The translations under genes and the position numbers were made by a program. A model generated the notes under the pieces. That model searched no databases, was not told the origin of the DNA, and saw only the letters and a program-made list of their open reading frames with translations. Shown here piece by piece: positions 1-64,000 of a stretch of 64,000 nucleotides of DNA. Origin of the DNA: Streptomyces marianii. Lineage in GTDB: Bacteria > Actinomycetota > Actinomycetes > Streptomycetales > Streptomycetaceae. The stretch is taken from assembly GCF_005795905.1 (NCBI RefSeq), contig NZ_VAWE01000001.1, forward strand, positions 4,887,001-4,951,000, written 5' to 3'. The stretch's first letter is position 1. Every line of letters starts with the position of its first letter.

Positions 1-673
1 CCAGGATGGCGTAGTGACCGGTGATCCCGGGATGGGCGCCCATGCTGAACGGCAGCACCTGAACGGTGACATGCGGCAGCTGCGACTGCTCGACGAGATA
101 CTCCAGCTGCTCGCGCATCATCTCCTTGTTGCCCACGACCCGGCGCAGCGCGGCCTCGTCCACGACCGCCCACAGCCGGAGCGGACTCTCGTCGGAGGCG
201 ATCCGCTCCTGGCGGCGGACCCTGACCTGGACGCGCTTCTCCACATCGCTGCTCGGAGTCTCGGGCAGCGCGCCGGTGATGAGCGCCTCCGCGTACTCCC
301 GGGTCTGGAGCAGACCCGGCACGATCTGCGGCTCGTAGACCCGGAGGCTGGCCGCGTCCGTCTCCAGGCCGATGTAGACGCTGTAGGGGATGTCGCCGAA
401 GGCGTGCCACCAGCCCTGCTGGCGCGAGTCCTTGGCCATCTGCATCAGTGAGTCGACCACGCGGTGGTCCTCGACCTCGTACACTCCACAGAGGTCGCGC
501 ACGTCGCGCTGGCTGATCGAGCGCCGGCCGTTCTCCAGTCGGCTGATCTTCGACTGGGAGACGAGCAGGCGATCCGCCACCTCCTCCGCGGTCATGCCCT
601 TGAGCTCGCGGAGCCGGCGCAACTCCTGGCCCAAACGGCGGCGCCTGACGGTGGGGTTGACGTTGGACGCCAC
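1..673 (-). CDS. XRE-family regulator with DUF5753 domain (3' end beyond window)
   Basis: Reading leftward from a GTG at 673 gives an open frame to base 1. The N-terminal 65 residues form a Cro/CI helix-turn-helix (LRELKGMTAEEVADRLLVSQ, then SKISRLENGRR). The rest matches the DUF5753 (Scr1-type) domain, with QQGWWHAF, YEPQIVPGLLQTREYAEAL and LPHVTVQVLPF. The GTG is preceded by a strong GGAGGTG at 682-688 with 8 nt spacing, which fixes the start. About 224 codons are present of a family usually 270-290 long. Such proteins are abundant Streptomyces regulators, often beside a DUF397 protein; no DUF397 is seen upstream here. Confidence 0.9.
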   Translation of the reverse strand, partial: MASNVNPTVRRRRLGQELRRLRELKGMTAEEVADRLLVSQSKISRLENGRRSISQRDVRDLCGVYEVEDHRVVDSLMQMAKDSRQQGWWHAFGDIPYSVYIGLETDAASLRVYEPQIVPGLLQTREYAEALITGALPETPSSDVEKRVQVRVRRQERIASDESPLRLWAVVDEAALRRVVGNKEMMREQLEYLVEQSQLPHVTVQVLPFSMGAHPGITGHYAIL

Positions 674-1232
674 GGGAACTGCACCTCCGGCTGTGGACTG
701 CTGTGCTGTCCTTGTTGCTGTGCGTATCTACGTCTCAGCAGACTGCCACCAAAGGTGCTGCTCGCGCTGGAAAACGACGACACGCACGCACAATGCGGGG
801 GACAAAACACCGGCTGTGTGCGGCGCGTGGTGGAAATGGCACCCGTGAGCACGCGAAGAGAGTGTGGGTGCACGCGTGGGAGCCCGAAGCGGGCGCGGTT
901 CGCATGCGCAGCCGAGTGCCCTCGGAGACCCGAGTGCCCTCGTGAGATGGGTGCGGGGCCGAGGGTGTGTGCGTCAGGGCGGGCGCATGCCGAAGGGAGA
1001 GCGCGGGGCGGTCGACGTTACGACTGCCCCGCGCCCTCTGCGGCTCCCGAACCGGTCTCGTGCGACGCCGGTGCGGCGGTTCTTCCGGCGGGCGTGCGAT
1101 CGGGTGGTTCACGGCAGCGTCCACGGCCGCACGGGCGCGCGTGCGCATCCCTGAGGCGTGTCCGCTTCCCAGTCCAGTCCAGCCCAGTCCAGCCCGAGCC
1201 GTACACCTACGGGCCGGTGGCCTGTACCGGTA
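674..1232. other. Intergenic region without a convincing gene
   Basis: About 560 bp between the start of the XRE gene and the end of the GPP34 gene. Open frames exist on both strands, but none has family-like composition or a good ribosome-binding site. A short direct repeat built on CCAGTCCAG lies around 1168-1193. The promoter of the XRE gene must lie in the right-hand neighbourhood of 690-800. Confidence 0.5.
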
Positions 1233-1952
1233 CTAGTGAGCGGCGGCGCGGGCCATGCTGCCGCGTCGTGACGGCATCTGGACGGCCGACTGCCGACCGG
1301 GTGCCGCCGGACTGCGGCGCGGCTGCGCCGACGCGCCGTTCTGAACGTCCATCACGGCGTGCGCCACGAGTCCGCCCATGGGGTCGTGCCTGATCAGGTC
1401 CCGGAGCCGGGAGCGGGAGGACCGCCCCTCGTTGCCGGGATAGAGGTGCTTGCCCAGGCCGACCGCGTGCGCCAGCGCGGCGAGTGCGGCCGTCCGCGGG
1501 TCCGGCGGTACGCCGGTGCGGATCGCGCTGTCCAGTCGGGTCCTGATCTCCCGGCTGATCGCCGTGTCCGTCGCCTGGTAGCGAGTCGTCGGCAGCACCC
1601 CGCACATCTGGCCCGCCACGGCATGGACCATGCCGCACCTTTCCAGATGTGAGAGATATGTCTGGCGCAACCCCAGCCGGGGCCCGCCGATCCAGTGGAC
1701 CGCGCGCACCGGACTGCCGCGCCTGCGCAGCAGTTCCAGTGCGGAGTCCAGTGTCGGATCTCCTGTCGGCCGTGGCATCACCACGGCGATACGATCCCCG
1801 TCTGGGGCTATCCGTCCTGCCAGGGCCAGCTCCACTAGCTGTGCTCCGGCCAGGCCGAGGTCGAGCGACTGCGGCTGCGCTGTGGTACCCGTGGCCGGGT
1901 CCAGAGCGAGCAGCAGAAGCTCCTCCGGAAGTGTTCTGCGGCTCCTGCCCAT
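1233..1952 (-). CDS. GPP34 (GOLPH3/Vps74) family protein
   Basis: The 239-residue protein opens with the GPP34 signature TLPEELLLLALDPATG, followed by LGLAGAQLVELALAGRI and a helical repeat region ending in GLGKHLYPGNEGRSSRSRLR. In eukaryotes this fold binds phosphatidylinositol-4-phosphate; streptomycetes carry several copies with no established role. An Arg/Ser/Ala-rich tail of about 35 residues follows the domain. An ATG at 1952 is chosen because it reaches the family N-terminus directly and lies just behind GGGGAGGC; an ATG 4 nt upstream is in another frame. Confidence 0.88.
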   Translation of the reverse strand: MGRSRRTLPEELLLLALDPATGTTAQPQSLDLGLAGAQLVELALAGRIAPDGDRIAVVMPRPTGDPTLDSALELLRRRGSPVRAVHWIGGPRLGLRQTYLSHLERCGMVHAVAGQMCGVLPTTRYQATDTAISREIRTRLDSAIRTGVPPDPRTAALAALAHAVGLGKHLYPGNEGRSSRSRLRDLIRHDPMGGLVAHAVMDVQNGASAQPRRSPAAPGRQSAVQMPSRRGSMARAAAH

Positions 1953-2167
1953 CCATGCCTCCCCGCGTGGATGAATGACAGGGTGACGCCTCTCACATTG
2001 GTCTGTCGAGGGCGCCTGGGTGCTTCGTGTGGGAACCGGCAGGTATGTCGTTCTCGTCTATCACGGGGGCCAAGGGGTTCACACAGGACACTGATAGATG
2101 GTTCGGACAGTGGTGCGGGTGGTACCAGCGCCACGGCGGGTTCAGGTTGAGGCACGGAGGAGGCACG

Positions 2168-5155
2168 GTGGCGGGCGAGTCCCCCGACAAGTCGGAGCAG
2201 CAGAAGTCGTCGGGGGAGACGACTCCGGGCGAACGTGATCCGCGGCTTGCCGTGGCCCGTTCGGCGGGAGCGTCCACCGAGGGACGTGCCGATCAGTCGA
2301 CCGCGGTGTTCCGGACGCTGCCGTCGGAGCCGGAGGAGCGCGCCGAGACCTCGAAGTCGTCCGAACCGACGTCCTCGGAGGTGTCCGCCGATGCCGACGC
2401 GGGCACGGGCACGGACACGGACACGGACACGGGCAGGGACGCATCCGAGTCCGCGGCCGGTTCCGACGACGCGGTCGGATCCGCCGCCTCGGAGGACCGC
2501 CCTGCCGACGGCGACGACCGCCTCCGTGCGGCGGTGGCCGCGTGGGTCTCCGGCAAGGGTGACACGGCGAACGACACGGCGGACGGGACCGCGGACGGGA
2601 CCGCGGAGGCGGGTACCGCCGCGGACGAGGGTACGGGCGGGCGAACGGGCGGTAGGCCGGCCCCGGCCGCCGTACGCGCCGGCGGGGCCTCCGGCGACGA
2701 CGAGGCGGACGCGGGTGCTCCGGAAGCGGTGGAGGGCGGCGACGCCCCCGAACTCGCCCCCAGCGGCCACGAGGCGGCCGAGAAGGCCGGGAGGAGGCCC
2801 ACGGCGCCCCCGCCCCGCAAGTCCGTCGACGCGGAGCCGTCAGCCGGGGCGGACCAGACCGGGACGGACCGGACCGGGACGGACCAGACCGGGGTGGACC
2901 AGGCCAGGAGGAATCAGGCCAGGACGGGCCAAACCGGGACGGACCAGGGCGAGGGCGACGAGGACACGGCCGGTGGGAGCGCGGGCGGTTCGACCTCGGA
3001 CGGCTCGAGCCCGAGCGAGGAGGGCTCCCGAACCAGGACGCCCAGCTGGGCCGCCGCCCGGCGAGCCGGCAAGGACACCGCCCCTGCGGAGGACGGCCCC
3101 GGCGGAGGTCCCGCGAGCGGTACGGACGGCGTCGTCGCGCCGACGGGTTCCGCCAGGCTCGCGGTTTCCGCCGGGACGGCCGATGAAGGCGACGGCGCCG
3201 AGGAGGCCGGGGACCGGAAGGCCGTCGACCAGCCGACGGCCGTCTTCAAGGCCCTGCCCCGGCCCGCTGTGGACCAGCCGACCACCGCGCTGAAGATCAC
3301 TTCGCAGCCCGCGGCACCGAAGCGGGCCGAGAGGTCCTCCGCTTCGGCCGTCCCCTCGGCGCAGTCGGACGTGGACGGCGCGGACGCGGAGCGTCCGCGC
3401 TCGGAAGGCGCGGGGAAGGAGGCCGAGCGCACCACTGCGCTCAGGGTCACCGGGCCCCCGAGCGAGAGGCCGAAGCCCGAGCCGAGGTCCGGCATGAAGC
3501 CCGGGGCCGACGACGCTCCCGCGTCCGACGACGCTCCCGGGGCCGAGGGCACCACGGGTGAGAGGACGGCGTCCGGCCGCAGCGGTGCGTCCGGGTCCGC
3601 CCCGGCCGCACCGGCGTCCAGGCCCGCCCCCGGCCGGACTTCCGGCGACGCCTCCGAGTCCGCCGCCGAAACCGCTCCCGGCTCCGCTCCCGAGTCCGCC
3701 GCCGAGCGGACCAGCACGTTCGTACCGCTGCGGCGCGACGACGTACGTCCTGCCCCGTCCTCCGCGCAGTCGGCGCCTCCCACCGCGAAGCCGGCCGGGC
3801 CCGCGGCGTCCCCCGCCGCCCCGCCCGCCTCGCTCACGGAGCCCGAGCGCACGAAGCAGCAGCCGCTGCCGCCCCGCCCGCCGCTCGATCTGCTCGCCGA
3901 GCTGACGAACACTCCGCCGCCCCCGCAGACCCCCGTCCGCACCCTGGTGCGGCGGGTCAGGATCTGGACGCCGCTCGTCGTGGTGCTCCTGATCGTCTTC
4001 GCAGTCGTACAGGCCGTGCGTCCGCTCCCGGATCCCACCCTCTCGCTGACGGCCGAGCCGACGTACGAGTTCGAGGGTTCGGCCCCGCAGCTTCCCTGGC
4101 CCGCGAAGGGCCAGGCGTACATGGCCGCGTCCGGGCTCGGCACGCTCGGTTCCTCCGGGGAGCAGAAGCCCGTGCCGATCGCGAGCGTGACCAAGTCCAT
4201 GACGGCGTACGTGATCCTCAAGAACCACCCGCTCAAGCCGGGCGAGCCGGGGCCCATGATCGAGATCGACGCCAAGGGCGAGGCGGAAGGCCAGCTCGAC
4301 AAGACGGACAACGAGTCGACACTCAACACCGTCAAGAAGGGCGACAAGATCAGCCTGAGGGACGCGTTGGCGGCGATCATGATTCCGTCCGCGAACAACA
4401 TCGCGCGCCAGCTCGCGCGCTGGGACTCGGGCTCCGAGAAGGCGTTCGTCGAGAAGATGAACGCCGCCGCGGACGAGCTCGGGATGAAGAACACGACGTA
4501 CACGGACCCGTCGGGACTGGACGCGACGACGGTCAGCACGGCCGAGGACCAGGTCAAGCTGGGGCTGAAGCTGGTCGAGATCAAGGCCCTGATGGACATC
4601 ACCAAGCTGCCCGAGTGGACGGACCCGTCGGGCAAGACGTGGCGGAACTACAACGAGCTGCCGCCTTACGACGGCGCGCTCGGCATCAAGACCGGCAGCA
4701 CCACCAAGGCCGGTGGCAACCTCTTGTTCGCCGCCCACAAGATGGTCGGCGACACGGACCAGCTGATCGTCGGTGCCGTGCTCGCGCAGTACGACACCCC
4801 GATCCTCGGTACCGCGATCAAGGCGAGCAGGGAGCTGATGCTCGCGACGCAGGATGCCCTGAAGAACGCGACGATCGTCAAGAAGGACCAGGTCGTCGGC
4901 GTGGTCGAGGATGGTCTGGGCGGTTCGATCCCACTCGTGGCCACCAAGGACGTCAAGGCCGTCGGCTGGTCCGGCCTCACCGTCAAGCTCGAGTTGACGA
5001 ACGGCGGCAAGGTCCTGCCGCACGAGGCGGCGGCCGGCACGGTTGTCGGTTCGCTGACCGTCGGCGAGGGCGCCAGCCAGGTCACCGTGCCGGTGGCCCT
5101 CCAGAAGGCGCTCGTGGAGCCCGGGTTCGGCGCCAGGCTGACCCGCCTGGGCTGA
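2168..5155 (+). CDS. D-alanyl-D-alanine carboxypeptidase (PBP5-like) with ~600-residue disordered N-terminus
   Basis: The 995-residue protein has three parts. Residues 1-595 are low-complexity, rich in Asp, Glu, Ala, Pro, Ser and Thr. One membrane helix follows near 599-619 (TPLVVVLLIVFAVV). An extracytoplasmic peptidase S11 domain makes up the rest. The catalytic motifs are visible: S673-V-T-K676, S741-A-N743 and K841-T-G. This enzyme trims D-Ala from peptidoglycan pentapeptide stems. The start is GTG 2168, preceded by GGAGGAGG; the open frame extends 47 codons further upstream without support. The N-terminus carries a recurring Thr motif (see findings). A hairpin terminator follows. Confidence 0.9.
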   Translation: MAGESPDKSEQQKSSGETTPGERDPRLAVARSAGASTEGRADQSTAVFRTLPSEPEERAETSKSSEPTSSEVSADADAGTGTDTDTDTGRDASESAAGSDDAVGSAASEDRPADGDDRLRAAVAAWVSGKGDTANDTADGTADGTAEAGTAADEGTGGRTGGRPAPAAVRAGGASGDDEADAGAPEAVEGGDAPELAPSGHEAAEKAGRRPTAPPPRKSVDAEPSAGADQTGTDRTGTDQTGVDQARRNQARTGQTGTDQGEGDEDTAGGSAGGSTSDGSSPSEEGSRTRTPSWAAARRAGKDTAPAEDGPGGGPASGTDGVVAPTGSARLAVSAGTADEGDGAEEAGDRKAVDQPTAVFKALPRPAVDQPTTALKITSQPAAPKRAERSSASAVPSAQSDVDGADAERPRSEGAGKEAERTTALRVTGPPSERPKPEPRSGMKPGADDAPASDDAPGAEGTTGERTASGRSGASGSAPAAPASRPAPGRTSGDASESAAETAPGSAPESAAERTSTFVPLRRDDVRPAPSSAQSAPPTAKPAGPAASPAAPPASLTEPERTKQQPLPPRPPLDLLAELTNTPPPPQTPVRTLVRRVRIWTPLVVVLLIVFAVVQAVRPLPDPTLSLTAEPTYEFEGSAPQLPWPAKGQAYMAASGLGTLGSSGEQKPVPIASVTKSMTAYVILKNHPLKPGEPGPMIEIDAKGEAEGQLDKTDNESTLNTVKKGDKISLRDALAAIMIPSANNIARQLARWDSGSEKAFVEKMNAAADELGMKNTTYTDPSGLDATTVSTAEDQVKLGLKLVEIKALMDITKLPEWTDPSGKTWRNYNELPPYDGALGIKTGSTTKAGGNLLFAAHKMVGDTDQLIVGAVLAQYDTPILGTAIKASRELMLATQDALKNATIVKKDQVVGVVEDGLGGSIPLVATKDVKAVGWSGLTVKLELTNGGKVLPHEAAAGTVVGSLTVGEGASQVTVPVALQKALVEPGFGARLTRLG

Positions 5156-5165
5156 CATCGGGCGG

Positions 5166-5201
5166 CCGGACGGGGACACGGACCTCCGTGCCCCCGTCCG
5201 G
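5166..5201 (+). terminator. Hairpin downstream of the carboxypeptidase gene
   Basis: Ten nucleotides after the stop, CCGGACGGGG pairs with CCCCGTCCGG around an inner CACGGA/TCCGTG stem. This gives a near-continuous GC stem with a 2-nt loop. There is no U-tract, as is common for actinobacterial terminators. Confidence 0.6.
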
Positions 5202-5310
5202 TGCATCAACACCGTGCTAGCGTCCCCGGATCGCGGCGTCTCCCGGCCGGGGGCAACTCGCGAAGCCGGGAGGGCGTCCCCGAGCACGGGAAGCGACCAC
5301 GGGAGCCGCA

Positions 5311-7593
5311 GTGACCACCGTCGAGCCGACACACGCGGACGAGAGCAGCGCCGTGAGAGGCCCACGAGCCGCGAAGGACCCGCGAATAGGGGAGGATTCC
5401 GGGTCCGGATCCGGATCCTCTGAGTCCGTCGCGTGCCCCGTCGTTTCCGGATGCCTCGCGCCCTACGAGACCGCAGGATCGGCCGCGTCCGCCGTGGCTG
5501 CTGCGTCCGCCGTGACTGCCGGGCTTACCGGGTCCGTTGCGCCCTCGTCTGCCTCGTCTGCCTCGTCTGCAGCGTCCGCCGCGGCCTCCGGGGAGCCCAT
5601 GGCTCCGGTGTCGCGTGAGGCCGCCGTGATCCGGGAGCTGCCCACGTCTCCTGGGATCCCCGCGCCTCATGGGCCGGTCGGGACGTCCGAGGCTCCCGTG
5701 TCTCCCCGGCCCCCGGCCTCGCGCGCGGCACGGCTCGACCGCTCAGAACGCGGCACAGGGGGCGAAGTCACCGGGCGCGAAGGCTCACGGCGAGACGGCG
5801 CAACGTGCGACGGCGCCGGGCCTGCGGGTTCCCGGTCCACCGGCTCCGGGTTCGCCGGCCCGCGGACCGCGGGCTCCGGGTTCGCCGGCGCGCTGTCGCG
5901 GCGTCCCGTCCTCGTGGCCGCGGGGCTGGCGGCCTTCCTCCACGTCGGGTGGTTCCTCTTCTTCGCCAACAGCGGTGGTGACATCGCCGCTCAGGACGCC
6001 TGGGCCGAGTTCGTCGGCCGGCACCCCGATTCGGCGTACAACCTCGCCTGGTACGGCGGGATGCACCCGGTCTCGTACAGCGTGGTGTCCCCGTACCTGA
6101 TGTCCCTCCTCGGCGTGCGCACGACGATGATGGTCGTCGGGACCCTTTCCGCCGCGCTGACCGCGCTGATCCTGACGCGGGTACGGGCGGTCCGGAACCC
6201 GCTGGCCTGCTCGCTGGCCGGGGTGTTCGCCTTCCTCTGCAACGCGCTGTCGGGGCGGGTCACGTTCGGGCTGGGAATGGTGTTCGCCCTCGGGGCGGTC
6301 GCCGGGGTGTTCTGCTGGCCCCACCGCTGGCGGCGGAAACGCTGGGCGAAGGCCGCGTTCACGGCGCCGCTGGCCGGCCTCGCGACCGCGTCGAGCCCGG
6401 TCGCGGGACTGTTCCTCGGGGTCGTCGCCGCAGCGCTGTTCCTGAACGGGCGCCGTCCGGGCGCCTACGCGCTCGGGATCGCCCCGGTCGTGGTCGTGGC
6501 GCTGTCGGCATGGCTGTTCCCGTTCTCCGGTACGCAGCCGATGTCGCTGGGATCGACCTCGCTGCCGTTCCTCTTCGGGGTCCTTGTTTTCGTCCTCGTA
6601 CCGCGTGAGTGGCGCACCGTCCGTACCGCGGCCGGGGTGTATTCCGCGGGCACGCTGCTGACCTTCCTCGTGGACTCGCAGATCGGCTCGAACGTCTCGC
6701 GGCTCGCGATGCTGTTCGCGGGGGTCGTTCTGATGGCGGCGCTGCCGTACACCGTGCCGCGTTCGCGCAGGTGGTACGCGGTCCTCCTGGCGTTCGCCGG
6801 GCTCAACGCGTGGATCGGCTTCAAGAGCGTCGACGACATCGTGCGCACCGCGCCGGCCGCGTCCTGGACGCGGGAACTCGCGCCACTGGTGCACGAACTC
6901 CAGGAGGTCGGCGCCGAGAGGGGCCGTGTGGAGGTCGTCCCGGCCAGCAGCCATCGCGAGGCGTCGGCGCTCGCGCCGTACGTCAACCTCGCGCGCGGAT
7001 GGAACCGGCAGGCGGACATGGAGCGCAACCCGCTCTTCTACGACGACACGCTCGACGCCACGAACTACCGGGAGTGGCTGGACCGATGGGCCGTCCATTA
7101 CGTGGTGCTGCCGACGGGCAAGCCGGACTCGGGCGCCCGGCAGGAGGCCGAGCTGGTCGAGCGCGGCCAGCCCTATCTGAAGCCGGTGTGGTCGGACGAG
7201 AACTGGCGGCTCTTCGCCGTTCGCGAGCCGACGCCGCTCGCGGACCCTCCGGCGACCGTGGACCGGGCGGGCGCCGGTGAGCTGCGGATCCATGTGCGCG
7301 AGGCGGGCCGGGTGTTGATCCGCGTCCCGTACTCGCCGTGGCTCGGGCTCGTGGACGAGCAGGGCCGGAGTGTGGAGCAGCCACAGGAGACCGCGGCGTC
7401 GATGCTCCGGGAGGACGACGAGCCGAAGGCGTTCGTCAATGTCGCCGGCTGTCTGACGAAGGCGGGGGAGGACACGGAGGGGGACGAATGGACGGAACTC
7501 CTCGCCCCGCGCGCGGGTGTCTACCGGCTCGCGGCCCCGTACCAGCTCCCGCGCGGTACGCCGTGTCCGGAGGAGTTGAGCGGGAGGAGTTGA
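5311..7593 (+). CDS. Polytopic membrane protein with Ala/Ser-rich N-terminus (possible GT-C-like fold)
   Basis: 760 residues. Residues 1-195 are low-complexity (Ala, Ser, Gly, Pro). About ten hydrophobic helices follow from ~200 (LVAAGLAAFLHVGWFLFF) to ~510, and a soluble C-terminal domain of ~240 residues ends the protein. The loop after helix 1 (GRHPDSAYNLAWYGGMHPVSY) is acidic and aromatic, as in GT-C glycosyltransferases, but no catalytic motif can be assigned. Related Streptomyces proteins tend to be labelled MFS transporters, which the helix pattern does not support. GTG 5311 is used; its ribosome-binding site (GGGAG) is weak. The gene follows the carboxypeptidase by 155 nt across a terminator, so it is probably a separate unit. 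Confidence 0.7.
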   Translation: MTTVEPTHADESSAVRGPRAAKDPRIGEDSGSGSGSSESVACPVVSGCLAPYETAGSAASAVAAASAVTAGLTGSVAPSSASSASSAASAAASGEPMAPVSREAAVIRELPTSPGIPAPHGPVGTSEAPVSPRPPASRAARLDRSERGTGGEVTGREGSRRDGATCDGAGPAGSRSTGSGFAGPRTAGSGFAGALSRRPVLVAAGLAAFLHVGWFLFFANSGGDIAAQDAWAEFVGRHPDSAYNLAWYGGMHPVSYSVVSPYLMSLLGVRTTMMVVGTLSAALTALILTRVRAVRNPLACSLAGVFAFLCNALSGRVTFGLGMVFALGAVAGVFCWPHRWRRKRWAKAAFTAPLAGLATASSPVAGLFLGVVAAALFLNGRRPGAYALGIAPVVVVALSAWLFPFSGTQPMSLGSTSLPFLFGVLVFVLVPREWRTVRTAAGVYSAGTLLTFLVDSQIGSNVSRLAMLFAGVVLMAALPYTVPRSRRWYAVLLAFAGLNAWIGFKSVDDIVRTAPAASWTRELAPLVHELQEVGAERGRVEVVPASSHREASALAPYVNLARGWNRQADMERNPLFYDDTLDATNYREWLDRWAVHYVVLPTGKPDSGARQEAELVERGQPYLKPVWSDENWRLFAVREPTPLADPPATVDRAGAGELRIHVREAGRVLIRVPYSPWLGLVDEQGRSVEQPQETAASMLREDDEPKAFVNVAGCLTKAGEDTEGDEWTELLAPRAGVYRLAAPYQLPRGTPCPEELSGRS

Positions 7594-8113
7594 GCGGGAC
7601 GAGTTGGGGGAGAGGCGCTGATGGGAGTCGCTGAGCGGAGGCGCCCCGACGGGCGGCGCCCCCGGTCGCCGGGACGACGGCGGCAGCTCTTCGGGCCGAT
7701 GGAGGGGTGATGGGGCGCCCACTGCCGCCCGCCCTTGACTCCCTGCTCCCTGCTCCTGCCTCCAGCGCCCTTCGTCCTGGCCGGCCGTCCGCCAGTCCGT
7801 CCCGGCCGTCCGCCAGACCGCCTGTGCGTCCGCCTAGTGCCGCGTCAGGCAACGTTCGCCCCGTCGCGGCGCCCGGCACGGCGACTCGCGGCGCTGCCGA
7901 GTCAACCGAGTAGGCCCACTACGAGGTCGACCCGGCGCCTTGCGATCCACCGCACCCGACGCCGCTCCTTGTCGGGCAAACCTTGCCTGACGCGGCACTA
8001 GTCGGCGGCCCGCCCGGCCGACGTGGAACAAGCCCCAGCGCCTCCGCGGCCGTCACTCGCCGACGCACCGTGTCGCCGCCGCCCTGGCCGCCGTTGGGTG
8101 AGAGCCGCGCCCG
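7594..8113. other. Gene-free interval containing a small inverted-repeat element
   Basis: The first 30 bases repeat the end of the preceding gene (GTTGAGCGGGA twice). A 15-bp direct repeat, CCGGCCGTCCGCCAG, occurs twice within 7775-7815. The interval then holds the MITE-like element at 7834-8001. No reading frame here looks like a gene. Confidence 0.5.
7834..8001. mobile_element. MITE-like element, IS5-type CTAG target
   Basis: A perfect 18-bp terminal inverted repeat (CTAGTGCCGCGTCAGGCA at 7834-7851, its complement at 7984-8001) extends inward with two mismatches to about 28 bp. The terminal CTAG on each side can be read as a duplicated 4-bp target, which fits IS5-group YTAR preference. The element proper is then 160 bp, has no reading frame of note and can only move in trans. 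The parent transposase is not in this window: the IS5, IS630 and IS481 elements here have different ends. Confidence 0.75.
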
Positions 8114-8950
8114 TCAGGCCACCGGGAACGCCACGTCGCAGACCTCGTCCGTCGCCGTCGCCGCGTCCCAGTCCGCGAAGTACACCTCACGGCACGGGCC
8201 GGCGACCGTCAGCCCATGCCGGGTGGCCCAGCGCTCGACCGCGTCGAAGGCCGACCCGATCTGCGGGTACGCCACCTGCGCCTTGGTCAACCTGGTGTAG
8301 GCGAGGCGGCCGGCGGGCTCCACGCGGAGAACCGCCCCCGTCCGGTGCTCGTCGATCCAGAGTTGCGCGGCGCGGGCGTCGGGGACCGGCACGCACGCCT
8401 CCGCCGGGCCGTCGCTGTCCGGGCCGACCTCGGCGTGGTAGCGGACGTAAGGCGGGCCCGCGACGCCACCGCACTCCTCGGCCGCCCGTTCCAGGCGGCC
8501 GAGGGCCGCCGGGAGCCAGTGGGGCAGCTCGTCCACCAGCAGCCTGCGGCGCTCGGTGAGGACCGCCCGCTCTGCCATGTCCATCGTCCTGATCTCGTAC
8601 ACCGTCTGTCTCCTGCCTGAAAGCCGGTCACGGAGATGGGCCACGACGGCGCCCTGCACGGCACGGCGTTCCTCGACCTCGGCCCAGTACATCGTCAGAG
8701 CCCGAGCGGCCTGCGGCCCCGGCAGCTCCACCACATAGGCGATCCTCTCCAGCGGCATGTCGATCTGCCGCAGGAGTGCGACGAGCCGGGCGCGATCGAC
8801 CTGTTCGGTGCGGTACCAGCGATAGCCGGTCGCCGCGTCGACGTACGCCGGGGTGAGCAGGCCGAGCCGGTCGTAGAGGCGCAGCGCCTTCGGCGAGAGC
8901 CGCGCCCGCGTTGCGAAGGCCCCGATGGTGAGCAGGGAGTCGTTGTGCAC
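8114..8950 (-). CDS. MerR-family regulator with GyrI-like effector-binding domain
   Basis: 278 residues. The N-terminal MerR winged helix is clear (LLTIGAFATRARLSPKALRL, then DRLGLLTPAYVDAATGYRWY). A dimerisation helix and a ~150-residue GyrI/AraC effector-binding domain follow (TVYEIRTMDMAERAVLTERR to the C-terminus), as in BltR/BmrR-type multidrug sensors. GTG 8950 is chosen because GGAGG lies about 9 nt upstream and the MerR domain begins five residues in; the frame continues upstream without support. No efflux gene is adjacent, so the target is unknown. Confidence 0.88.
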   Translation of the reverse strand: MHNDSLLTIGAFATRARLSPKALRLYDRLGLLTPAYVDAATGYRWYRTEQVDRARLVALLRQIDMPLERIAYVVELPGPQAARALTMYWAEVEERRAVQGAVVAHLRDRLSGRRQTVYEIRTMDMAERAVLTERRRLLVDELPHWLPAALGRLERAAEECGGVAGPPYVRYHAEVGPDSDGPAEACVPVPDARAAQLWIDEHRTGAVLRVEPAGRLAYTRLTKAQVAYPQIGSAFDAVERWATRHGLTVAGPCREVYFADWDAATATDEVCDVAFPVA

Positions 8951-9299
8951 GGGCTCATCCTCCGTCACCGGGCGGGAGGTCCGCCCGGTTGCCGAGGACG
9001 ATGCGGCCTGCCCCTGGGGCAAGGTCAACAGACGCCACAGCCTTCGCGACGGCCTTCGTCCGTCCCGGGCCAGGCGCCTTTGCGACGGCCTTCGTCCGAC
9101 CCCGGGCGGCGGCCCGCGACGGGCACGCGGAGACCCCATGGGCCCCCTGCGACGGCCACCCCACGTCCGTGCGACGGCCACCGGCGGAGGGCCACCCGCC
9201 GCCCCGTAGCGGGCGCCCCGTGCCCGCCCGTCGGACGGACCCCGGATCGATACCGCGTTGATACGCCCCGACGTCTACCGACCGGTACTCCGCCCGCTG

Positions 9300-9305
9300 C
9301 ATAGT
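9300..9305 (+). promoter_or_regulatory. -10 element (CATAGT) of a probable leaderless promoter
   Basis: CATAGT ends 7 nt before the ATG at 9313, a spacing that places transcription initiation at or next to the start codon. No ribosome-binding site is present. The same CTGCATAGTG precedes the paralogous gene at 10446, with 8 nt between the hexamer and the ATG. Confidence 0.55.
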
Positions 9306-9312
9306 GACCCGC

Positions 9313-10293
9313 ATGCTTTGCGAGAGATGCGGAGGGACGCACCGGGGCGCGCTGCCCGGGATGGTGCTCGACTCGTGCACCGTCGAGTCCGTGTCGGCGC
9401 ACCGGACGCTCAGCGAGCCGGTCCTCGAGCGAAGGATGACGCTTGCGGGGGCGGGAGCCGTCCTCTCGCTGTGTCTGCTGGCGCTCGGAGTCACGCTCCT
9501 CGCAACCGCCGGCGACGACGGCGAACGCGCCGACGACGCGCGACCGGTCGTGGACGACATCGCGCCGGGCGGGATGCCCCAGAGGATCGGCCCGACGTTC
9601 TTCCCGGAGGACGCGCCGGAACCGGGCGCCACGTCCGCGAAACCGACCCCCCGGCCCACGGCGGAGAAGCCCAAACCACCCGTGGCCGCCCCCGCTCCCC
9701 GGCCGGTGCCGTCCGGATCGCGGGCCGACGCGCCGACCGGGGAAGCGGCCTGGTTCAGCGAGTGGGCCGGACCGGGCTGCCCGAACGGTGTCCGTACGCA
9801 CGGCCGTTACCCGGACGGCCGTCACGGCTGGTACGAGGTCGGCTCCGGCGGCCACCGGGGCAACGGCTGCGACGGCCGGTTCCTCGCCGTGCCGATGTCC
9901 GGTGCACGGGAACAGGACGGCGGCAACACCGTCACCTGGAACTGGCAGCCGGGCAGCGGCTACTCGACGTGCTCGGTCGCGGTACGTGTGCCGTGGAGTC
10001 ACCGGGAGGAGGACGTCGCCGGCGATCCGACGCGGTACCACGTCCTCGCTGACATCCGGGACTCCGGATCCGTGCTCGCCGCTTTCGAGATCGGTCAGCG
10101 GGCAATGCGCGGTGGGGTGGTCGTCGTGAACGATCTACCCCTGCGGGACGGTGAGTTGACGGTGCAGCTCGTGGACCGCGGCCTGGACCGGGGGTACGGC
10201 GGGCGCGACGGAGCGCATCACGCGGCCGCGCAGATCCGGGCCGACTGCAGGTCATGGGCCTCCACGACCAGTTCGGCAGACCGCAGGTCATGA
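9313..10293 (+). CDS. Zinc-finger-like/TM/extracellular protein, paralogue 1
   Basis: 326 residues. The short cytoplasmic N-terminus carries a single CERC knuckle; the second pair seen in the paralogue is reduced to one Cys. A membrane helix follows at ~40-62 (LAGAGAVLSLCLLALGVTLL), then a Pro-rich stalk, and an extracellular domain from ~155. The extracellular domain has EWAGPGC, GNGCDGRFLAVPMSG, YSTCSVAVRVP, YHVLAD and GAHHAAAQ motifs. The four extracellular Cys could form two disulphides. No known family is recognised. The ATG at 9313 aligns with the start of the paralogue; a GTG 9 nt upstream is possible. Confidence 0.75.
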   Translation: MLCERCGGTHRGALPGMVLDSCTVESVSAHRTLSEPVLERRMTLAGAGAVLSLCLLALGVTLLATAGDDGERADDARPVVDDIAPGGMPQRIGPTFFPEDAPEPGATSAKPTPRPTAEKPKPPVAAPAPRPVPSGSRADAPTGEAAWFSEWAGPGCPNGVRTHGRYPDGRHGWYEVGSGGHRGNGCDGRFLAVPMSGAREQDGGNTVTWNWQPGSGYSTCSVAVRVPWSHREEDVAGDPTRYHVLADIRDSGSVLAAFEIGQRAMRGGVVVVNDLPLRDGELTVQLVDRGLDRGYGGRDGAHHAAAQIRADCRSWASTTSSADRRS

Positions 10294-10431
10294 GCCGGTG
10301 CACGACGCGGCCCCACTCCCGCTGACCCGCCGACCGCGGAGCAGGGTCGACTCCTGGTCGCGGGCCGAACGCGGATCGTGAGCCGACCGCCGATCACGGC
10401 GGTTCCCGCCCCGTGACGTACAAGGTTCCTG

Positions 10432-10437
10432 CATAGT
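10432..10437 (+). promoter_or_regulatory. -10 element (CATAGT) of a probable leaderless promoter
   Basis: This is the same hexamer in the same context (CTGCATAGTG) as at 9300, 8 nt before the ATG at 10446. No Shine-Dalgarno sequence lies between them. Confidence 0.55.
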
Positions 10438-10445
10438 GGGCTGGT

Positions 10446-11312
10446 ATGGCGTGCGAACGGTGCGGCAGTGAAAGGCACACGCCTCTGCCCGGTACGAGTT
10501 GCCCCGACTGCGGATACGTGGTCCCGGACGAGCGGCGTCCCGGGCCGTCTTGGGTCGCCCGCGAGACGATCGCCGGTCGCGTCTCCCTGCTCTCCCGTTT
10601 CCGAAGGGCTCTGCTGGCGGGCGGAACCGTCGTCGTTCTTGGCTGTTTCGTCGCGGCTGCGGCACTCCTCACCTACGGCGACGGCGACGGCGACGGAGGT
10701 GGCGGTGGCGACGGCGGCGCACAGGCCGCCGCGACCGACCTCCCCGGGCGCGCCGTCCCGACTCGTGTGGGTCCGACGGCGCTGCCCGGCGGCGGGCAGT
10801 TCGAGGAGTGGGCGGGCCCGGGGTGCACGACGGGCACGTACCGGGAAGTGGGCCGGTTCGAGAACGGCGACGCCGCCTGGTACTCGGTCGGCCGGGGCGG
10901 CCGCAGCAATTCCGACTGCGACGGCAGCTTCACGGCCGTCCCCATGTCGGGCAGCACGGCCAAGGACACCCGGGCCACGGCGATCTGGAGCTGGAAGCTG
11001 GACGACGACTACCGGACGTGCGCGCTCGAGGTGTTCGTCCCCAGGACGAACCGCGCCTCGGAGTCCGCCGGTGCCCCCACCTTCTACCGCGTCCTCGCCG
11101 ACCCGGACGACGTACGGTCCGGCTACACCGGCTTCGGCGTCCGCCAGACCGTCCACCGCGGCGAGCTCGTGTCCGTCAAGAGCTATCCGGTCAAGGGCGA
11201 CAAGGTCTTCGCGGTGCAACTCCTCGACCGAGGTCGGGACTGGGGCAGCGCCGAGCGTATCGGGGCGCACCATGCGGCGGCCCAGATGAAGCTGACCTGC
11301 GGGTCGACCTAG
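10446..11312 (+). CDS. Zinc-ribbon/TM/extracellular protein, paralogue 2
   Basis: 288 residues. It starts with a complete zinc ribbon (MACERCGSERHTPLPGTSCP, then DCG), has a membrane helix at ~55-77 (LLAGGTVVVLGCFVAAAALL), a short Asp/Gly stalk (GDGDGDGGGGGDGG), and an extracellular domain homologous to the preceding gene. Shared motifs are EWAGPGC, SDCDGSFTAVPMSG, YRTCALEVFVP, YRVLAD, VQLLDRG and GAHHAAAQ. The function is unknown. The architecture (cytoplasmic metal site, one helix, external domain) suggests a sensor or anchored binding protein. The two genes are 152 nt apart and each has its own promoter-like sequence. Confidence 0.78.
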   Translation: MACERCGSERHTPLPGTSCPDCGYVVPDERRPGPSWVARETIAGRVSLLSRFRRALLAGGTVVVLGCFVAAAALLTYGDGDGDGGGGGDGGAQAAATDLPGRAVPTRVGPTALPGGGQFEEWAGPGCTTGTYREVGRFENGDAAWYSVGRGGRSNSDCDGSFTAVPMSGSTAKDTRATAIWSWKLDDDYRTCALEVFVPRTNRASESAGAPTFYRVLADPDDVRSGYTGFGVRQTVHRGELVSVKSYPVKGDKVFAVQLLDRGRDWGSAERIGAHHAAAQMKLTCGST

Positions 11313-11388
11313 GGCGTGTGGCGAAAGTCCCCTCCTCGCTCCGGCCTGTGACCGGTGCCGGTGTTTCGGCCTGTCCGGGACTGCACGA

Positions 11389-11421
11389 CCAGTGGGAGTA
11401 GACAGTGTCTACCCCCACTGG
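11389..11421. promoter_or_regulatory. 33-bp palindromic operator upstream of the TetR gene
   Basis: The 33 bp read as a palindrome with GTAGACA and TGTCTAC around one central base, extended by CCAGTGGG and CCCACTGG. Only one symmetry pair is broken. A further GTAGACA half-site follows at 11421-11427, ending 6 nt before the TetR start. The position and symmetry fit autoregulation by the downstream TetR protein. Confidence 0.75.
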
Positions 11422-11433
11422 TAGACAGGTCCC

Positions 11434-12048
11434 ATGAACGAACAGGGGACGGGGCTGCGCGCCCGGCTGGTCGAAGTCGGGGTCGACCTGGTGACGAAGG
11501 AGGGTCTGCAGGCCCTGACCCTGCGGGAGATCGCCCGCAGGGCGGGTGTCTCGCACGGCGCCCCCCGCCGCTACTTCCCGACCCACCTGTCACTGCTGTC
11601 GGCCATCGCCCGCCGTGGATTCGAGGATCTCGCCGCGCGGACGGCCCAGGCCGTCGCCGCCGCCCGTCCGAAGGGTGATCCGCGGGCGCAACTCGACTTG
11701 CTCGGACGGGTGTACCTCGACTTCGCCCGCACCGATCAGGGCATGTACGACCTGATGTTCCGTCATGATCTGCTGGAGAGCAGTGAACTGGGACTGCGCG
11801 AGACCAGCCTGCCGCTGTACCGCACCCTCGTGGACGTCGTCGGCAGAGCACGGGCGGAATCCGGCGCGAGCGGCGGCGACGGTCCCGGCGCCGACCCGGT
11901 GGTCGTCGCCGGCGCGCTCTGGGCGAACCTGCACGGCATCGCGCAGTTGTGGGGTTGGGGCAGCCTCCAGTTCGCCACCGGCGGCGACGACGTCGAACCC
12001 CTGCTGCGGGCGGCCCTGGACGCGCACCTCGGTACGCGTACCCCATGA
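11434..12048 (+). CDS. TetR/AcrR-family repressor
   Basis: 204 residues. The N-terminal helix-turn-helix is canonical (LTLREIARRAGVSHGAPRRY, then FPTHLSLLSAI). The C-terminal ligand domain resembles the TetR_C_33/WHG type (YLDFARTDQGMYDLMFRHDL; LWANLHGIAQLWGWG). It overlaps the following MFS gene by ATGA, so it is translationally coupled to it and presumably represses it through the palindrome upstream. The ligand is unknown. Confidence 0.92.
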   Translation: MNEQGTGLRARLVEVGVDLVTKEGLQALTLREIARRAGVSHGAPRRYFPTHLSLLSAIARRGFEDLAARTAQAVAAARPKGDPRAQLDLLGRVYLDFARTDQGMYDLMFRHDLLESSELGLRETSLPLYRTLVDVVGRARAESGASGGDGPGADPVVVAGALWANLHGIAQLWGWGSLQFATGGDDVEPLLRAALDAHLGTRTP

Positions 12049-13589
12049 CCGTCGCGCGGACCCGTACCGCGAGTGCCACCGGCCCACGGGGTCGGCGCCG
12101 CCTTCAGCGACTGACCCTGACCAGCAGCATCACCGGTGCGGTGGTCGTCGCCGTGGACGGCTCCGTACTCGCCGTCGTCCAGCCGGTGATGCAGCGCGAA
12201 CTGCGGGCGTCGTTCACCGAGGTCCAGTGGACCAGCACCGGATATCTGATCGCCGTGGCGAGTCTGCTCGTGTTCGCGGGCCGGCTCGGTGACCGCCTCG
12301 GCCACCGCCGTGTCTTCACCCTGGGGGCGCTGGGCTTCGCCGTCGCATCGGCGGGCATCGGTCTGTCCGGAAGTGTCGGGCTCGTGATCGGACTGCGTGT
12401 GCTCCAGGGCGTCTTCGGGGCGCTGCTGCAGCCGGCCACACTCGGCATGCTCCGCGCCGCGTATCCCCCCGACCGGCTCGCCATGCCCATCGCGCTGCGC
12501 ACGAGTGCCATCGGGCTGGCGGTCGCCGCCGGGCCGCTCGTCGGCGGCACGCTCGCCGTCCAACTGGGGTGGCGCTCGGTCTTCTTCCTGAGCGTCGTGC
12601 CCGCGCTTGCCGTCGCGCTGCTCGTTCTCCTCGTCCGGGCACCCGAGGTGGGCGGTCCTGACGAGGGGAGTGCGCGGACGGGGGCGTCGGAAGCGGGGAG
12701 CCCTGAAGCGGAGAGTGCACAGGCGGGGGCATCGCAGGTGCGGACCACGCAGCAGGGGCACGCCGACGCCGCTCGCGGAGCTCTCGGGCTGCCCGGCGCC
12801 CTTCTGTTCGCGCTCTGCCTCGGCAGCGTGGTGCACGCCCTCGTCGAGTTGCCCGGGACCGGCTGGACCGCGTCGGTCACCCTCGCGGCCTTCGCCGCGG
12901 CGGGCGCGGGCGCGGCCTTCGTCGTCCACGAGCGGCGGACCGCGAGCCCTCTCGTACCGCCCGGGGTGCTGCGGTCGGTGCCCCTGGTGGCGTCGCTGGC
13001 CGTCCTGGTGTCTGCGTCCGCCGCACTCTGCGGAACCCTCTTCCTCGGCATGTACCTGCTCCAACACGTCCTCGGACTCGACCCGTTCGCGAGCGCGCTG
13101 CGCATGCTGCCGCTGGCGGCGGTGATGGTGCTGGGCGCGCCCGCGACCGCGCTGCTCCAGCGCCGGTTCGGCCACCGGCGGACGGCGGTGTCGGGAATGG
13201 CTCTGCTCGCGCTCGGCGTCCTTCTGACGTCCCGCCTCGACGCGGAGTCGAGCCCGGTGGCGACCGGCCTGTCCTTCCTGGTCGTGGGCGCCGGCTTCTG
13301 TCCCGTGATGGTCACGGCCACCGCCGTCGTCGTGCGCGAAGCGCCCCTCGGCGCGGAGGGCGTGTCCGGCGGGCTCCAGCAGACCGCGATGAACATCGGC
13401 CCGGCGCTGGGTGTGGCCCTGGTGACGATGCTGATGGGTGCGACGGCGCCGGGGGCCGGGCGGGGACCCGCCGGTGGCGCGGACTTCACGGCCGTGATGG
13501 GGAACGCGCTCGTGGCCCTCGCCGCGTGGGCGACCCTCGGTGCGCTCGTGGCCACCCGCCTCCCGAGCGGTGCGAACTGCCGGAGGTGA
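12045..13589 (+). CDS. MFS drug transporter, DHA2 (EmrB/QacA) type
   Basis: 514 residues with about 13-14 hydrophobic helices. Motif A is visible after helix 2 (GRLGDRLGHRRVFTLG), as is a long cytoplasmic loop of low complexity (residues ~205-245, Gly/Ala/Ser/Glu). The ATG at 12045 overlaps the TetR stop. Family members export drugs or dyes by proton antiport; the substrate cannot be read from sequence. Regulator and pump form one operon. Confidence 0.9.
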   Translation: MTVARTRTASATGPRGRRRLQRLTLTSSITGAVVVAVDGSVLAVVQPVMQRELRASFTEVQWTSTGYLIAVASLLVFAGRLGDRLGHRRVFTLGALGFAVASAGIGLSGSVGLVIGLRVLQGVFGALLQPATLGMLRAAYPPDRLAMPIALRTSAIGLAVAAGPLVGGTLAVQLGWRSVFFLSVVPALAVALLVLLVRAPEVGGPDEGSARTGASEAGSPEAESAQAGASQVRTTQQGHADAARGALGLPGALLFALCLGSVVHALVELPGTGWTASVTLAAFAAAGAGAAFVVHERRTASPLVPPGVLRSVPLVASLAVLVSASAALCGTLFLGMYLLQHVLGLDPFASALRMLPLAAVMVLGAPATALLQRRFGHRRTAVSGMALLALGVLLTSRLDAESSPVATGLSFLVVGAGFCPVMVTATAVVVREAPLGAEGVSGGLQQTAMNIGPALGVALVTMLMGATAPGAGRGPAGGADFTAVMGNALVALAAWATLGALVATRLPSGANCRR

Positions 13590-13970
13590 CCGGCGGCAGG
13601 GGCTCTGGAGTTACGTGCCCGCCCGAACGTGTGGGCGCGGACCCGAAACCGGGCACCGGTACCGGCGCCCTGCACGACGCGGCGTCGAGGCCTCGTCGTC
13701 CGGGTGCGAGCACCTTCCGCCGTTTCGTCGTACCGGACACGCCCCCTCCGTCCGTTCGTCGTACCGGTACGACCACGAGGCGTGGGCGCAGGGAGCACGA
13801 TCCCGCCCGGACACACGACACCTGTGCGCCATTCGATGCGTTCGGTGCCGCCTTCAACGCGTTGAGCGACCGTGGGGGTTACTGTGGCGGCCGCTGTTGT
13901 TGTGATCAACGGGCCGCCCCGCCCGCTTCCGGCTCGCGGGGCGGCCCGCCACGACCGGACAGGTACGCCC
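13590..13970. other. Gene-free interval with a strong hairpin
   Basis: No reading frame here is persuasive. A perfect 12-bp inverted repeat, CGGGCCGCCCCG at 13910-13921 and CGGGGCGGCCCG at 13937-13948, encloses a 15-nt loop 22 nt before the next start codon. It may terminate upstream transcription or shape the leader of the next gene. Three related CGTACCGG(T/A) motifs lie at 13725-13770. Confidence 0.5.
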
Positions 13971-15251
13971 ATGCGTCTCGCATCTCCCCGCCCCCGCCTT
14001 CTCAAGGCCGTCGCAGCGGCGTGCGCGCTGTCGGCGCCCCTGGCCCCCGCCGCCACGGCGGGAACGCCCGCAGACGGGAACGACCGCCACCGTGCGGGTG
14101 CGGTCATCACCGTGACGACCACCAGGGTCGGCGCCCCCGGCAATCCCCCGGTGAGCGTCGTCCCCTTCACCGATGCCGTCTACGCCGACTGCTCCGCGGC
14201 TCCCGGGACGGCGCGCGGCTGTCTCACGGTCGGCGGGGTCGACTACCCGTACGAGATCGGCAAGCTCGAGATCACCGTGGCGCAGTGGGTGGCCTTCCTG
14301 AACACCGCGGACCCCGACGGACGCGATCCCTTCGACCTCTACGACGAGAGCGAGAGCGGAGCGACCTGGCCCAAGTACGGCCAGGTCGAGTTCTTCGAGG
14401 ACGCACGCAGGGGCCGCCACTACGCGACCGCCCGGCCGGAGTGGGCGGACAAGCCGTACGGCTTCGCGGACTTCCTCGACGCGGCCCGCCTCGTCAACTC
14501 CCTCGTCAACGGCCGGGTCCTGGCCAAGGACACTCGTACCGAGGGGGCGTTCACGTACGTCACCTACAAGGTGCGGCTCTCACCGCGGACCGAGCGCGGG
14601 ATGTACGACCTGGACCGCCCGGACACGACACGGACCGAGGACACCGGCTTCGTCGTACCGAGCCAGAACGAGTGGATCAAGGCGGCGTACTACGACCCGA
14701 ACGGCGGTGGTACGCAGTCGTACTGGAAGTACCCCACCAACCCGGGCGTCTTCGGCGACGGCGACGCGACCGCCCCCAGCCCCACCGTCCTCAACCCCAC
14801 CACCGGCGACGTCACCAACTCCTCGACCCAGCCGCTCGCTTCGTACCACCCCTCCGGCGGCGCGGCCCCCACCTGGTGCCCGGCCCAGGTGCCGCCGGCC
14901 GACTGCGACACCGTCAATCCGCTCGGCCTGGACCCCACGACCTATGCCGATCTCTACCAGGGCAGCCTCGGCACGGTCGGCCAGGCCCGCACCACCTCCC
15001 CGTGGGGGACCCTCGACCAGGGCGGCAACGCGGTCGAATGGACCGACACCATCACCCCGCCTCCGACCGGGCAGGACTTCGGTCGCGTCTGGCGCCGGCT
15101 GCACGGCGGGGTTTCGAACTCCGCGCCCTACCAGATGTGGCCCTCCGCGGTCGGACTCCAGCCGCAGGACAACTTCTTCTACCGGCACACCTATCCGTGG
15201 CTCGGCATCCGGATCGGAGTGGTCGGTGACGTGGGGCCGAAGGGGCCCTGA
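13971..15251 (+). CDS. Secreted FGE-sulfatase (SUMF1/EgtB/PvdO fold) protein
   Basis: 426 residues with an N-terminal signal peptide (basic RPRLLKAVAAACALSAPL, cleavage near ATAG). The mature part shows the C-type-lectin-like FGE fold: YEIGKLEITVAQWVAFLNTA, VPSQNEWIKAAYYDPN, WGTLDQGGNAVEWTDT and WRRLHGGVSNS. True formylglycine-generating enzymes need a Cys copper site; the C-terminal region here lacks the paired Cys, so a non-catalytic or different secreted role is likelier. The ATG at 13971 begins the signal peptide directly. Confidence 0.85.
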   Translation: MRLASPRPRLLKAVAAACALSAPLAPAATAGTPADGNDRHRAGAVITVTTTRVGAPGNPPVSVVPFTDAVYADCSAAPGTARGCLTVGGVDYPYEIGKLEITVAQWVAFLNTADPDGRDPFDLYDESESGATWPKYGQVEFFEDARRGRHYATARPEWADKPYGFADFLDAARLVNSLVNGRVLAKDTRTEGAFTYVTYKVRLSPRTERGMYDLDRPDTTRTEDTGFVVPSQNEWIKAAYYDPNGGGTQSYWKYPTNPGVFGDGDATAPSPTVLNPTTGDVTNSSTQPLASYHPSGGAAPTWCPAQVPPADCDTVNPLGLDPTTYADLYQGSLGTVGQARTTSPWGTLDQGGNAVEWTDTITPPPTGQDFGRVWRRLHGGVSNSAPYQMWPSAVGLQPQDNFFYRHTYPWLGIRIGVVGDVGPKGP

Positions 15252-15418
15252 CGACCCCGTCCGGACCGGGCCCGGCCAGCGGGGCCACTTCGGCGAGCCG
15301 GGCGAACGGACGGGACGCCTGCCGTCGCCCGGGACGGCTCCCGTGCGGTCGCCGGGCCGGAGGGAGCCGACCTCCGCCAGCACCGAGAGCCCGACACAGG
15401 ACAGCGGGAGACGACGGC

Positions 15419-16051
15419 ATGAGCACCCTTGAGCTGACCATTCAGGCGACCATCGCGATGGTCCTGCTGGTTGATCCGTTCATCCGAGGCGTCTTCTTCC
15501 GTGTGCTCACCGACAACGAACCGGAGCGGCGGCGGGAGTACGTCGGCCGCATCATGGTGGTCATCGCGATCACCCTGGGCGGCGCGGCCCTGATCGGCAA
15601 GCCGGTGCTCGATGTGGTCGGCATCGATCTGTCGGCGTTCGGTTTCGCCGGTGGTCTGGTGCTCCTGCTGATGGGGTTCGAGATGCTCTTCGGCGGCGAG
15701 CCGACCCGGGCGCAAGGCGGTGCCGCGGCGCACGAGGAGCCGGCGCCGAGATCGGCCGAGGACTCGATCGTGGTGCCCTACGCCATCCCCTTCATGGCCG
15801 GTCCCGGGGCCATCACCACGGTCATCGGCATCGCCTCGACGGGGCGGGGCTGGTCGGGCACGATCGCCGCGCTCATCGCCGTCGCCATCACCGTGGCCCT
15901 GATCCCGGTGGGGCACCTGCTCCTGGTCGAGAGGCTGCGGATGTCGGCACAGACCATCGCCATCGTCACGCGGTTCGGCGGACTGATCGTCGCCACGATC
16001 GGGATCCAGCTCATGCTCAACGGGATCAGGACGTACTTCGGCCTCGGCTGA
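15419..16051 (+). CDS. MarC-family integral membrane protein
   Basis: 210 residues with six hydrophobic helices. The family landmarks are DPFIRGVFFRVLT near the N-terminus, GGLVLLLMGFEMLFG, and the conserved AIPFMAGPGAITTVI segment in the second half, with RFGGLIVATIGIQLMLNGI at the end. The molecular role of MarC/YchE proteins is unsettled. GGGAGA lies 9 nt before the ATG. Confidence 0.9.
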   Translation: MSTLELTIQATIAMVLLVDPFIRGVFFRVLTDNEPERRREYVGRIMVVIAITLGGAALIGKPVLDVVGIDLSAFGFAGGLVLLLMGFEMLFGGEPTRAQGGAAAHEEPAPRSAEDSIVVPYAIPFMAGPGAITTVIGIASTGRGWSGTIAALIAVAITVALIPVGHLLLVERLRMSAQTIAIVTRFGGLIVATIGIQLMLNGIRTYFGLG

Positions 16052-16645
16052 GCCCCGCGGCCCCCGCCGACTCGGCTGAGGCCGGCACGCCGCAGCGGTC
16101 CCGCACGGTGTTCCCGCCCGGCTCCTGGCCGCTGGGGAACACCAGGCACGACCCGAGCGGCAGGGCGAAGCACGGCAGCCTCGTCCGGCAGGACATCGCA
16201 CGGCCGGCCTGCTTCTCCGGCGACCCGCCGGAGCGCGACTGCGCGCTGCCGCTGCTGGAACCGGGCGACACGGTCCTGGCCCCGGACACCAGCGCGCTCG
16301 GATTCTCGACGCGGTTCCGCCGCGACAGCCCGCCGGAGCCTGCCGCGTACGGCGCACGGGCCGGCGGCGGGGACGGGGCGGTCAGGTCGGCTTCGAGCTC
16401 CTTCGACCGGCCCGGGATCCGTACGAGATGGCGGCCGGCGGTGGTCCGGACGTGCCCGGGTCCACCCTGCTGCGTACGGCTTGACGACGGGCGGCACCCC
16501 GGTCGGGCCGGCCCCGCTTCCGTGCCCAGAACCGACCTGCTTCCGATCCGCTTCCGGCCCGCTCCGGGCCTTGGGACGGCCGGTCCGCCGTCCCCGTTGT
16601 GCTGCGCATGCCGCCGACCGCGAGGGGATTACCTTCGGCCGAAAG
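16052..16645. other. Gene-free or decayed interval
   Basis: About 590 bp with normal GC but no credible start, ribosome-binding site or recognisable family in any frame. A plus-strand frame at 16108-16656 has some protein-like stretches (LLEPGDTVLAPDTSALGFST) but no start signal and then becomes Arg/Pro-rich. It may be a fragment of a lost gene. Confidence 0.4.
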
Positions 16646-16666
16646 TATTTTTGTAAGGCAAAAATA
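16646..16666. promoter_or_regulatory. AT-rich inverted repeat, probable operator
   Basis: TATTTTTG and CAAAAATA are separated by TAAGG, a perfect 8-bp dyad in an AT island that stands out against the surrounding sequence. It lies 43 nt before the start of a membrane-protein gene that is translationally coupled to a winged-helix regulator, so autoregulation by that protein is likely. Confidence 0.65.
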
Positions 16667-16708
16667 TATGCCGTGATGGAGGTGCTTGATCAAACGAAAG
16701 GAGGCGTC

Positions 16709-17164
16709 ATGTCCGATGTCCGTAACTGGACGGCCGGCGAAGCCGCCGCGGCCCTGCGCACGGCCGAGGACGCCAGGGCGGCCGCGGGGGCCGCTCCGCA
16801 GCGGACCCCGGCCTGGTTCGGCCCCGTGCAGGGCGTCCTGTTCGCCGCGGCGACCGCGCTGTTCTTCGGGTTCACCGGCGCGGCGACGGTGGGTGCGGCG
16901 GTGCTGGCTGCGGCGGCCTTCGTCGCCGCGCACGTGGTGGCCGTCCGCAGCGGAGGAGTCATCGCCTGGCCCGCGAGCGCGCCGCTCAGGGTGCGATTGC
17001 TGTCGCAGGCCGCCCCGCTCGCGGCCTACGGCGTCGGATGGCTCGCCGCCCTTCCCGCCGGCCGCACAGCGGGCGCCGTGGCCTCTGCGGTGCTGGGCGG
17101 AGTGGCGCTGTGGGCCGTGAGCGTATGGCGGAACGCTGCCTTCCGGGACCGGGGGAAGGTGTGA
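16709..17164 (+). CDS. Small four-helix membrane protein
   Basis: 151 residues. The soluble N-terminus (WTAGEAAAALRTAEDARAAA) is amphipathic and is followed by four hydrophobic helices paired as two hairpins. No named family is recognised; the arrangement resembles small Streptomyces proteins encoded next to winged-helix regulators. AAAGGAGG, a near-perfect Shine-Dalgarno, sits 6 nt before the ATG. The stop overlaps the next start by 4 nt. Confidence 0.8.
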   Translation: MSDVRNWTAGEAAAALRTAEDARAAAGAAPQRTPAWFGPVQGVLFAAATALFFGFTGAATVGAAVLAAAAFVAAHVVAVRSGGVIAWPASAPLRVRLLSQAAPLAAYGVGWLAALPAGRTAGAVASAVLGGVALWAVSVWRNAAFRDRGKV

Positions 17165-17499
17165 GCAGACACGTCCCGCAGGGCCTGGACGAGGTGATCC
17201 ATCACCCCACCCGCCTCCAGCTGATGGCCTTTCTCTCGGGTTGCGCCGAGGCGGAGTTCGGGTCGGTGAGGGACTACTGCGGGATCTCGGACGCCAGTGT
17301 CAGCCGCATTGCCCAGGCCCTGGAGTCGGCGGGCTATGTGCAGGTCCGCAAGGGATACATCGGCAGGCGGCCCCGCACCTGGCTGTCACTGACACCCGAG
17401 GGCCGAACGGCGCTGGTCGGCCACATGGCGGCGCTCCAGTCGCTCGCCGCGGCGGCTCAGCAGGCGGGTGCGCGGAGCCCCGGGTGGTCCGCCGAGTGA
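17161..17499 (+). CDS. Winged-helix (MarR/PadR-like) regulator
   Basis: 112 residues. The sequence is a compact winged helix: IHHPTRLQLMAFLSGCAEAE, recognition segment CGISDASVSRIAQALESAGY, wing KGYIGRRPRTWLSLTPEGRT. This matches the transcriptional-regulator group annotated as winged helix DNA-binding domain or MarR-like. GTG 17161 overlaps the stop of the membrane-protein gene (GTGA), so the two are co-translated. It probably acts on the AT-rich dyad upstream of the operon. Confidence 0.85.
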   Translation: MSRHVPQGLDEVIHHPTRLQLMAFLSGCAEAEFGSVRDYCGISDASVSRIAQALESAGYVQVRKGYIGRRPRTWLSLTPEGRTALVGHMAALQSLAAAAQQAGARSPGWSAE

Positions 17500-17521
17500 C
17501 GTCCGGCCGGCCTGTTGTGGA

Positions 17522-17680
17522 CTACGAGCAGGCTGCCTGCACCCGGTTGGAGACGCCGAGCTTCGCGTAGATGGAGCTGACGTGTCCTTCACCGTGGCGG
17601 GGCTGAGCAGTGGACGGTTGCCGATCTGTACGCCGGACGGGCCGCGGGCGAGCAGGTCGAGGGGGTGCCGGGCGGAGGTG
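17522..17680 (-). pseudogene. C-terminal fragment of a LuxR-type regulator
   Basis: The last 24 codons read GHVSSIYAKLGVSNRVQAAC, the helix-turn-helix end of NarL/LuxR proteins. Just upstream the homologous frame switches: GNRPLLSPATVK continues in another frame because one G is missing from the expected GTGAAGGGACAC (here GTGAAGGACAC). Nothing upstream of ~17680 resembles the rest of such a protein. This is a truncated, frameshifted relic at the left edge of the mosaic region. Confidence 0.7.
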
Positions 17681-17739
17681 CCGGCCGAGCCGCCGACGCC
17701 GTTGGAGGAAGAGCGCGAGATCCTGCGGAAGGCGGTTCA
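17672..17739 (+). pseudogene. Possible IS3-type OrfA C-terminal fragment
   Basis: The frame reads PLEEEREILRKA, which resembles the coiled-coil end of IS3-family OrfA proteins (LREEREILRKA type). It is only about 20 codons long and fuses directly to an unrelated signal-peptide-like segment. The call rests on this short match alone. Confidence 0.3.
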
Positions 17740-18132
17740 AGTCCCGCACGCTCAAGTCCGCGTGCGCGCTTGTGCTTGCCGGTGCCACTCTGGCAACCGG
17801 TCGCCCCTACGGCCCCTACGGCCTCTGCTGCTGAGCAGCCTGCGCAGCGTCCCGCCAAGGTCGTTGCCGCCGACAGCAGGGGTGGCGCCTTCCTTGACCT
17901 CGCGTCTCAGGGCTACACCTGCGGGGAAGCCGTTAAGGCTTTCAAGGACTCTGACGTCGTTACGGTCGTACGAGGGGAGATCCCGGGCGAGGACCGGGCT
18001 GAGGGCCCTAAGAGGGTTGCACGAGGCGTCTCCCTCGGCTGGTACGTCTACAAGAAGCTGAGCAAGTCCCAGGCCACCGCCATCAACTACGGTAGCGCCG
18101 CCACCGCGGCGGGCGTCATCGGCGCGATGAGC
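17740..18132 (+). pseudogene. Relic of a small secreted protein (frameshifted signal peptide)
   Basis: One frame gives a signal-peptide core (LKSACALVLAGATLA) and then stops. The +1 frame continues with an Ala-rich cleavage region (APTAPTASAAEQP) and a mature part with SQGYTCGEAVKAFKDSDVVT and a C-terminal glycine/alanine-rich helix (KKLSKSQATAINYGSAATAA). Removing one base near 17790-17800 would join the parts. The size and shape recall secreted peptides or bacteriocins, but no family is recognised. It lacks a start codon and at ~18132 is joined to integrase sequence. Confidence 0.5.
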
Positions 18133-18560
18133 CGTCGCAACCGAGTGGTGCCGATGCCCGCGTTGTGCATCGCGCCGCTTCGCTGGCATCGGCTTCGGCA
18201 GCGGGATGCATTCGCGCGCACGGGCGTCGCCTGGCCTGAGAGCGGCTACGTCTTCGCCAGGCGGAACGGCCGGTCGGTCGAGCCGCGCAACGTCTACCGT
18301 TCGTTCACACGGGTCGCGGTCGATGCAGGGCTGCGGGTGGGCCGGCTGCACGACGCCCGGCACGGCTGTACGACGCCCGGCACGGGTGCGCGACGCTCCT
18401 CACCGCGGCCCGGGTCGCGCCGCGCGTTGTGATGGAGATCCTCGGGCACAGCCAGGTCGGCATCACCATGGACGTCTGCACGCACGTCGTGCACGACACC
18501 CAGCGGGAGGCGATCAGCCACATGGAGCGCCTGCTCAGGCGGCGCCGACCGGTCGCCTGA
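18133..18560 (+). pseudogene. Tyrosine recombinase (integrase) C-terminal fragment
   Basis: The frame RVVPMPALCIAPLRWHRLRQ ... ESGYVFARRNGRSVEPRNVY ... LHDARHGC matches phage/AICE integrases up to the His-x-x-Arg box. A 20-bp tandem duplication (18351-18370 and 18371-18390) then shifts the frame. After it, the protein resumes as TLLTAARVAPRVVMEILGHS through the catalytic Tyr region, which reads MDVCTHVV: the Tyr is replaced by Cys. The N-terminal domain is missing. The gene ends 30 nt before a strong terminator and ~70 nt before a tRNA-Arg-like fragment. Confidence 0.8.
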
Positions 18561-18589
18561 GTGGCGACTGCCGTCGAGTGGTGCCGTCG

Positions 18590-18623
18590 AAACGGCCCGG
18601 ACCTTGATCGGTCCGGGCCGTTT
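18590..18623. terminator. Strong bidirectional terminator
   Basis: AAACGGCCCGGACC and GGTCCGGGCCGTTT form a perfect 14-bp stem around a 6-nt loop. A/T runs on both sides make it work in either direction. It lies between the integrase relic and the tRNA-Arg-like fragment and could have served the original tRNA gene as its downstream terminator. Confidence 0.8.
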
Positions 18624-18628
18624 GTCTG

Positions 18629-18674
18629 GTGCCTCGGCAGGTTTCGAACCTGCGACACCCACTTCAGGAGTGGG
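18629..18674 (-). other. Diverged 3' part of tRNA-Arg(CCU), probable old att site
   Basis: On the minus strand the sequence gives the anticodon loop around CCT, variable region and TΨC arm (GTTTCGAAAC instead of GTTCGAATC), ending in CCGAGGCACC. It matches the intact tRNA-Arg 3' end at 32013 at roughly 33 of 41 positions. The 5' half of the tRNA is absent. This is what the far end of an element integrated into the tRNA gene looks like, or the scar of one. Confidence 0.6.
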
Positions 18675-18897
18675 ATCGAATCTCTGACGGGTGATGCGTG
18701 GTTGTGCCGCGTGGTGCTCTTCTGCCTGATCAGCGCTGTGCGGCATGGCCGGCCCATCCGGCTCAGGACGGCTCCTGTTGCGTAGTCCGCTCACGCATCC
18801 GGCGACCGTGGGGCGTCCAATGGAGGACCGTGCTGGAGCGCGAAAGGCTGATTTCTCCTGTGGGCACACCGGGGGAGTAGCAGCTCCCGGGTTGTAA

Positions 18898-18928
18898 CTA
18901 ACATTGGTGTCGCTAACTGCAATGTTAG
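18898..18928. promoter_or_regulatory. Inverted repeat upstream of the AAA ATPase gene
   Basis: CTAACATTG and CAATGTTAG form a perfect 9-bp dyad with a 13-bp spacer that itself contains CTAAC. A second, weaker dyad (AGTATC at 18927-18932, GATACT at 18946-18951) overlaps its right side. The region is AT-rich relative to its surroundings and ends at a GGGAGGTG ribosome-binding site, so it is a likely promoter/operator. Confidence 0.6.
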
Positions 18929-18965
18929 TATCCGGAGTATTAGGTGATACTCGGGAGGTGGCGGC

Positions 18966-20384
18966 ATGGCGGATTTCGTGGGCAGGCGGCACGAGCTCGA
19001 GACACTGGATCGCGAGCTGGGGAAGGTGACGGCCGGGGTCGGTGGGGAGCGGCCCGGGCGGTGCGTGATGCTTCGAGGACGCCGCCGGGTGGGCAAGTCG
19101 CGGTTGGTTGAGCGGTTCGCCGAGAGGTCCGGTGCGCCGTTCCTCTTCCATGCCGCCACAGGGGCGTCGCCGGGGGCGGACCTGGAGCGGTTCAGCCAGG
19201 ATGCGCAGTCGTCCAGCCTTCCGCTGGCGAACCTGCTGTCCGCGGCCCGCCCGGCGAGCTGGGATGCGGCCTTCGACGTGCTGGCGGCGGCACTGCCCCA
19301 CGACCGGGCGAGCGTGGTGGTCATGGACGAGGTGCCCTATTTGATGGATGCGGAGGGTGCCTTCGAGGGCATGCTTCAGCGGGCCTGGGACCGAGTGCTG
19401 GAGAAGAAGCCGGTTCTGCTGGTTCTCATCGGTTCCGATCTGTCGATGATGGAGGCGCTGAACAGCTATGGACGCCCGTTCCATCAGCGTGGACGGGAGA
19501 TGGTGCTGGGTCCGCTCAACCCGGCGGAGGTGGGCGAGATGCTCGGCCTCGATCCTGCCTCGGCCTTCGACGCGGCCTTGATCACCGGTGGACTGCCTTT
19601 GATCTGCGCAGAGTGGACGCACAGCGCCGGGATGTGGGAGTTCCTGCAGGCGGCGCTCAGCGATCCGGTCTCGGCCTTGCTGGTGTCGGCGGAGCGCTCG
19701 CTTGCCGCGGAGTTCCCCCAGCAGGTCCAGGCTCGCACCGTCCTCTCGGCGATCGGTAGCGGTGAGCGGACGTTCTCCAATATTGCCCGCGCCGCCGGCG
19801 GGATCGGGGCGACCCCGCTACAGCGGTCGCTGGGGATCCTTGCGGACAAGCGGGTGATCGCGGCGGAGCTTCCCGTGTCCACGCGGCCTTCGAGGGATCG
19901 TCGCTACCGGGTCGCGGATCCCTACCTCCGCTTCTGGCTGAAGCTCCTGGGCCCGGCGATGGAGGAGATCGAGCGGGGCCGGGGTGACCTGACGCTGCAG
20001 CGCATCCGCGAGAGCTGGACCAGCTGGCGTGGCAGGGCCATTGAACCTCTGGTGCGCGAGGCTCTGGCACGGCTACTTCCCGATGCGAACCTCCCGGCTG
20101 CCCCCGCCATCGGCGGTTACTGGACCCGTACCAACGATGTGGAGATCGACATCGTGGGAGCGGACCGCGCGCCGATCGCCAAGGAGTTGTTGTTCGTCGG
20201 CTCGGTGAAGTGGCTGGAGAACTCCCCGTTCGACCGGCACGATCTCGCGGCGCTGCACCGGCACCGCGCCGCGCTCACGCCTGCTCCCGTGCCTGTGATG
20301 GCCGTCTCGCGCAGCGGGACCGACTGCGCGGGGCTCGACGCTGCGTACGGCCCGGCGGAACTCCTCTCGGCGTGGTCCTCCTGA
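18966..20384 (+). CDS. AAA ATPase of the Arch_ATPase/DUF234 group
   Basis: 472 residues. Walker A is G38RRRVGKS45 and Walker B is VVVMDEVPYL with D121-E122. The family sensor FLFHA and the GGLPLICAEW segment follow, then a winged helix (ARTVLSAIGSGERTFSNIAR ... RSLGILADKRVIA). A C-terminal DUF234 nuclease-like domain closes the protein (YRVADPYLRFWLKLLGP; WTRTNDVEIDIVGAD ... VGSVKW). The D-x-D...K pattern in that part fits a PD-(D/E)xK core. Such ATPases are common in mobile islands; some are thought to act in defence or as toxins, none firmly. A good RBS fixes ATG 18966. Confidence 0.85.
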   Translation: MADFVGRRHELETLDRELGKVTAGVGGERPGRCVMLRGRRRVGKSRLVERFAERSGAPFLFHAATGASPGADLERFSQDAQSSSLPLANLLSAARPASWDAAFDVLAAALPHDRASVVVMDEVPYLMDAEGAFEGMLQRAWDRVLEKKPVLLVLIGSDLSMMEALNSYGRPFHQRGREMVLGPLNPAEVGEMLGLDPASAFDAALITGGLPLICAEWTHSAGMWEFLQAALSDPVSALLVSAERSLAAEFPQQVQARTVLSAIGSGERTFSNIARAAGGIGATPLQRSLGILADKRVIAAELPVSTRPSRDRRYRVADPYLRFWLKLLGPAMEEIERGRGDLTLQRIRESWTSWRGRAIEPLVREALARLLPDANLPAAPAIGGYWTRTNDVEIDIVGADRAPIAKELLFVGSVKWLENSPFDRHDLAALHRHRAALTPAPVPVMAVSRSGTDCAGLDAAYGPAELLSAWSS

Positions 20385-20569
20385 GGATGCCGGAATACGT
20401 GTTGGGGCCAGGTGTCTATCGCCTGTTGCCCCACTTGGGTCGGCCGCGAGCCTCCGGCCCACCGCGACGGTGACGCACTCCCGCTCACGCAAACGGCCCC
20501 GAACAATGAGTCCGAGGCCGAGTAGGCCCTCCCTAGAGAGAAACCCTAGGTCAGAGCGGTCATGCGTGC
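20385..20569. other. Short interval between the ATPase gene and the IS21 relic
   Basis: 185 bp with no gene. It contains CGGCCTCGGAC-type partial dyads around 20505-20525 but no clear terminator. Confidence 0.3.
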
Positions 20570-20854
20570 TGCCCCCGGCAGGATTCACGATCGAGCCCTT
20601 CGGCGCCCGCCGGTACTTCGGCGGATCGTCGCTGGCCACGGCCCGCCGCACGGTGTTCCGGGCGATCCCCAGATGCCGCGCGATCCCCTTGATCGACATG
20701 CCCTCCGCGCGGTGGAGCCGCCGGATCTCAGCCCAGTCCTCCACACCGGTCACCTCTTCCACCTGGCCCTCATGGAGCCAGACTGATCACTTGATCACGG
20801 AAGGGGTCACTTTTCATCGACCGATAGGGGGTCACGGTTCACGGAACGCCGACA
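20570..20854 (-). pseudogene. IS21-family relic: left end and IstA N-terminus
   Basis: From a GTG at 20762 the minus strand encodes an IS21 IstA N-terminus (VEDWAEIRRLHRAEGMSIKG, then IARHLGIARNTVRRAVASDD). It breaks off after RRAPKGSIV at about 20587. Upstream, two GTGACCCC repeats and a terminal TGTCGG at 20854 give the element end typical of Streptomyces IS21 copies. Where the gene breaks, 17 bases (20570-20586) match the 3' end of the tRNA-Arg att core exactly. IstB and the right end are missing. Confidence 0.75.
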
Positions 20855-20885
20855 GGCAGGTTACGCCTTCTGATCCGTAGCTCTA

Positions 20886-22056
20886 GTGTCTCGTGATTCC
20901 GTTAGCGTTACTTGATCTTGTGTGGCAGGGTGGCTTGGTATGGAGCTCTCCGTGGAACAGGTCGCCGAGTTGCGGGAGTTGGTGAACAGCAGGGACGTGC
21001 CTGCGGATGTCGCCACGCGGGGCCGGATCGTGCTGTGGTCGGGTGAGGGGCGCCGACGCAAGGACATTGCCGAGTTGCTCGGGGTGTCGCTGCCCACCGT
21101 GGACCGCTGGAAGACCCGTTATGCCGAGCAGGGCCTGGCGGGGCTGGACGGGGAGCGTCCCGGTGGTGCACGGGAGCAGGTACCGGCCCGGGTGCGGTCC
21201 CGAGTGATCGCGCTGACGCGTATGACACCGCCGGACGGCACGGGGCTTTCGCACTGGTCCACACGGGAGTTGGCGAAGTACCTGGAGCGGACCGAGAACG
21301 TCACCGTGTCCTGGCACTACATCGCGCGCGTCTGGCGCGAGGAGAGCCTCAAGCCGCACCGCAGTGGCACCTTCAAGATTTCGAAGGACCCGGCGTTCGC
21401 GGAGAAGGTGGCCGACGTGATCGGCCTCTACCTCGCCCCGCCGGGCGGCGCGGTGGTCCTCTCGATCGACGAGAAGACGCAGATCCAGGCGCTGGACCGA
21501 ACCCAGCGGGTACTGCCCGTCGCGTTCGCGGCGAGCGAGAAGCGCACCGCCGACTACGTCCGGCACGGCACCACGAACCTGTTCGCCGCCCTGAACGTGA
21601 CCACCGGCGAAGTGCTCGGCGAGTGCAGGCCGACCCGGAACGGCAAGGACTTCCTGACCTTCTTGAAGAAGGCGGTGAAACCACACGCCGGAAAGGACAT
21701 CCACGTCGTCCTGGACAACCTCTCCACGCACACCACCCCAGAGGTCAAGGAGTGGCTGGCCAAGAACCCGCACGTCCACTTCCATTTCACTCCCGTCGGC
21801 TCCTCGTGGCTGAACCAGATCGAGATCTGGTTCGGAATCCTGACCCGGCAGTCCATCCGCCGCGGCACGTTCTCCAGCGTCAACGTCCTGATCAAGCAGA
21901 TCCGCGACTACATCGACTCCTGGAACGAGAGCGCGAAACCGTTCACCTGGACCGCGACCGCCGGCGAGGTCCTCGCCAAAGTCCGACTCGTCGCGACCAA
22001 CATGAAGAAACTCGTCAATAACAACTCGAACTGACATGAACAGGATCACGAGACAC
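20886..22056 (+). mobile_element. Complete IS630-family insertion sequence
   Basis: Terminal inverted repeats begin GTGTCTCGTGAT on both sides and continue with two mismatches. They are flanked by the TA duplication typical of the IS630/Tc1 group (TA at 20884-20885 and 22057-22058, within CTAG on both sides). The element is 1171 bp with one transposase gene. It sits 29 bp to the right of the IS21 relic's terminus. Confidence 0.9.
20940..22034 (+). CDS. IS630-family transposase
   Basis: 364 residues from ATG 20940; a GTG at 20922 is in frame but has no ribosome-binding site. The N-terminus is a double helix-turn-helix (RKDIAELLGVSLPTVDRWKT; HWSTRELAKYLERTENVTVS). The DDE catalytic core is complete: VVLSIDEKTQIQAL, VVLDNLSTHTTPEV and SSWLNQIEIWFG. 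No frameshift is seen, so the element may be active. Confidence 0.93.
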   Translation: MELSVEQVAELRELVNSRDVPADVATRGRIVLWSGEGRRRKDIAELLGVSLPTVDRWKTRYAEQGLAGLDGERPGGAREQVPARVRSRVIALTRMTPPDGTGLSHWSTRELAKYLERTENVTVSWHYIARVWREESLKPHRSGTFKISKDPAFAEKVADVIGLYLAPPGGAVVLSIDEKTQIQALDRTQRVLPVAFAASEKRTADYVRHGTTNLFAALNVTTGEVLGECRPTRNGKDFLTFLKKAVKPHAGKDIHVVLDNLSTHTTPEVKEWLAKNPHVHFHFTPVGSSWLNQIEIWFGILTRQSIRRGTFSSVNVLIKQIRDYIDSWNESAKPFTWTATAGEVLAKVRLVATNMKKLVNNNSN

Positions 22057-22133
22057 TAGCCGGATCGGTCAGCAGCGATTATGCCGGCAGAAATCGAAGT
22101 CATGGCGACCACTGCCGAACGCGCACGGTTGCT

Positions 22134-22165
22134 GTGGTTGCTGTACTTCGCTGCTGTACAGCAAC
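22134..22165. repeat. 24-bp repeat (copy 1) inside a 10-bp hairpin
   Basis: The 24 bases at 22134-22157 recur with one mismatch at 24267-24290. In this copy GTTGCTGTAC (22137-22146) and GTACAGCAAC (22156-22165) form a perfect stem with a 9-nt loop; the second copy has lost the right arm. The hairpin is just beyond the 3' end of the PH-domain gene and could end its transcript. Confidence 0.55.
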
Positions 22166-22180
22166 TGTGCCCTGACGCCC

Positions 22181-22708
22181 TCACCCACTGACTGCCAGAA
22201 CGATGAGTAGCGGGCCGTAGATCAACGCGGCGGCAGCGCACAGTTGGCGCCACCGCACAGACCGGCGCAGTTGAACAGTGCCATCCCATTTGCCACCACG
22301 ACGGGCCTTCTTATGCGCCTTGCAGAGAATCCTCAATGCCTTCTCATACGTCGGGTACCCCGTGAAAGCCCCGATCAGTGAGCCGCCGAAGGCGATTGAG
22401 CCGAGTTCGCGTTCATCGCGCAGTCGGATACACAGACCGTCGTCCGCTGTGATCCGTGCAACACCTGACCACGCGACTGTTGAGGTCACGACGATGTTAG
22501 TGACGATCAGGTGAGAGTCCGTGAAACGGATGGCCGAGTGCCATCCCGTCATCCACAAGAAGACCACAAACGTCGCGACCACCAATGGGGGCGCGTATCC
22601 GTCATCGCGCATGAAGACCGCAGCCCCCATCGCGCACGCGTAAAAGGCAACCCCCATTACCGTCGACAGCCAAGTGAAGAACGGCCGACGCACGACGTTC
22701 TCACTCAT
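22181..22708 (-). CDS. Small membrane protein with bacterial PH domain
   Basis: 175 residues. Two hydrophobic helices (residues ~12-32 and ~40-56) are followed by a bPH_6-type domain (SAIRFTDSHLIVTNIVVTST ... ITADDGLCIRLRDERELGSI ... FTGYPTYEKALRIL). A final C-terminal helix (AAALIYGPLLIVLAVSG) completes it. The N-terminal half resembles mycobacterial low-molecular-weight antigen-like proteins. The function is unknown. ATG 22708 has a weak upstream ribosome-binding site. It is one of few intact non-transposon genes in this part of the island. Confidence 0.75.
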   Translation of the reverse strand: MSENVVRRPFFTWLSTVMGVAFYACAMGAAVFMRDDGYAPPLVVATFVVFLWMTGWHSAIRFTDSHLIVTNIVVTSTVAWSGVARITADDGLCIRLRDERELGSIAFGGSLIGAFTGYPTYEKALRILCKAHKKARRGGKWDGTVQLRRSVRWRQLCAAAALIYGPLLIVLAVSG

Positions 22709-22770
22709 TTCACATCACCCCGGAAGGATCTTCTATGCCGAGAAGGCGCAGGTCAAGGGGCTGCATCACA

Positions 22771-22923
22771 GGTCGGCGGAGCGGCTTCGGCCGGTGCCCT
22801 GCCCGGTTCGGGGTCGGGCATGATCAGGGGGCTTTACGCTCGCCAGCGAAATCGGGCAGGCGAGCCTGCTCCTGTAGTGCCCGATTGGCCCCTGGTCTTG
22901 CTCGACGCGGGACCCGAACCGGG
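22771..22923. other. Structured noncoding element, copy 1
   Basis: It begins with GGTCGGCGGAGCGGCTT, identical to 26461-26477. Three nested stems follow: 22802-22815 with 22911-22923 (one bulge), 22822-22830 with 22889-22897 (one G-U), and AATCGGGCA 22850-22858 with TGCCCGATT 22878-22886. GGCTTTAC at 22830 could instead pair with GTAAAGCC at 22931, crossing the outer stem. No gene is encoded. The role may be a structured RNA, a terminator or a single-strand origin. Confidence 0.55.
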
Positions 22924-23039
22924 GAGGTGGGTAAAGCCGTGGAGCCGGCCGCCCCCGCTGATGGGCAACGACCATGGAAGCGGGTCCGTCGACAGCGCAC
23001 CGCCGCCGCGATCCGGCCTTAGTCGAAGCACAATGCGTC

Positions 23040-23884
23040 TTTGACCTGTATGTATGGCATCCCCTTGCCCCTCTGACCATGTGTTCTCGCCCCTTTGTGG
23101 GTTGGGGATCTCTGGCTTCGAGCCGATGTAGGTCATGGTCGACTCGGTGTGGCGGTGTCCGGCGAAGGTCGCGATGGCGTGCAGTTCCGAGCCCATCCTT
23201 GCCAGGTCCGTCAGGCAGAGGTGGCGGGTGGTGTGCGTGGAGAAGCGCGGCAGATCGGCGGTCAGAGCGACGCTGCGGATCACCTTCGACCAGGTCCACA
23301 GAGTCAGCGGCTGCCCGTGGTTGCGGCGCGACTCCGACAGGAACAGAGGGCCGCGGGCCCGGCTGATCGTGGCCCGATGCACGAGGGAGTCGGACAGCAG
23401 CACGCCGGTCGGCGCGGAGTACGGGATCACGCGCTCGCGCCGAGTCTTCGTCGCTTCCGCCCTGATCCGAAGCGTCCGGTGGGCCGGATCGACGTCGTCG
23501 GTCCGCAGCGAGCAAAGCTCATCGCGCCGCAGAGCAGCGTCGTAGGCCAGGGCGAGCATCACCCGGTTCCGTACCGGCTCCCGGCGCACGACGTCCAGCA
23601 GATCGAGCCACTGCTGTTCGCTGGGGATCCACGGCAGCTTCACCAGGCGCGGCACAAGCCCGCGCGGGTGGCTGCCGAACTTCCGGCCCCGCGTGTAGCG
23701 TCCGCGGCCGACGGGGTTCGACTCTCGCAGCCCCTCCTCGATCAGGTAGTCGTAGAACAGCCGTACCGGTACCAGCCGCTGCTAGCCCCGGTAGCGAGGC
23801 TTCAGCGAAGCCCGCATCAGGGCCCTCCAAGCGGTCGACCAGCTTCTCGTACCGATGCTGGGCCAACTCGTCCTTCGCGGGCAT
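23040..23884 (-). pseudogene. Tyrosine recombinase (XerC/integrase type), broken
   Basis: The main frame contains the complete catalytic domain: MLALAYDAALRRDELCSLRT (Arg), THTTRHLCLTDLARMG (His-x-x-Arg), FAGHRHTESTMTYIG (His and Tyr). The N-terminal part is damaged. An ATG at 23884 opens a frame (MPAKDELAQHRYEKLVDRLE), but the downstream homologous frame (QRLVPVRLFYDYLIEEGLRE) is shifted and has an in-frame TAG before it near 23785. The gene lies immediately inside the att copy at 23996, as an integrase should. The true C-terminal end is uncertain. Confidence 0.8.
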
Positions 23885-23947
23885 CTCGCACAGCTCCCCA
23901 CCTCTGCCCGCAGTCGCATGTGTGCCATATGTGTGCTGCGAGTACGA

Positions 23948-23977
23948 AGGCCTCCCGTCCGATGGACGGAAGGGCCT
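23948..23977. terminator. Hairpin beside the att copy
   Basis: AGGCCTCCCGTCC and GGACGGAAGGGCCT form a stem of about 13 bp with one bulge and a 3-nt loop. It lies between the att repeat and the integrase start and corresponds in position to a tRNA terminator. Confidence 0.5.
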
Positions 23978-23995
23978 CTGACCAGGTGTTTCTCT

Positions 23996-24036
23996 GTGCC
24001 CCCGGCAGGATTCGAACCTGCGACACCCGCTTTAGG
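23996..24036. repeat. attL-like 41-bp direct repeat (tRNA-Arg 3' end)
   Basis: These 41 bases are identical to 32012-32052, the 3' end of the intact tRNA-Arg gene. They cover the acceptor 3' strand, the TΨC arm and part of the anticodon loop. Identity stops abruptly on the right. The two copies are 8016 bp apart and bound an element whose integrase lies next to the right copy. Confidence 0.88.
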
Positions 24037-24378
24037 CGCGAGGTTGGGCGAGTTGCCGTCTGACCTGGGTAACGCCGGCTTGGGTGCCTTCGGTGCATCA
24101 GGCCCGCTGACAGCCGCCGTTCCCCGTGAGTCCCCGCTCCATCTGGCACGCGTGTGGCACGCTGACCCTCTCGATGCGAACTCCGCACAGTGTGGTCGCT
24201 GAGGTCTGCGTGGTTGGCCGCTATGCCCCTCTGATTCTGATGTGTTGAAGGTCGACAGCGGTCGGCGTGGTTGCTGTACTCCGCTGCTGTTCGAGGAGCC
24301 TGTGCACAGAACTAGAGGTATTCCGCCCCGCTATGGTGCCGGGGAGATTGATTGCTACTCACACTCCCTGGGGAGAGC
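24037..24378. other. Interval between att copy and lipoprotein relic
   Basis: It carries no gene. It contains the second, truncated copy of the 24-bp repeat (24267-24290) and an AT-richer stretch (24300-24365) that may be the promoter of the lipoprotein gene. Confidence 0.4.
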
Positions 24379-24411
24379 ATGCGCGTGCAAGCCTTGAAGT
24401 CCGTCCTCGCC

Positions 24412-25362
24412 CTAGTTGTATTGCCCTGAGAGGTTAGGAACGCGGCTGGCGGGTGGCTGGCCCTTCAGCGCGGTGTGTCCGCGGTGGTGATTGTAGGTGT
24501 GCAGCCATGTGGGGAAGGCGTCGCGTCGTTCCTGTTCTGATCGGTAGGGCTTTGCGTAGGCCCATTCGTCGAGCAGGGTGCGGTTGAGGCGTTCGACCTT
24601 GCCGTTGGTCTGCGGCCGGTAGGGCCGGGTTCGCTTGTGAGTGATCCCTGCGTCGGCGAGTGCATCGCGCCAGGTGTGCGACTTGTAGCAGGCGCCGTTG
24701 TCGGTCAGTACGCGCTCGACGGTGATCCCGACGCTGGTGAAGAAGGCGTGGGCGCGGGTCCAGAAGGCGGTGGCGGTCTCCTTCTTCTCGTCCGGGTGGA
24801 TCTCGCTGTAGGCGAGGCGGGAGTGGTCGTCGACCGCGGTGTGGACGTAGCTGTAGCCGGCGTTCTTGCGGTTCTTGCGTCCGGCTTGGCGGCCGAGGGT
24901 TTTGTGGCCGCCGCCGTCGGGGATGTTGCCGAGCTTTTTGATGTCCACGTGGACCAGCTCGCCCGGGCGGTCCCATTCGTAGCGGCGTATGACGCGGCCG
25001 GTGGCCCGGTCCAGGTGGGTGAGCCGGGCCAGGCGGTAGCGGACGAGGACTCGGTGCACGGTCGAGGGCACGAGGCCCAGCAGGTGCGCGATGCGGGCCG
25101 GGCCCCACCGGCGGGCGAGGCGGACCTTGATGATCCGGCGTTCGGTCCGGGTCGGTGTCCGGCGGGGACTGCGATGCGGTCGGGAGGAGTGGTCGGCCAT
25201 CCCGGCCTCGCCCAGGGCCCGGTAGCGGTCGGCCCACCGCTGGGCGGTTGTGGGCGAGACCTGGAAGCGTTCGGCGGCCCGGCGCAGGGGCCAGCCGTCC
25301 TCGACCACGCAGCGGGCCAGGCGTAGCCGCCCGGTCTCGGTCAGGGGTGCATTACGGTGGGG
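24412..25362 (-). CDS. IS481-family transposase
   Basis: 316 residues from GTG 25362 (VPHRNAPLTETGRLRLARCV is the usual family start; an upstream in-frame ATG adds 20 atypical residues). Two helix-turn-helix units (AAERFQVSPTTAQRWADRYR; RIAHLLGLVPSTVHRVLVRY) precede an rve integrase core with VHVDIKKLG, AVDDHSRLAYSE, VLTDNGACYKS and NGKVERLNRTL. The stop codon TAG lies in the duplicated target, outside the element itself. The frame is intact. Confidence 0.92.
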   Translation of the reverse strand, partial: PHRNAPLTETGRLRLARCVVEDGWPLRRAAERFQVSPTTAQRWADRYRALGEAGMADHSSRPHRSPRRTPTRTERRIIKVRLARRWGPARIAHLLGLVPSTVHRVLVRYRLARLTHLDRATGRVIRRYEWDRPGELVHVDIKKLGNIPDGGGHKTLGRQAGRKNRKNAGYSYVHTAVDDHSRLAYSEIHPDEKKETATAFWTRAHAFFTSVGITVERVLTDNGACYKSHTWRDALADAGITHKRTRPYRPQTNGKVERLNRTLLDEWAYAKPYRSEQERRDAFPTWLHTYNHHRGHTALKGQPPASRVPNLSGQYN

Positions 25363-25482
25363 CACGAGGGCCTTTCTGTTGGTGTAGACGTCGCAATCCA
25401 CACCGAACCGGAAGGCCCTCACCCGTTCAAGATCCCTCAGCCGAGATCTGCCTCACCGTCCACAACCTCCCGGGACAGAACA
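24417..25482 (-). mobile_element. IS481-family insertion sequence
   Basis: The 1066-bp element has ends TGTATTGCCCTGAGAGGTT and (right end, reversed) TGTTCTGTCCCGGGAGGTT, 14 of 19 identical, with TGT...ACA termini. It is flanked by the direct repeat CCTAGT (24411-24416 and 25483-25488). It interrupts a lipoprotein signal sequence. Confidence 0.9.
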
Positions 25483-25913
25483 CCTAGTGCTGCTCGCCGG
25501 GCTCACTGCCTGCGGGGCATCGGCTGAGCCGGCGGAGGCTACAGACAGCGTCCCCCCCGACTCCGACAGCACGTGCGGAGACCACCACACAGGCTAACCA
25601 AGGCATCGGGCCCATGGCCGATTTCGTTGGTGGGAACGTCAAGGGGGCGCTCATGCAACTCGACCCGAAGGTCGACGTGAGAGTCACTGACAGCAGCGGG
25701 CAGGACCGCGAGATTGGCGATGAGAGCGATTGGAAGATTTGCACCCAGGAGCCGTTGCCTGGCTACCCGCCTAACGGACAGGTCATCCGCTTCGGCGCGG
25801 TGTTGATAGGCGAGAACTGCTGACGTCCGAGGTGAATCCGGCCTGAGTAAGGTCCGAGCGCCGGTCGCCCAGGAACCCTCTGGGCTCGCCCCGTAAGAGT
25901 GAGTCCCGTGACC

Positions 25914-25978
25914 GCGACGATCTTGAAAACCGTCGTGGGAGCGATGTCACCGTGGGTTCAAATCCCACACCCACCGCA
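25914..25978 (+). other. 3' half of tRNA-Ser(UGA), probable att relic
   Basis: The sequence gives the anticodon loop CTTGAAA (anticodon TGA), a Ser-type long variable arm (GTGGGAGCGATGTCACC), a perfect TΨC arm (GTGGG TTCAAAT CCCAC) and the acceptor 3' strand ACCCACC plus GCA. The 5' half (GGTGGGT...) is absent and one anticodon-stem pair is A-C, so it is not functional. This is what remains of an element integrated into tRNA-Ser. Confidence 0.75.
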
Positions 25979-26132
25979 CGTGAACGGCGCCTGACCAGGC
26001 AACTCGGTCGGGGGCTGTTCCCGTTCCCACCTCCGTGATCAACCGCTGTTCCCCGTGGTTTCCCACTCGATGGGGCACGCAAAGGGCACGGTGTGGGCCT
26101 GTCGTGCGGATCATGCATTGAGGATTTGGCAT

Positions 26133-26456
26133 ATGAGCTACTTCATGTACGACGTCATGGGCGGGACGGTTGATGAACCCGACTCTGAGACGATGCGTCG
26201 GGTCCTGGATGGCCTGGCGGACGCCGACGACGAGCATCCGGATGTGTCGTTGTCACATGAGTCTGGCTGGTCCCTCAGCGCGTTCGTCGGTGGCCTGCTG
26301 CTTTGGGAAAACACCGAGGACGACTCAGTAGTCCCCGGCCAGATGCGCGCAGTCAGCACGGACGAAGTCCTACGACTGTTTGGGCTCCTCGCTGCCGGCG
26401 ACATCGCCGCGATCGACACACAGCCCTGGCAGAGGTATGGGGTCACACGCTCGTAG
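26133..26456 (+). CDS. Small acidic protein of unknown function
   Basis: 107 residues from ATG 26133 (upstream in-frame codons lack support). It starts YFMYDVMGGTVDEPDSETMR and contains ADDEHPDVSLSHESGWSLSA and LLLWENTEDDSVVPGQMRAV, with a final helix ending DIAAIDTQPWQ. It is rich in Asp and Glu, and resembles small orphan proteins of Streptomyces that accompany toxin systems as putative immunity proteins. That role is inference. It is followed directly by structured element copy 2. Confidence 0.65.
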   Translation: MSYFMYDVMGGTVDEPDSETMRRVLDGLADADDEHPDVSLSHESGWSLSAFVGGLLLWENTEDDSVVPGQMRAVSTDEVLRLFGLLAAGDIAAIDTQPWQRYGVTRS

Positions 26457-26460
26457 TCAG

Positions 26461-26596
26461 GGTCGGCGGAGCGGCTTTGGGCTGGAGCTGCCATGGGGCG
26501 AGAGATCGGGCCTGTAAGCTTTCCGCGACTCGGGCAGTCTCTGGACTGCCCGCAATAGCCCGATGTGGGCCCCGATCTTCGAGGCTCGCCCCATGG
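26461..26596. other. Structured noncoding element, copy 2
   Basis: It opens with the same 17 bases as copy 1 (GGTCGGCGGAGCGGCTT). Nested stems follow: CCATGGGGCGAG 26491-26502 with CTCGCCCCATGG 26585-26596 (12 bp, perfect), AGATCGGGCC 26503-26512 with GGCCCCGATCT 26568-26578 (one bulge), and CGGGCAG 26531-26537 with CTGCCCG 26546-26552. It starts 4 bp after a stop codon and ends 11 bp before the IS5-family inverted repeat. Before that insertion it would have lain between two convergent genes. Confidence 0.6.
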
Positions 26597-26633
26597 TGGC
26601 TGCGTAAGAAGTCATCTCAATTGGGTTTCCTGC

Positions 26634-27263
26634 CTATCGGTGTAGGTGAGTCAGAATCTCATCGCTCACGGGATAGGGGCGTTCGTGCGGCAGGAGTTGC
26701 TGGGCGGCGTCCAGCTCTCCGCCCTGTACATGGGCGTGGATCGTCCGGGCCAGCGGCGTGACGTCGGCGATGGAGACGATCCACTCGTCGGCGTAGAGAC
26801 GTGCGGCTTCGTCGGCGAGGCCGAGTTGTAGCGATCGGTGGGGTAGGGGCTGAAGATGCAGGTCGCGTTCGGGGTCCCATTGAACCCGGGCAGGAGCCCG
26901 CTTCAGCTGGCGCCTCCACGTGTTGCGGTCGGTGTGGAGGCCGTGCTCATAGTGGGACAGGCAGGCGTGCCGCAGTGCCCACCTGAAGCCTTCCCGGGTG
27001 ATCTCGACGGCGAGGACATGCTCCTGACCTTCCTTGGTGCCCCACCCGCAGCGGTACATCATCCACAGAAATGACGGCTTGATCCACGTCATCCGGTCCC
27101 GCTGCCACACTGCCGGGAATCGACCGTCTCGGGCCGCCTCCAGACCGATCTCCGGCGAGTATGCCTGGTAGACGGTGATCGTCGAGTCCGTGTGAAGGGC
27201 TCTGATCTGATGCTTGGGTTGTGTCACTGGATCAGGGTGATCACACCGCTTCACGTGCGCCAT
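26634..27263 (-). CDS. DUF4291 protein, apparent IS passenger gene
   Basis: 209 residues with the family signature almost unbroken: DSTITVYQAYSPEIGLEAAR, DGRFPAVWQRDRMTWIKPSF, LWMMYRCGWGTKEGQEHVLA, VEITREGFRWALRHACLSHY, then RVQWDPERDLHLQPLPHRSL and QLGL. The fold and role of DUF4291 are not established; some members occur near defence or nucleic-acid genes. The start is 4 nt after the transposase stop and the stop is 9 bp from the terminal repeat, so it fits exactly inside the element. Confidence 0.85.
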   Translation of the reverse strand: MAHVKRCDHPDPVTQPKHQIRALHTDSTITVYQAYSPEIGLEAARDGRFPAVWQRDRMTWIKPSFLWMMYRCGWGTKEGQEHVLAVEITREGFRWALRHACLSHYEHGLHTDRNTWRRQLKRAPARVQWDPERDLHLQPLPHRSLQLGLADEAARLYADEWIVSIADVTPLARTIHAHVQGGELDAAQQLLPHERPYPVSDEILTHLHR

Positions 27264-27267
27264 CGAA

Positions 27268-28602
27268 TTACCGCGGCGTGGCGCCTCCGAGTCTGCGGTA
27301 GCAGATGAGGGTGCAGGCGATGCTGGTGAAGGCGAGGAAGTGGTCGGCTTTGCGTTCGTAGCGCCGGTGGAGTCGGTGGCAGCCGGAGAGCCAGGCCGTC
27401 GGGTCGGCCGTGGGGCGAGTCCTGTTCCGCGCGGCCTCCCGCCGAACCGGACATGACGGTTTCCCGGTCATCCGGCTCTCCAGTGACTACTGCGCGAGTG
27501 GTCTGGCTGGCCGTTCCGAGTGGATGCGGTCGTGGCAGGTGTCGCAGGCCACGACGGTTTCGCGGCACCGGTGAAGCATGACGCGCGCCCAGTCGGAAGG
27601 CTGCCATCCGGCATGCGCGAGGTCGGCGAGAGCGCGGACGTGGTGCACTTGCACGTTGCCCTTGCTTCCGCAGATCTCGCAGGTGTCCGTCAGGAGTCTC
27701 GCGATGAGTTCCTTCTGCGGATAGTCCACCCGGACCGGTTCACGATCGGCGAGTTCCGCCGCCCGCTGCCCTGCCGTTGGAGGGGAATTCCACCGAACCG
27801 TGCCACCAGCGGTTTCCTCTTCTTCCGCTCGATACGGGCCTCGAAACAGACTCGGGGACCGCGTTCCTCCCGGCTGAACCGGGGATGCAAACAGAGCGCC
27901 TCGTGGCGCACATGGTGCGTTCGATGGTCCAGCAGTGGCGGCCCAGCCGCTGTGAGGACTCGACGCCCCTGCGGGCGATGCGGTGGGTGATGCCACGCTC
28001 GCGTAACCATCGCCGCAGATGGGAGTAGTCGTAACCCTTGTCCCCATGCAGCTTGCCCGGCTTGCGCCGCCGGGGCCCGCAGCGGGATCGGATCGGCGGC
28101 ATGCCCTTCACCAGCGGGATCAGGGCCTGACTGTCGTGCAGGTTCGCTGCCGAGATCCCGACGGAGATGGGCAGACCGGTTCGCTCGGTGATCAGATGGA
28201 TCTTTGAACCGTACTTGCCCCGGTCGACAGGATTCGGGCCTGTCAGGTCCCCCTTTTCAAGGCCCGCATGTTGACCGAGTCGATCGCGCAGCGGGACCAG
28301 TCCAGCTCGCCCCGAGACCCGAGCTCGTCGAGGGTCAGGCGGTGGAGCTTCGCCCACACCCTGGCCTTCGTCCACTCCGAGAAACGCCGGTGGGCTGTGG
28401 CTCCCGACGGCCCGAACGACGCGGACGGCAACTGCTGCCACGTACAGCCCGACGTGGCCACGAACACGATCGCGGCCAGCACCTCTCGGTCACCGTGCCG
28501 ACGCCGGCCACCACCCTGAGGCCGCGAAGGGGCCTCAGGCACCACCCGCTGAAACAGCTCCCACAACTCGTCCGGCACCAGCCGCTCAACGATCCCCACC
28601 AC
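27268..28602 (-). pseudogene. IS5-family transposase (orfA/orfB) split by a group II intron relic
   Basis: OrfA starts near GTG 28602 (VVGIVERLVPDELWELFQRV) and ends at MRALKRGT. A slippery A4G5 run allows the usual frameshift into orfB (GDLTGPNPVDRGKYGSKIHL ... HGDKGYDYSHLRRWLRERGI). OrfB is interrupted after RHCWTIERT by 514 bp of intron sequence and resumes as AWLSGCHRLHRRYERKADHF to RRLGGATPR. Excising the intron gives a continuous frame through an ATG codon rebuilt from both sides. The catalytic residues seem present, so it was once functional. Confidence 0.85.
27398..27911 (-). mobile_element. Degenerate group II intron (internal deletion)
   Basis: On the minus strand the intron begins GTGCGCC at 27911, matching the GUGYG 5' consensus. 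It ends in AC at 27398, preceded by a typical domain V hairpin at 27444-27478 (GAGCCGGATGAC...GTCATGTCCGGTTC). Between them is only the C-terminal part of a maturase: ARIERKKRKPLVARFGGIPL in one frame, then a frameshift to DYPQKELIARLLTDTCEICG, NVQVHHVRALADLAHAGWQP and the HNH-like end. The RNA core domains and the reverse transcriptase are deleted, so it cannot move and probably cannot splice. Confidence 0.78.
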
Positions 28603-28651
28603 GGCTGACAGCCTACAGATCGGCCAAATGAGATGACCTCTGAAGTGGTGC

Positions 28652-29350
28652 TCAGCTCCCGTCGTGCAGCGCGCTACTGATCTCCAGAAGGCGCCCCTCG
28701 GGCAGAGCGAATGCGTTGCTTGGGTTTCGGTAGGAGTGCCCACCGTCGTTGGTCCAGACGCCGCCTGCCGACCGCCACCGAACGGGAGCCCATCGACCCT
28801 GGTTCTCAAGGAGCATCCTTGCCACCTCGGCGGGCTCTTCGATCAAGGTGAGAGCCGCGAGCGAAGTGGTGAGAGTCGCGGCTGCATCGTCGGAAAGTAG
28901 CGCGTCGCCGAGTGTGGGGAAGAGCAGCAAGAGACGGGCGTCAGCATCACCAATGCCTTCTGCTGCCGACTGCCGAGCAACGGACAGCAGTTCCGGCCAG
29001 GCCATGCCGGGCCCCATGAAGTGACCGTCGACCACAGCGAGGGTTTCCGCTTCGGACCAGTCCGGCTGATGGATCAGATAGTCCACACCCCATTCGTCCA
29101 CGAAGTTGCGGTAGACGACGTAGATGGTGTGCCCAGAGCGCAGCGGCACACTGAACACCGGCCACTCATGCTCGGCGGACAGTGTGCGATACAGCTCCAT
29201 GGCCGCATCCCAGTCTGCGCCGAACGCGGCTCGTTGTGCATCCTCCCCCCGCAGGCAGGAGCCGAGGTGCACAGGCCAGAACAACGGGTCGTCCAGGTAG
29301 GCGTCGCCCCGGACCAAGGGGCCGCCTTCGTATCCGGGGATCTTGAGCAT
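28652..29350 (-). CDS. Hypothetical protein (232 aa), immunity-like
   Basis: The protein starts MLKIPGYEGGPLVRGDAYLD and includes VFSVPLRSGHTIYVVYRNFV, DEWGVDYLIHQPDW and a helical second half. There is no signal peptide or membrane segment. No family name is recognised. The acidic, single-domain character and the mobile context resemble polymorphic-toxin immunity proteins (inference). Its stop is 11 bp from the IS5-family terminus. ATG 29350 starts about 270 bp from the divergent gene at 29617. Confidence 0.6.
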   Translation of the reverse strand: MLKIPGYEGGPLVRGDAYLDDPLFWPVHLGSCLRGEDAQRAAFGADWDAAMELYRTLSAEHEWPVFSVPLRSGHTIYVVYRNFVDEWGVDYLIHQPDWSEAETLAVVDGHFMGPGMAWPELLSVARQSAAEGIGDADARLLLLFPTLGDALLSDDAAATLTTSLAALTLIEEPAEVARMLLENQGRWAPVRWRSAGGVWTNDGGHSYRNPSNAFALPEGRLLEISSALHDGS

Positions 29351-29616
29351 GTGCAGATGATCGCACGCGGGACAGTCGCCGCGTGAGGAGCGAGGTTCGG
29401 CCCTCCTCCGCCTCAGTTTCCGTCTCGTTCACTGTCGTTCGCGAAGGTTCAGACGAGACCGGAGCCAGTAGCCGCTAGCTCAACCGGCCGGCCATGAACG
29501 CAGTTGCACGGCCCCGCCCAAGGCACCCGCAGCCACCACCACAGTTGGAAAACGTGTTGGTCACCACTGATGCTCGGACCGGCGGCACCACCAGTCGAGG
29601 CGAGTAGGTTGACGCC

Positions 29617-29961
29617 GTGGACGATGAAGAGATCACCATCAGACTCACACGCGATCAAGCGTTCGTGTTGTCGGACTGGCTTTACCAAGTCATGTTCCAG
29701 TCCGATGACCTTGAGGGGATCATGCGCGACCGAGCTGTCTGGTCACCGATCTACACCATCTCGGGAACGCTGGACACGACGCTGAGCGAGATCTTCATGC
29801 CCGACTACGCCGAGCGGCTCGACGCAGCCAAGGAGCGACTCCGAGCCGACCTCTACGGCGATGCCGACGGACCAACGGCGTCAGGCAGGGACGCGGACGC
29901 CGCACCACAAGCGCACCAGATAGAGCGGGGAACAGCGGGGAATCACGGTGAGAGCAGCTGA
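29617..29961 (+). CDS. Small hypothetical protein
   Basis: 114 residues from GTG 29617. The body (EITIRLTRDQAFVLSDWLYQ ... YTISGTLDTTLSEIFMPDYA, ERLDAAKERLRADLYGD) matches a small helical type seen repeatedly in Streptomyces islands. The last ~35 residues are unstructured and may be read-through into intergenic DNA (ERGTAGNHGESS). It is divergent from the 232-residue gene. The role is unknown. Confidence 0.6.
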   Translation: MDDEEITIRLTRDQAFVLSDWLYQVMFQSDDLEGIMRDRAVWSPIYTISGTLDTTLSEIFMPDYAERLDAAKERLRADLYGDADGPTASGRDADAAPQAHQIERGTAGNHGESS

Positions 29962-30066
29962 GCCAGACGAGGCCCCGGCCCAGCCATCAGCCCAGCTCAG
30001 AGCCCAGACCGGCCCCGAATGATCGCAGCTTCCCAAGCTGATGGCTGCCGTCCGAAGACCTTCACG

Positions 30067-30312
30067 TCAGCCCGTGTAGCTCTGCTTTGGCACGATCAGT
30101 GTCTTGGTGGCCTGTCCGACCAGCAGCACCGCGATGACGTGCTCGGTCACGAGCATCCGCACGACTCCGTCGTCCTCGCCGTACACCTCGGTCGCGCCGA
30201 TCGGGTCCTCGCAGGCTGCTGCCGGAGCGAGCGCCAGCTGCTCGCTCTCGGCCGGTGGCATCGCGTCGTGCACCGCTTCCGTGCCGATGCCGTACTTGAG
30301 GCGGTAGGCCAT
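30067..30312 (-). CDS. Small protein downstream of integrase (RelE/ParE-like?)
   Basis: 81 residues from ATG 30312, which shares one base with the integrase stop (TGATG), so it is translationally coupled. The C-terminal half reads CEDPIGATEVYGEDDGVVRM and LVTEHVIAVLLVGQATKTLI, a beta-strand pattern compatible with the RelE/ParE fold. Catalytic residues cannot be assigned, and no antitoxin gene is seen unless the helix-turn-helix in the preceding frame plays that part. Confidence 0.55.
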   Translation of the reverse strand: MAYRLKYGIGTEAVHDAMPPAESEQLALAPAAACEDPIGATEVYGEDDGVVRMLVTEHVIAVLLVGQATKTLIVPKQSYTG

Positions 30313-31925
30313 CAGGCGACGCCGCGGGCGCGGGCGGCGGCGGCCTGGGCTTGGATGCGGCGGCGCGGTGAGCGGTGCCGACCGAGACGCCATGGGCCTG
30401 GGCGATGTCGCCGATGGTGGGGACGTCCTCGCCGGGCAGCATCGTGCCGTCCTTGATGGCGTCCGCGAGATCCTTTGCGATCACTTCCCCAGGGAGCGAG
30501 CTCGCGCGGTGGGGCAGCTTCCATCTTGATGGTTCGGCCGATGGGGCCCACGGTCGCGTCTGGCCGGGCCTGGACGGCCGCCTCGCACTGGCCGCACAGA
30601 GCCTCGGCGCCGTCCTCGGTGACCACGAACATCTCCCACAGCGATTCGTTGCCGCACTCGCAGAGCAGGCGGAGCCCGTTGATGACGGTGATGACCGGCT
30701 GCTCGGCGAGTAGCCCTTCCGGCACCGGCACCGGCAGCTGCTTGGCGAAGGTGGTGACCGCCTGCCGGTCGGAGGTGGCCAGGAAGGCCGCGTAGTACTT
30801 GAGCGTGGTCGCGCCTCCACCGCCGTGGCCGACACGGCCTGCGACCGTTCGTACGTCGGCACCGGCACCCAGGAGCTCGGTCACGTTGTACGCACGCAGG
30901 TCCTTCAGTCGGTGGGTATGGATCTTCAGCTTCTCCGCGAGGCGGCGGTGACGCTGGCTGACGCTCGACGGCACGAGCGGGGTGGAGCTGTCGGCTTCGC
31001 CGGAGAACACGAAGGCATCGCGCGCGACTTCGCCGCCGAGTGCCTTGCAGCGTTCCTCGGCTCGGGCTCGGTGGGCGGCCAGGACGGAACGAGTGATCAC
31101 GTCGATGGCCTGTTTACGGCGCTGGTGGGTCTTGGTGTCCTTGATTCTGCGGTCGTTGTTGGAGTGCTTCACGAAGAGTTCGAGGCGGTCGAGGTTGATG
31201 TCCGACCAGCGCAGGGCGCACATCTCGCCGCGGCGTGAGCCGGTGACCATCGTCATGAACAGGAACGTTCCCCAGTCCAGGTCGCGTTGCCAGGCGGTGT
31301 TCAGAACCAGGGCCGCCTCGCCGGGAGTCGGCGGGTCGGGGTTCGGCTTGGGCTGGGACGGCGGCTCGGCGAGGGCCGCCACGTTCGTCGTCACGTAGCC
31401 CCAGCGCAGGCCGCGGTTGAGTGCCGGGCGCAGGATGAAGTGAATCTTGCGGACGGAGTTCGCGGCGAGCGGCTCGCAGAGGTGCTTCTGCTTCGTCTTG
31501 GGGTCGGTCTTGCCGTTGCGGCGGCCTTCGCACTGGTCCTGGCACTGCCGGAGACGGGCGTAGAACAGCTCCAGTATCTCGGCGGTCAGCTTGCCCGCCT
31601 TGAGGTAGCCGAACGTGCGCTTGAGGTAGTTGCGGATGATGCCCTCGGCCCGCTCGTACGACGTCTCGTCGAGCTCGGCGACGCCCAGCCACCGGTCGAG
31701 CAGGAATGACATGGTCACCTGCGTCTTGGGGTGGCGGTTCTCGTCGACCTGGTGGAGGAGCCTGGTGCGGACCTTCTCCGCCTCGGGCTCCGTCTCGGCC
31801 TGCTCGTGGAGGTAGAGGTCCTTCTTCGTGAGCGGGTCACGTCCGGCATAGACCCGGACGTGAAAGCCGGCCCCGTTGGGACGGATGCTGCCGCGCTGAC
31901 GTCGCTTGCTCTTGGTGTCCGCCAT
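30312..31925 (-). CDS. Tyrosine integrase of the tRNA-Arg element
   Basis: 537 residues. The N-terminal AP2-like arm-binding and SAM-like domains occupy ~1-180 (GSIRPNGAGFHVRVYAGRDP). The catalytic part has TGSRRGEMCALRWSDI (Arg), HTHRLKDLRAYNVTEL (the first box residue is Lys, not His) and GRVGHGGGGATTLKYYAAF (His, Tyr). The family usually ends in a GntR-type helix-turn-helix; here that segment (LPGEVIAKDLADAIKDGTML ... AQAHGVSVGTAH) lies in another frame between ~30375 and 30500, so the tail is frameshifted. The gene starts 87 bp from the tRNA-Arg it targets. Confidence 0.82.
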   Translation of the reverse strand: MADTKSKRRQRGSIRPNGAGFHVRVYAGRDPLTKKDLYLHEQAETEPEAEKVRTRLLHQVDENRHPKTQVTMSFLLDRWLGVAELDETSYERAEGIIRNYLKRTFGYLKAGKLTAEILELFYARLRQCQDQCEGRRNGKTDPKTKQKHLCEPLAANSVRKIHFILRPALNRGLRWGYVTTNVAALAEPPSQPKPNPDPPTPGEAALVLNTAWQRDLDWGTFLFMTMVTGSRRGEMCALRWSDINLDRLELFVKHSNNDRRIKDTKTHQRRKQAIDVITRSVLAAHRARAEERCKALGGEVARDAFVFSGEADSSTPLVPSSVSQRHRRLAEKLKIHTHRLKDLRAYNVTELLGAGADVRTVAGRVGHGGGGATTLKYYAAFLATSDRQAVTTFAKQLPVPVPEGLLAEQPVITVINGLRLLCECGNESLWEMFVVTEDGAEALCGQCEAAVQARPDATVGPIGRTIKMEAAPPRELAPWGSDRKGSRGRHQGRHDAARRGRPHHRRHRPGPWRLGRHRSPRRRIQAQAAAARARGVA

Positions 31926-31970
31926 GGTTCTGGAACCTATACATGGTTAATGCCATGGCTACGACGAACA

Positions 31971-31999
31971 GCGCGCCTACCTCAGAGAGGTAAACGCGC
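31971..31999. terminator. Hairpin between integrase and tRNA-Arg
   Basis: GCGCGCCTACCTC and GAGGTAAACGCGC form a 13-bp stem with two mismatched positions and a 3-nt loop, 13 bp from the tRNA 3' end. It probably terminates the tRNA transcript. A second dyad, CATGGTTAATGCCATG-like, overlaps the integrase start at 31942-31958. Confidence 0.5.
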
Positions 32000-32011
32000 T
32001 GGTCAGACACA

Positions 32012-32052
32012 GTGCCCCCGGCAGGATTCGAACCTGCGACACCCGCTTTAGG
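32012..32052. repeat. attR-like 41-bp direct repeat (tRNA-Arg 3' end)
   Basis: This is identical over 41 bases to 23996-24036. Because it completes the tRNA gene, integration leaves the tRNA functional. The shorter 17-base match at 20570-20586 and the diverged copy at 18629 belong to the same series. Confidence 0.88.
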
Positions 32053-32085
32053 AGAGCGGTGCTCTATCCCCTGAGCTACGAAGGC
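32013..32085 (-). tRNA. tRNA-Arg (CCU)
   Basis: 73 nt without encoded CCA. The 5' strand GCCTTCG pairs with CGGGGGC (two G-U), the D arm contains AGCTC...GAGC, and the anticodon loop CTCCTAA gives CCU. The TΨC arm is GCAGG TTCGAAT CCTGC. All four arms pair. Its 3' part is the attachment site of the island to the left. Confidence 0.93.
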
Positions 32086-32546
32086 GAAGGTGTGGATCTC
32101 TGCGAGATCCGGCGTCTAGCCTAGCGGATCCCGGCTGCTGCCCGGCAAGATTCACGTTTCTCCTGTTCAGGGTGTGTGCGGGCCTGGATCGGGGTGGAGT
32201 CGGGCCGAGGTGCCGTGCTCGTTCCAGAAAGGTGATCGTCGCGTCGACGTCCGGCACGGCGGGGCTGGTCATGGTGTGGGACGGCGCAGGGTGGTTGGCC
32301 GCCGGGAGTGCGTCCATGAGGCGCCGTGCTGTCCGGTCGGGGCGTCCGCCGGGGCCGGTGAGGGGTTTCGGTGCGCCTCGTCGTCCCGCACCTGGTCGCC
32401 CGTCGCCGCAGGTGGGCGGGGATGCGGACAGGCCGGTACGGGGGCCGGGCTGCCGGCGGCCGACCAGGGTCCCCGGCCTTGACGGGCCACCGGGCGCGGC
32501 ATACCGTCGGCCCGCGAGCTGAGCGAGCGCTTAGGAGGGACCGTTC
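32086..32546. other. Interval between tRNA-Arg and the acyl-CoA synthetase gene
   Basis: 460 bp with no convincing gene on either strand. Frames present are Arg/Pro-rich and lack ribosome-binding sites. TAGGAGGGA at the right end is the ribosome-binding site of the next gene. Confidence 0.45.
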
Positions 32547-34283
32547 ATGCCGTTCTCCGGAGATCCTTCGGACCGCCTCACGGCCCCGGGTGCCCCGTTC
32601 GCGGTCGAGGACGGGGTGTACGCGTCGGGCCCGCGCACGCTGCGCGAGTTCGTCGAGGCCACGTGGGCGTTCGAGGGTCGGCTGTTCCTGGTCGCGGAAA
32701 GCGGGACGTACACGTACGGGGAGTTCTTCGCGGCCGCGTCCGCGCTGGCGAACCGGCTGGTGGACGTGCACGGACTGCGGCCCGGGGACCGCGCGGTCGT
32801 CGGCATGCGCAACCACCCCGAGTGGCAGATCGCCTTCTGGGCCGCGCAGTTGGCGGGACTGGTGGCGGTGCCGCTGAACGCGTGGTGGACCGAGGAGGAG
32901 TTCGCGTACGCGCTCGACGACTGTTCGCCCGGTGTGCTGCTCGTGGACGGCGAGCGGCTGCCGAGGGTGCGGGCGTGGGCGTCGCGCAGTCAGGTCCCCG
33001 TCGTGGTCTTCCACGACGAGGGGCCGGTCGGTGGTGGTGCCGGGGTGTCGGCGGGTTGGGAAGGGATCGAGCGCTACGAGGACCTGCCCGTACCGGCCCC
33101 CGGCACGGCCCCGCCGGATGTGGACGTACGCCCCGAGGACGACGCCACGATCATCTACACGTCCGGCACCACGGGCCGGCCCAAAGGGGCCGTCGCCACC
33201 CAGCTCGCCCAGGCGGGCGCGGCGATGAACCCGCGCTACACGGCCGCCGCCTCGGCACTCGCCAGGGGAGTGCTCCCCGGACAGGGCCCGGCGCCCGTCA
33301 CCCTCATGACCTTCCCGTTCTTCCACGCGGCCGCGTTCACCACGGTCTACTCGGTGATGTCCGTCGGCGGCACGCTCGTCCTCATGCGCAGGTGGGACGC
33401 CGAGCAGGCGGCGGCGCTGATCGAGCGGCACGGGGTCACGCACTACTCGGGTGTGCCGACGACCGCGCTCCAGCTGCTCGACGCCGTCGAGCGGAACGGG
33501 AGCGGGCTGCCGAGCCTCACCCACCTCAACACCGGTGGCGCCGCGGCTCCGCCCGGTCTCGTCGCGCGGCTCACCGCGCGCTTCGGCGAGCGTGTGGAGC
33601 CCCGCAACGGCTACGGCCTGACCGAGACCTGCGGGGGCGTGACGGCCAACTTCGGTGCTTCCTACCGGGAGTTCCCGGACAGCGTGGGCCGGCCGACCCC
33701 GGCCACCGAGGTGCGGGTCGCCGGACCGGGCGGCGAAGCGGTGCCGGAGGGGGCGGTCGGCGAGCTGTGGCTGCGGGGCCAGTCCCTGGTCCGCGGCTAC
33801 TGGCGGGACGAGGACGCCACGGCCGGGGCCTTCACGGCGGACGGCTGGTTCATGACCGGAGACCTCGCGACCCTGCGGGACGGCCGGGTCTCGATCGTCG
33901 ACCGGCTGAAGGACATGGTCGTCCGCGGCGGTGAGAACGTCTACTGCGTGGAGGTCGAGGCCGCCCTGCACGAGCACCCGGCGGTCGTGGACGCCGCCGT
34001 GCTGGGCGTCCCGCATCCCCTCCTCGGCGAGGAGGTGGCGGCCGTCGTCCATTCGGCGCCGGGCGCCGTCGTCACGGCCGACGAACTCCGGGCGCACGTC
34101 GGGCGGACGCTCGCCGCGTTCAAGGTCCCGGCGCACGTCCTCGTACGGGAGGAACCACTGCCCCGCAATCCCACGGGGAAGATCCTCAAACGGGAGTTGC
34201 GCGAACCGCTGGCGCGGCAGGTCGCGGGCGGGGCCCATGGGCGGCGGGCTCGCACCGACGGACAGGGCGTGGCGGCTGGTTGA
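32547..34283 (+). CDS. Long-chain acyl-CoA synthetase / class I adenylate-forming enzyme
   Basis: 578 residues. The AMP-binding motifs are complete: TIIYTSGTTGRPKGAV (P-loop), NGYGLTETCGG (A5), DGWFMTGDLATL (A7), VDRLKDMVVRGGENVYCVEV (A8) and the catalytic lysine in NPTGKILKREL (A10). This arrangement is typical of FadD-like ligases that activate fatty or aromatic acids with ATP and CoA. The substrate is not readable. AGGAGGGA precedes the ATG by ~9 nt. Confidence 0.9.
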   Translation: MPFSGDPSDRLTAPGAPFAVEDGVYASGPRTLREFVEATWAFEGRLFLVAESGTYTYGEFFAAASALANRLVDVHGLRPGDRAVVGMRNHPEWQIAFWAAQLAGLVAVPLNAWWTEEEFAYALDDCSPGVLLVDGERLPRVRAWASRSQVPVVVFHDEGPVGGGAGVSAGWEGIERYEDLPVPAPGTAPPDVDVRPEDDATIIYTSGTTGRPKGAVATQLAQAGAAMNPRYTAAASALARGVLPGQGPAPVTLMTFPFFHAAAFTTVYSVMSVGGTLVLMRRWDAEQAAALIERHGVTHYSGVPTTALQLLDAVERNGSGLPSLTHLNTGGAAAPPGLVARLTARFGERVEPRNGYGLTETCGGVTANFGASYREFPDSVGRPTPATEVRVAGPGGEAVPEGAVGELWLRGQSLVRGYWRDEDATAGAFTADGWFMTGDLATLRDGRVSIVDRLKDMVVRGGENVYCVEVEAALHEHPAVVDAAVLGVPHPLLGEEVAAVVHSAPGAVVTADELRAHVGRTLAAFKVPAHVLVREEPLPRNPTGKILKRELREPLARQVAGGAHGRRARTDGQGVAAG

Positions 34284-34520
34284 GGCGTCCGGGGCCGTGG
34301 CCCTCCACGCGAGGCGCGGGACGCGTGAGGTGGGACGGTGTGCGCGCTCTCATGCCCCGCCGGGGTGGTGCCGTCCGGGCGGGGCCGCCGCGCCCGTACG
34401 GGTCTTCACGGTGTCACCGGGGTGCTGCGTCCGCGCGAGGCCACCGGCCCCGTGCGGTGCCGCCGCGGGACTGTCGGGGTGTGCCCGGCGTCGCCGGGCC
34501 GCCGCGCGGTCGTGCCGCGG
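34284..34520. other. Short gene-free interval
   Basis: About 240 bp between two convergent genes, GC-rich and without a recognisable gene. No single dominant hairpin was found by eye. Confidence 0.35.
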
Positions 34521-35789
34521 TCAGGAGCGGGTGATCCGCACCCGGTAGGTCCCGTTGGCGTTCTCCGAGAGGACCGTGATCCGGAGCCTGTTCCTCTCGT
34601 CCGTGAACGTCTCGCCCGGCCGGTACGGGGCGTCCGACAGCTCCGCGTGCACATTGGGCCGACGGGTGCAGCCCCCGCTGTCCTTGTCGCTGTCGGCGAC
34701 GGCGACCGGCCCCTGGCCCGTGTCGACGTCCGTCCTGACGTGGTAGACGAGGACGCCCGGTTTGCAGACTGCCTCGTCGTTGCCGGCCCGGGTGCGGACC
34801 TCCAGGGCGTACCCGGTCTCCGAGTCCAGGGGGACGACGACGAGCTTGCGGCCCCCCTTGAGGGCGAGCGGGGTGAGGTCGTACTCGCTGCTGCCGGTGG
34901 CGGCGGCGCACTGGATCTGGTCGTTGTCGAGCCAGCCCAGTTTCCACTTGTGCCAGCCGAGGAGATCGTTGTTCGCGCCCCAGTCCTCGGACATGATGTC
35001 CCAGTGGCCGACCGCGCCGCCGCCCTCCGCCGTGTAGAGGTCGGGGAGGCCGAAGACGTGGCCGTTCTCGTGCGGCAGCACCCGGTACCCCGTTTCGGAG
35101 TAGCTGCCCGAGCCGTCGTCCTGACGGCTGTAGACGAAGCTCGTGTTCGCGAGCGGCACCCCGTCCGCGTACGGTGCCTCGTGGTTGCCCGAGAACGTCA
35201 CGGACAGCACGGTGTCCAGTGCCGACGGCCCCGCGTTGGGCGTGACCAGCACGTTGACCAGGTCGTACGAGCTGAAGTCCACCTTGTGGTCGGTCGCGGT
35301 CACGAGGTCCTGCACGAGCTGGCGGTAGCCCGGTTCGTACGGCGAGCCGCGGTCGATCCCGTAGGCACTGAACGCCATGGGCATCCGCAGCCAGCCCGGC
35401 AGCGGCGTCTCCGGCCGGTAGTCGAGCCGTCCGTAGGAGCTCGTGGCGAACCACTGCTCGGTCTGCGGGAAGAACTCCGCGAACCGGTCCAGCGCGGAGC
35501 CCGCCCCCTCGGCGTCCGGGAAGTCGATCATCAGGTTCAGGGCGCGGATCTCGCCCGTGGAGCGCACGTAACCGGACGGGGTCGGGACGCCCTCGGACAT
35601 CTGGACGCCGGTCGTGGAGGTGAGGCGGCACGGTTCGAGGGCCGATTCCTCCGCCGTGGCGATGGGGCCCGCCATGGTCCGGGACCCGCCGGGGAGCATT
35701 GAGCTCGCCGAGGTGAGGGTGGCGAGCGTGATGACGGCGAGGGCGCCGAGCGTGCCGGGTCTGCGTATCCGTCGGCGGGTCTGCTGCAT
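34521..35789 (-). CDS. Secreted M6-family metalloprotease (immune inhibitor A type)
   Basis: 422 residues from ATG 35789, where a basic signal peptide begins (MQQTRRRIRRPGTLGALAVI). The frame extends 38 codons further with no signal. The zinc site is H240-E-N-G-H244 (VLPHENGHVFGLPDLY), with the Met-turn in GHWDIMSEDWG and a third ligand probably D/E near there. The N-terminal domain has LNLMIDFPDAEG and FAEFFPQTEQWFATSSYGRL, typical of M6. It probably degrades proteins outside the cell. Confidence 0.88.
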   Translation of the reverse strand: MQQTRRRIRRPGTLGALAVITLATLTSASSMLPGGSRTMAGPIATAEESALEPCRLTSTTGVQMSEGVPTPSGYVRSTGEIRALNLMIDFPDAEGAGSALDRFAEFFPQTEQWFATSSYGRLDYRPETPLPGWLRMPMAFSAYGIDRGSPYEPGYRQLVQDLVTATDHKVDFSSYDLVNVLVTPNAGPSALDTVLSVTFSGNHEAPYADGVPLANTSFVYSRQDDGSGSYSETGYRVLPHENGHVFGLPDLYTAEGGGAVGHWDIMSEDWGANNDLLGWHKWKLGWLDNDQIQCAAATGSSEYDLTPLALKGGRKLVVVPLDSETGYALEVRTRAGNDEAVCKPGVLVYHVRTDVDTGQGPVAVADSDKDSGGCTRRPNVHAELSDAPYRPGETFTDERNRLRITVLSENANGTYRVRITRS

Positions 35790-36090
35790 GCGGTCGTCCG
35801 CCTTCGGCTCGGCGGCAGCCGGCCGGGCCCGGGCTGCGCTCGTGCGTTCAGCCTGTTCGGAGGTGTGGCGGGGCGCGCGCCGGGAGGGCCGATCGTGGGA
35901 CACGCCGGAACGGCAACGTGATTCAGGTCACATCGACTGGTTCGGTGTCACGGAAATAACCGGGGATCCCTTCCCCGTTTGCCTTCATGTCCGCAGGAAC
36001 CGGGGATCCCTTCCCCGGTTCTGGGCGGGCGACGGACGCGGCCGCAGTCAGGGGCCGTGCCCATCCGGTCGACCGAGAGGACGTGGAGCC

Positions 36091-36741
36091 GTGAGCCCCG
36101 CCACCGACACCGCGGCGCGGCGCGCCACCCGGCCGCGGGCGGACGCCCAGCGCAACCGGGAGCGGATCGTGAGGGCGGCCAGGGAGATGTTCGTCGAGTT
36201 CGGCCCCGAAGTGCCGCTCGACGAGATCGCCCGACGTGCCGGCGTCGGCAACGCGACCCTGTACCGGAACTTCCCGGACCGTTCCTCCCTCATCCACGAG
36301 GTGGTCCTGTCCGTCCTCCGCCGCACCGCCGACCGCGCCGAGGAGGCGGCCGTGACGGAGGAGGATCCCTTCGTCGGGCTCAGCCGCTTCACCCACGCGG
36401 CGGCGGACGAACGGGTCGCGGCCCTCTGTCCGCTGCTCAGCGGCGACTTCGACAGGGATCATCCCGACCTGGTCGCCCAGCGCGACCGGCTCGAAGGGGC
36501 GGTCCAGGTGCTCGTCGACCGCGCTCACGAGGCGGGCCGGCTGCGCGCCGACGTCGCCGTGGGGGATCTGATGGTCATGCTCTCCCAGCTCACCCGGCCG
36601 CTCCCGGGCACCGCCTGCCTGGACATCGACCGGTTCACCCACCGCCATCTTCAGTTGTTCCTGGACGGGCTCGAAGCGCCGGCGCGCTCCGAACTGCCGG
36701 GTTCGGCCGTGACCCTGGAGGACCTGAGGCGCTCGCGGTGA
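36091..36741 (+). CDS. TetR-family repressor
   Basis: 216 residues from GTG 36091 (GGAG 5 nt upstream; the open frame continues far upstream without support). The helix-turn-helix reads PLDEIARRAGVGNATLYRNF followed by PDRSSLIHEVV. The C-terminal half ends in QLTRPLPGTACLDIDRFTHR, a common pattern among regulators of MFS pumps. It lies 180 bp upstream of an MFS gene on the same strand, which is its likely target. Confidence 0.9.
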   Translation: MSPATDTAARRATRPRADAQRNRERIVRAAREMFVEFGPEVPLDEIARRAGVGNATLYRNFPDRSSLIHEVVLSVLRRTADRAEEAAVTEEDPFVGLSRFTHAAADERVAALCPLLSGDFDRDHPDLVAQRDRLEGAVQVLVDRAHEAGRLRADVAVGDLMVMLSQLTRPLPGTACLDIDRFTHRHLQLFLDGLEAPARSELPGSAVTLEDLRRSR

Positions 36742-36744
36742 CAC

Positions 36745-36807
36745 ACACGACCTCGTGACCGGCCGGCCGTGCGGCCGTCTCCGTACGGCCACATGACCTC
36801 GTGGCCG
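36745..36807. promoter_or_regulatory. Two direct repeats, likely TetR sites
   Basis: ACACGACCTCGTGACCG (36745-36761) and ACATGACCTCGTGGCCG (36791-36807) differ at two positions. Each is itself an imperfect dyad around CACGA..TCGTG. They lie between the TetR gene and the pump gene, so they are candidate operators. Confidence 0.45.
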
Positions 36808-36822
36808 CCTGGCCGACATCGA

Positions 36823-36899
36823 CTCCTTCCGTCCGTTCCTTTCCTCTTCTCCTCTTCTCCTCTTCGTCTTTCTTTTCCTTCCGTTCCTTTCTCCGCTCC
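36823..36899 (+). repeat. Polypyrimidine tract upstream of the MFS gene
   Basis: Over 77 bases the plus strand is C/T with only five G interruptions, including three tandem copies of CTCTTCTC-like units. It occupies the leader of the MFS gene, which has only AGGTGG as a ribosome-binding candidate. Confidence 0.6.
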
Positions 36900-36921
36900 G
36901 CACACCCAGGTGGCTACCCCC

Positions 36922-38481
36922 ATGTCAAAAACGGCCGACACGCGCCTTTCCGACGGTTCCGACGGTTCCGACGGCTCCGCCGGTCCCGATCCGAGTCGGT
37001 GGAAAGCGCTTGTCTTCATCGCCCTCGCCCAGCTGATGGTCGTGCTCGACGCGACGATCGTGAACATCGCCCTGCCCTCCGCCCAGCAGGATCTGGGCAT
37101 CTCCGACGGCAACCGGCAGTGGGTCATCACCGCCTACGCCCTGGCCTTCGGCGGACTGCTGCTCTTCGGCGGCCGCATAGCCGACCTGTGGGGGCGCAAG
37201 CGCACCTTCGTCGTCGGCCTGGCGGGCTTCGCCGCCGCGTCCGCGCTCGGTGGCGCGGCGACCGGTGAGGCCATGCTGCTGGGATCGCGGGCCCTGCAGG
37301 GCGCCTTCGGCGCGCTGCTCGCACCCGCGGCCCTGTCACTGCTCGCCGTGATGTTCACCGACGCCAAGGAGCGGGCCAAGGCCTTCGGCGTCTACGGTGC
37401 GATCGCCGGCGGCGGTGGAGCGGTCGGTCTCATCCTCGGCGGCTTCCTCACCGAGTACCTGGACTGGCGCTGGACGTTCTACGTCAACATCCCCTTCGCC
37501 GTGGTCGCCGCCGCGGGTGCCTGGCTCGTCATCCGCGAACCGGCAGGCGGACGCAACCGCTCGCCGCTCGACGTCCCCGGCGTCCTCCTGTCCACCCTCG
37601 GCCTGGTGGCCCTGGTCTACGGATTCACCCGCGCGGAGTCGCACGGCTGGACCGACGCGACGACCCTCGGCCTGTTCGTCGCCTCCGCCGTGCTGCTCGC
37701 CGCCTTCGTCGCGGTCGAGGCACGGGTGGCGTCGCCGCTGCTGCCGCTGCGCGTGCTGACCGAGCGCAACCGCGGTGGGGTCTACCTCTCGCTGGGGCTG
37801 GCCATCATCGCGATGTTCGGACTGTTCCTCTTCCTGACCTACTACCTGCAGATCGTGAAGGGCTACTCGCCGGTGCGGACCGGGTTCGCCTTCCTGCCGA
37901 TGATCGCCGGAATGATCACGGGCTCCACGCAGATCGGCGCCCGGCTGATGACCCGGGTGCCGCCCAGGCTGCTCATGGGTCCGGGCTTCCTGGTCGCCGC
38001 GACGGGCATGCTGCTGCTGACCCAGCTGGAGGTCGACTCCTCCTACGCCGGCCTCATCCTCCCGGCGCAGCTGCTGCTCGGACTCGGTATGGGTACGGCC
38101 TTCATGCCGGCGATGTCGCTGTCGACGTACGGCGTCGAGGCACGCGACGCCGGTGTCGCCTCCGCGATGGTGAACACCTCGCAGCAGGTCGGCGGAGCGA
38201 TCGGCACGGCCCTGCTCAACACCGTCGCCGCCTCCGCGACCACCTCGTACCTCGCCGTGCACGCGGCCGGTGCGACAGGGGCCGAGGCGCAGCGGTTCCT
38301 CCAGTTGGAGGGCATGGTGCACGGCTACGCGAGCGCCATCTGGTGGGCGGTCGGCATCCTGGCGGCCTCGGCCGCCATCGCCTTCACGCTGATCAACTCC
38401 GGTCGGCCCGGCGCCACGACCGTCGCGTCCTCCGCCGCCGCTTCCGAGGACGAGGTGAAGATCCCGGTCGTCGCGCACTGA
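36922..38481 (+). CDS. MFS drug transporter, DHA2 (EmrB/QacA) type
   Basis: 519 residues with 14 predicted helices. A Ser/Asp/Gly N-tail (SDGSDGSDGSAGPD) precedes helix 1 (FIALAQLMVVLDATIVNIAL), which carries the DHA2 motif LDxTIVNVALP. Motif A is GGRIADLWGRKRTFVVG and motif C is in GAIAGGGGAVGLILGG. The substrate is unknown. ATG 36922 is used because the homologous N-terminus begins there. The gene pairs with the TetR gene upstream. Confidence 0.9.
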   Translation: MSKTADTRLSDGSDGSDGSAGPDPSRWKALVFIALAQLMVVLDATIVNIALPSAQQDLGISDGNRQWVITAYALAFGGLLLFGGRIADLWGRKRTFVVGLAGFAAASALGGAATGEAMLLGSRALQGAFGALLAPAALSLLAVMFTDAKERAKAFGVYGAIAGGGGAVGLILGGFLTEYLDWRWTFYVNIPFAVVAAAGAWLVIREPAGGRNRSPLDVPGVLLSTLGLVALVYGFTRAESHGWTDATTLGLFVASAVLLAAFVAVEARVASPLLPLRVLTERNRGGVYLSLGLAIIAMFGLFLFLTYYLQIVKGYSPVRTGFAFLPMIAGMITGSTQIGARLMTRVPPRLLMGPGFLVAATGMLLLTQLEVDSSYAGLILPAQLLLGLGMGTAFMPAMSLSTYGVEARDAGVASAMVNTSQQVGGAIGTALLNTVAASATTSYLAVHAAGATGAEAQRFLQLEGMVHGYASAIWWAVGILAASAAIAFTLINSGRPGATTVASSAAASEDEVKIPVVAH

Positions 38482-38591
38482 CGCCGCACGGGACGAGCGA
38501 GCGGTGACGCGAGCGCGCGGCAGGAGCGAGCGGTGACAAGAGGGCGAGCGGTGACAAGAGAGCGGTAACGAGAGGGCGAGCAGCAGTAACG
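38482..38591 (+). repeat. Imperfect repeats of GCGAGCGGTGACAAGAG
   Basis: Four to five degenerate copies of a 17-base unit (GCGAGCGGTGACAAGAG in its best form) lie between the MFS stop and the terminator. Confidence 0.5.
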
Positions 38592-38632
38592 GCGGGTCCT
38601 CGCCGGTGCGTACGGCACCGGCGAGGACCCGC
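38592..38632. terminator. Perfect 18-bp bidirectional terminator hairpin
   Basis: GCGGGTCCTCGCCGGTGC and GCACCGGCGAGGACCCGC form a perfect 18-bp stem with a 5-nt loop. It lies between the convergent MFS and MarR genes. Confidence 0.85.
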
Positions 38633-38779
38633 TCGTGCCCGGGCCGGTGGTCCGCTCGCACCCTCGGCGGTGCGGCTCGCCCGTGCCCGGCCCCGGTAAG
38701 GCTGCGGCGGGCGGCGGGCGGCGGGCGGCGGTCGGTGCGCCGGGAGGGCCGCGGTCGGCGCGGCCGGGGGCGGAGACGG

Positions 38780-39286
38780 TCAGCGCAGCCAGGGGAGATC
38801 GGCGTCGCTGCCGTCCGGCTGGAGGCTCTCCGCCACGATCCGGGTGATCTCGCCCAGCTGGCGCACCTGCTCGGGGCTCAGCCGGTCGAAGACCGCCTGC
38901 CGTACGGCCGTGACATGGCCCGGCGCGGCCTTCTCCAGTACCTCCAAGCCCTGGTCCGTCAGGCAGGCGTTCTGGCCGCGCCGGTCGTTCGGGCAGTCCT
39001 CGCGCCGCACCCAGCCGTTGTTCTCCAGCCGGGCGATCGCATGGGAGAGCCGGGATCGGGTGATCTTGGCGTGCTTGGCGAGTTCGGTCATGCGCAGACG
39101 GCGGCGCGGAGCCTCCGCGAGCTGGACGAGCAGGCCGTAGTAGACGTGTGGCATGCCCGCGTCCCGCTGGAGCTGCCGGTCGAGACTGTCCTCGAGGAGG
39201 GTGGTGGCGTGCAGGTACGAGCGCCACACGTGCTGCTCCTCGGCGGTGAGCCAGCGGGGTTCGCCCGAGTTCGGTGCCGTGGTCAT
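38780..39286 (-). CDS. MarR-family regulator
   Basis: 168 residues. The winged helix is clear: RRRLRMTELAKHAKITRSRL, SHAIARLENNGWVRREDCPN and wing DRRGQNACLTDQG. It is divergent from the dioxygenase gene at 39397 with ~110 bp between starts. The MarR/dioxygenase pairing suggests that it represses both genes and responds to a phenolic or quinone compound. Confidence 0.92.
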   Translation of the reverse strand: MTTAPNSGEPRWLTAEEQHVWRSYLHATTLLEDSLDRQLQRDAGMPHVYYGLLVQLAEAPRRRLRMTELAKHAKITRSRLSHAIARLENNGWVRREDCPNDRRGQNACLTDQGLEVLEKAAPGHVTAVRQAVFDRLSPEQVRQLGEITRIVAESLQPDGSDADLPWLR

Positions 39287-39296
39287 GCATCTATCC

Positions 39297-39380
39297 TACG
39301 AGCAATTTTTGAAGGTTGAACTAGCTTGGCGTAGGGTGTCCTCCCCTGGGAATTTGAAGTATCAAGTTTTCGGTGCTCCG
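39297..39380. promoter_or_regulatory. AT-rich divergent promoter region with TTGAAG motifs
   Basis: Two related motifs, TTGAAGGTTGAACTA (~39309) and TTGAAGTATCAAGTT (~39354), each an imperfect dyad with TTGA arms, lie in an AT-rich stretch between the divergent genes. They are good candidates for the MarR sites. Confidence 0.5.
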
Positions 39381-39396
39381 GCCGGGAGGCTCTCGC

Positions 39397-40206
39397 GTGA
39401 ACGCCACTGATGGGACCCGCACCGCCGGTGCCGCGACTCCCGCGGTGCGGATGCCCGCCCTCTATCTCTCCCACGGTGCCCCGCCCCTCGCCGACGATCC
39501 GGTCTGGCCCGGCGAACTCGCCGCCTGGTCGGCGTCGCTGCCAAGGCCCACGGCGATCCTCGTGATCTCCGCCCACTGGGAGGAAGCCCCCCTGGCGGTC
39601 GGCGCGACGCGGAGCGTGCCGCTCGTGTACGACTTCTGGGGTTTCCCCGAACGCTACTACCGGGTGCGGTACGAGGCGCCCGGCGCCCCGGGGCTCGCCG
39701 AGTCCGTGCGCGGGCTGCTGTGTACCCCTGGCACCCCCGTGCAGGACCTCCCGGACCGCGGCCTCGACCACGGGGCCTACGTCCCGCTCGTGGAGATGTT
39801 CCCCGGAGCCGATGTCCCCGTGCTCCAGGTCTCCATGCCGACCCTCGAGCCGCGGCGTCTCCTCGAAATCGGGCGCAGGCTGGCGCCGCTGCGGGAGGAG
39901 GGTGTCCTGATCGTCGGCAGCGGGTTCTTCACCCACAACCTTGCGGCGCTGCGCCATACGGGAGTGCCCGGCTGGTCTGCGGAGTTCGACGACTGGGGGC
40001 GGCGGGTGCTGGCCGCCGGGGACGTGGACGCCCTGCTGGACTTCGAGCGCAAGGCGCCGGCGGGCAGGCTCGCCCATCCGCGTACGGAGCACTTCGCGCC
40101 GCTGTTCGTGACCCTGGGGGCCTCGGAGGGCGATCTTTCGAGCGGTCGCAGTGTCATAGACGGGTTCTGGAGGGGACTGGCGAAGCGCTCGATCCAGTTC
40201 GGCTGA
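39397..40206 (+). CDS. DODA-type (LigB-like) extradiol ring-cleavage dioxygenase
   Basis: 269 residues. The iron-binding His residues fit the family: YLSHGAPPLADDP (first His), ISAHWEEAPLAV, GLDHGAYVPLVEMFPGADVP, FFTHNLAALRH and HPRTEHFAPLF. Members (YgiD, 4,5-DOPA dioxygenase) open catecholic rings. GTG 39397 follows GGGAGG by ~9 nt. It is controlled presumably by the divergent MarR gene, as in detoxification pairs. Confidence 0.9.
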   Translation: MNATDGTRTAGAATPAVRMPALYLSHGAPPLADDPVWPGELAAWSASLPRPTAILVISAHWEEAPLAVGATRSVPLVYDFWGFPERYYRVRYEAPGAPGLAESVRGLLCTPGTPVQDLPDRGLDHGAYVPLVEMFPGADVPVLQVSMPTLEPRRLLEIGRRLAPLREEGVLIVGSGFFTHNLAALRHTGVPGWSAEFDDWGRRVLAAGDVDALLDFERKAPAGRLAHPRTEHFAPLFVTLGASEGDLSSGRSVIDGFWRGLAKRSIQFG

Positions 40207-40457
40207 GCCGGGCGGCGGTCGTCGCGTCACGGGGCCCGCGACCGGGGGCTCGACCGAGTGACGGAATGATCCGGGCCTCCTGGGTATACGGAGCAACCAG
40301 GAGTGCGGCCCGCGTCGTCCTGACGGGTGGGGGATGCGGTGGCCGGAGGAGCCTCTGACCTGCGCTTGCGAGACGCGCTTCGCAGGGGCCGGCTGCGCGT
40401 ATCCGCCCCGGAGCGGGGTCAGGGTACTGCAAGATCATAAAAATCTATGCACCCGTG

Positions 40458-40483
40458 GGAATTCTGTCCGGATTCCAGTCGTT
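40458..40483 (+). promoter_or_regulatory. SigR-type promoter of hrdD (GGAAT-N18-GTT)
   Basis: GGAAT at 40458-40462 is followed by exactly 18 bases and GTT at 40481-40483, the consensus of the oxidative-stress factor SigR in streptomycetes. Initiation would be ~55 nt upstream of the hrdD start. The hrdD gene of S. coelicolor is known to have promoters read by ECF sigma factors, so the match is expected. Confidence 0.7.
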
Positions 40484-40544
40484 GTTTCCGTCGGATGCAG
40501 GGCACCTGGAAAGGTGTCGCGACCTACTCAGCAAGGGAGCACGC

Positions 40545-41546
40545 ATGGCAACCCGTGCCGTCGCCCGTCGTAAGTCCGCCAAGGGGACCGGGGCCGATGG
40601 AGCAGACAGCGTTCGTTCCACGAGCGGGGAGATCGCCGACCGCGATCTGGTCGGCATGTATCTCGACGAGATCGCGCGTACGCCGCTGCTGGACGCCGCC
40701 AGGGAGGTCGAGCTCTCCCAGGCGATCGAGGCGGGCGTCTACGCCCGGCAGATCCTCGAAGGCGAAGTGGAGAGCGACGCGGCCGGTGCCGCACGCGAGG
40801 AGCTCGAGGCGCTGGTCGCCGCGGGCGAGCGCGCGAAGGACGTCTTCATCAAGTCGAACCTCCGCCTGGTGGTGGCCGTCGCGCGGCGCTATCCGCGCAG
40901 TGGTCTGCCACTGCTCGACCTGATCCAGGAGGGCAACGCCGGCCTGGTCCGCGCGGTCGAGAAGTTCGACTACACGAAGGGCTTCAAGTTCTCCACGTAC
41001 GCCACGTGGTGGATCCGCCAGGCCATCACCCGCTCGATCGCCGACCAGTCCCGTACGATCCGCCTTCCCGTCCATCTGGTAGAGGAGCTGGGCCGGATCC
41101 GGCGGGTGCAGCGCGAGTTCAACCGGGAGCACGGCCGTGAGCCGGAGCCCGCCGAGGTGGCCCAGGAACTGGGCTCCACTCCGGAGCGGGTCACGGACGT
41201 ACTGGACTGGGCCCGCGACCCGGTCTCGCTCAACATGTCCGTGGACGACGAAGGCGAGACTCAGTTCGGCGACCTGCTGGAGGACACCTCAGCGGTCTCT
41301 CCGGAGCAGTCCGTGCTGACGCTGCTGCGCAGCGAGGAACTCGACGACCTCATCGACCGGCTCGACCACCGCACCGCATCGATCATCCGGATGCGGTACG
41401 GCATCGAGGACGGCCGTGAGCGCACGCTCACCGAGGTCGGCAAGGAGCACGGCCTCACGCGTGAGCGCATCCGGCAGATCGAGAAGCACGCGCTGCTGGA
41501 GCTGAAGCGGATGGCCCGTAACACGGGCTTCGACGAAGCGGCATGA
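40545..41546 (+). CDS. hrdD: RNA polymerase group 2 sigma factor HrdD
   Basis: 333 residues. Region 1.2 ([20 protein letters not shown]), region 2 ([20 protein letters not shown] ... [20 protein letters not shown]), region 3 and region 4.2 ([20 protein letters not shown]) are all intact; the long 1.1 region of HrdB is absent. The length and N-terminus ([14 protein letters not shown]) match HrdD. AAGGGAG precedes ATG 40545, and an in-frame ATG 90 nt upstream is not supported. It is a non-essential paralogue of HrdB. Confidence 0.92.
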
Positions 41547-41584
41547 CGCCGGCGGGGCCCGCACCCCCCGCCGCGCCCCTGAAC

Positions 41585-41621
41585 GACCCCGGCACCCTTC
41601 CCCCCCCGGTGCCGGGGTCTT
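41585..41621 (+). terminator. Rho-independent terminator of hrdD
   Basis: GACCCCGGCACC and GGTGCCGGGGTC form a perfect 12-bp stem, followed by TT. It starts ~40 nt after the stop. Confidence 0.8.
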
Positions 41622-41759
41622 CCGCTGTCCGCCCGGTCGGTGGACCGCGACCTGCTCCGTGGACGACCCCCACCGCCCCGCGGACCGCGCTCCGTCACCG
41701 GCGACTGCGCGGACCGCGGACGGCGCTGCTCGGCTCCGTGCCTCGCGATTTCCCGCCTT

Positions 41760-41830
41760 GCGAATCCGTGCCTGGCGAATCCGTGCCTGGCGAATCCGTG
41801 CCTCGAGGATCCGTGCCTCGAGGATCCGTG
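41760..41830. repeat. 15-bp tandem repeat, ~4.7 copies
   Basis: Three copies of GCGAATCCGTGCCT(G/C) are followed by two of GAGGATCCGTG(CCTC). The array lies between hrdD and the WYL gene, with no gene across it. Confidence 0.8.
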
Positions 41831-41885
41831 GAACCCGCGCCTTTCGCCGAGCCGCGTCCCGCCGGGCGGGACGTGCTCGTCCGCC

Positions 41886-42848
41886 TCAGCCGCCCGCCCG
41901 TGTGAGACGCGCGCCCATCTCCCTCAGGTGCTCGGAGAGAGCCGGCGGGCCGTGGACGGTGAACTCGCAGTCCACCAGGGCGAGCCGTAGCGCGATCCAC
42001 TCCAGTGAGTCCTGGGAGCGGCTGCGCAGCCGGCAGGTCTCCGGCCCCGTCGGCTCCGGTGTGCCGAGATGGCCGGGCAGCCGGGAGGCGACGCGTTCCG
42101 CCGGTGCCGCGAAACTGACGTCCAGCGACAGTTCCGGCTGGTTCCGGGCCATGGAGGCGGAGAAGAACTCGGCGGCGTCGCCACCCGTCGGCAGCTCGCG
42201 CGGGGTGAAGCGGGCGCCGGTCGCGAACGGGTCGCGGACCCGGTCGACCCGGAACGTCCGCCAGTCCTCGCGCCCGAGGTCGTAGGCCACCAGGTACCAC
42301 CGCCGCCCGGTCGAGACCAGCCGGTACGGCTCGACCAGGCGTTTCGACTCCGTGCCGTCGCCGGAGCGGTAGCCGAAGCGCAGTCGCTCCCGCCCGGTCA
42401 CGGCCGCCGCGAGGGCGGTGAGGGTGCGCGGGTCGACGGTGGCGCCGTCGCCGCGGGTGAGCGGGATCGTCGCGTTCTGGAGGGTGGACACCCGTCGGCG
42501 CAGCCGGGAGGGCAGCACCTGTTCCAGCTTGGCCAGGGCCCGTACGGAGGCCTCCTCCACGCCCTCGATGGCGTGGCCGGCGCCCGCCCGCAGTCCGACG
42601 GCGATGGCGACGGCCTCCTCGTCGTCGAGGACCAGCGGAGGCATCGCTGCGCCGGCGACGAGCCGGTACCCGCCCACCGCGCCCTTCGTCGCCTCGACGG
42701 GATAGCCGAGCTCGCGCAGCCGGTCGATGTCCCGGCGGATGGTGCGCGGGCTGACCTGGAGCCGTTCGGCGAGTTCGCTGCCCGGCCACTCGCGCGGCGT
42801 CTGGAGCAGAGACAGCAGATTCAGCAGTCGTGCCGGCGTGTCTGTCAT
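41886..42848 (-). CDS. WYL-domain regulator (YafY type)
   Basis: 320 residues. The N-terminal HTH_11 (ELAERLQVSPRTIRRDIDRL) is followed by a WYL ligand domain (YRLVSTGRRWYLVAYDLGRE, DWRTFRVDRV) and a WCX C-terminal extension. WYL domains bind nucleotides or nucleic acids and act as sensors. ATG 42848 is 62 nt from the divergent MFS start; the dyad between them is a likely operator. Confidence 0.9.
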   Translation of the reverse strand: MTDTPARLLNLLSLLQTPREWPGSELAERLQVSPRTIRRDIDRLRELGYPVEATKGAVGGYRLVAGAAMPPLVLDDEEAVAIAVGLRAGAGHAIEGVEEASVRALAKLEQVLPSRLRRRVSTLQNATIPLTRGDGATVDPRTLTALAAAVTGRERLRFGYRSGDGTESKRLVEPYRLVSTGRRWYLVAYDLGREDWRTFRVDRVRDPFATGARFTPRELPTGGDAAEFFSASMARNQPELSLDVSFAAPAERVASRLPGHLGTPEPTGPETCRLRSRSQDSLEWIALRLALVDCEFTVHGPPALSEHLREMGARLTRAGG

Positions 42849-42869
42849 GGCGACAGACTGCCAGGCTTC

Positions 42870-42888
42870 TAGGACGTGAACTGTCCTA
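42870..42888. promoter_or_regulatory. Dyad between WYL and MFS genes
   Basis: TAGGAC and GTCCTA are separated by GTGAACT in the 62-bp divergent intergenic region, next to TATAT. It is a candidate WYL-regulator site. Confidence 0.5.
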
Positions 42889-42910
42889 TATCCGCCCTAG
42901 CTTCCTCCGC

Positions 42911-44533
42911 ATGAGCTCCCACGCCGCCGTACCGGATACGGCTCCCGATCGCACCGCCGCCCCCGACCGGCGCCGCTGGACCGCCCTCGCCATCGTCATG
43001 ACCGCGGCCTTCATGGACCTGGTCGACGTGACGATCGTCAACATCGCCATCCCGTCGATCGAGCACGACCTCGGTGCGTCCTTCGGTACGATCCAGTGGA
43101 TCACCGCCGGTTACGCGCTGGCTTTCGCCGCCGGCCTGATCACCGGTGGCCGGCTCGGTGACATCTACGGCCGCAGGCGGCTCTTCCTGATCGGCATCAG
43201 CGGATTCACGGTCGCCTCGGCGCTCTGCGGGCTGGCAGCCGGGCCCGAGATGCTGGTCGCCTCGCGGCTCCTGCAGGGCGCGATGGCCGCGATGATGGTG
43301 CCCCAGGTCCTCGCGATCGTCCATGTCACCTTCCCCGCCCACGAACGGGGCAAGGTCTTCGGGATGTTCGGCGCGGTCGTCGGTCTCGGGGCCGTCTCCG
43401 GTCCGCTGCTCGGCGCTCTGCTGACCCAGTGGAACCTGTTCGGTCTGGAGTGGCGGCCGATCTTCCTGATCAACCTGCCCGTCGGGATCGCGGGCCTCGT
43501 GCTCGGCCGGAAGTTCATCACCGAGTCCCGTGCGGAGAGGGCGCTCCGGCTCGACCTCGTCGGTGTCGCGCTCGTGACCGCCGGACTGCTGATGCTGATC
43601 TACCCGCTCACACGCGGACGCGAGCTGGGCTGGCCGTTGTGGGGACACCTGTGCATGGCGGCGAGCCCGCTCGTGTTCGCCGCGTTCCTGGCCTACGAGC
43701 GCCACAAGGCGCGCAAGGACGGGTCACCGCTCGTGGAGCTCTCGCTGTTCCGGGTGAAGAGCTTCGCCGCCGGGATCGCCGTCCAACTCACCTTCGGCGT
43801 GGTCCTGGGCATCTTCTTCCTGGTCTGGACGCTGTACATGCAGATCGGTCTGGGCTGGAGCCCGCTCAAGGCCGGTCTGACGGGCGTGCCCTTCTCCATG
43901 GCGGTCTCGCTCGCCGCGGGTGTCTCCGTGCAGAAGCTGGTGCCGCGCTTCGGGCGGAAGGTGCTGCAGGCGGGGGCGCTGACGATGGCGTCGGGGTTGC
44001 TGCTCTACATCTGGGGGTCCGGACGGTACGGCACGGGCATCGAACCGTGGCAGATGACGACGCCGTTGGTGATCATGGGGCTCGGGATGGGGCTGATCGT
44101 GGCGCCGCTGACGGACGCGGTGCTGTCGGAGGTGCCGCGCGAGCACGCGGGCTCGGCGTCCGGACTGATCAACACCACCGGGCAGATGGGTAACGCGCTG
44201 GGCCTCGGGCTGGTGTCGGTCGTGTTCTTCACGGTGGTCGACGAGACGCCGCTGACCTCGCAGGCCGCGCTGGGCCGGGCGTTCGCGGATGCCTTCCGGG
44301 GCTCGCTGTGGTGGGTCGTGGCCGTGCTCGCCGTGATCTTCCTGATCATGTTCGCCCTGCCCGCACGCCCCAGGCGGCATCTCGAGGGCGGCGTCGGTGC
44401 CGCGGACGCGGCCGACGGGACGGGCACGACCGGCGCCGAGGCGGACGGTGCGGGGTCGGACTCCGCCGTTTCGTCGCAGGGGAGCCCGGACTCGGGGGCG
44501 GAGGGCGAGCGACAGCCGGTGCTGTCGCACTGA
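42911..44533 (+). CDS. MFS drug transporter, DHA2 type
   Basis: 540 residues with ~14 helices. Helix 1 carries VMTAAFMDLVDVTIVNIAIP and motif A is GGRLGDIYGRRRLFLIG. A charged loop (AYERHKARKDGSPLVELSLF) separates the halves. The C-tail of ~50 residues is Ala/Gly/Ser-rich. ATG 42911 begins the homologous N-terminus. It is divergent from the WYL regulator, its probable controller. Confidence 0.9.
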   Translation: MSSHAAVPDTAPDRTAAPDRRRWTALAIVMTAAFMDLVDVTIVNIAIPSIEHDLGASFGTIQWITAGYALAFAAGLITGGRLGDIYGRRRLFLIGISGFTVASALCGLAAGPEMLVASRLLQGAMAAMMVPQVLAIVHVTFPAHERGKVFGMFGAVVGLGAVSGPLLGALLTQWNLFGLEWRPIFLINLPVGIAGLVLGRKFITESRAERALRLDLVGVALVTAGLLMLIYPLTRGRELGWPLWGHLCMAASPLVFAAFLAYERHKARKDGSPLVELSLFRVKSFAAGIAVQLTFGVVLGIFFLVWTLYMQIGLGWSPLKAGLTGVPFSMAVSLAAGVSVQKLVPRFGRKVLQAGALTMASGLLLYIWGSGRYGTGIEPWQMTTPLVIMGLGMGLIVAPLTDAVLSEVPREHAGSASGLINTTGQMGNALGLGLVSVVFFTVVDETPLTSQAALGRAFADAFRGSLWWVVAVLAVIFLIMFALPARPRRHLEGGVGAADAADGTGTTGAEADGAGSDSAVSSQGSPDSGAEGERQPVLSH

Positions 44534-44779
44534 GCCGTTGCGGGAGGGCACGGCGAAGGGGCTCTCGTCGCGCGGGCACGGTCCGTGTGGCTGCGGTTCG
44601 GCGGTTCCGCGGAGCCGCCGGACTGCCGCCGCCGCGTCGGGTCGCCGAGCGGTGTGTACCGGGGCCCGGCGCGGCAGGCGGGCCGTCGGTGGCGTGTCCG
44701 CCCCCTCGTCGCCGGTCCCGCGCCGACTGCTGGACGGGACTCTGCGGTTCGGGGCTCCTGCCCCGCGAGGCCCGGGGTG
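44534..44779. other. Gene-free interval before the PTS relic
   Basis: About 245 bp of GC-rich sequence with no gene-like frame. Confidence 0.35.
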
Positions 44780-45013
44780 CCGTCACCGGAGCGCTGGTCG
44801 ATGGCCTTCGAGTGCACCCTGGGGGCCCCGCACGGAGGCATCTTCGTCGTACCGCTGATCGGCAACGCGGTCCTCTACCTGCTCGCCATCCTGACCGGCA
44901 CCGTGATCAGCGCGGCCCTGGTCATCCTGCTGAAGGCTCTGCGGCAGACCTCCGAGGCGTCGGACCGGCCGACGGCCCCGACCGACAAACCCAAGGTCGT
45001 CGCGGCAGTCTGA
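44780..45013 (+). pseudogene. C-terminal fragment of a fructose PTS EIIC (FruA-like)
   Basis: The frame MAFECTLGAPHGGIFVVPLI, GNAVLYLLAILTGTVISAAL and VILLKALR matches the last membrane segments of fructose PTS permeases. Just upstream, AVTGAL (the expected preceding residues) is in another frame, so there is a frameshift near 44795. No EIIA/EIIB or earlier EIIC sequence is present. It is a decayed remnant; translation from ATG 44802 could still give a 70-residue peptide. Confidence 0.7.
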
Positions 45014-45273
45014 GCCCAGCCCCGTGGTCTCCCGCCCTTCGGCTCCGGGCCCACCGACGTCGGCCTGTGGTCCCACGACGTCAGGTCTGCGGCCCCAGGA
45101 CAACAGCCCCGTCCCTTCCGCCCCCGCTCCGGGGTGGTCCGGTGCCGTTCGGACGGGCGCGTGTCTCCAGGGGGAGCACCGGAGCCGGCTGGGCGGGCCC
45201 CGTGGCCGCACGACCGGCGTACGGGCCCGTGGGGCGCCGTCCGCTGATCCGGGTCACCCGTACGGGGTGCCCG

Positions 45274-46098
45274 TCAGCGCACCCGGGCACGGAGCTCCAT
45301 CGCCTCGCGTGCGGTGTGCTCGTCCTCGTACACCTCGCACATGTGGCGACCGTCGGGTGTGGCCGTGTGCTCGACCTCCCACAGACTCAGCTCCGTACCG
45401 TCGAGCAGCAGGAACGCGTGCTCGTAGAGCGTGAAGACGGCGTCCCGCACATCGGCGGCCGGGCACCGCCGACCGAACGCCTGCCCGATGTGGTGCGCGA
45501 AAGCGGCACGCAGCAGACCGGCCGTCTCCTCACCGGGCCGGTCCGGGTTCTCGGCCCGGCGCAGCAGCCGCCGGGCATGGTCCGCTGAGTCGTCGGGGAC
45601 GTAGGTGCGCGCCGGGGGCATCGGCGGAGTGGCCAGCAATCGGCCCAGCAGCTCCAGATCGGCGTCGAGGTCGTCGACGGGCCCCCCTTCCGGGCCGTCG
45701 TGGCCGGCGCCCTCGGGCGCCGAGCCGAATATCGCGGCGAGTTCGTCGGCCTGTCCGACGTCCGCACCGGGCCGCCGTCCGCAGTCCGCACGCAGCCGGG
45801 CCGCCGCGAGTCGGGCCTCCCCCTCGTCCGCGTACAGCTCGTGCCGCCGGGCGCCGTCACGGCCGGCGTTGTGCACCAGCTCCCACAACGTGAGGGAGGA
45901 GCCGTCGGCCAGGAGATACGCGTGCCGGTAGGTCGAGCGGTCCAGCGCCGCGCTGTGGTGCGAGGAGTGCAGTGAACTGTCATGGGCCAGAGCCGAGTCG
46001 AGCCGCTCCACCACGCTGTCGGGAAGGTCGAAGGAATTGAGAGCCCGACCCAGGAGTCGCTCGAGGTGCGTCTCGGTTGTCTCATACGGATCGTTCAA
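45274..46098 (-). CDS. DUF6227-family protein with internal duplication
   Basis: 274 residues. The N-terminal part, THLERLLGRALNSFDLPDSV and SLHSSHHSAALDRSTYRHAY, is typical of the Streptomyces DUF6227 family. The segment YRHAYLLADGSSLTLWELVH is repeated near the C-terminus as YEHAFLLLDGTELSLWEVEH, each followed by a Tyr/Asp/Glu-rich strand, so the protein arose by duplication of a ~90-residue unit. The start is set at TTG 46098 behind GGAGAT; upstream codons lack support. The function is unknown. Confidence 0.72.
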   Translation of the reverse strand: MNDPYETTETHLERLLGRALNSFDLPDSVVERLDSALAHDSSLHSSHHSAALDRSTYRHAYLLADGSSLTLWELVHNAGRDGARRHELYADEGEARLAAARLRADCGRRPGADVGQADELAAIFGSAPEGAGHDGPEGGPVDDLDADLELLGRLLATPPMPPARTYVPDDSADHARRLLRRAENPDRPGEETAGLLRAAFAHHIGQAFGRRCPAADVRDAVFTLYEHAFLLLDGTELSLWEVEHTATPDGRHMCEVYEDEHTAREAMELRARVR

Positions 46099-46260
46099 GG
46101 TGGATCTCCCGGATCTCCAGGCCGTTGCCACACGTCACTTGATGACTGCTTAACGTAGTCCCTGGGTCTGACTTCGCGTCCCTGGTTCGGGAAAACGAAC
46201 GGCGCACCCACCGAAGTTCCGCCGCATCCGCGCGCCCCCTCAACTTCCTTGCGCCGCAGA

Positions 46261-47349
46261 TCAGTCCGCGCTCCCGGGGTCGGTCCCCGCGCCCGCCCGG
46301 CCCTCGTGACGACCCCCGTGACCACCCCCGTACAACTCGGAGTACGAAGGGAAGTCCCCTCCCGGCCCATGCACGCTTTCGGCGGCCAGTACCGCCCGGA
46401 CGACCGCACGGGTGACGACGTCCGCGCCGGCGGCGAGCACCGCGTTGAGGGCGAGTGGATGGCCGTCGAGCGGACGTGTGCCGGTGGCGAGGGCGAAGAC
46501 GGTGTCCCCGTCGTTGAGAAGATGGACGGGCCGCACGGCGCGGGCGATGCCGTCGTGCGCGGTACCGGCGAGTTTGTGCGCCTGGGCACGGGTGAGGTCG
46601 GCGTCGGTGGCGACGACGGCGAGGGTCGTGTTCAGCGGAGGTGCCCCGTTGCGCTCGGACGCCGCGGCCAGCCGGTGCAGTGCCGCCGCGTGGACTTCCG
46701 CAGCGGGTTCCACCGGCTTCGCGCCGAAGAAGTGCCGCCCGTAGAGCACACCGGTGTCCGGGTCGAGTGCGGAGCCCGCCGCGTTGGCCACCACCAGCGC
46801 GGCGACCGTCGTACCGTCCCCCAGGACCGTGCCCGCGGTGCCCACACCTCCCTTGATCCGGCCCACCACCGCGCCGGTGCCCGCGCCGACAGAGCCCTCC
46901 TGGACCGGCGCACCGGACTCCGTGCGCGCCGCCGCCTCCACCGCGGCGCGCCCCGTCGAAGCGTCCGGCCTCGCCCGCCAGTCGCCGCCGCGTCCGAGGT
47001 CGAAGACGCATGCCGCGGGAACGACCGGCACGACCTGCCCGGGCTCCCGGCCCGCCGGCACCCCGCGGCCCCGCTCCTCCAGCCACGCCATCACGCCCGA
47101 TGCCGAGTCCAGGCCGAAGGCGCTGCCGCCGGTCAGCACGATCGCCTCGATGCGCTGGACGAGATTGCGGGGGTCGAGGGCGTCGGTCTCCCGGGTGCCG
47201 GGACCCCCGCCTCGGACGTCCACCGCGGCCACGGCGCCGCCCTCGGGCGCGAGGACGACCGTGGTGCCGCTGAGCGCGCCCTCACCGCCGAGCCGGGCGT
47301 GGCCGACCCGGATGCCGCTCACATCGGTCAATGCATCGTTGAGTCCCAT
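46261..47349 (-). CDS. P1-family peptidase (DmpA/BapA-like)
   Basis: 362 residues. Family landmarks are DVSGIRVGHARLGG at the start, VLTGGSAFGLDSASGVMAWL, the GRIKGGVGTAGTVLGDGTTV stretch before the self-cleavage region, and NTTLAVVATDADLTRAQAHK with the N-terminal-nucleophile region. These hydrolases cleave themselves and release N-terminal residues or beta-peptides. The substrate is unknown. Confidence 0.88.
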   Translation of the reverse strand: MGLNDALTDVSGIRVGHARLGGEGALSGTTVVLAPEGGAVAAVDVRGGGPGTRETDALDPRNLVQRIEAIVLTGGSAFGLDSASGVMAWLEERGRGVPAGREPGQVVPVVPAACVFDLGRGGDWRARPDASTGRAAVEAAARTESGAPVQEGSVGAGTGAVVGRIKGGVGTAGTVLGDGTTVAALVVANAAGSALDPDTGVLYGRHFFGAKPVEPAAEVHAAALHRLAAASERNGAPPLNTTLAVVATDADLTRAQAHKLAGTAHDGIARAVRPVHLLNDGDTVFALATGTRPLDGHPLALNAVLAAGADVVTRAVVRAVLAAESVHGPGGDFPSYSELYGGGHGGRHEGRAGAGTDPGSAD

Positions 47350-47492
47350 GACTTCTGCGTATCACGCGGCCGCCGACGGTGAGACGGCCTCGGCGCCGCC
47401 GTGGCCGCACCGTCGGGCCGTCACTGTCCGGGCGTCATCGCCGTTGCGTCAGGGGCCCGGTGGTATCACCGGCACCGATCGGCGGGGAGTCG

Positions 47493-48728
47493 TCACACCC
47501 CCGAAGGGGGAGTACCGGAGGCCCCCTTCGCCTCGGGGGTGCGGCTCGCCAGGGCGACGCCCGTCGCGACCGTGGCCGCGGCCACCAGCCCCGCCGCGAG
47601 GACGGCCCAGTGGCCGGCGAGAGTGCAGAGGAGGACCGCGGGGACGGCGACCGGGAGGACCAGTTGCTGTGCCAGCGTCTCCTTGAAGTGCCGTGCGTGC
47701 AGGAACCACACCGTCAACAGGTAGATCGCCGTCGGCACGGTCACGGCGGCCGAGGCGGTCGGTGTCGGGATGTGCGCCTTGCCGACGGACTGCTCGACCG
47801 CCACTTCCAGGCCAGCCCCGATCGCGGCGGCCGAGGCGAAGATCAGGAAATGGCCGTAACCCCAGGGAATGGACTCCCGGTTGCTCTTGAGGCGTTCGTG
47901 GGCGGGCACCGCGAAGTAGATCCACCAGGCGGAGAAGATGATCAGGATGCCGCCCCCCGCGATGGGCGCCAGTTCGGAGAACTCTTTGACGTCGCCCAGG
48001 GCCGACTGGACCGCCACCGTGGTCGCGAACATCGTCTCGCCGAGCACGATGATCGTGAACAGGCCGTAGCGCTCGGCGATGTGGTGCGGATGCCAGGGCG
48101 TCTGATGACGGCTCTCGGCCACGACCGGTACCAGCAACTCGGCCGCCACAAGGATCAGGAAGAGCCAGCGTCTCCAGTCCGCGGGCGCGAACAGCAGGGC
48201 GATCCAGCCGAGCTGGCACAGGGCCAGACCGCACGCGTAGATGAGCGCGGTTCTTCGTGCGGGCCCCCGCTCCTCGGACGCGGCGGCGCGGAGCCACTGT
48301 GCGGTCAGCGCGATCCGCATCACGACGTAGCCGATGACGGTGATTGTCCAGTTGTTGTCGTTGAACGCCCTCGGCACTCCCGCCGCGTAGATCAGCACCC
48401 CGCAGATCGCGAGCAGTGTCGCGATCCGGTACGGCACGTCGTCGCAGTCGTAGGCGGAGGCGAACCAGGTGAAGTTCATCCAGGCCCACCAGACGCCGAA
48501 GAAGACGTACAGATAGCCGACGACGCCGTCGGCGACGTGGTTCTCCGCGACCGCGTGCACCAGCTGCAGCCCGGCCTGCCCCACAGCGACGACGAAACAG
48601 AGGTCGAAGAAGAGCTCCAGCGGAGTCGCCGTGCGATGCGCCTCGTCCCGGCGCCGGGCGTGCATGTGGCGCAGCGCCCTGAAGCCGACGTGCCCGCGGG
48701 AAGCGGATGGAGAGGTCGAGGAGGTCAT
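47493..48728 (-). CDS. Low temperature requirement protein A (LtrA) homologue
   Basis: 411 residues with about ten hydrophobic helices. The LtrA signature RTATPLELFFDLCFVVAVGQ is near the N-terminus and GLFTIIVLGETMFATTVAV in the middle. The role of these membrane proteins is poorly defined. ATG 48728 is chosen because the frame upstream is Arg/Gly-rich and unlike the family. Confidence 0.88.
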   Translation of the reverse strand: MTSSTSPSASRGHVGFRALRHMHARRRDEAHRTATPLELFFDLCFVVAVGQAGLQLVHAVAENHVADGVVGYLYVFFGVWWAWMNFTWFASAYDCDDVPYRIATLLAICGVLIYAAGVPRAFNDNNWTITVIGYVVMRIALTAQWLRAAASEERGPARRTALIYACGLALCQLGWIALLFAPADWRRWLFLILVAAELLVPVVAESRHQTPWHPHHIAERYGLFTIIVLGETMFATTVAVQSALGDVKEFSELAPIAGGGILIIFSAWWIYFAVPAHERLKSNRESIPWGYGHFLIFASAAAIGAGLEVAVEQSVGKAHIPTPTASAAVTVPTAIYLLTVWFLHARHFKETLAQQLVLPVAVPAVLLCTLAGHWAVLAAGLVAAATVATGVALASRTPEAKGASGTPPSGV

Positions 48729-48919
48729 GGATCCAGCACAGCAGAAGGCACCGGATCCGCATCCCGCACGACACCGCCGGCCCGTCCGGCTTCTCCGCGG
48801 CGCCGGTCCGCTTCTCGGGCCGGGGCGACGCTTCCTCCTGCCGGGCCTGCCCCTTCGCCGGCCAGATGACGCGGGCCGGGGCAGTGAGGTGCCGACTCGC
48901 ACCCGCGTACGCTGGTCCC

Positions 48920-49129
48920 ATGAGCACCGCCCCAGCCATCGGACCGCGTGACGCGGAGGAACCCCGGCCGAACGTCCTTCCCAAGCCGGGCCTGATCTTC
49001 GACGACCCGCTGGACCAGCAGTCCGCGGACGACACGGACCGCGGGTGGGGCGAGCGGTCTCCGGCGAGCGGTGACAGTGCCGCGGATCTCGCTCGCTTCC
49101 TCGACGAGAAGCCCCCGCACCACCTCTGA
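48920..49129 (+). CDS. Conserved small Streptomyces protein (69 aa)
   Basis: From ATG 48920 the product is MSTAPAIGPRDAEEPRPNVL, PKPGLIFDDPLDQQSADDTD and a final SAADLARFLDEKPPHH. It is short, acidic and disordered-looking, and resembles small conserved proteins of this genus of unknown role. The promoter would lie in the 190-bp divergent gap to the LtrA gene. Confidence 0.7.
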   Translation: MSTAPAIGPRDAEEPRPNVLPKPGLIFDDPLDQQSADDTDRGWGERSPASGDSAADLARFLDEKPPHHL

Positions 49130-49181
49130 CGGCGGGTCCGTGCCGGCGGGCGAACGGGTGCCCTGCGCACACGGTCGCGGC

Positions 49182-50057
49182 TCAGCACAGTGTCACCGCC
49201 AGCCGTGAAGTGACCCCCGCGCCGGCCAGCGCCGTGGCGACGGTGCGTGGCACGGCCAGGACGACCAGCGCGCCGCCGTCCCGGAAACCTTCCGCCGCCC
49301 GTGGTACCTCCGTCACACGGGCGCCCGTCACGATGACGCGTGCGTCGGGGCCCGTGCGCGACGCGCCGCCGATGCCCGCACCTTGGCCGAAAGCCGTGCC
49401 CGTCGGCACCTCGGGGGCCGCGATCACATCGACGCGGTCGCCCGGCTTCAGCAGCCGGACGGTCTCAGCGTCCGCGATCCGCACCGGAGCGGACACGATC
49501 TCCGCCGACCGAGCCGAAGCGTTTCCCGGCAACGCATCGCCCCGCGCGGCATCGCCGGACGAAGTGCCTCCGGCCGAAGGGTCTTGCGACGGGCCCGCCG
49601 GAGTCGAGGGCGGTGGCGGCGGTCCCTGGGAGGGCGGGGCGTGCCGCGGTAGCGCGGTCGGCTCGCGCGGCGTGTCCGGACCGGGCTGCACTCGCGGCAG
49701 CCAGGCCGCCAGCGCGGCGGCGGTGACGGCCAGACCCGCGGCCAGTGCCCGTCGCCTTCGCCGCAGCACCCTTCGCAACCGCGTCCGTTGCCACGGCCGT
49801 CCGTCCGGCACCCTCAAGGGGGCGAACGCGGGCACCCCGCAGGGTTCCGGCGCGGGAGCCGAGGGCAACCCCGGCCCCCAGGCCGCCGAGGGGCCACCGG
49901 CGCTCGTCGAGCCGGGAGGCTTCCAGGCCGCAGAGGAGCCCCAGGAATCCGAGGAGCCCGAGCGGCCGGAGGAACTGGAGGGGCCGGAGGGGCCGGAGGG
50001 AGTGAAGGGCGCGGAAGGTACGTGGCCGTGGGAGGAGGGCGTGGAGAGCAGCGTCAT
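49182..50057 (-). CDS. Flp-pilus RcpC/CpaB-like membrane protein
   Basis: 291 residues. A Ser/Pro/Gly-rich N-terminus (1-85) and a basic segment precede one membrane helix at ~107-123 (LAAGLAVTAAALAAWLP). A Pro-rich linker and an RcpC/SAF-type domain follow (APVRIADAETVRLLKPGDRV, DVIAAPEV ... GALVVLAVPRTVATALAGAG). RcpC/CpaB proteins belong to Flp/Tad pilus assembly, but no other pilus gene is nearby, so it may be an isolated homologue. Confidence 0.8.
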   Translation of the reverse strand: MTLLSTPSSHGHVPSAPFTPSGPSGPSSSSGRSGSSDSWGSSAAWKPPGSTSAGGPSAAWGPGLPSAPAPEPCGVPAFAPLRVPDGRPWQRTRLRRVLRRRRRALAAGLAVTAAALAAWLPRVQPGPDTPREPTALPRHAPPSQGPPPPPSTPAGPSQDPSAGGTSSGDAARGDALPGNASARSAEIVSAPVRIADAETVRLLKPGDRVDVIAAPEVPTGTAFGQGAGIGGASRTGPDARVIVTGARVTEVPRAAEGFRDGGALVVLAVPRTVATALAGAGVTSRLAVTLC

Positions 50058-50271
50058 GGTGGTGACCGCCTGTGGTGTGCGAGGACAGTGACGCGGGCGG
50101 GGTACGCCCGACGCCCCTCACGATCCCCGTTCACGCGGCGGCCCGCTCCGGCCTGTGGACGGCTTGAGGAGTGTGGAGAACGCCCTCACCCCCACGGGTG
50201 ACAGTGGCTCGGGCACCGCCCTGGACCCGCCCGCACTCCACGACGCCCGTCCCGCACTACGGCAGCGCGTA

Positions 50272-51123
50272 CTACGGCAGCGTTATGCCCGTCTTCAGGC
50301 CGTTCAGCGCGCTCTTGCAGAGGCAGTCGCGTGCCTCGTTCGCCGGCAGTCCGGCCACCGCGTCGAACAGGACGTCCCTCAGCCGGTCGACGTTCGCGGC
50401 GAAGACCTCCAGGACTTCCGCGTGCGAGACGCCCCCGCCGCTCTCCGCCCCTGCGTCGAGGTCCGTCACCAGGTTCATGGACGCGTAGCAGAGCTCCAGC
50501 TCACGGGCGAGCGCGGCCTCGGGGTGCCCGGTCATGCCGACCACCGACCAGCCCATGGCCGCGTGCCAGCGGGACTCGGCGCGGGTGCCGAAGCGCGGCC
50601 CCTCCACCACCACGAGCGTTCCGCCGTCGACCGGCTCCCAGTCGCGCCCGCGAGCCGCGGTCAGCGCGGCCGTCCGGCCCGCCGGGCAGTACGGGTCGGC
50701 GAGCGACACATGGACGACGTTGGGCACCTCGCCGTTCGTCAGCGGCTCACCGTCGAAGTACGTGTCGGCCCGGGACTTGGTCCGGTCCACCAACTGGTCG
50801 GGGACGAGCAGGGTCCCGGGTCCGTACTCCGGCCGGAGGCCGCCGACGGCACACGGCCCCAGGACCTGGCGAACGCCCACGGACCGCAGGGCCCACAGGT
50901 TGGCGCGGTAGTTGATGCGGTGCGGCGGGAGGCGGTGGCTGCGGCCGTGCCGGGGCAGGAAGGCGACCTTCCTGCCCGCGAGCTCGCCGAAGAACAGGGA
51001 ATCACTGGGGCTGCCGTACGGCGTCGTGATCTCCGCCTCGGTCACGTTCTCCAGGAACGAGTAGAAACCGGAGCCGCCGATGACGCCGATCTCCGCGCGC
51101 TGTGTGTTCTCTGCGTTGGCCAT
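50272..51123 (-). CDS. mtnP: S-methyl-5'-thioadenosine phosphorylase
   Basis: 283 residues. The purine phosphorylase family 2 pattern is complete: EIGVIGGSGFYSFLENV, FLPRHGRSHRLPPHRINYRA, VDRTKSRADTYFDGE, VVVEGPRFGTRAESRWHAAM and GMTGHPEAALARELELCYAS. The enzyme releases adenine from MTA in methionine salvage. ATG 51123 begins the homologous N-terminus; the upstream frame is unrelated. Confidence 0.9.
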   Translation of the reverse strand: MANAENTQRAEIGVIGGSGFYSFLENVTEAEITTPYGSPSDSLFFGELAGRKVAFLPRHGRSHRLPPHRINYRANLWALRSVGVRQVLGPCAVGGLRPEYGPGTLLVPDQLVDRTKSRADTYFDGEPLTNGEVPNVVHVSLADPYCPAGRTAALTAARGRDWEPVDGGTLVVVEGPRFGTRAESRWHAAMGWSVVGMTGHPEAALARELELCYASMNLVTDLDAGAESGGGVSHAEVLEVFAANVDRLRDVLFDAVAGLPANEARDCLCKSALNGLKTGITLP

Positions 51124-51329
51124 GGCCGTCACAGTAGCCGCGCTCGAACACGGGCCGGTATCCGCCCACCGGCCACCCGTCACCGCTGGTGAACCCGCCC
51201 ACCCCACGACTCTCCCGCCACCCGCCACCCGCCACTGGGCCGACCGGGCCCACCGGGCACGACGTCCGTCGCATACGCGAAAGGTCCCCGCTGCCCGAAG
51301 GCGGTGGGGACCCTGCGAGAGCTCGGGAG

Positions 51330-51662
51330 TCAGGCGGCCGTCGTGCTGCCGGACGAGGCCGACGATCCCGACGAGCTGGAGGAGCCCGCGGACGCCTTGG
51401 AGTCCGACGACGAGGAGGAACCCGAGGAAGAAGAGGACGCCGAGGACTTCGCCGGCGAGGACGACGGAGTGCTGCTCGACGAGGAGCCGCGGCTGTCGTT
51501 GCGGTAGAAGCCGGAGCCCTTGAAGACGATGCCGACGGCCGAGAACACCTTCTTGAGGCGTCCCTGGCAGCCGGGGCACTCGGTCAGGGCGTCGTCGGTG
51601 AACTTCTGCACCGCCTCGAGGCCCTCGCCGCACTCGGTGCACTGGTACTGGTAGGTCGGCAC
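51330..51662 (-). CDS. FmdB-family zinc-ribbon protein with Ser-rich tail
   Basis: 110 residues from GTG 51662 (AGGAGGA upstream). The N-terminal 45 residues form a zinc ribbon, TYQYQCTECG ... ECPGCQGRLKKVFSAVGIVF. The remaining ~55 residues are almost only Ser, Ala, Gly, Lys and Asp. The function of FmdB proteins is unclear; regulation is suggested. Confidence 0.88.
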   Translation of the reverse strand: MPTYQYQCTECGEGLEAVQKFTDDALTECPGCQGRLKKVFSAVGIVFKGSGFYRNDSRGSSSSSTPSSSPAKSSASSSSSGSSSSSDSKASAGSSSSSGSSASSGSTTAA

Positions 51663-51730
51663 TTGTCTTCCTCCTGGCACTCTCACTCAATGAGTGCTAA
51701 CGACGATCCATAGTGACGCATTCCCTCGTC

Positions 51731-53152
51731 TCAGTCCACCGTCACGGGCACTCGGTGACCGACACCACGTGCGACCGTACGGCTGTGCGGGCGCGGTGCG
51801 AGGCGCGACCGCAGTGCCACCAGGGTGGCCAGGGCCAACACGGTGCCCACCAGAGGTACGAGGAATCCCGCGGTCGCGCCGTGGGTGTCGGCGAGTCGGC
51901 CGGCGACCGTCACCGCGGCCGCCTGGCCGAGCGCCACGGACCCGGTCAGCCAGGTGAAGGCCTCCGTCCGGGCCGACGCCGGAACCAGCGGTTCGACCAG
52001 CGTGAAGCCGCTGATCAGCGCGGGTGCGATGAACACTCCGACGACCAGTCCCAGCACGCCGAGCAGCACGGTGGAGTGGGCCGTCCAGAGCAGTGACGCG
52101 GCGAGCGCCAGACCCGCGTAGCCCACCACCAGGCGGCGCCGAGGGCCGGACTTCCAGGCGATCGCACCGACGGCGACGCCCGCGAGCATGTTGCCTGTGG
52201 CGAAGAGTCCGTAAAGCAGACCGTTCATACCGGGCTGCCCGATCTCCTCGGTGAACGCGGTGAGCGAGACCTGCATGCCGCCGAACACCGAACCGATGCC
52301 GAGGAAGGCGATCGCGAGGACCCGCACACCGGGCACCGACAGGGCCGACGTGCGGACGGCCGGCCCACCGGTCACGGGGTTGGCGACGGGCGGCTGCGTC
52401 CGGCGCTGGGCGGCGAACAGCAGACCGCCGGCCAGGGTCAGTCCGGCCTCGGCGACGAGACCGGCGGCCGGGTGGACGCCGGTGCACAGGGCGGTGGCCA
52501 GCACCGGTCCGACCACGAAGGTGAACTCGTCGGTGACGGACTCGAACGCCGCGGCCGTCGGCATCAGCCGGGACCCGCCGAGCTTCGCCGCCCAGCGGGC
52601 CCGCACCATCGGGCCGACCTGCGGCACCGAGGCGCCGGTCGGCACCGCGGCGGCGAAGAGCGCCCACAGGGGGGCGCCCGCGAGCGCGAGCGCGGTCAGC
52701 GCGCCGACGGCCGCGGTGTGCACCAGCACACCCGGCACCAGGACGGCCCGCTGCCCGAAGCGGTCGGCGAGCTTGCCGCTCTGCGGGGCGAAGAGCGCCA
52801 TGGAAACGCCCGTGACGGCGGCGACGGCGCCCGCGCTGCCGTACGAACCGGTGGTGTGCTGGACGAGGAGGACGATGCCGATCGTCAGCATCGCGAACGG
52901 CTGCCGGGCGGCGAACCCGGGGAGCAGGAACGTCCACGCGCCGGGAGTGCGGAGCAGCTGTCCGTAGCCGGGGCGCCGGCCGCCGGACGGTGTGCCGGAG
53001 GGCGGCTGCCTACGTGAGGACGGGGGCGTGCCCGTGGACGTAGCCGTGCCCGACGCGACCGGGCGCGTGGACGTAGCCGTGCCGGAGTACGGCGCGGGGG
53101 AAGTGCTCGAAGGCGTGCCGGTAGACGTGTCAGAAGCGACCGTGGACTCCAC
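51731..53152 (-). CDS. MFS transporter with Ser/Thr-rich N-terminus
   Basis: 473 residues. The first ~65 are Ser/Thr/Pro-rich with tandem short repeats (TATSTRPVASGTATSTGTPP). Twelve hydrophobic helices follow; motif A-like SGKLADRFGQRAVLVPG lies after helix 2. It resembles the uncharacterised YfcJ/AraJ-like MFS group of actinobacteria. GTG 53152 is the first start codon in a frame with good composition. Confidence 0.82.
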   Translation of the reverse strand: MESTVASDTSTGTPSSTSPAPYSGTATSTRPVASGTATSTGTPPSSRRQPPSGTPSGGRRPGYGQLLRTPGAWTFLLPGFAARQPFAMLTIGIVLLVQHTTGSYGSAGAVAAVTGVSMALFAPQSGKLADRFGQRAVLVPGVLVHTAAVGALTALALAGAPLWALFAAAVPTGASVPQVGPMVRARWAAKLGGSRLMPTAAAFESVTDEFTFVVGPVLATALCTGVHPAAGLVAEAGLTLAGGLLFAAQRRTQPPVANPVTGGPAVRTSALSVPGVRVLAIAFLGIGSVFGGMQVSLTAFTEEIGQPGMNGLLYGLFATGNMLAGVAVGAIAWKSGPRRRLVVGYAGLALAASLLWTAHSTVLLGVLGLVVGVFIAPALISGFTLVEPLVPASARTEAFTWLTGSVALGQAAAVTVAGRLADTHGATAGFLVPLVGTVLALATLVALRSRLAPRPHSRTVARGVGHRVPVTVD

Positions 53153-53540
53153 GGCCCTTGCCTTTCTGCCGCCTGGTAGCGCTCTCCCGGGGTGCCGGGG
53201 ATCGCTGAGAGCTGTCCTCTTGCGCGGAACTGCGGTAGATACCGGGCCCCACTGCGGGAAGTCGCTCGGCCGCCATACGGTCGCGCCAGCTCTGCGTCAG
53301 GCAGAGTTGGTCGATCAGTGTGCCTTCATGCTACAGGGGATGGAGGCGTTCCGGCCTCGGAATGGACCGATGTGATGGGAGCGTCACCTGGAATTGGTCG
53401 GCGGGACACCCTCGCGTTCGCGCCGCGATCTCCGTCCGGCGCCGGCACGAGCGGGCGACCGCCCGCGCATGCGCAAATGGACAGGCACCCGTGCTGCCGC
53501 CTCCGTCCGCTGCCCGTGTCGCCCCGAAACTCGTCCGCCG

Positions 53541-53779
53541 CCCCGCGCCCTCGGGACACGCCCCGCGCCCTCGGGACACGCCCCGCGCCCTCGGGACACG
53601 CCCCGCGCCCTCGGGACACCCGCCCGCCGCCCGCCCCGACCCCAAGCGGTGCCCGGGCCTCTCGGCCTCTCGGCCTCTCGGCCTCTCGGGACGGAACACC
53701 CGGCCGGGATGGAGCGTCCTGCCGGGACGGAACACCCGGCAAGGATGGAGCACCCGGCCGGGACGGAACACCCGGCGGG
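53541..53779. repeat. Three adjacent tandem-repeat arrays
   Basis: A 20-bp unit (CCCCGCGCCCTCGGGACACG) occurs four times at 53541-53620. An 8-bp unit (GGCCTCTC) occurs four times at 53656-53687. Longer degenerate units with CGGGACGGAACACCCGG fill 53688-53779. They lie in the interval between the MFS start and the antiporter stop, ending beside the latter. No protein is encoded there. Confidence 0.8.
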
Positions 53780-55318
53780 TTAGCCGCCCGTCCCCAGCCA
53801 GCCGGCCAGCTTCCCGCCCTGGCCCACGGCCCTCAGGCGTGCCTCCGCCGCGTCCCGCACCGGATCGGTGGCCACCACCAGCAGTTCGTCGCCGCGCCGC
53901 AGTACCGTCGTCGGGCTCGGCACGAAGCTCTCGCTCTCGCGGACGACGAGAGTGACGGCGGCGCCGGCGGGCAGCCGCAGTTCGCCGACCTCGACGCCGT
54001 GCATCCGGGACTTCTCCGGGATCGCGACCGACAGCAGATGGCCGCGCAGCCGCTCCAGCGGCGCCGACTCGATGCCCAGGTCCGCGGCCTCCGCGCCGTT
54101 CCCGAGCTTCAGTGCCTTCGCCACCCAGGGCAGCGTCGGGCCCTGGATCAGCGTGTAGACGACGACCAGCACGAAGACGATGTTGAAGATCCGCTTGCTG
54201 CCCTCGATCCCGGACACCAGCGGGATGGTCGCCAGGATGATGGGCACGGCACCGCGCAGACCGGCCCACGACATCAGCGCCCTCTCCCGCCACGGGATGC
54301 GGAACGGCAGCAGGCTGACGACGACCGACAGCGGCCGTGCCGCCATCGTCAGCACCAGTCCGATGACCACCGCGGGCCAGAAGTCGCGTACGAGCTCATG
54401 CGGAGTGACGAGCAGCCCGAGGAGGACGAACATGCCGATCTGGGCGATCCAGCCGAGCCCGTCGGCGAATCCCCGGGTGGCCGGCCAGTGGGGGAGCTTG
54501 GAGTTCCCGAGCACCATCGCCGCGAGGTAGACGGCCAGGAAACCGCTGCCGTGGACGAGGGCGCCGACGGCGTACGCCGTCACCGCGATGGCCATGACGG
54601 CGATCGGGTACAGGCCGGAGGCGGGCAGGGCGACGCGACGCAGCCCGTACGCGCCGAGCCAGCCGACCGCGAGGCCGATCGCGGCGCCGATCGCCAGTTC
54701 CAGCAGGATCGTTCCGACGAGGATGTACCACTCATCGACCGGTTCCGTGGTGGAGAGTGCGATGACCAGGATGACGACGGGGGCGTCGTTGAAGCCGGAC
54801 TCGGCCTCCAGGACACCGGTGATGCGGGAGGGGAGGGGCACCCTGCGCAGCACGGAGAAGACCGCGGCGGCGTCCGTGGAGGAGACGACCGCTCCGATGA
54901 TGACCGCCTGCTGCCATTCCAGTCCGACCAGGTAGTGCGCTCCGGCCGCGGTGACTCCCACGCTCACGGCGATGCCGACCGTCGACAGCATGGCCGCCGC
55001 GGGCAGGGCCGGTTTGATCTCCTTCCACTTGGTGCCCAGGCCACCCTCGGCCAGGATCACCACGAGTGCGGCATAGCCGATCACCTGCGTAAGTCCGGCA
55101 TTGTCGAACTTGACGTTGAAGATGCCGTCCTGTCCTATCGCGACCCCGATGCCCAGATACAGCAGCAGGCTGGGGAGCCCGCTCCGGGAGGAGATGCGCA
55201 CCGCCGCGACGGCGATGAGCAGAACGAGCGAGCAGATGAGCAGGAGTGCATTGAGCTGGTGGACAGTCAGCGGCCGATCCTTCCCCTCGCGCTTGTCGCC
55301 GGATCGTTCCCCCGGCAA
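53780..55318 (-). CDS. CPA1 cation/proton antiporter with TrkA_C domain (potassium type)
   Basis: 512 residues. Twelve to thirteen helices include the CPA1 motif AVVSSTDAAAVFSVLRRVPL and the core ESGFNDAPVVILVIAL. A TrkA_C (RCK_C) domain follows at ~405-500 (VEVGELRLPAGAAVTLVVRE; RRGDELLVVA). This is the architecture of NhaP2/CvrA K+ exporters; RCK_C often binds c-di-AMP. The start is assigned to TTG 55318. Confidence 0.88.
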   Translation of the reverse strand: MPGERSGDKREGKDRPLTVHQLNALLLICSLVLLIAVAAVRISSRSGLPSLLLYLGIGVAIGQDGIFNVKFDNAGLTQVIGYAALVVILAEGGLGTKWKEIKPALPAAAMLSTVGIAVSVGVTAAGAHYLVGLEWQQAVIIGAVVSSTDAAAVFSVLRRVPLPSRITGVLEAESGFNDAPVVILVIALSTTEPVDEWYILVGTILLELAIGAAIGLAVGWLGAYGLRRVALPASGLYPIAVMAIAVTAYAVGALVHGSGFLAVYLAAMVLGNSKLPHWPATRGFADGLGWIAQIGMFVLLGLLVTPHELVRDFWPAVVIGLVLTMAARPLSVVVSLLPFRIPWRERALMSWAGLRGAVPIILATIPLVSGIEGSKRIFNIVFVLVVVYTLIQGPTLPWVAKALKLGNGAEAADLGIESAPLERLRGHLLSVAIPEKSRMHGVEVGELRLPAGAAVTLVVRESESFVPSPTTVLRRGDELLVVATDPVRDAAEARLRAVGQGGKLAGWLGTGG

Positions 55319-55513
55319 GCGACACTTCGTTACCTTACCTAATCTTTAACGAGTTCTTGACGCTTCTATGACGGCTTCCTTCCGGTAATCGCCAATAAGT
55401 TCGAATGACTCGTGGTTGGCGTCGCGTTACTGATACCGCGTCCGGGCCCGTCGATCGCTGCGCCTATGGTTGCTCCAGCACTCCCAGGACCACACTGCCC
55501 TCGAAGGACAGCG

Positions 55514-58339
55514 ATGCCCTCCAACACAACCGCCTCCTCCGCCGAGAAGCCAGCCAGGAGGAGGGGCCGCCGTGGCCGTCTCATCGTGCTCGCCCTGGCC
55601 CTGGCGCTGGTCGCGGGTGTCGGCGGCGGTGCGTACTGGGGCGTGAGCACCGTGCGTGCCTCCTTCCCGCAGACCACCGGGACGATCAAGCTCAAGGGCC
55701 TGAGCGCCCCGGTCGACGTCAAGCGGGACGTGAACGGCATCCCGCAGCTCTACGCGAGCACCGACGAGGACCTGTTCCGCGCGCAGGGCTACGTGCACGC
55801 GCAGGACCGCTTCTGGGAGATGGACGTGCGCCGCCACGTCACCGCGGGCCGGTTGTCCGAGATGTTCGGCGCGGGGCAGGTCGAGACCGACGCCTTCCTG
55901 CGCACCCTCGGCTGGCACCGGGTGGCGCAGCAGGAGTTCGACGAGAAGCTCTCGCCCGCGACCAAGAAGTACCTCCAGGCGTACGCCGACGGCGTCAACG
56001 CCTATCTGGCGGGCCGTGACAACGGCGACCTCTCCCTCGAGTACGTCGCGCTGGGGCTCACCAACGACTACAAGCCGGAGAAGTGGACACCGGTCGACTC
56101 GGTGGCCTGGCTGAAGGCGATGGCCTGGGACCTGCGCGGCAACATGCAGGACGAGATCGACCGCTCGCTGATGACCAGCCGGCTGAGCGAGCAGCAGATC
56201 GAACAGTTGTACCCGGATTACCCGTACGATCTGCACCAGCCCGTGGTCACGGCGGGTGCCGTGGACGACGACGCCAAGAAGTGGGACCCGAAGGGCGAGC
56301 CCTCCTCGGGCTCCTCGGGCTCCTCCGGCTCCTCGGGTTCGTCCGGCTCCTCGGGTTCGTCGGGGTCCTCCGGCTCGTCGTCGCCGGGCGGAGGTACCGC
56401 CGACGGCGGCCTGGGTGCCGGTTCCGGTACGGGGCAGGGCGCGCAGACGCAGCTCTCCGGCCTCTCTGACGTGCTCGACCGGGTCCCGGCGCTGCTCGGG
56501 CCGAACGGCAACGGCATCGGATCCAACTCCTGGGTCGTCTCGGGCAAGTACACGACGACCGACAAGCCGCTGCTCGCCAACGACCCGCACCTCGCGCCGC
56601 AGCTGCCGTCCCTGTGGGCGCAGATGGGCCTGCACTGCCGCGCCGTCTCGGAGAAGTGCTCCTTCGACGTCGCCGGGTACACCTTCTCCGGCATGCCGGG
56701 GGTGGTCATCGGCCACAACCAGGACATCGCCTGGGGCTTCACCAACCTCGGGGCGGACGTCACCGACCTCTACCTGGAGAAGGTCTCGCAGACGGGCTGG
56801 ACGTCCGGCAGCCGGATCAAGCCGTTCAAGGTCCGTGAGGAGACCATCAAGGTCGCCGGCGGTGGCAGCAAGAAGATCACCGTCCGGGAGACCGACCACG
56901 GCCCGCTGATCTCCGACCGCAGCGCCGAGCTGGAGCGCGTGGGCGAGCGGGCGCCGGTCCGGACCCCCGCACCCGACCGTGGCAACGGCTTCGGGGTGGC
57001 GCTGCGCTGGACCGCGCTGGACCCGGGCAACTCCATGGACGCCGTGTTCAAGCTCAACCGGGCGAAGGACTTCCAGGGCTTCCGCGCCGCGGCGAAGGAC
57101 TTCGACGTCCCCTCGCAGAACCTGATCTACGCGGACGCCAAGGGCAACATCGGCTACCAGGCGCCGGGGCGCATCCCGGTCCGCGCCGAGGGCTTCGACG
57201 GCTCGATGCCGACCCCGGGCTGGAACCCGACCTCCGGCTGGGAGGGTTACATCCCCTTCGACGAGCTGCCGTACGAGTACAACCCGAAGCGCGGCTACAT
57301 CGTCACCGCCAACCAGGCCGTCGTGGACGCCGATAAGTACCCGTATCTGATCACCAGGGACTACGGCTACGGCTCCCGCAGCCAGCGGATCAACGACCTG
57401 ATCGAGTTGAAGATCAAGGACGGCGGGAAGATCTCGACCGACGACATGCGCACCATGCAGACGGACAACCAGAGCGAGATCGCCAAGCTGCTGACGCCTC
57501 ATCTGCTGAAGATCGACGTCTCCGACCCGTATGTGCGCGAGGCGCAGAAGCTGCTGGAGGGCTGGGACTACACCCAGGAGCCGGACTCCGGGGCCGCGGC
57601 CTACTTCAACGCCGTCTGGCGCCATGTGCTCAAGCTGGCCTTCGGCAACAAGCTCCCCAAGGAGCTGCGGATGCGGGGCGAGTGCCTCAACGTCCGTCCG
57701 GCCGACAGCACCGGACCGGTCGACGACCTGAACGCCCTGGTGCGCGAGTGCGGCCAGCGCGACTCCGACTCGGCCCAGCCGGACGGCGGCGACCGCTGGT
57801 ACGAGGTGGTCCGCGCGTTGATCGAGGACGAGGACAGCGAGTGGTGGCAGGCGCCGAAGACCCGCAAGGACGACGCGACGACCACCCGTGACGAACTGCT
57901 CGCCCGGGCCATGAAGGACGCCCGCTGGGAGCTGACGGCCGAACTCGGCAAGGACGTCGGCAGCTGGAGCTGGGGCAGGCTGCACCAGCTGACGCTGAGG
58001 AACCAGACGCTCGGCACCGAGGGCCCCGGCGTGCTGCAGCGGATGCTCAACCGCGGCCCGTGGAACCTGGGCGGCGGCGAGGCCGCGGTCAACGCGACCG
58101 GCTGGAACGCGGCCGGCGGCTACGACGTGATCTGGGTCCCGTCGATGCGGATGGTCGTCAACGTGGGCGAGTGGGACAAGTCCCGCTGGATCAATCTGAC
58201 GGGCGCCTCGGGCCACGCCTACAGCGCGCACTACACCGACCAGACCGACAAGTGGGCCAAGGGCGAACTGCTCGCCTGGGCTTACAGCGACAAGGCGGTC
58301 GAAGCGGCGACGGAGGACACGCTGGCGCTCAGGCCGTAG
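55514..58339 (+). CDS. Penicillin acylase (S45) family hydrolase with GSS-repeat linker
   Basis: 941 residues. A membrane helix at ~24-43 (LIVLALALALVAGVGGGAYW) anchors or secretes it. The alpha part contains GYVHAQDRFWEMDVRRHVTA. A Gly-Ser-Ser repeat linker (~262-295) precedes the self-cleavage point G336|S337 (GIGSNSW), and S337 would be the catalytic N-terminal nucleophile of the beta chain. The beta part has NDPHLAPQLPSLWAQMGLHC. Relatives hydrolyse acylated homoserine lactones, lipopeptides or penicillins; the substrate here is open. Confidence 0.9.
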   Translation: MPSNTTASSAEKPARRRGRRGRLIVLALALALVAGVGGGAYWGVSTVRASFPQTTGTIKLKGLSAPVDVKRDVNGIPQLYASTDEDLFRAQGYVHAQDRFWEMDVRRHVTAGRLSEMFGAGQVETDAFLRTLGWHRVAQQEFDEKLSPATKKYLQAYADGVNAYLAGRDNGDLSLEYVALGLTNDYKPEKWTPVDSVAWLKAMAWDLRGNMQDEIDRSLMTSRLSEQQIEQLYPDYPYDLHQPVVTAGAVDDDAKKWDPKGEPSSGSSGSSGSSGSSGSSGSSGSSGSSSPGGGTADGGLGAGSGTGQGAQTQLSGLSDVLDRVPALLGPNGNGIGSNSWVVSGKYTTTDKPLLANDPHLAPQLPSLWAQMGLHCRAVSEKCSFDVAGYTFSGMPGVVIGHNQDIAWGFTNLGADVTDLYLEKVSQTGWTSGSRIKPFKVREETIKVAGGGSKKITVRETDHGPLISDRSAELERVGERAPVRTPAPDRGNGFGVALRWTALDPGNSMDAVFKLNRAKDFQGFRAAAKDFDVPSQNLIYADAKGNIGYQAPGRIPVRAEGFDGSMPTPGWNPTSGWEGYIPFDELPYEYNPKRGYIVTANQAVVDADKYPYLITRDYGYGSRSQRINDLIELKIKDGGKISTDDMRTMQTDNQSEIAKLLTPHLLKIDVSDPYVREAQKLLEGWDYTQEPDSGAAAYFNAVWRHVLKLAFGNKLPKELRMRGECLNVRPADSTGPVDDLNALVRECGQRDSDSAQPDGGDRWYEVVRALIEDEDSEWWQAPKTRKDDATTTRDELLARAMKDARWELTAELGKDVGSWSWGRLHQLTLRNQTLGTEGPGVLQRMLNRGPWNLGGGEAAVNATGWNAAGGYDVIWVPSMRMVVNVGEWDKSRWINLTGASGHAYSAHYTDQTDKWAKGELLAWAYSDKAVEAATEDTLALRP

Positions 58340-58922
58340 GCCGGGCCGCGAAGCGGCGGACGCCCTCCGGGGTCACCACGGCATGGACGGGGTGGTCGTG
58401 CGGTTCCTCCGGGACCCGCGCGACCACCTCGTTCGCGTACAGGAGCACGACGAGCGCGGGCCGGGCCGCGGCCGCCTCCAGCCTGGCGAGGACCCGGTCG
58501 TAGGAGCCTCCGCCGCGGCCGAGCCGCATGCCGCGCTCGTCCACCGCGAGCCCCGGCAGCAGGACGGTGTCCGCCTCCAGTACGGCCTTGTGGCCGAGCA
58601 GTGGCCCGTCCGGCTCCATCAGTCCGCGGCGGGCCGGCACCAGCCGGCCGGGCCCTTCGTACACCGCCCACTCGAGATCGTTGTCGTCCAGCAGCACCGG
58701 CAGGAGCACCCGTACGCCCCGCGCGCGCAGCGCGTCGAGCAGCGCGCGGGTACCGGGTTCACGCCCTACGGAGACATAGGCGGCCACGGTACGGGCCGTG
58801 GCCAGCTCGGGGAGCTCCAGCGCGTGCCGGGCGAGAACCAGCGAGGCCTCACGGGCGTCTTCAGGGGACAGCAGGCGTCGTGCGTCGAGCAGTTCACGTC
58901 GAACCGTGCCCTTTCCGGACAT
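58329..58922 (-). CDS. 5-formyltetrahydrofolate cyclo-ligase
   Basis: 197 residues. The ATP and substrate motifs LPGLAVDERGMRLGRGGGSY and YDRVLAR, typical of the family, are intact, as is TVAAYVSVGREPGTRALLD. It converts 5-formyl-THF to 5,10-methenyl-THF. It overlaps the S45 gene by 11 nt convergently. The start is placed at ATG 58922; TTG 58958 and GTG 58934 in frame are alternatives. Confidence 0.88.
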   Translation of the reverse strand: MSGKGTVRRELLDARRLLSPEDAREASLVLARHALELPELATARTVAAYVSVGREPGTRALLDALRARGVRVLLPVLLDDNDLEWAVYEGPGRLVPARRGLMEPDGPLLGHKAVLEADTVLLPGLAVDERGMRLGRGGGSYDRVLARLEAAAARPALVVLLYANEVVARVPEEPHDHPVHAVVTPEGVRRFAARPTA

Positions 58923-59028
58923 CTCGGGGTCCACGGCAACCTCGCAATCCACTGTCAATATGCCTGTATGAGGAGAAAGTTAACCGGAGACTAATCTTCC
59001 GCCCATAGGTACCGGATATGGTGCCCAC

Positions 59029-59931
59029 ATGAGCGAGTCGCACCCCCGGATCAGCAAGGCTGTCATCCCCGCCGCAGGCCTCGGCACCCGGTTCCTGCCG
59101 GCCACCAAGGCCACTCCCAAGGAGATGCTGCCCGTCGTCGACAAGCCGGCGATCCAGTACGTGGTCGAGGAGGCCGCCGCCGCCGGCCTCTCGGATGTTC
59201 TCATGGTCACCGGGCGCAACAAGCGGCCCCTCGAGGACCACTTCGACCGCAACTACGAGTTGGAGGAGGCGCTGAGCCGCAAGGGCGACGCGGAGCGCCT
59301 CGAGAAGGTCCAGGAGTCCAGCGACCTCGCCACCATGCACTACGTACGCCAGGGTGACCCCAAGGGTCTCGGCCACGCCGTCCTGTGCGCCGCCCCGCAC
59401 GTCGGCGACCAGCCCTTCGCGGTACTCCTCGGCGACGACCTGATCGACCCGCGCGACCCGCTGCTGTCCCGGATGGTCGACGTCCAGGAGCGCGAGGGCG
59501 GCAGCGTGATCGCCCTGATGGAGGTCGAGCCCTCCCAGATCCACCTGTACGGCTGCGCGGCCGTGGAGACCACCGGCGAGGACGGCGTCGTCCGGGTCAC
59601 CGGACTGGTCGAGAAGCCCGACCCGGCCGAGGCGCCCAGCAACTACGCGATCATCGGCCGCTACGTCCTGGACCCGGCCGTCTTCGAGATACTCCGCAAG
59701 ACCGAGCCGGGCCGCGGTGGCGAGATCCAGCTCACCGACGCCCTGCAGATGCTCGCCGCCGACGAGAAGATCGGCGGGCCAGTACACGGCGTCGTCTTCA
59801 AGGGCCGCCGTTACGACACCGGCGACCGAGGCGACTATCTGCGTGCCATTGTCAGACTCGCGTGCGAACGTGAAGACCTGGGCCCGGACTTCCGAGCCTG
59901 GCTTCGCCGTTACGTCACCGAGGAGATGTAG
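59029..59931 (+). CDS. galU: UTP-glucose-1-phosphate uridylyltransferase
   Basis: 300 residues. The nucleotide-binding N-terminus VIPAAGLGTRFLPATKATPK, followed by EMLPVVDKPAIQYVVEEA, is diagnostic of GalU; LLGDDLID and the VEKP motif follow. It makes UDP-glucose for cell-wall and glycan biosynthesis. It is the first gene of a tightly spaced same-strand group, with the next gene 3 nt downstream. Confidence 0.94.
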   Translation: MSESHPRISKAVIPAAGLGTRFLPATKATPKEMLPVVDKPAIQYVVEEAAAAGLSDVLMVTGRNKRPLEDHFDRNYELEEALSRKGDAERLEKVQESSDLATMHYVRQGDPKGLGHAVLCAAPHVGDQPFAVLLGDDLIDPRDPLLSRMVDVQEREGGSVIALMEVEPSQIHLYGCAAVETTGEDGVVRVTGLVEKPDPAEAPSNYAIIGRYVLDPAVFEILRKTEPGRGGEIQLTDALQMLAADEKIGGPVHGVVFKGRRYDTGDRGDYLRAIVRLACEREDLGPDFRAWLRRYVTEEM

Positions 59932-59934
59932 CAC

Positions 59935-61317
59935 GTGAGCAGCACGGCAACACCCGGCACGGGCTCCGGCCCCGCCACCCCGGCCGGCGCCGGCCCGGCC
60001 GGTGACGCCCCCGGCGGCCGACCGGCGCTGTGGTCGGTGGACGGCCATCTGGAGGACATCCTCGGCGCGCTCCACCCGCTGGACCCGATCGACCTCCCGC
60101 TGTCGGACGCCCAGGGCTGCGTGCTCGTCGAGGACGTCACCGTCCCCGTGGCCCTGCCCCCGTTCGACAACAGCTCGATGGACGGGTACGCGGTCCGCGT
60201 CGCCGACGTCGCGGGTGCGAGCGAGGACTTCCCCGCCGTGCTGACCGTCATCGGGGACGTGGCCGCGGGCGGTGACGAGACGCGCACCGTCGGCCCCGGG
60301 CAGGCCGCCCGGATCATGACCGGCGCCCCGCTCCCGCCCGGCGCCGAGGCCGTCGTCCCCGTCGAGTGGACCGACGGCGGCACGGGCGGCGGGGCCGCCA
60401 CGTCCATGCGGCCGGCCGGCGCCGCCCCCGAGGGCGCGACCGGCGAGGTGCGGGTCCACCGGCCGGTGGAGCCCCGAGCCCATGTGCGCGAGCGCGGCAG
60501 TGACGTCCGGGCGGGGGACCTCGCCCTGACCGAGGGCACGGTCCTCGGGCCTCCGCAGATCGGTCTGCTGGCCGCGATCGGCCGCGGCACGGTCCGGGTG
60601 CGCCCGCGCCCGCGTGTCGTCGTCCTGTCCACGGGCAGCGAACTCGTCCAGCCCGGTGAGGAGTTGGGCGAGGGCAGGATCTACGACTCGAACAGCTTCG
60701 CGCTCACCGCCGCCGCCCGTGACGCCGGGGCGATCGCCTACCGTGTGGGCGCGGTCACCGACGACGCCGACGAACTGCGCGCCACCATCGAGGACCAGCT
60801 CATCCGCGCCGATCTGATCGTCACCACGGGCGGGGTCAGCGTCGGCGCGTACGACGTGGTCAAGGAGGCGCTCTCCTCCGTGGGCGACGAGGACGAGCCC
60901 GGCGGCGGGGTCGACTTCCGCAAGCTGGCCATGCAGCCGGGCAAGCCCCAGGGCTTCGGCTCCATCGGCCCCGATCACACGCCGCTGCTCGCCCTGCCGG
61001 GCAATCCCGTCTCCTCCTATGTGTCGTTCGAGCTGTTCGTCCGTCCCGCGATCCGCACCCTGATGGGTCTGCGGGACGTGCGGCGGCCCCAGGTGCGCGC
61101 GACGCTCCGCACGGACAAGGCGCTGACGTCGCCCGAGGGGAAGCGGCAGTTCCTGCGGGGTGCCTACGATGCGGGGAAGGGCATCGTCACCCCCGTCGGG
61201 GGCAGCGGCTCGCATCTGATCGCGGCCCTCGCCCAGGCGAACGCGCTCATCGTCGTCCCCGAGGACACGACCTCCGTCGAGCCGGGCATGGAGACGGAGG
61301 TGGTCCTGCTCGGATGA
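59935..61317 (+). CDS. moeA: Gephyrin-like molybdotransferase (MoeA/Glp)
   Basis: 460 residues. MoeA N-terminal DNSSMDGYAV, the MoCF_biosynth motif STGSELVQPGEELGEGRIYD and TTGGVSVGAYDVVKEAL, and the C-terminal MoeA_C domain are present. A Gly/Ala/Pro tail of ~30 residues leads the protein. In Corynebacterium the orthologue (Glp) binds FtsZ and the membrane protein GlpR and works in division; its neighbourhood with the sepX homologue is conserved here. GTG 59935 is 3 nt after the galU stop. Confidence 0.9.
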   Translation: MSSTATPGTGSGPATPAGAGPAGDAPGGRPALWSVDGHLEDILGALHPLDPIDLPLSDAQGCVLVEDVTVPVALPPFDNSSMDGYAVRVADVAGASEDFPAVLTVIGDVAAGGDETRTVGPGQAARIMTGAPLPPGAEAVVPVEWTDGGTGGGAATSMRPAGAAPEGATGEVRVHRPVEPRAHVRERGSDVRAGDLALTEGTVLGPPQIGLLAAIGRGTVRVRPRPRVVVLSTGSELVQPGEELGEGRIYDSNSFALTAAARDAGAIAYRVGAVTDDADELRATIEDQLIRADLIVTTGGVSVGAYDVVKEALSSVGDEDEPGGGVDFRKLAMQPGKPQGFGSIGPDHTPLLALPGNPVSSYVSFELFVRPAIRTLMGLRDVRRPQVRATLRTDKALTSPEGKRQFLRGAYDAGKGIVTPVGGSGSHLIAALAQANALIVVPEDTTSVEPGMETEVVLLG

Positions 61318-61372
61318 GCGCGCGGCCGTGGCGGTAGCGTGTCTCACCACACAGTGACCGGGAGCCACAGCC

Positions 61373-61864
61373 ATGAGCGCGCAGCAAGGACTCACACACA
61401 TCGACGAGGCCGGCGCGGCCCGTATGGTCGACGTCTCGGAGAAGGACGTCACCGCGCGCACCGCGCGCGCGAGCGGCCGGGTCCTCGTCTCGCCGCGTGT
61501 CGTGGAGTTGCTGCGTGGCGAGGGGGTACCGAAGGGCGACGCCCTCGCCACCGCCCGGATCGCGGGGATCATGGGCGCGAAGCGCACACCGGACCTGATC
61601 CCGTTGTGCCATCCGCTCGCGGTGTCGGGCGTGAAGCTGGATCTGTCCGTGGCCGACGACGCCGTCGAGATCCTCGCCACCGTGAGGACGACCGACCGCA
61701 CGGGCGTCGAGATGGAGGCCCTGACCGCGGTGTCCGTGGCCGCGTTGACCGTCGTCGACATGGTCAAGGCGGTCGACAAGGCCGCGGTGATCACCGACGT
61801 CCGGGTCGAGGAGAAGTCCGGCGGGAAGTCCGGCGACTGGGTCCGTGAGGAGGCCCGGCGATGA
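61373..61864 (+). CDS. moaC: Cyclic pyranopterin monophosphate synthase MoaC
   Basis: 163 residues. The conserved [40 protein letters not shown] and [20 protein letters not shown] plus KAVDK are intact. The enzyme turns 3',8-cyclo-GTP into cPMP, step two of molybdopterin synthesis. The stop overlaps the next start by ATGA. Confidence 0.94.
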
Positions 61865-62448
61865 TCCCCCGCGCCGGTGAGGTCCACAGCCACGCCCACG
61901 CCGGACGGACCGGACCCGGGCGTCCGCCACGCCGCGCGCTCGTCGTGACCGCCTCCAACCGGGCCGCCGCGGGGGTCTACGAGGACAGGGGCGGCCCGCT
62001 CCTCGCCGAGGGACTCGCCGGGATGGGCTTCCAGGTGGACGGCCCCCGGGTCGTCCCGGACGGGGACCCGGTCGAAGCGGCCCTGCGCGACGGCGTGGCC
62101 TCGGCGTACGACGTCATCCTCACCACCGGTGGCACCGGGATCTCACCCACCGACCGCACTCCCGACGCCACGGCCCGGGTCCTCGACTACGAGATCCCCG
62201 GCATCCCCGAGGCGATCCGCGCGCACGGTCTCGCGAAGGTGCCCACCGCGGCGCTGTCCCGGGGCCTCGCCGGGGTCGCGGACCGCACCCTGATCGTCAA
62301 TCTCCCCGGGTCCGCGGGCGGTGTGCGCGACGGGCTCGCCGTTCTGTCGCGAGTGCTGCCGCACGCCGTGGACCAGTTGCACGGTGGCGACCACCCGCGG
62401 CCCGCCGAACCCGCCGGCCCCTCGGGTTCTCCAGGGAGTCCCCGCTGA
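61861..62448 (+). CDS. moaB: MoaB/Mog-type molybdopterin adenylyltransferase
   Basis: 195 residues. The MoCF_biosynth motifs are [20 protein letters not shown] and [21 protein letters not shown] His-rich leader (HSHAHAG) precedes the domain and a Pro/Gly/Ser tail follows. The start overlaps moaC by ATGA. It adenylates molybdopterin before metal insertion. Confidence 0.9.
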
Positions 62449-63071
62449 ACACCCACTCGTGGCCCGTGGTCCTGGCGGACGGTGATGTCACCCTCCGCCC
62501 GATAAAGCTGCGTGACCAGCGGGCGTGGCGGGAGGTGAACCGGCGCAACCGGGACTGGCTGCGCCCCTGGGAGGCGACGATCCCGCCGCCGGCCCCCGGC
62601 GGCCCCGTCGCGCAGCGCCCCACGTACCGCCAGATGGTGCGCCATCTGCGTGCCGAGGCCCACGCCGGGCGGATGCTGCCGTTCGTGGTCGAGTTCCGGG
62701 GCGTGCTGGTCGGCCAGCTCACCGTCGCCGGCATCACCTGGGGCTCGATGTGCTCGGGTCATGTCGGCTACTGGGTCGACCGCGAGGTCGCGGGCCGCGG
62801 GGTTATGCCCACGGCCGTGGCGCTGGCCGTCGACCACTGCTTCGGAAGCGTCGGGCTGCACCGCGTCGAGGTCTGCATTCGCCCCGAGAACGGACCGAGC
62901 CGCAGGGTCGTGGAGAAACTCGGATTCCGCGAGGAGGGGCTCCGCCCGCGTTATCTCCACATCGACGGCGCCTGGCGGGACCATCTGGTGTTCGCGCTCA
63001 CGGCGGAGGAGGTGCCCGGGGGGCTGCTGCGGCGCTGGCACCAGGCACGACCCGCGCGACACGAGAAATGA
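62445..63071 (+). CDS. rimJ: RimJ/RimL-like GNAT acetyltransferase, likely CTG start
   Basis: 208 residues from CTG 62445. The GNAT motif pattern (VTLRPIKLRDQRAWREVNRR; GYWVDREVAGRGVMPTAVAL; GLHRVEVCIRPENGPSRRVV) is that of RimJ-type N-acetyltransferases. The frame has no ATG near; GTG 62466 lacks a ribosome-binding site, whereas CTG 62445 has AGGGAG six bases upstream and gives the homologous start [20 protein letters not shown] overlaps the moaB stop as in translational coupling. Confidence 0.85.
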   Translation: MNTHSWPVVLADGDVTLRPIKLRDQRAWREVNRRNRDWLRPWEATIPPPAPGGPVAQRPTYRQMVRHLRAEAHAGRMLPFVVEFRGVLVGQLTVAGITWGSMCSGHVGYWVDREVAGRGVMPTAVALAVDHCFGSVGLHRVEVCIRPENGPSRRVVEKLGFREEGLRPRYLHIDGAWRDHLVFALTAEEVPGGLLRRWHQARPARHEK

Positions 63072-63213
63072 AATAATTGTTCGAATTCCATCTCCACTCG
63101 ATCGCTCGGTGATCTGAAGAGTCACAAAAAAAGTCAGTGGTATCAGCCAGATCGTGCGACACACCGGGCCAATTGGCCGATGCCCTGGTGCGAATCCCTC
63201 TACGGTGTGATGC

Positions 63214-64000
63214 GTGAGCAGCAGCGGCCTCATCTACGCAGTCATCGTCGGGGCCTGGGCCGCCTACCTGGTGCCGATGTGGCTCCGCAGGCAGGACGAG
63301 CTCAACGAAGCCCGTCCGACGGAACGCTTCAGCACCGCCATCCGGCTGCTGTCCGGACGGGCGGGAATGGAGCGCCGGTACGCCAAGGAGCTGCGTGAAC
63401 GCACCACCGAGGACGACCCCGCCACCGACGCCGACCCGGAATCCGAGACGGACCGACTGAGTTCCGTCGACGTCCGGGCCTTCGCCGCGCCGCCGGCCAG
63501 GACCGAGGCGCGGCTGGACGTGCCTGCCGCCCCGGCCAGGGCCCGCAAGGAGCGGGCACCCAAGCCGAGCGGCACGGCCGCCTCGGAACGCGCACGGCGC
63601 ACCAAGGTCCTGGCCCGGCGCCGGCGCACCACCGTTCTCCTCTTCCTGGCCTTCACCCTCGGCGCGATCGTCGCGGCCGTCGGGGGGCTGGGCCTCCTGT
63701 GGGCGCCGACGGTTCCGGCGGTCCTCCTCAGCACCTACATCGTGTACCTGCGTGCCCAGGAGCGGCGCCGCTTCGTATACGTGATGGACCGGCGCCGTGC
63801 CGAGGCCGCGGCGCAACGGCTGCGCGAGACCCACGTGCGGCGGCGGCCGGCCGCCATGGAGGAACCGGACGAGGCGGCCCAGGCACGGCCCGAGCCCGAG
63901 CCGGCGCCCGCGGTCTCGCCGCAGGAAGCCGGCCGTCGGGCCCTGGTCGAGCAGACCGACCACGCGGAGTGGGTGGACCAGCAGCGCGACCCGGGCCCCG
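63214..64000 (+). CDS. sepX: SepX/GlpR-family division membrane protein (cut at window end)
   Basis: 262 codons to the window edge. The N-terminus has one helix (SSGLIYAVIVGAWAAYLVPM), then a charged cytoplasmic region (RRQDELNEARPTERFSTAIR, LLSGRAGMERRY). Two closely spaced helices follow (~146-167 and ~172-187), then a charged C-terminal tail rich in Arg, Glu and Ala. This matches actinobacterial SepX, which interacts with FtsZ in Streptomyces and, as GlpR, with the MoeA-like Glp in Corynebacterium. GTG 63214 follows a TACGGT -10 element by ~8 nt, so the mRNA may be leaderless. Confidence 0.82.
   Translation, partial: MSSSGLIYAVIVGAWAAYLVPMWLRRQDELNEARPTERFSTAIRLLSGRAGMERRYAKELRERTTEDDPATDADPESETDRLSSVDVRAFAAPPARTEARLDVPAAPARARKERAPKPSGTAASERARRTKVLARRRRTTVLLFLAFTLGAIVAAVGGLGLLWAPTVPAVLLSTYIVYLRAQERRRFVYVMDRRRAEAAAQRLRETHVRRRPAAMEEPDEAAQARPEPEPAPAVSPQEAGRRALVEQTDHAEWVDQQRDPGP

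Follow-up and report, generated by a model that had tools for sequence, protein, structure and literature searches.

Structure of the element in the window

The window is a 64,000-nucleotide stretch of the Streptomyces marianii genome (contig NZ_VAWE01000001.1, positions 4,887,001–4,951,000). It contains a unit in which two inverted repeats enclose a transposase of the IS5 type and a gene of the DUF4291 family (Table 1). The repeats, which a preliminary description had already located at 26608 and 28640, are present at positions 26607–26624 and 28624–28641; they are 18 nt each, 16 of the 18 positions are complementary, and 1999 nt lie between them. With an assumed 3-bp target site of the type TNA, the element is exactly 26608–28640. 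The order on the minus strand is left repeat, orfA, orfB, DUF4291 and right repeat, so that the transposase reads leftwards; the two target-site copies are unequal at the middle base (TCA/TTA).

Table 1. Features of the element in the window, followed by the kinds of cargo in elements of the same group
Feature	Position or occurrence	Strand or orientation	Basis or remark
Whole IS5-family element with DUF4291 gene as probable cargo	26608–28640	−	inverted-repeat pair; unit recurs in L010/L073, L064, L121; empty paralogue L029
Truncated copy of ~180-bp palindromic repeat, insertion target of the element	26461–26607	−	genome comparison
Target-site copy, cargo side	26605–26607	.	TAA on plus strand, TTA in element orientation; TTA also in other copies of target repeat
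Cargo-side terminal inverted repeat (right IR in element orientation)	26608–26624	−	repeat search; end fixed independently by interrupted repeat
DUF4291 cargo gene, 197 aa from GTG	26634–27227	−	PF14124, E = 4.3e-75; start from relatives; predicted ADP-ribosyltransferase fold
Conserved promoter-like block GTAATTCGATGGCG ... CACCCTG	27228–27272	−	just 5′ of likely start; similar blocks precede non-IS DUF4291 genes
orfB, last part, ends in TAA	27268–27397	−	comparison with L029 and L010
5′-truncated group II intron fragment splitting orfB	27398–27910	−	RF00029 at 27398–27480; PF21368 HNH; absent from L029 and L010
orfB, first part (DDE domain), up to intron fragment	27911–28255	−	start approximate; overlaps orfA at A4G5 run
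orfA, N-terminal transposase part, DUF4096	28243–28608	−	PF13340, E = 2.4e-23
Transposase-side terminal inverted repeat (left IR)	28624–28640	−	repeat search; matched in empty and loaded copies
Target-site copy, transposase side	28641–28643	.	TGA on plus strand, TCA in element orientation; middle base differs from cargo-side copy
Ankyrin-repeat ORF, cargo	11 elements, including one remnant	antisense	one (L214) scanned by Pfam
DUF4291, cargo	4 elements	sense	
111-aa ORF of unknown family, cargo	3 elements		
199-aa ORF, cargo	2 elements		sub-threshold SMI1 match
DUF2625, cargo	2 elements	antisense	looser ends
GNAT, cargo	1 element	antisense	Pfam
UPF0167, cargo	1 element	antisense	Pfam
SUKH/SMI1, cargo	1 element	antisense	Pfam
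87-aa cysteine-rich ORF, cargo	1 element		
LinB-like nucleotidyltransferase, cargo	1 element		looser ends

The cargo-side end is also marked by the flanking DNA. A repeat in the left flank, present elsewhere in the genome, stops exactly at this end: the five repeat copies that were compared read ...CTTTACGCAGCC or CTTTAGGCAGCC, and in the window the end of the repeat is joined to the element as TTACGCAGCC. Thus the element ends exactly at the cargo-side repeat. The other half of the interrupted repeat was not found beyond the transposase-side end. Searches for a contiguous empty site, with the two flanks joined, gave none in 100 genomes for the window element and none in 81 genomes for the element of genome G055.

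The palindromic repeat itself, ~180 bp in length, is found at 11 places in this genome, fragments included (loci including L271–L275), and relatives are present in 32 of 99 other genomes with E-values of 0.001 or better, some of these matches being very short. For one copy the folding energy is −110 kcal/mol (z = −5.1), and an Rfam scan of positions 26300–28900 gave no match to the repeat. It may be a MITE-like sequence or a structured RNA.

Transposase genes

In addition to the DUF4096 match of orfA, orfB matches DDE_Tnp_1 (PF01609, E = 4.7e-11), and this pair of domains characterizes an IS5-type transposase. Short terminal inverted repeats, as present here (16/18), are likewise a feature of the IS5 family. 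The NF033580 model (IS5) was matched by the two pieces of the transposase, with E-values of 6.5e-27 and 2.1e-23, each piece scoring less than the whole-protein cut-off of 110 bits.

orfB is interrupted by a 513-nt insert. The 3′ end of the insert matches a group II intron domain V/VI (RF00029, 52.6 bits), and the insert encodes an AI2M-like HNH domain that represents the end of an intron protein; the 5′ half is missing. Two related IS copies (L029, L010) are continuous across the insert site. The window transposase is broken because this 5′-truncated fragment splits orfB, and for the same reason the window's own copy is probably immobile now. The exact 3′ end of the fragment is as expected from incomplete target-primed reverse transcription; one weaker relative of it is found elsewhere in the genome.

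Pfam searches bear out the earlier statement that the transposase genes and DUF4291 lie between the repeats; all are on the minus strand. The preliminary description had, however, overlooked the split transposase, and also the likely later start codon of DUF4291 and the several kinds of cargo beyond DUF4291 that are considered below.

The DUF4291 gene

The longest DUF4291 open reading frame starts 4 nt after the orfB stop codon and ends 9 nt before the cargo-side repeat. Both distances had been given previously; the second holds as it stands and the first holds for the longest frame only. Relatives, whether in an IS or not, share a consistent frame only once residue 13 of the listed open reading frame is reached (GTG, position 27227), and distant homologues begin at about the same place. 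The start 4 nt after the orfB stop is thus probably not the real one, and the GTG at 27227, giving 197 aa, appears likelier.

A block like TAATTCGATGGCG...CAC(C/G)CTG precedes an ATG or GTG at this place in most rows. In many genes of both kinds, in IS and non-IS contexts (L011–L028, L103–L182), the sequence TAATTCGATGGC / AAAATCGGTGGC is situated ~40 nt before the start codon, with CAC(C/G)CTG just before the start. The conserved block is probably a promoter with a leaderless start that was brought in by the cargo. If the block belongs to the cargo, the stop codon of orfB would therefore lie within cargo-derived DNA.

Structure prediction for DUF4291 gave a confident model (pLDDT 93.4) that displays an ADP-ribosyltransferase (ART) fold. 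Conserved residues include R9, Y20, Q21, Y23, S52, Q116, D118, E120 and others; a catalytic triad of the ART type would be R-S-E, H-Y-E or R-Y-E. By this model, DUF4291 is most likely an NAD+-using enzyme of the predicted ADP-ribosyltransferase fold that would act on nucleic acid, the activity itself being a tentative assignment somewhat short of an even chance. The predicted fold makes the function of DUF4291 directly testable. The C-terminal toxin domain of RhsP2 is an ADP-ribosyltransferase acting on RNA 2′-OH groups; RhsP2 is a secreted antibacterial toxin with an R-Y-E triad (PMC12340436). DUF4291 shows 8% sequence identity to this domain, and it is a lone gene whereas RhsP2 is a secreted toxin.

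Sequence searches of solved structures with a single DUF4291 protein yielded six weak matches (E = 0.43–0.87), and a search of solved structures with a DUF4291 profile yielded none. There was no DUF4291 match in PADLOC or in NCBIfam, none among viral structures with an E-value under 0.001, and none in phages at E = 1e-5. In plasmids the DUF4291 protein was found in 19 records, all under 60% identity. An E. coli plasmid record (NZ_AP023206, positions 2510–3109; L277) has DUF4291 directly downstream of rsmA-apaG-apaH, where apaH is annotated as a bis(5′-nucleosyl)-tetraphosphatase. This neighborhood is possibly a functional hint or just an insertion point.

Empty relatives and other DUF4291 carriers

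A related IS in the same genome (L029) shows what the element looks like without cargo. It measures ~860 bp from left to right repeat, with the right repeat directly after the end of orfB, and has neither the intron insert nor DUF4291. On the two sides of the insert site it is 87% and 91% identical to the window element; there is a 2-nt gap in its orfA. Since L029 ends right after orfB, DUF4291 in the window represents extra DNA between orfB and the repeat.

It had been proposed to look in other Streptomyces genomes, at unrelated loci, for this transposase followed by DUF4291 and by the same end repeat, and such loci were found. The order repeat, orfA, orfB, DUF4291, repeat is present without the intron insert in G055 (L010/L073) and in G400 (L064; L064 and L118 are one contig, of Streptomyces sp. 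C10-9-1). A further locus, L121 in S. rochei NRRL B-2410, has both ends and a damaged transposase. Together with the window this makes four genomes with both ends around transposase and DUF4291, which supports the proposal that DUF4291 is IS cargo; in all four full carriers the gene lies inside both ends at a fixed position and in sense orientation. In L010, orfA and orfB are both open and overlap, the layout of the IS427 group, with a putative frameshift reading; this is the only DUF4291 carrier with an open transposase. The L064 transposase was also a candidate for an open one, as a tblastn alignment runs through it, but translation shows one stop in orfB. Target copies are TAA/TAA in L064 and L121 and TAA/TTA in L010.

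Thirteen IS-linked loci have the cargo-side repeat 9–11 nt behind the DUF4291 stop codon. The distance is 11 nt in L106 and 9 or 10 nt in L010, L064, the window, L121, L103, L105, L108, L114, L115, L072, L066 and L091. The constancy of this spacing favors a single captured DUF4291 cassette that would later have recombined. A query consisting of the IS together with DUF4291 matches somewhere in 382 of 392 Streptomyces genomes, i.e. IS of the same type are common; it also matches 278 plasmid records, none over 80% of the query.

The preliminary description had considered that related copies might end directly after the transposase with a different terminus, and that DUF4291 might be conserved outside any IS. 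Empty copies do end right after the transposase, but their end repeat is of the same kind. DUF4291 is indeed conserved outside any IS, but there it forms a separate, syntenic clade.

DUF4291 inside and outside the IS

DUF4291 is present in 61 of 100 genomes, that of the window included. Twenty-five distinct loci, again including the window, were judged IS-linked, i.e. they have remains of the transposase and/or the cargo-side repeat; four of them have both ends. Of the 25, L069, L083, L095 and L120 were counted on weaker evidence, and four loci with weak repeat-like sequence (4–5 mismatches; L117, L112, L011 and L093) were left out. The DUF4291 frame is uninterrupted in 23 of the 25 loci, three of which have an altered C-terminal end, and is broken in L113 and L069. 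Both transposase open reading frames are open in only one of the 25.

A quick tree was made of 110 DUF4291 genes. One set of 53 rows (SH-aLRT 99) contains every one of the 23 IS-linked rows. The other 30 rows of this set are without IS traces, as are the remaining 57 rows of the tree. Left out of the tree were further copies of the same locus, sequences identical to another, and genes that are broken, partial or mis-framed (L113, L069, L093, L102, L134, L155, L177).

Homologous flanks are shared by 5 of 253 pairs of IS-linked loci, versus 108 of 153 pairs in a non-IS set (n = 18); flank lengths are unequal, with as little as ~550 nt upstream at some IS-linked loci, where a shared flank is therefore less likely to be found. 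Judged by these flanks, IS-linked DUF4291 genes are at unrelated loci and the non-IS clade is syntenic. The median dN/dS is 0.177 for IS-linked genes (247 pairs, 23 sequences) and 0.192 for non-IS genes (18 sequences). It should be noted that the two non-IS sets of 18, for dN/dS and for flanks, were hand-picked from a 35-row clade and overlap only partly. With unrelated loci on the one hand and a retained, constrained frame on the other, DUF4291 thus appears to have moved with the IS and to have been kept while the transposase decayed.

Other cargo in sister elements

Close relatives of the L010 transposase pointed to carriers of other genes, and 99 elements of this group were mapped. Fifty-nine are empty and in 22 the matched repeats enclose 300 bp or more of cargo; of the rest, one has 89 bp left (L252), 12 are without a right repeat that passes the rule and five are without a left repeat. 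These elements are not a random sample. Eighty, of which 73 are new copies and seven were fetched again with more flank, head a ranking by similarity to a DUF4291 carrier, and the other 19 are from earlier sets, some chosen because they carry cargo. Among the 73 new elements, 16 have cargo between matched repeats. In 22 of 92 regions the true end repeat was found at a distance of 50–1200 nt behind the transposase, compared with none of 460 trials with a shuffled repeat. A TNA target is present on both sides in 21 of the 22 loaded and 52 of the 59 empty elements; the 3-bp copies are identical in 16 and 42 of these groups, respectively, so that a short target duplication is seen for the group as a whole.

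Grouping of the cargo by DNA similarity, in 27 elements of which four have looser ends, shows that well-matched ends enclose DUF4291 and seven other groups that are unrelated in DNA sequence, with two more groups on looser ends (Table 1). L037, L040, L043 and L059 pass looser matches but fail the strict end rule; the DUF2625 and nucleotidyltransferase cargoes are therefore on weaker ends. The SMI1 match of the 199-aa open reading frame implies that this group and the SUKH/SMI1 group may share one superfamily (SUKH). In those rows that are readable, the transposase-side junction of the cargo is within a few codons of a CYRR motif.

Six further loci of the same transposase clade, L183–L188 (G218, G347, G293, G003, G202 and G240), have SMI1-like, D-serine-dehydratase-like or nucleotidyltransferase genes after the transposase. 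No right repeat was found in them within ~3.3 kb, and all are among the 12 elements that failed the rule. Either their ends are more diverged or their cargo is longer.

Movement and possible exchange of cargo

Genome G236 has two ankyrin-carrier copies of 1226 bp that are 100% identical, and the match ends at the repeats. Their targets are TTA/TTA and TAA/TAA, and the 600-nt flanks are without similarity. G040 has two ankyrin-type copies with 99.9% identity over 1454 bp and no match between 400-nt flanks. Recent movement of the loaded unit is thus seen for the ankyrin carriers and not for DUF4291; a search limited to about two scored candidates per genome revealed no genome in which a DUF4291 carrier is present twice. 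Two SUKH-carrier copies in G265 are 99.9% identical over 1497 bp, but 437 nt of flank are common to both, in inverted order and with 98% identity. This pair may be a segmental copy and was set aside as proof of movement. A pair of empty elements in G148 likewise has a shared flank in inverted order.

The cargo differs between closely related transposases. L255, with ankyrin cargo, and L258, which is empty, have transposases with 94.8% identity; L224, with the 111-aa open reading frame, and L233, with GNAT, have different cargo and transposases that are 92.0% identical. By such comparisons cargo is replaced quickly in relation to transposase divergence. In a quick tree of 95 transposase rows, in which 35 of the 92 inner branches are open and from which four elements without a left repeat were dropped (L204, L208, L225 and L244), ankyrin requires 8 changes (at least 5 by starred branches) and the four full DUF4291 carriers require 4 (2 by starred branches).

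Interpretation

Insertion sequences are usually taken to carry the transposase alone. The unit in the window is very probably an IS5-family element of two-ORF, IS427-like layout whose passenger, DUF4291, occupies a slot bounded by the end of the transposase gene on one side and the right inverted repeat on the other. Acting on the two outer repeats, the transposase would move the cargo along with the rest of the element; comparison of copies indicates duplication of a 3-bp TNA target. A promoter and a leaderless start of its own probably come with the cargo. DUF4291 can stay behind, as most IS-linked copies are open and constrained though the transposase has decayed. Cargoes without DNA similarity to one another are found in this slot on the same IS backbones; its contents would therefore be replaced from time to time, by refilling or exchange, and recombination between IS copies is the simplest route.

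The arrangement could in principle be a chance neighborhood, i.e. an IS that ended after its transposase and lost its right repeat, with DUF4291 by luck in front of the repeat of another copy. The split transposase of the window, flanks that are not a clean pair and the frequency of same-type IS in Streptomyces would all fit, but the recurrence at unrelated loci contradicts it: the arrangement, with 9–11 nt from stop codon to repeat, recurs in many species, two carriers have identical TNA targets, and a sister carrier occurs in identical copies that include the cargo. This makes a chance origin highly improbable. Still less credit can be given to a role of DUF4291 in the transposition machinery, as an accessory regulator or a protein for target choice. 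Its fixed position and sense orientation in the four full carriers and the purifying selection on it inside the IS are what such a role would predict; against this, elements whose transposases are 92–95% identical lack the cargo of their sister or have another (L255/L258; L224/L233), and DUF4291 persists without a transposase and is syntenic outside any IS with a similar dN/dS (0.192).

A more serious alternative, although an unlikely one, is that the cargo is cheap baggage, acquired by repeated illegitimate joining where the DNA behind the transposase tolerates it, and of use to neither host nor element. The kinds of cargo are very mixed and occur in both orientations, and some copies have decayed (89 bp left in L252; DUF4291 broken in L113 and L069). 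However, DUF4291 outlives the transposase under purifying selection, and one cargo family can be present on several transposase lineages, as the number of changes needed for ankyrin shows, which would speak for retention or exchange.

If DUF4291 is a passenger of this kind, there is a concrete route for the spread of a widespread gene of unknown function, which is then left behind as a stable gene. At least one loaded element has reached a new site as a complete copy, and genes annotated as solitary accessory genes next to an "IS5 family transposase" may thus be IS cargo. A broader proposal, to which we give slightly less than an even chance, is that this group of Streptomyces IS5 elements serves the whole genus as a courier of single small genes, with a fixed slot that is loaded and unloaded and whose content passes from backbone to backbone by recombination. 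The genes found in it (SUKH, ankyrin, GNAT, UPF0167, ART-fold DUF4291 and LinB-like nucleotidyltransferase) would lean to conflict, immunity or resistance. If true, this would be the IS counterpart of gene cassettes, without an integrase.

Comparison with known systems

Consistent with the earlier statement that DUF4291 has no known link to insertion sequences, the word DUF4291 is absent from the open-access literature searched. A search of this literature (titles, abstract openings and a few passages) also yielded no description of these cargo-bearing IS5 elements.

By layout the element may be placed near the IS427 group of the IS5 family, for which a length of 832–865 bp, two overlapping open reading frames and target duplications of mostly 2 bp are given (PMC3281130). 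The empty form of ~860 bp, with two overlapping open reading frames and a frameshift run, is much alike. The differences are the 3-bp TNA target and the cargo, which is absent from the passages on the IS427 group (PMC3281130).

Passenger genes within a module of additional DNA are known from IS in which the module lies between the left repeat and the transposase (PMC2266710). The window element, in contrast, has its passenger between the end of the transposase and the right repeat. The elements with passenger DNA on the left-repeat side are presumably the IS231 group of the IS4 family, from the Bacillus cereus group.

A number of IS families contain members with passenger genes, called tIS (PMC7986276). 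As in a tIS, one IS with two end repeats here encloses an extra gene, which may likewise be dispensable for transposition. In the present group an extra gene lies between the ends and moves with the IS, whole-unit copies being found for the ankyrin carrier and not for DUF4291; an empty sister, whose transposase is 94.8% identical to that of an ankyrin carrier, would fit a dispensable passenger. The passages on tIS name a single IS6-family case (ISDsp3), whereas here one IS group has several cargoes in one slot and empty sisters (PMC7986276). Passenger-bearing insertion sequences are thus already known as tIS; what appears to be new here is one IS5 group of Streptomyces that carries different single genes in one fixed slot.
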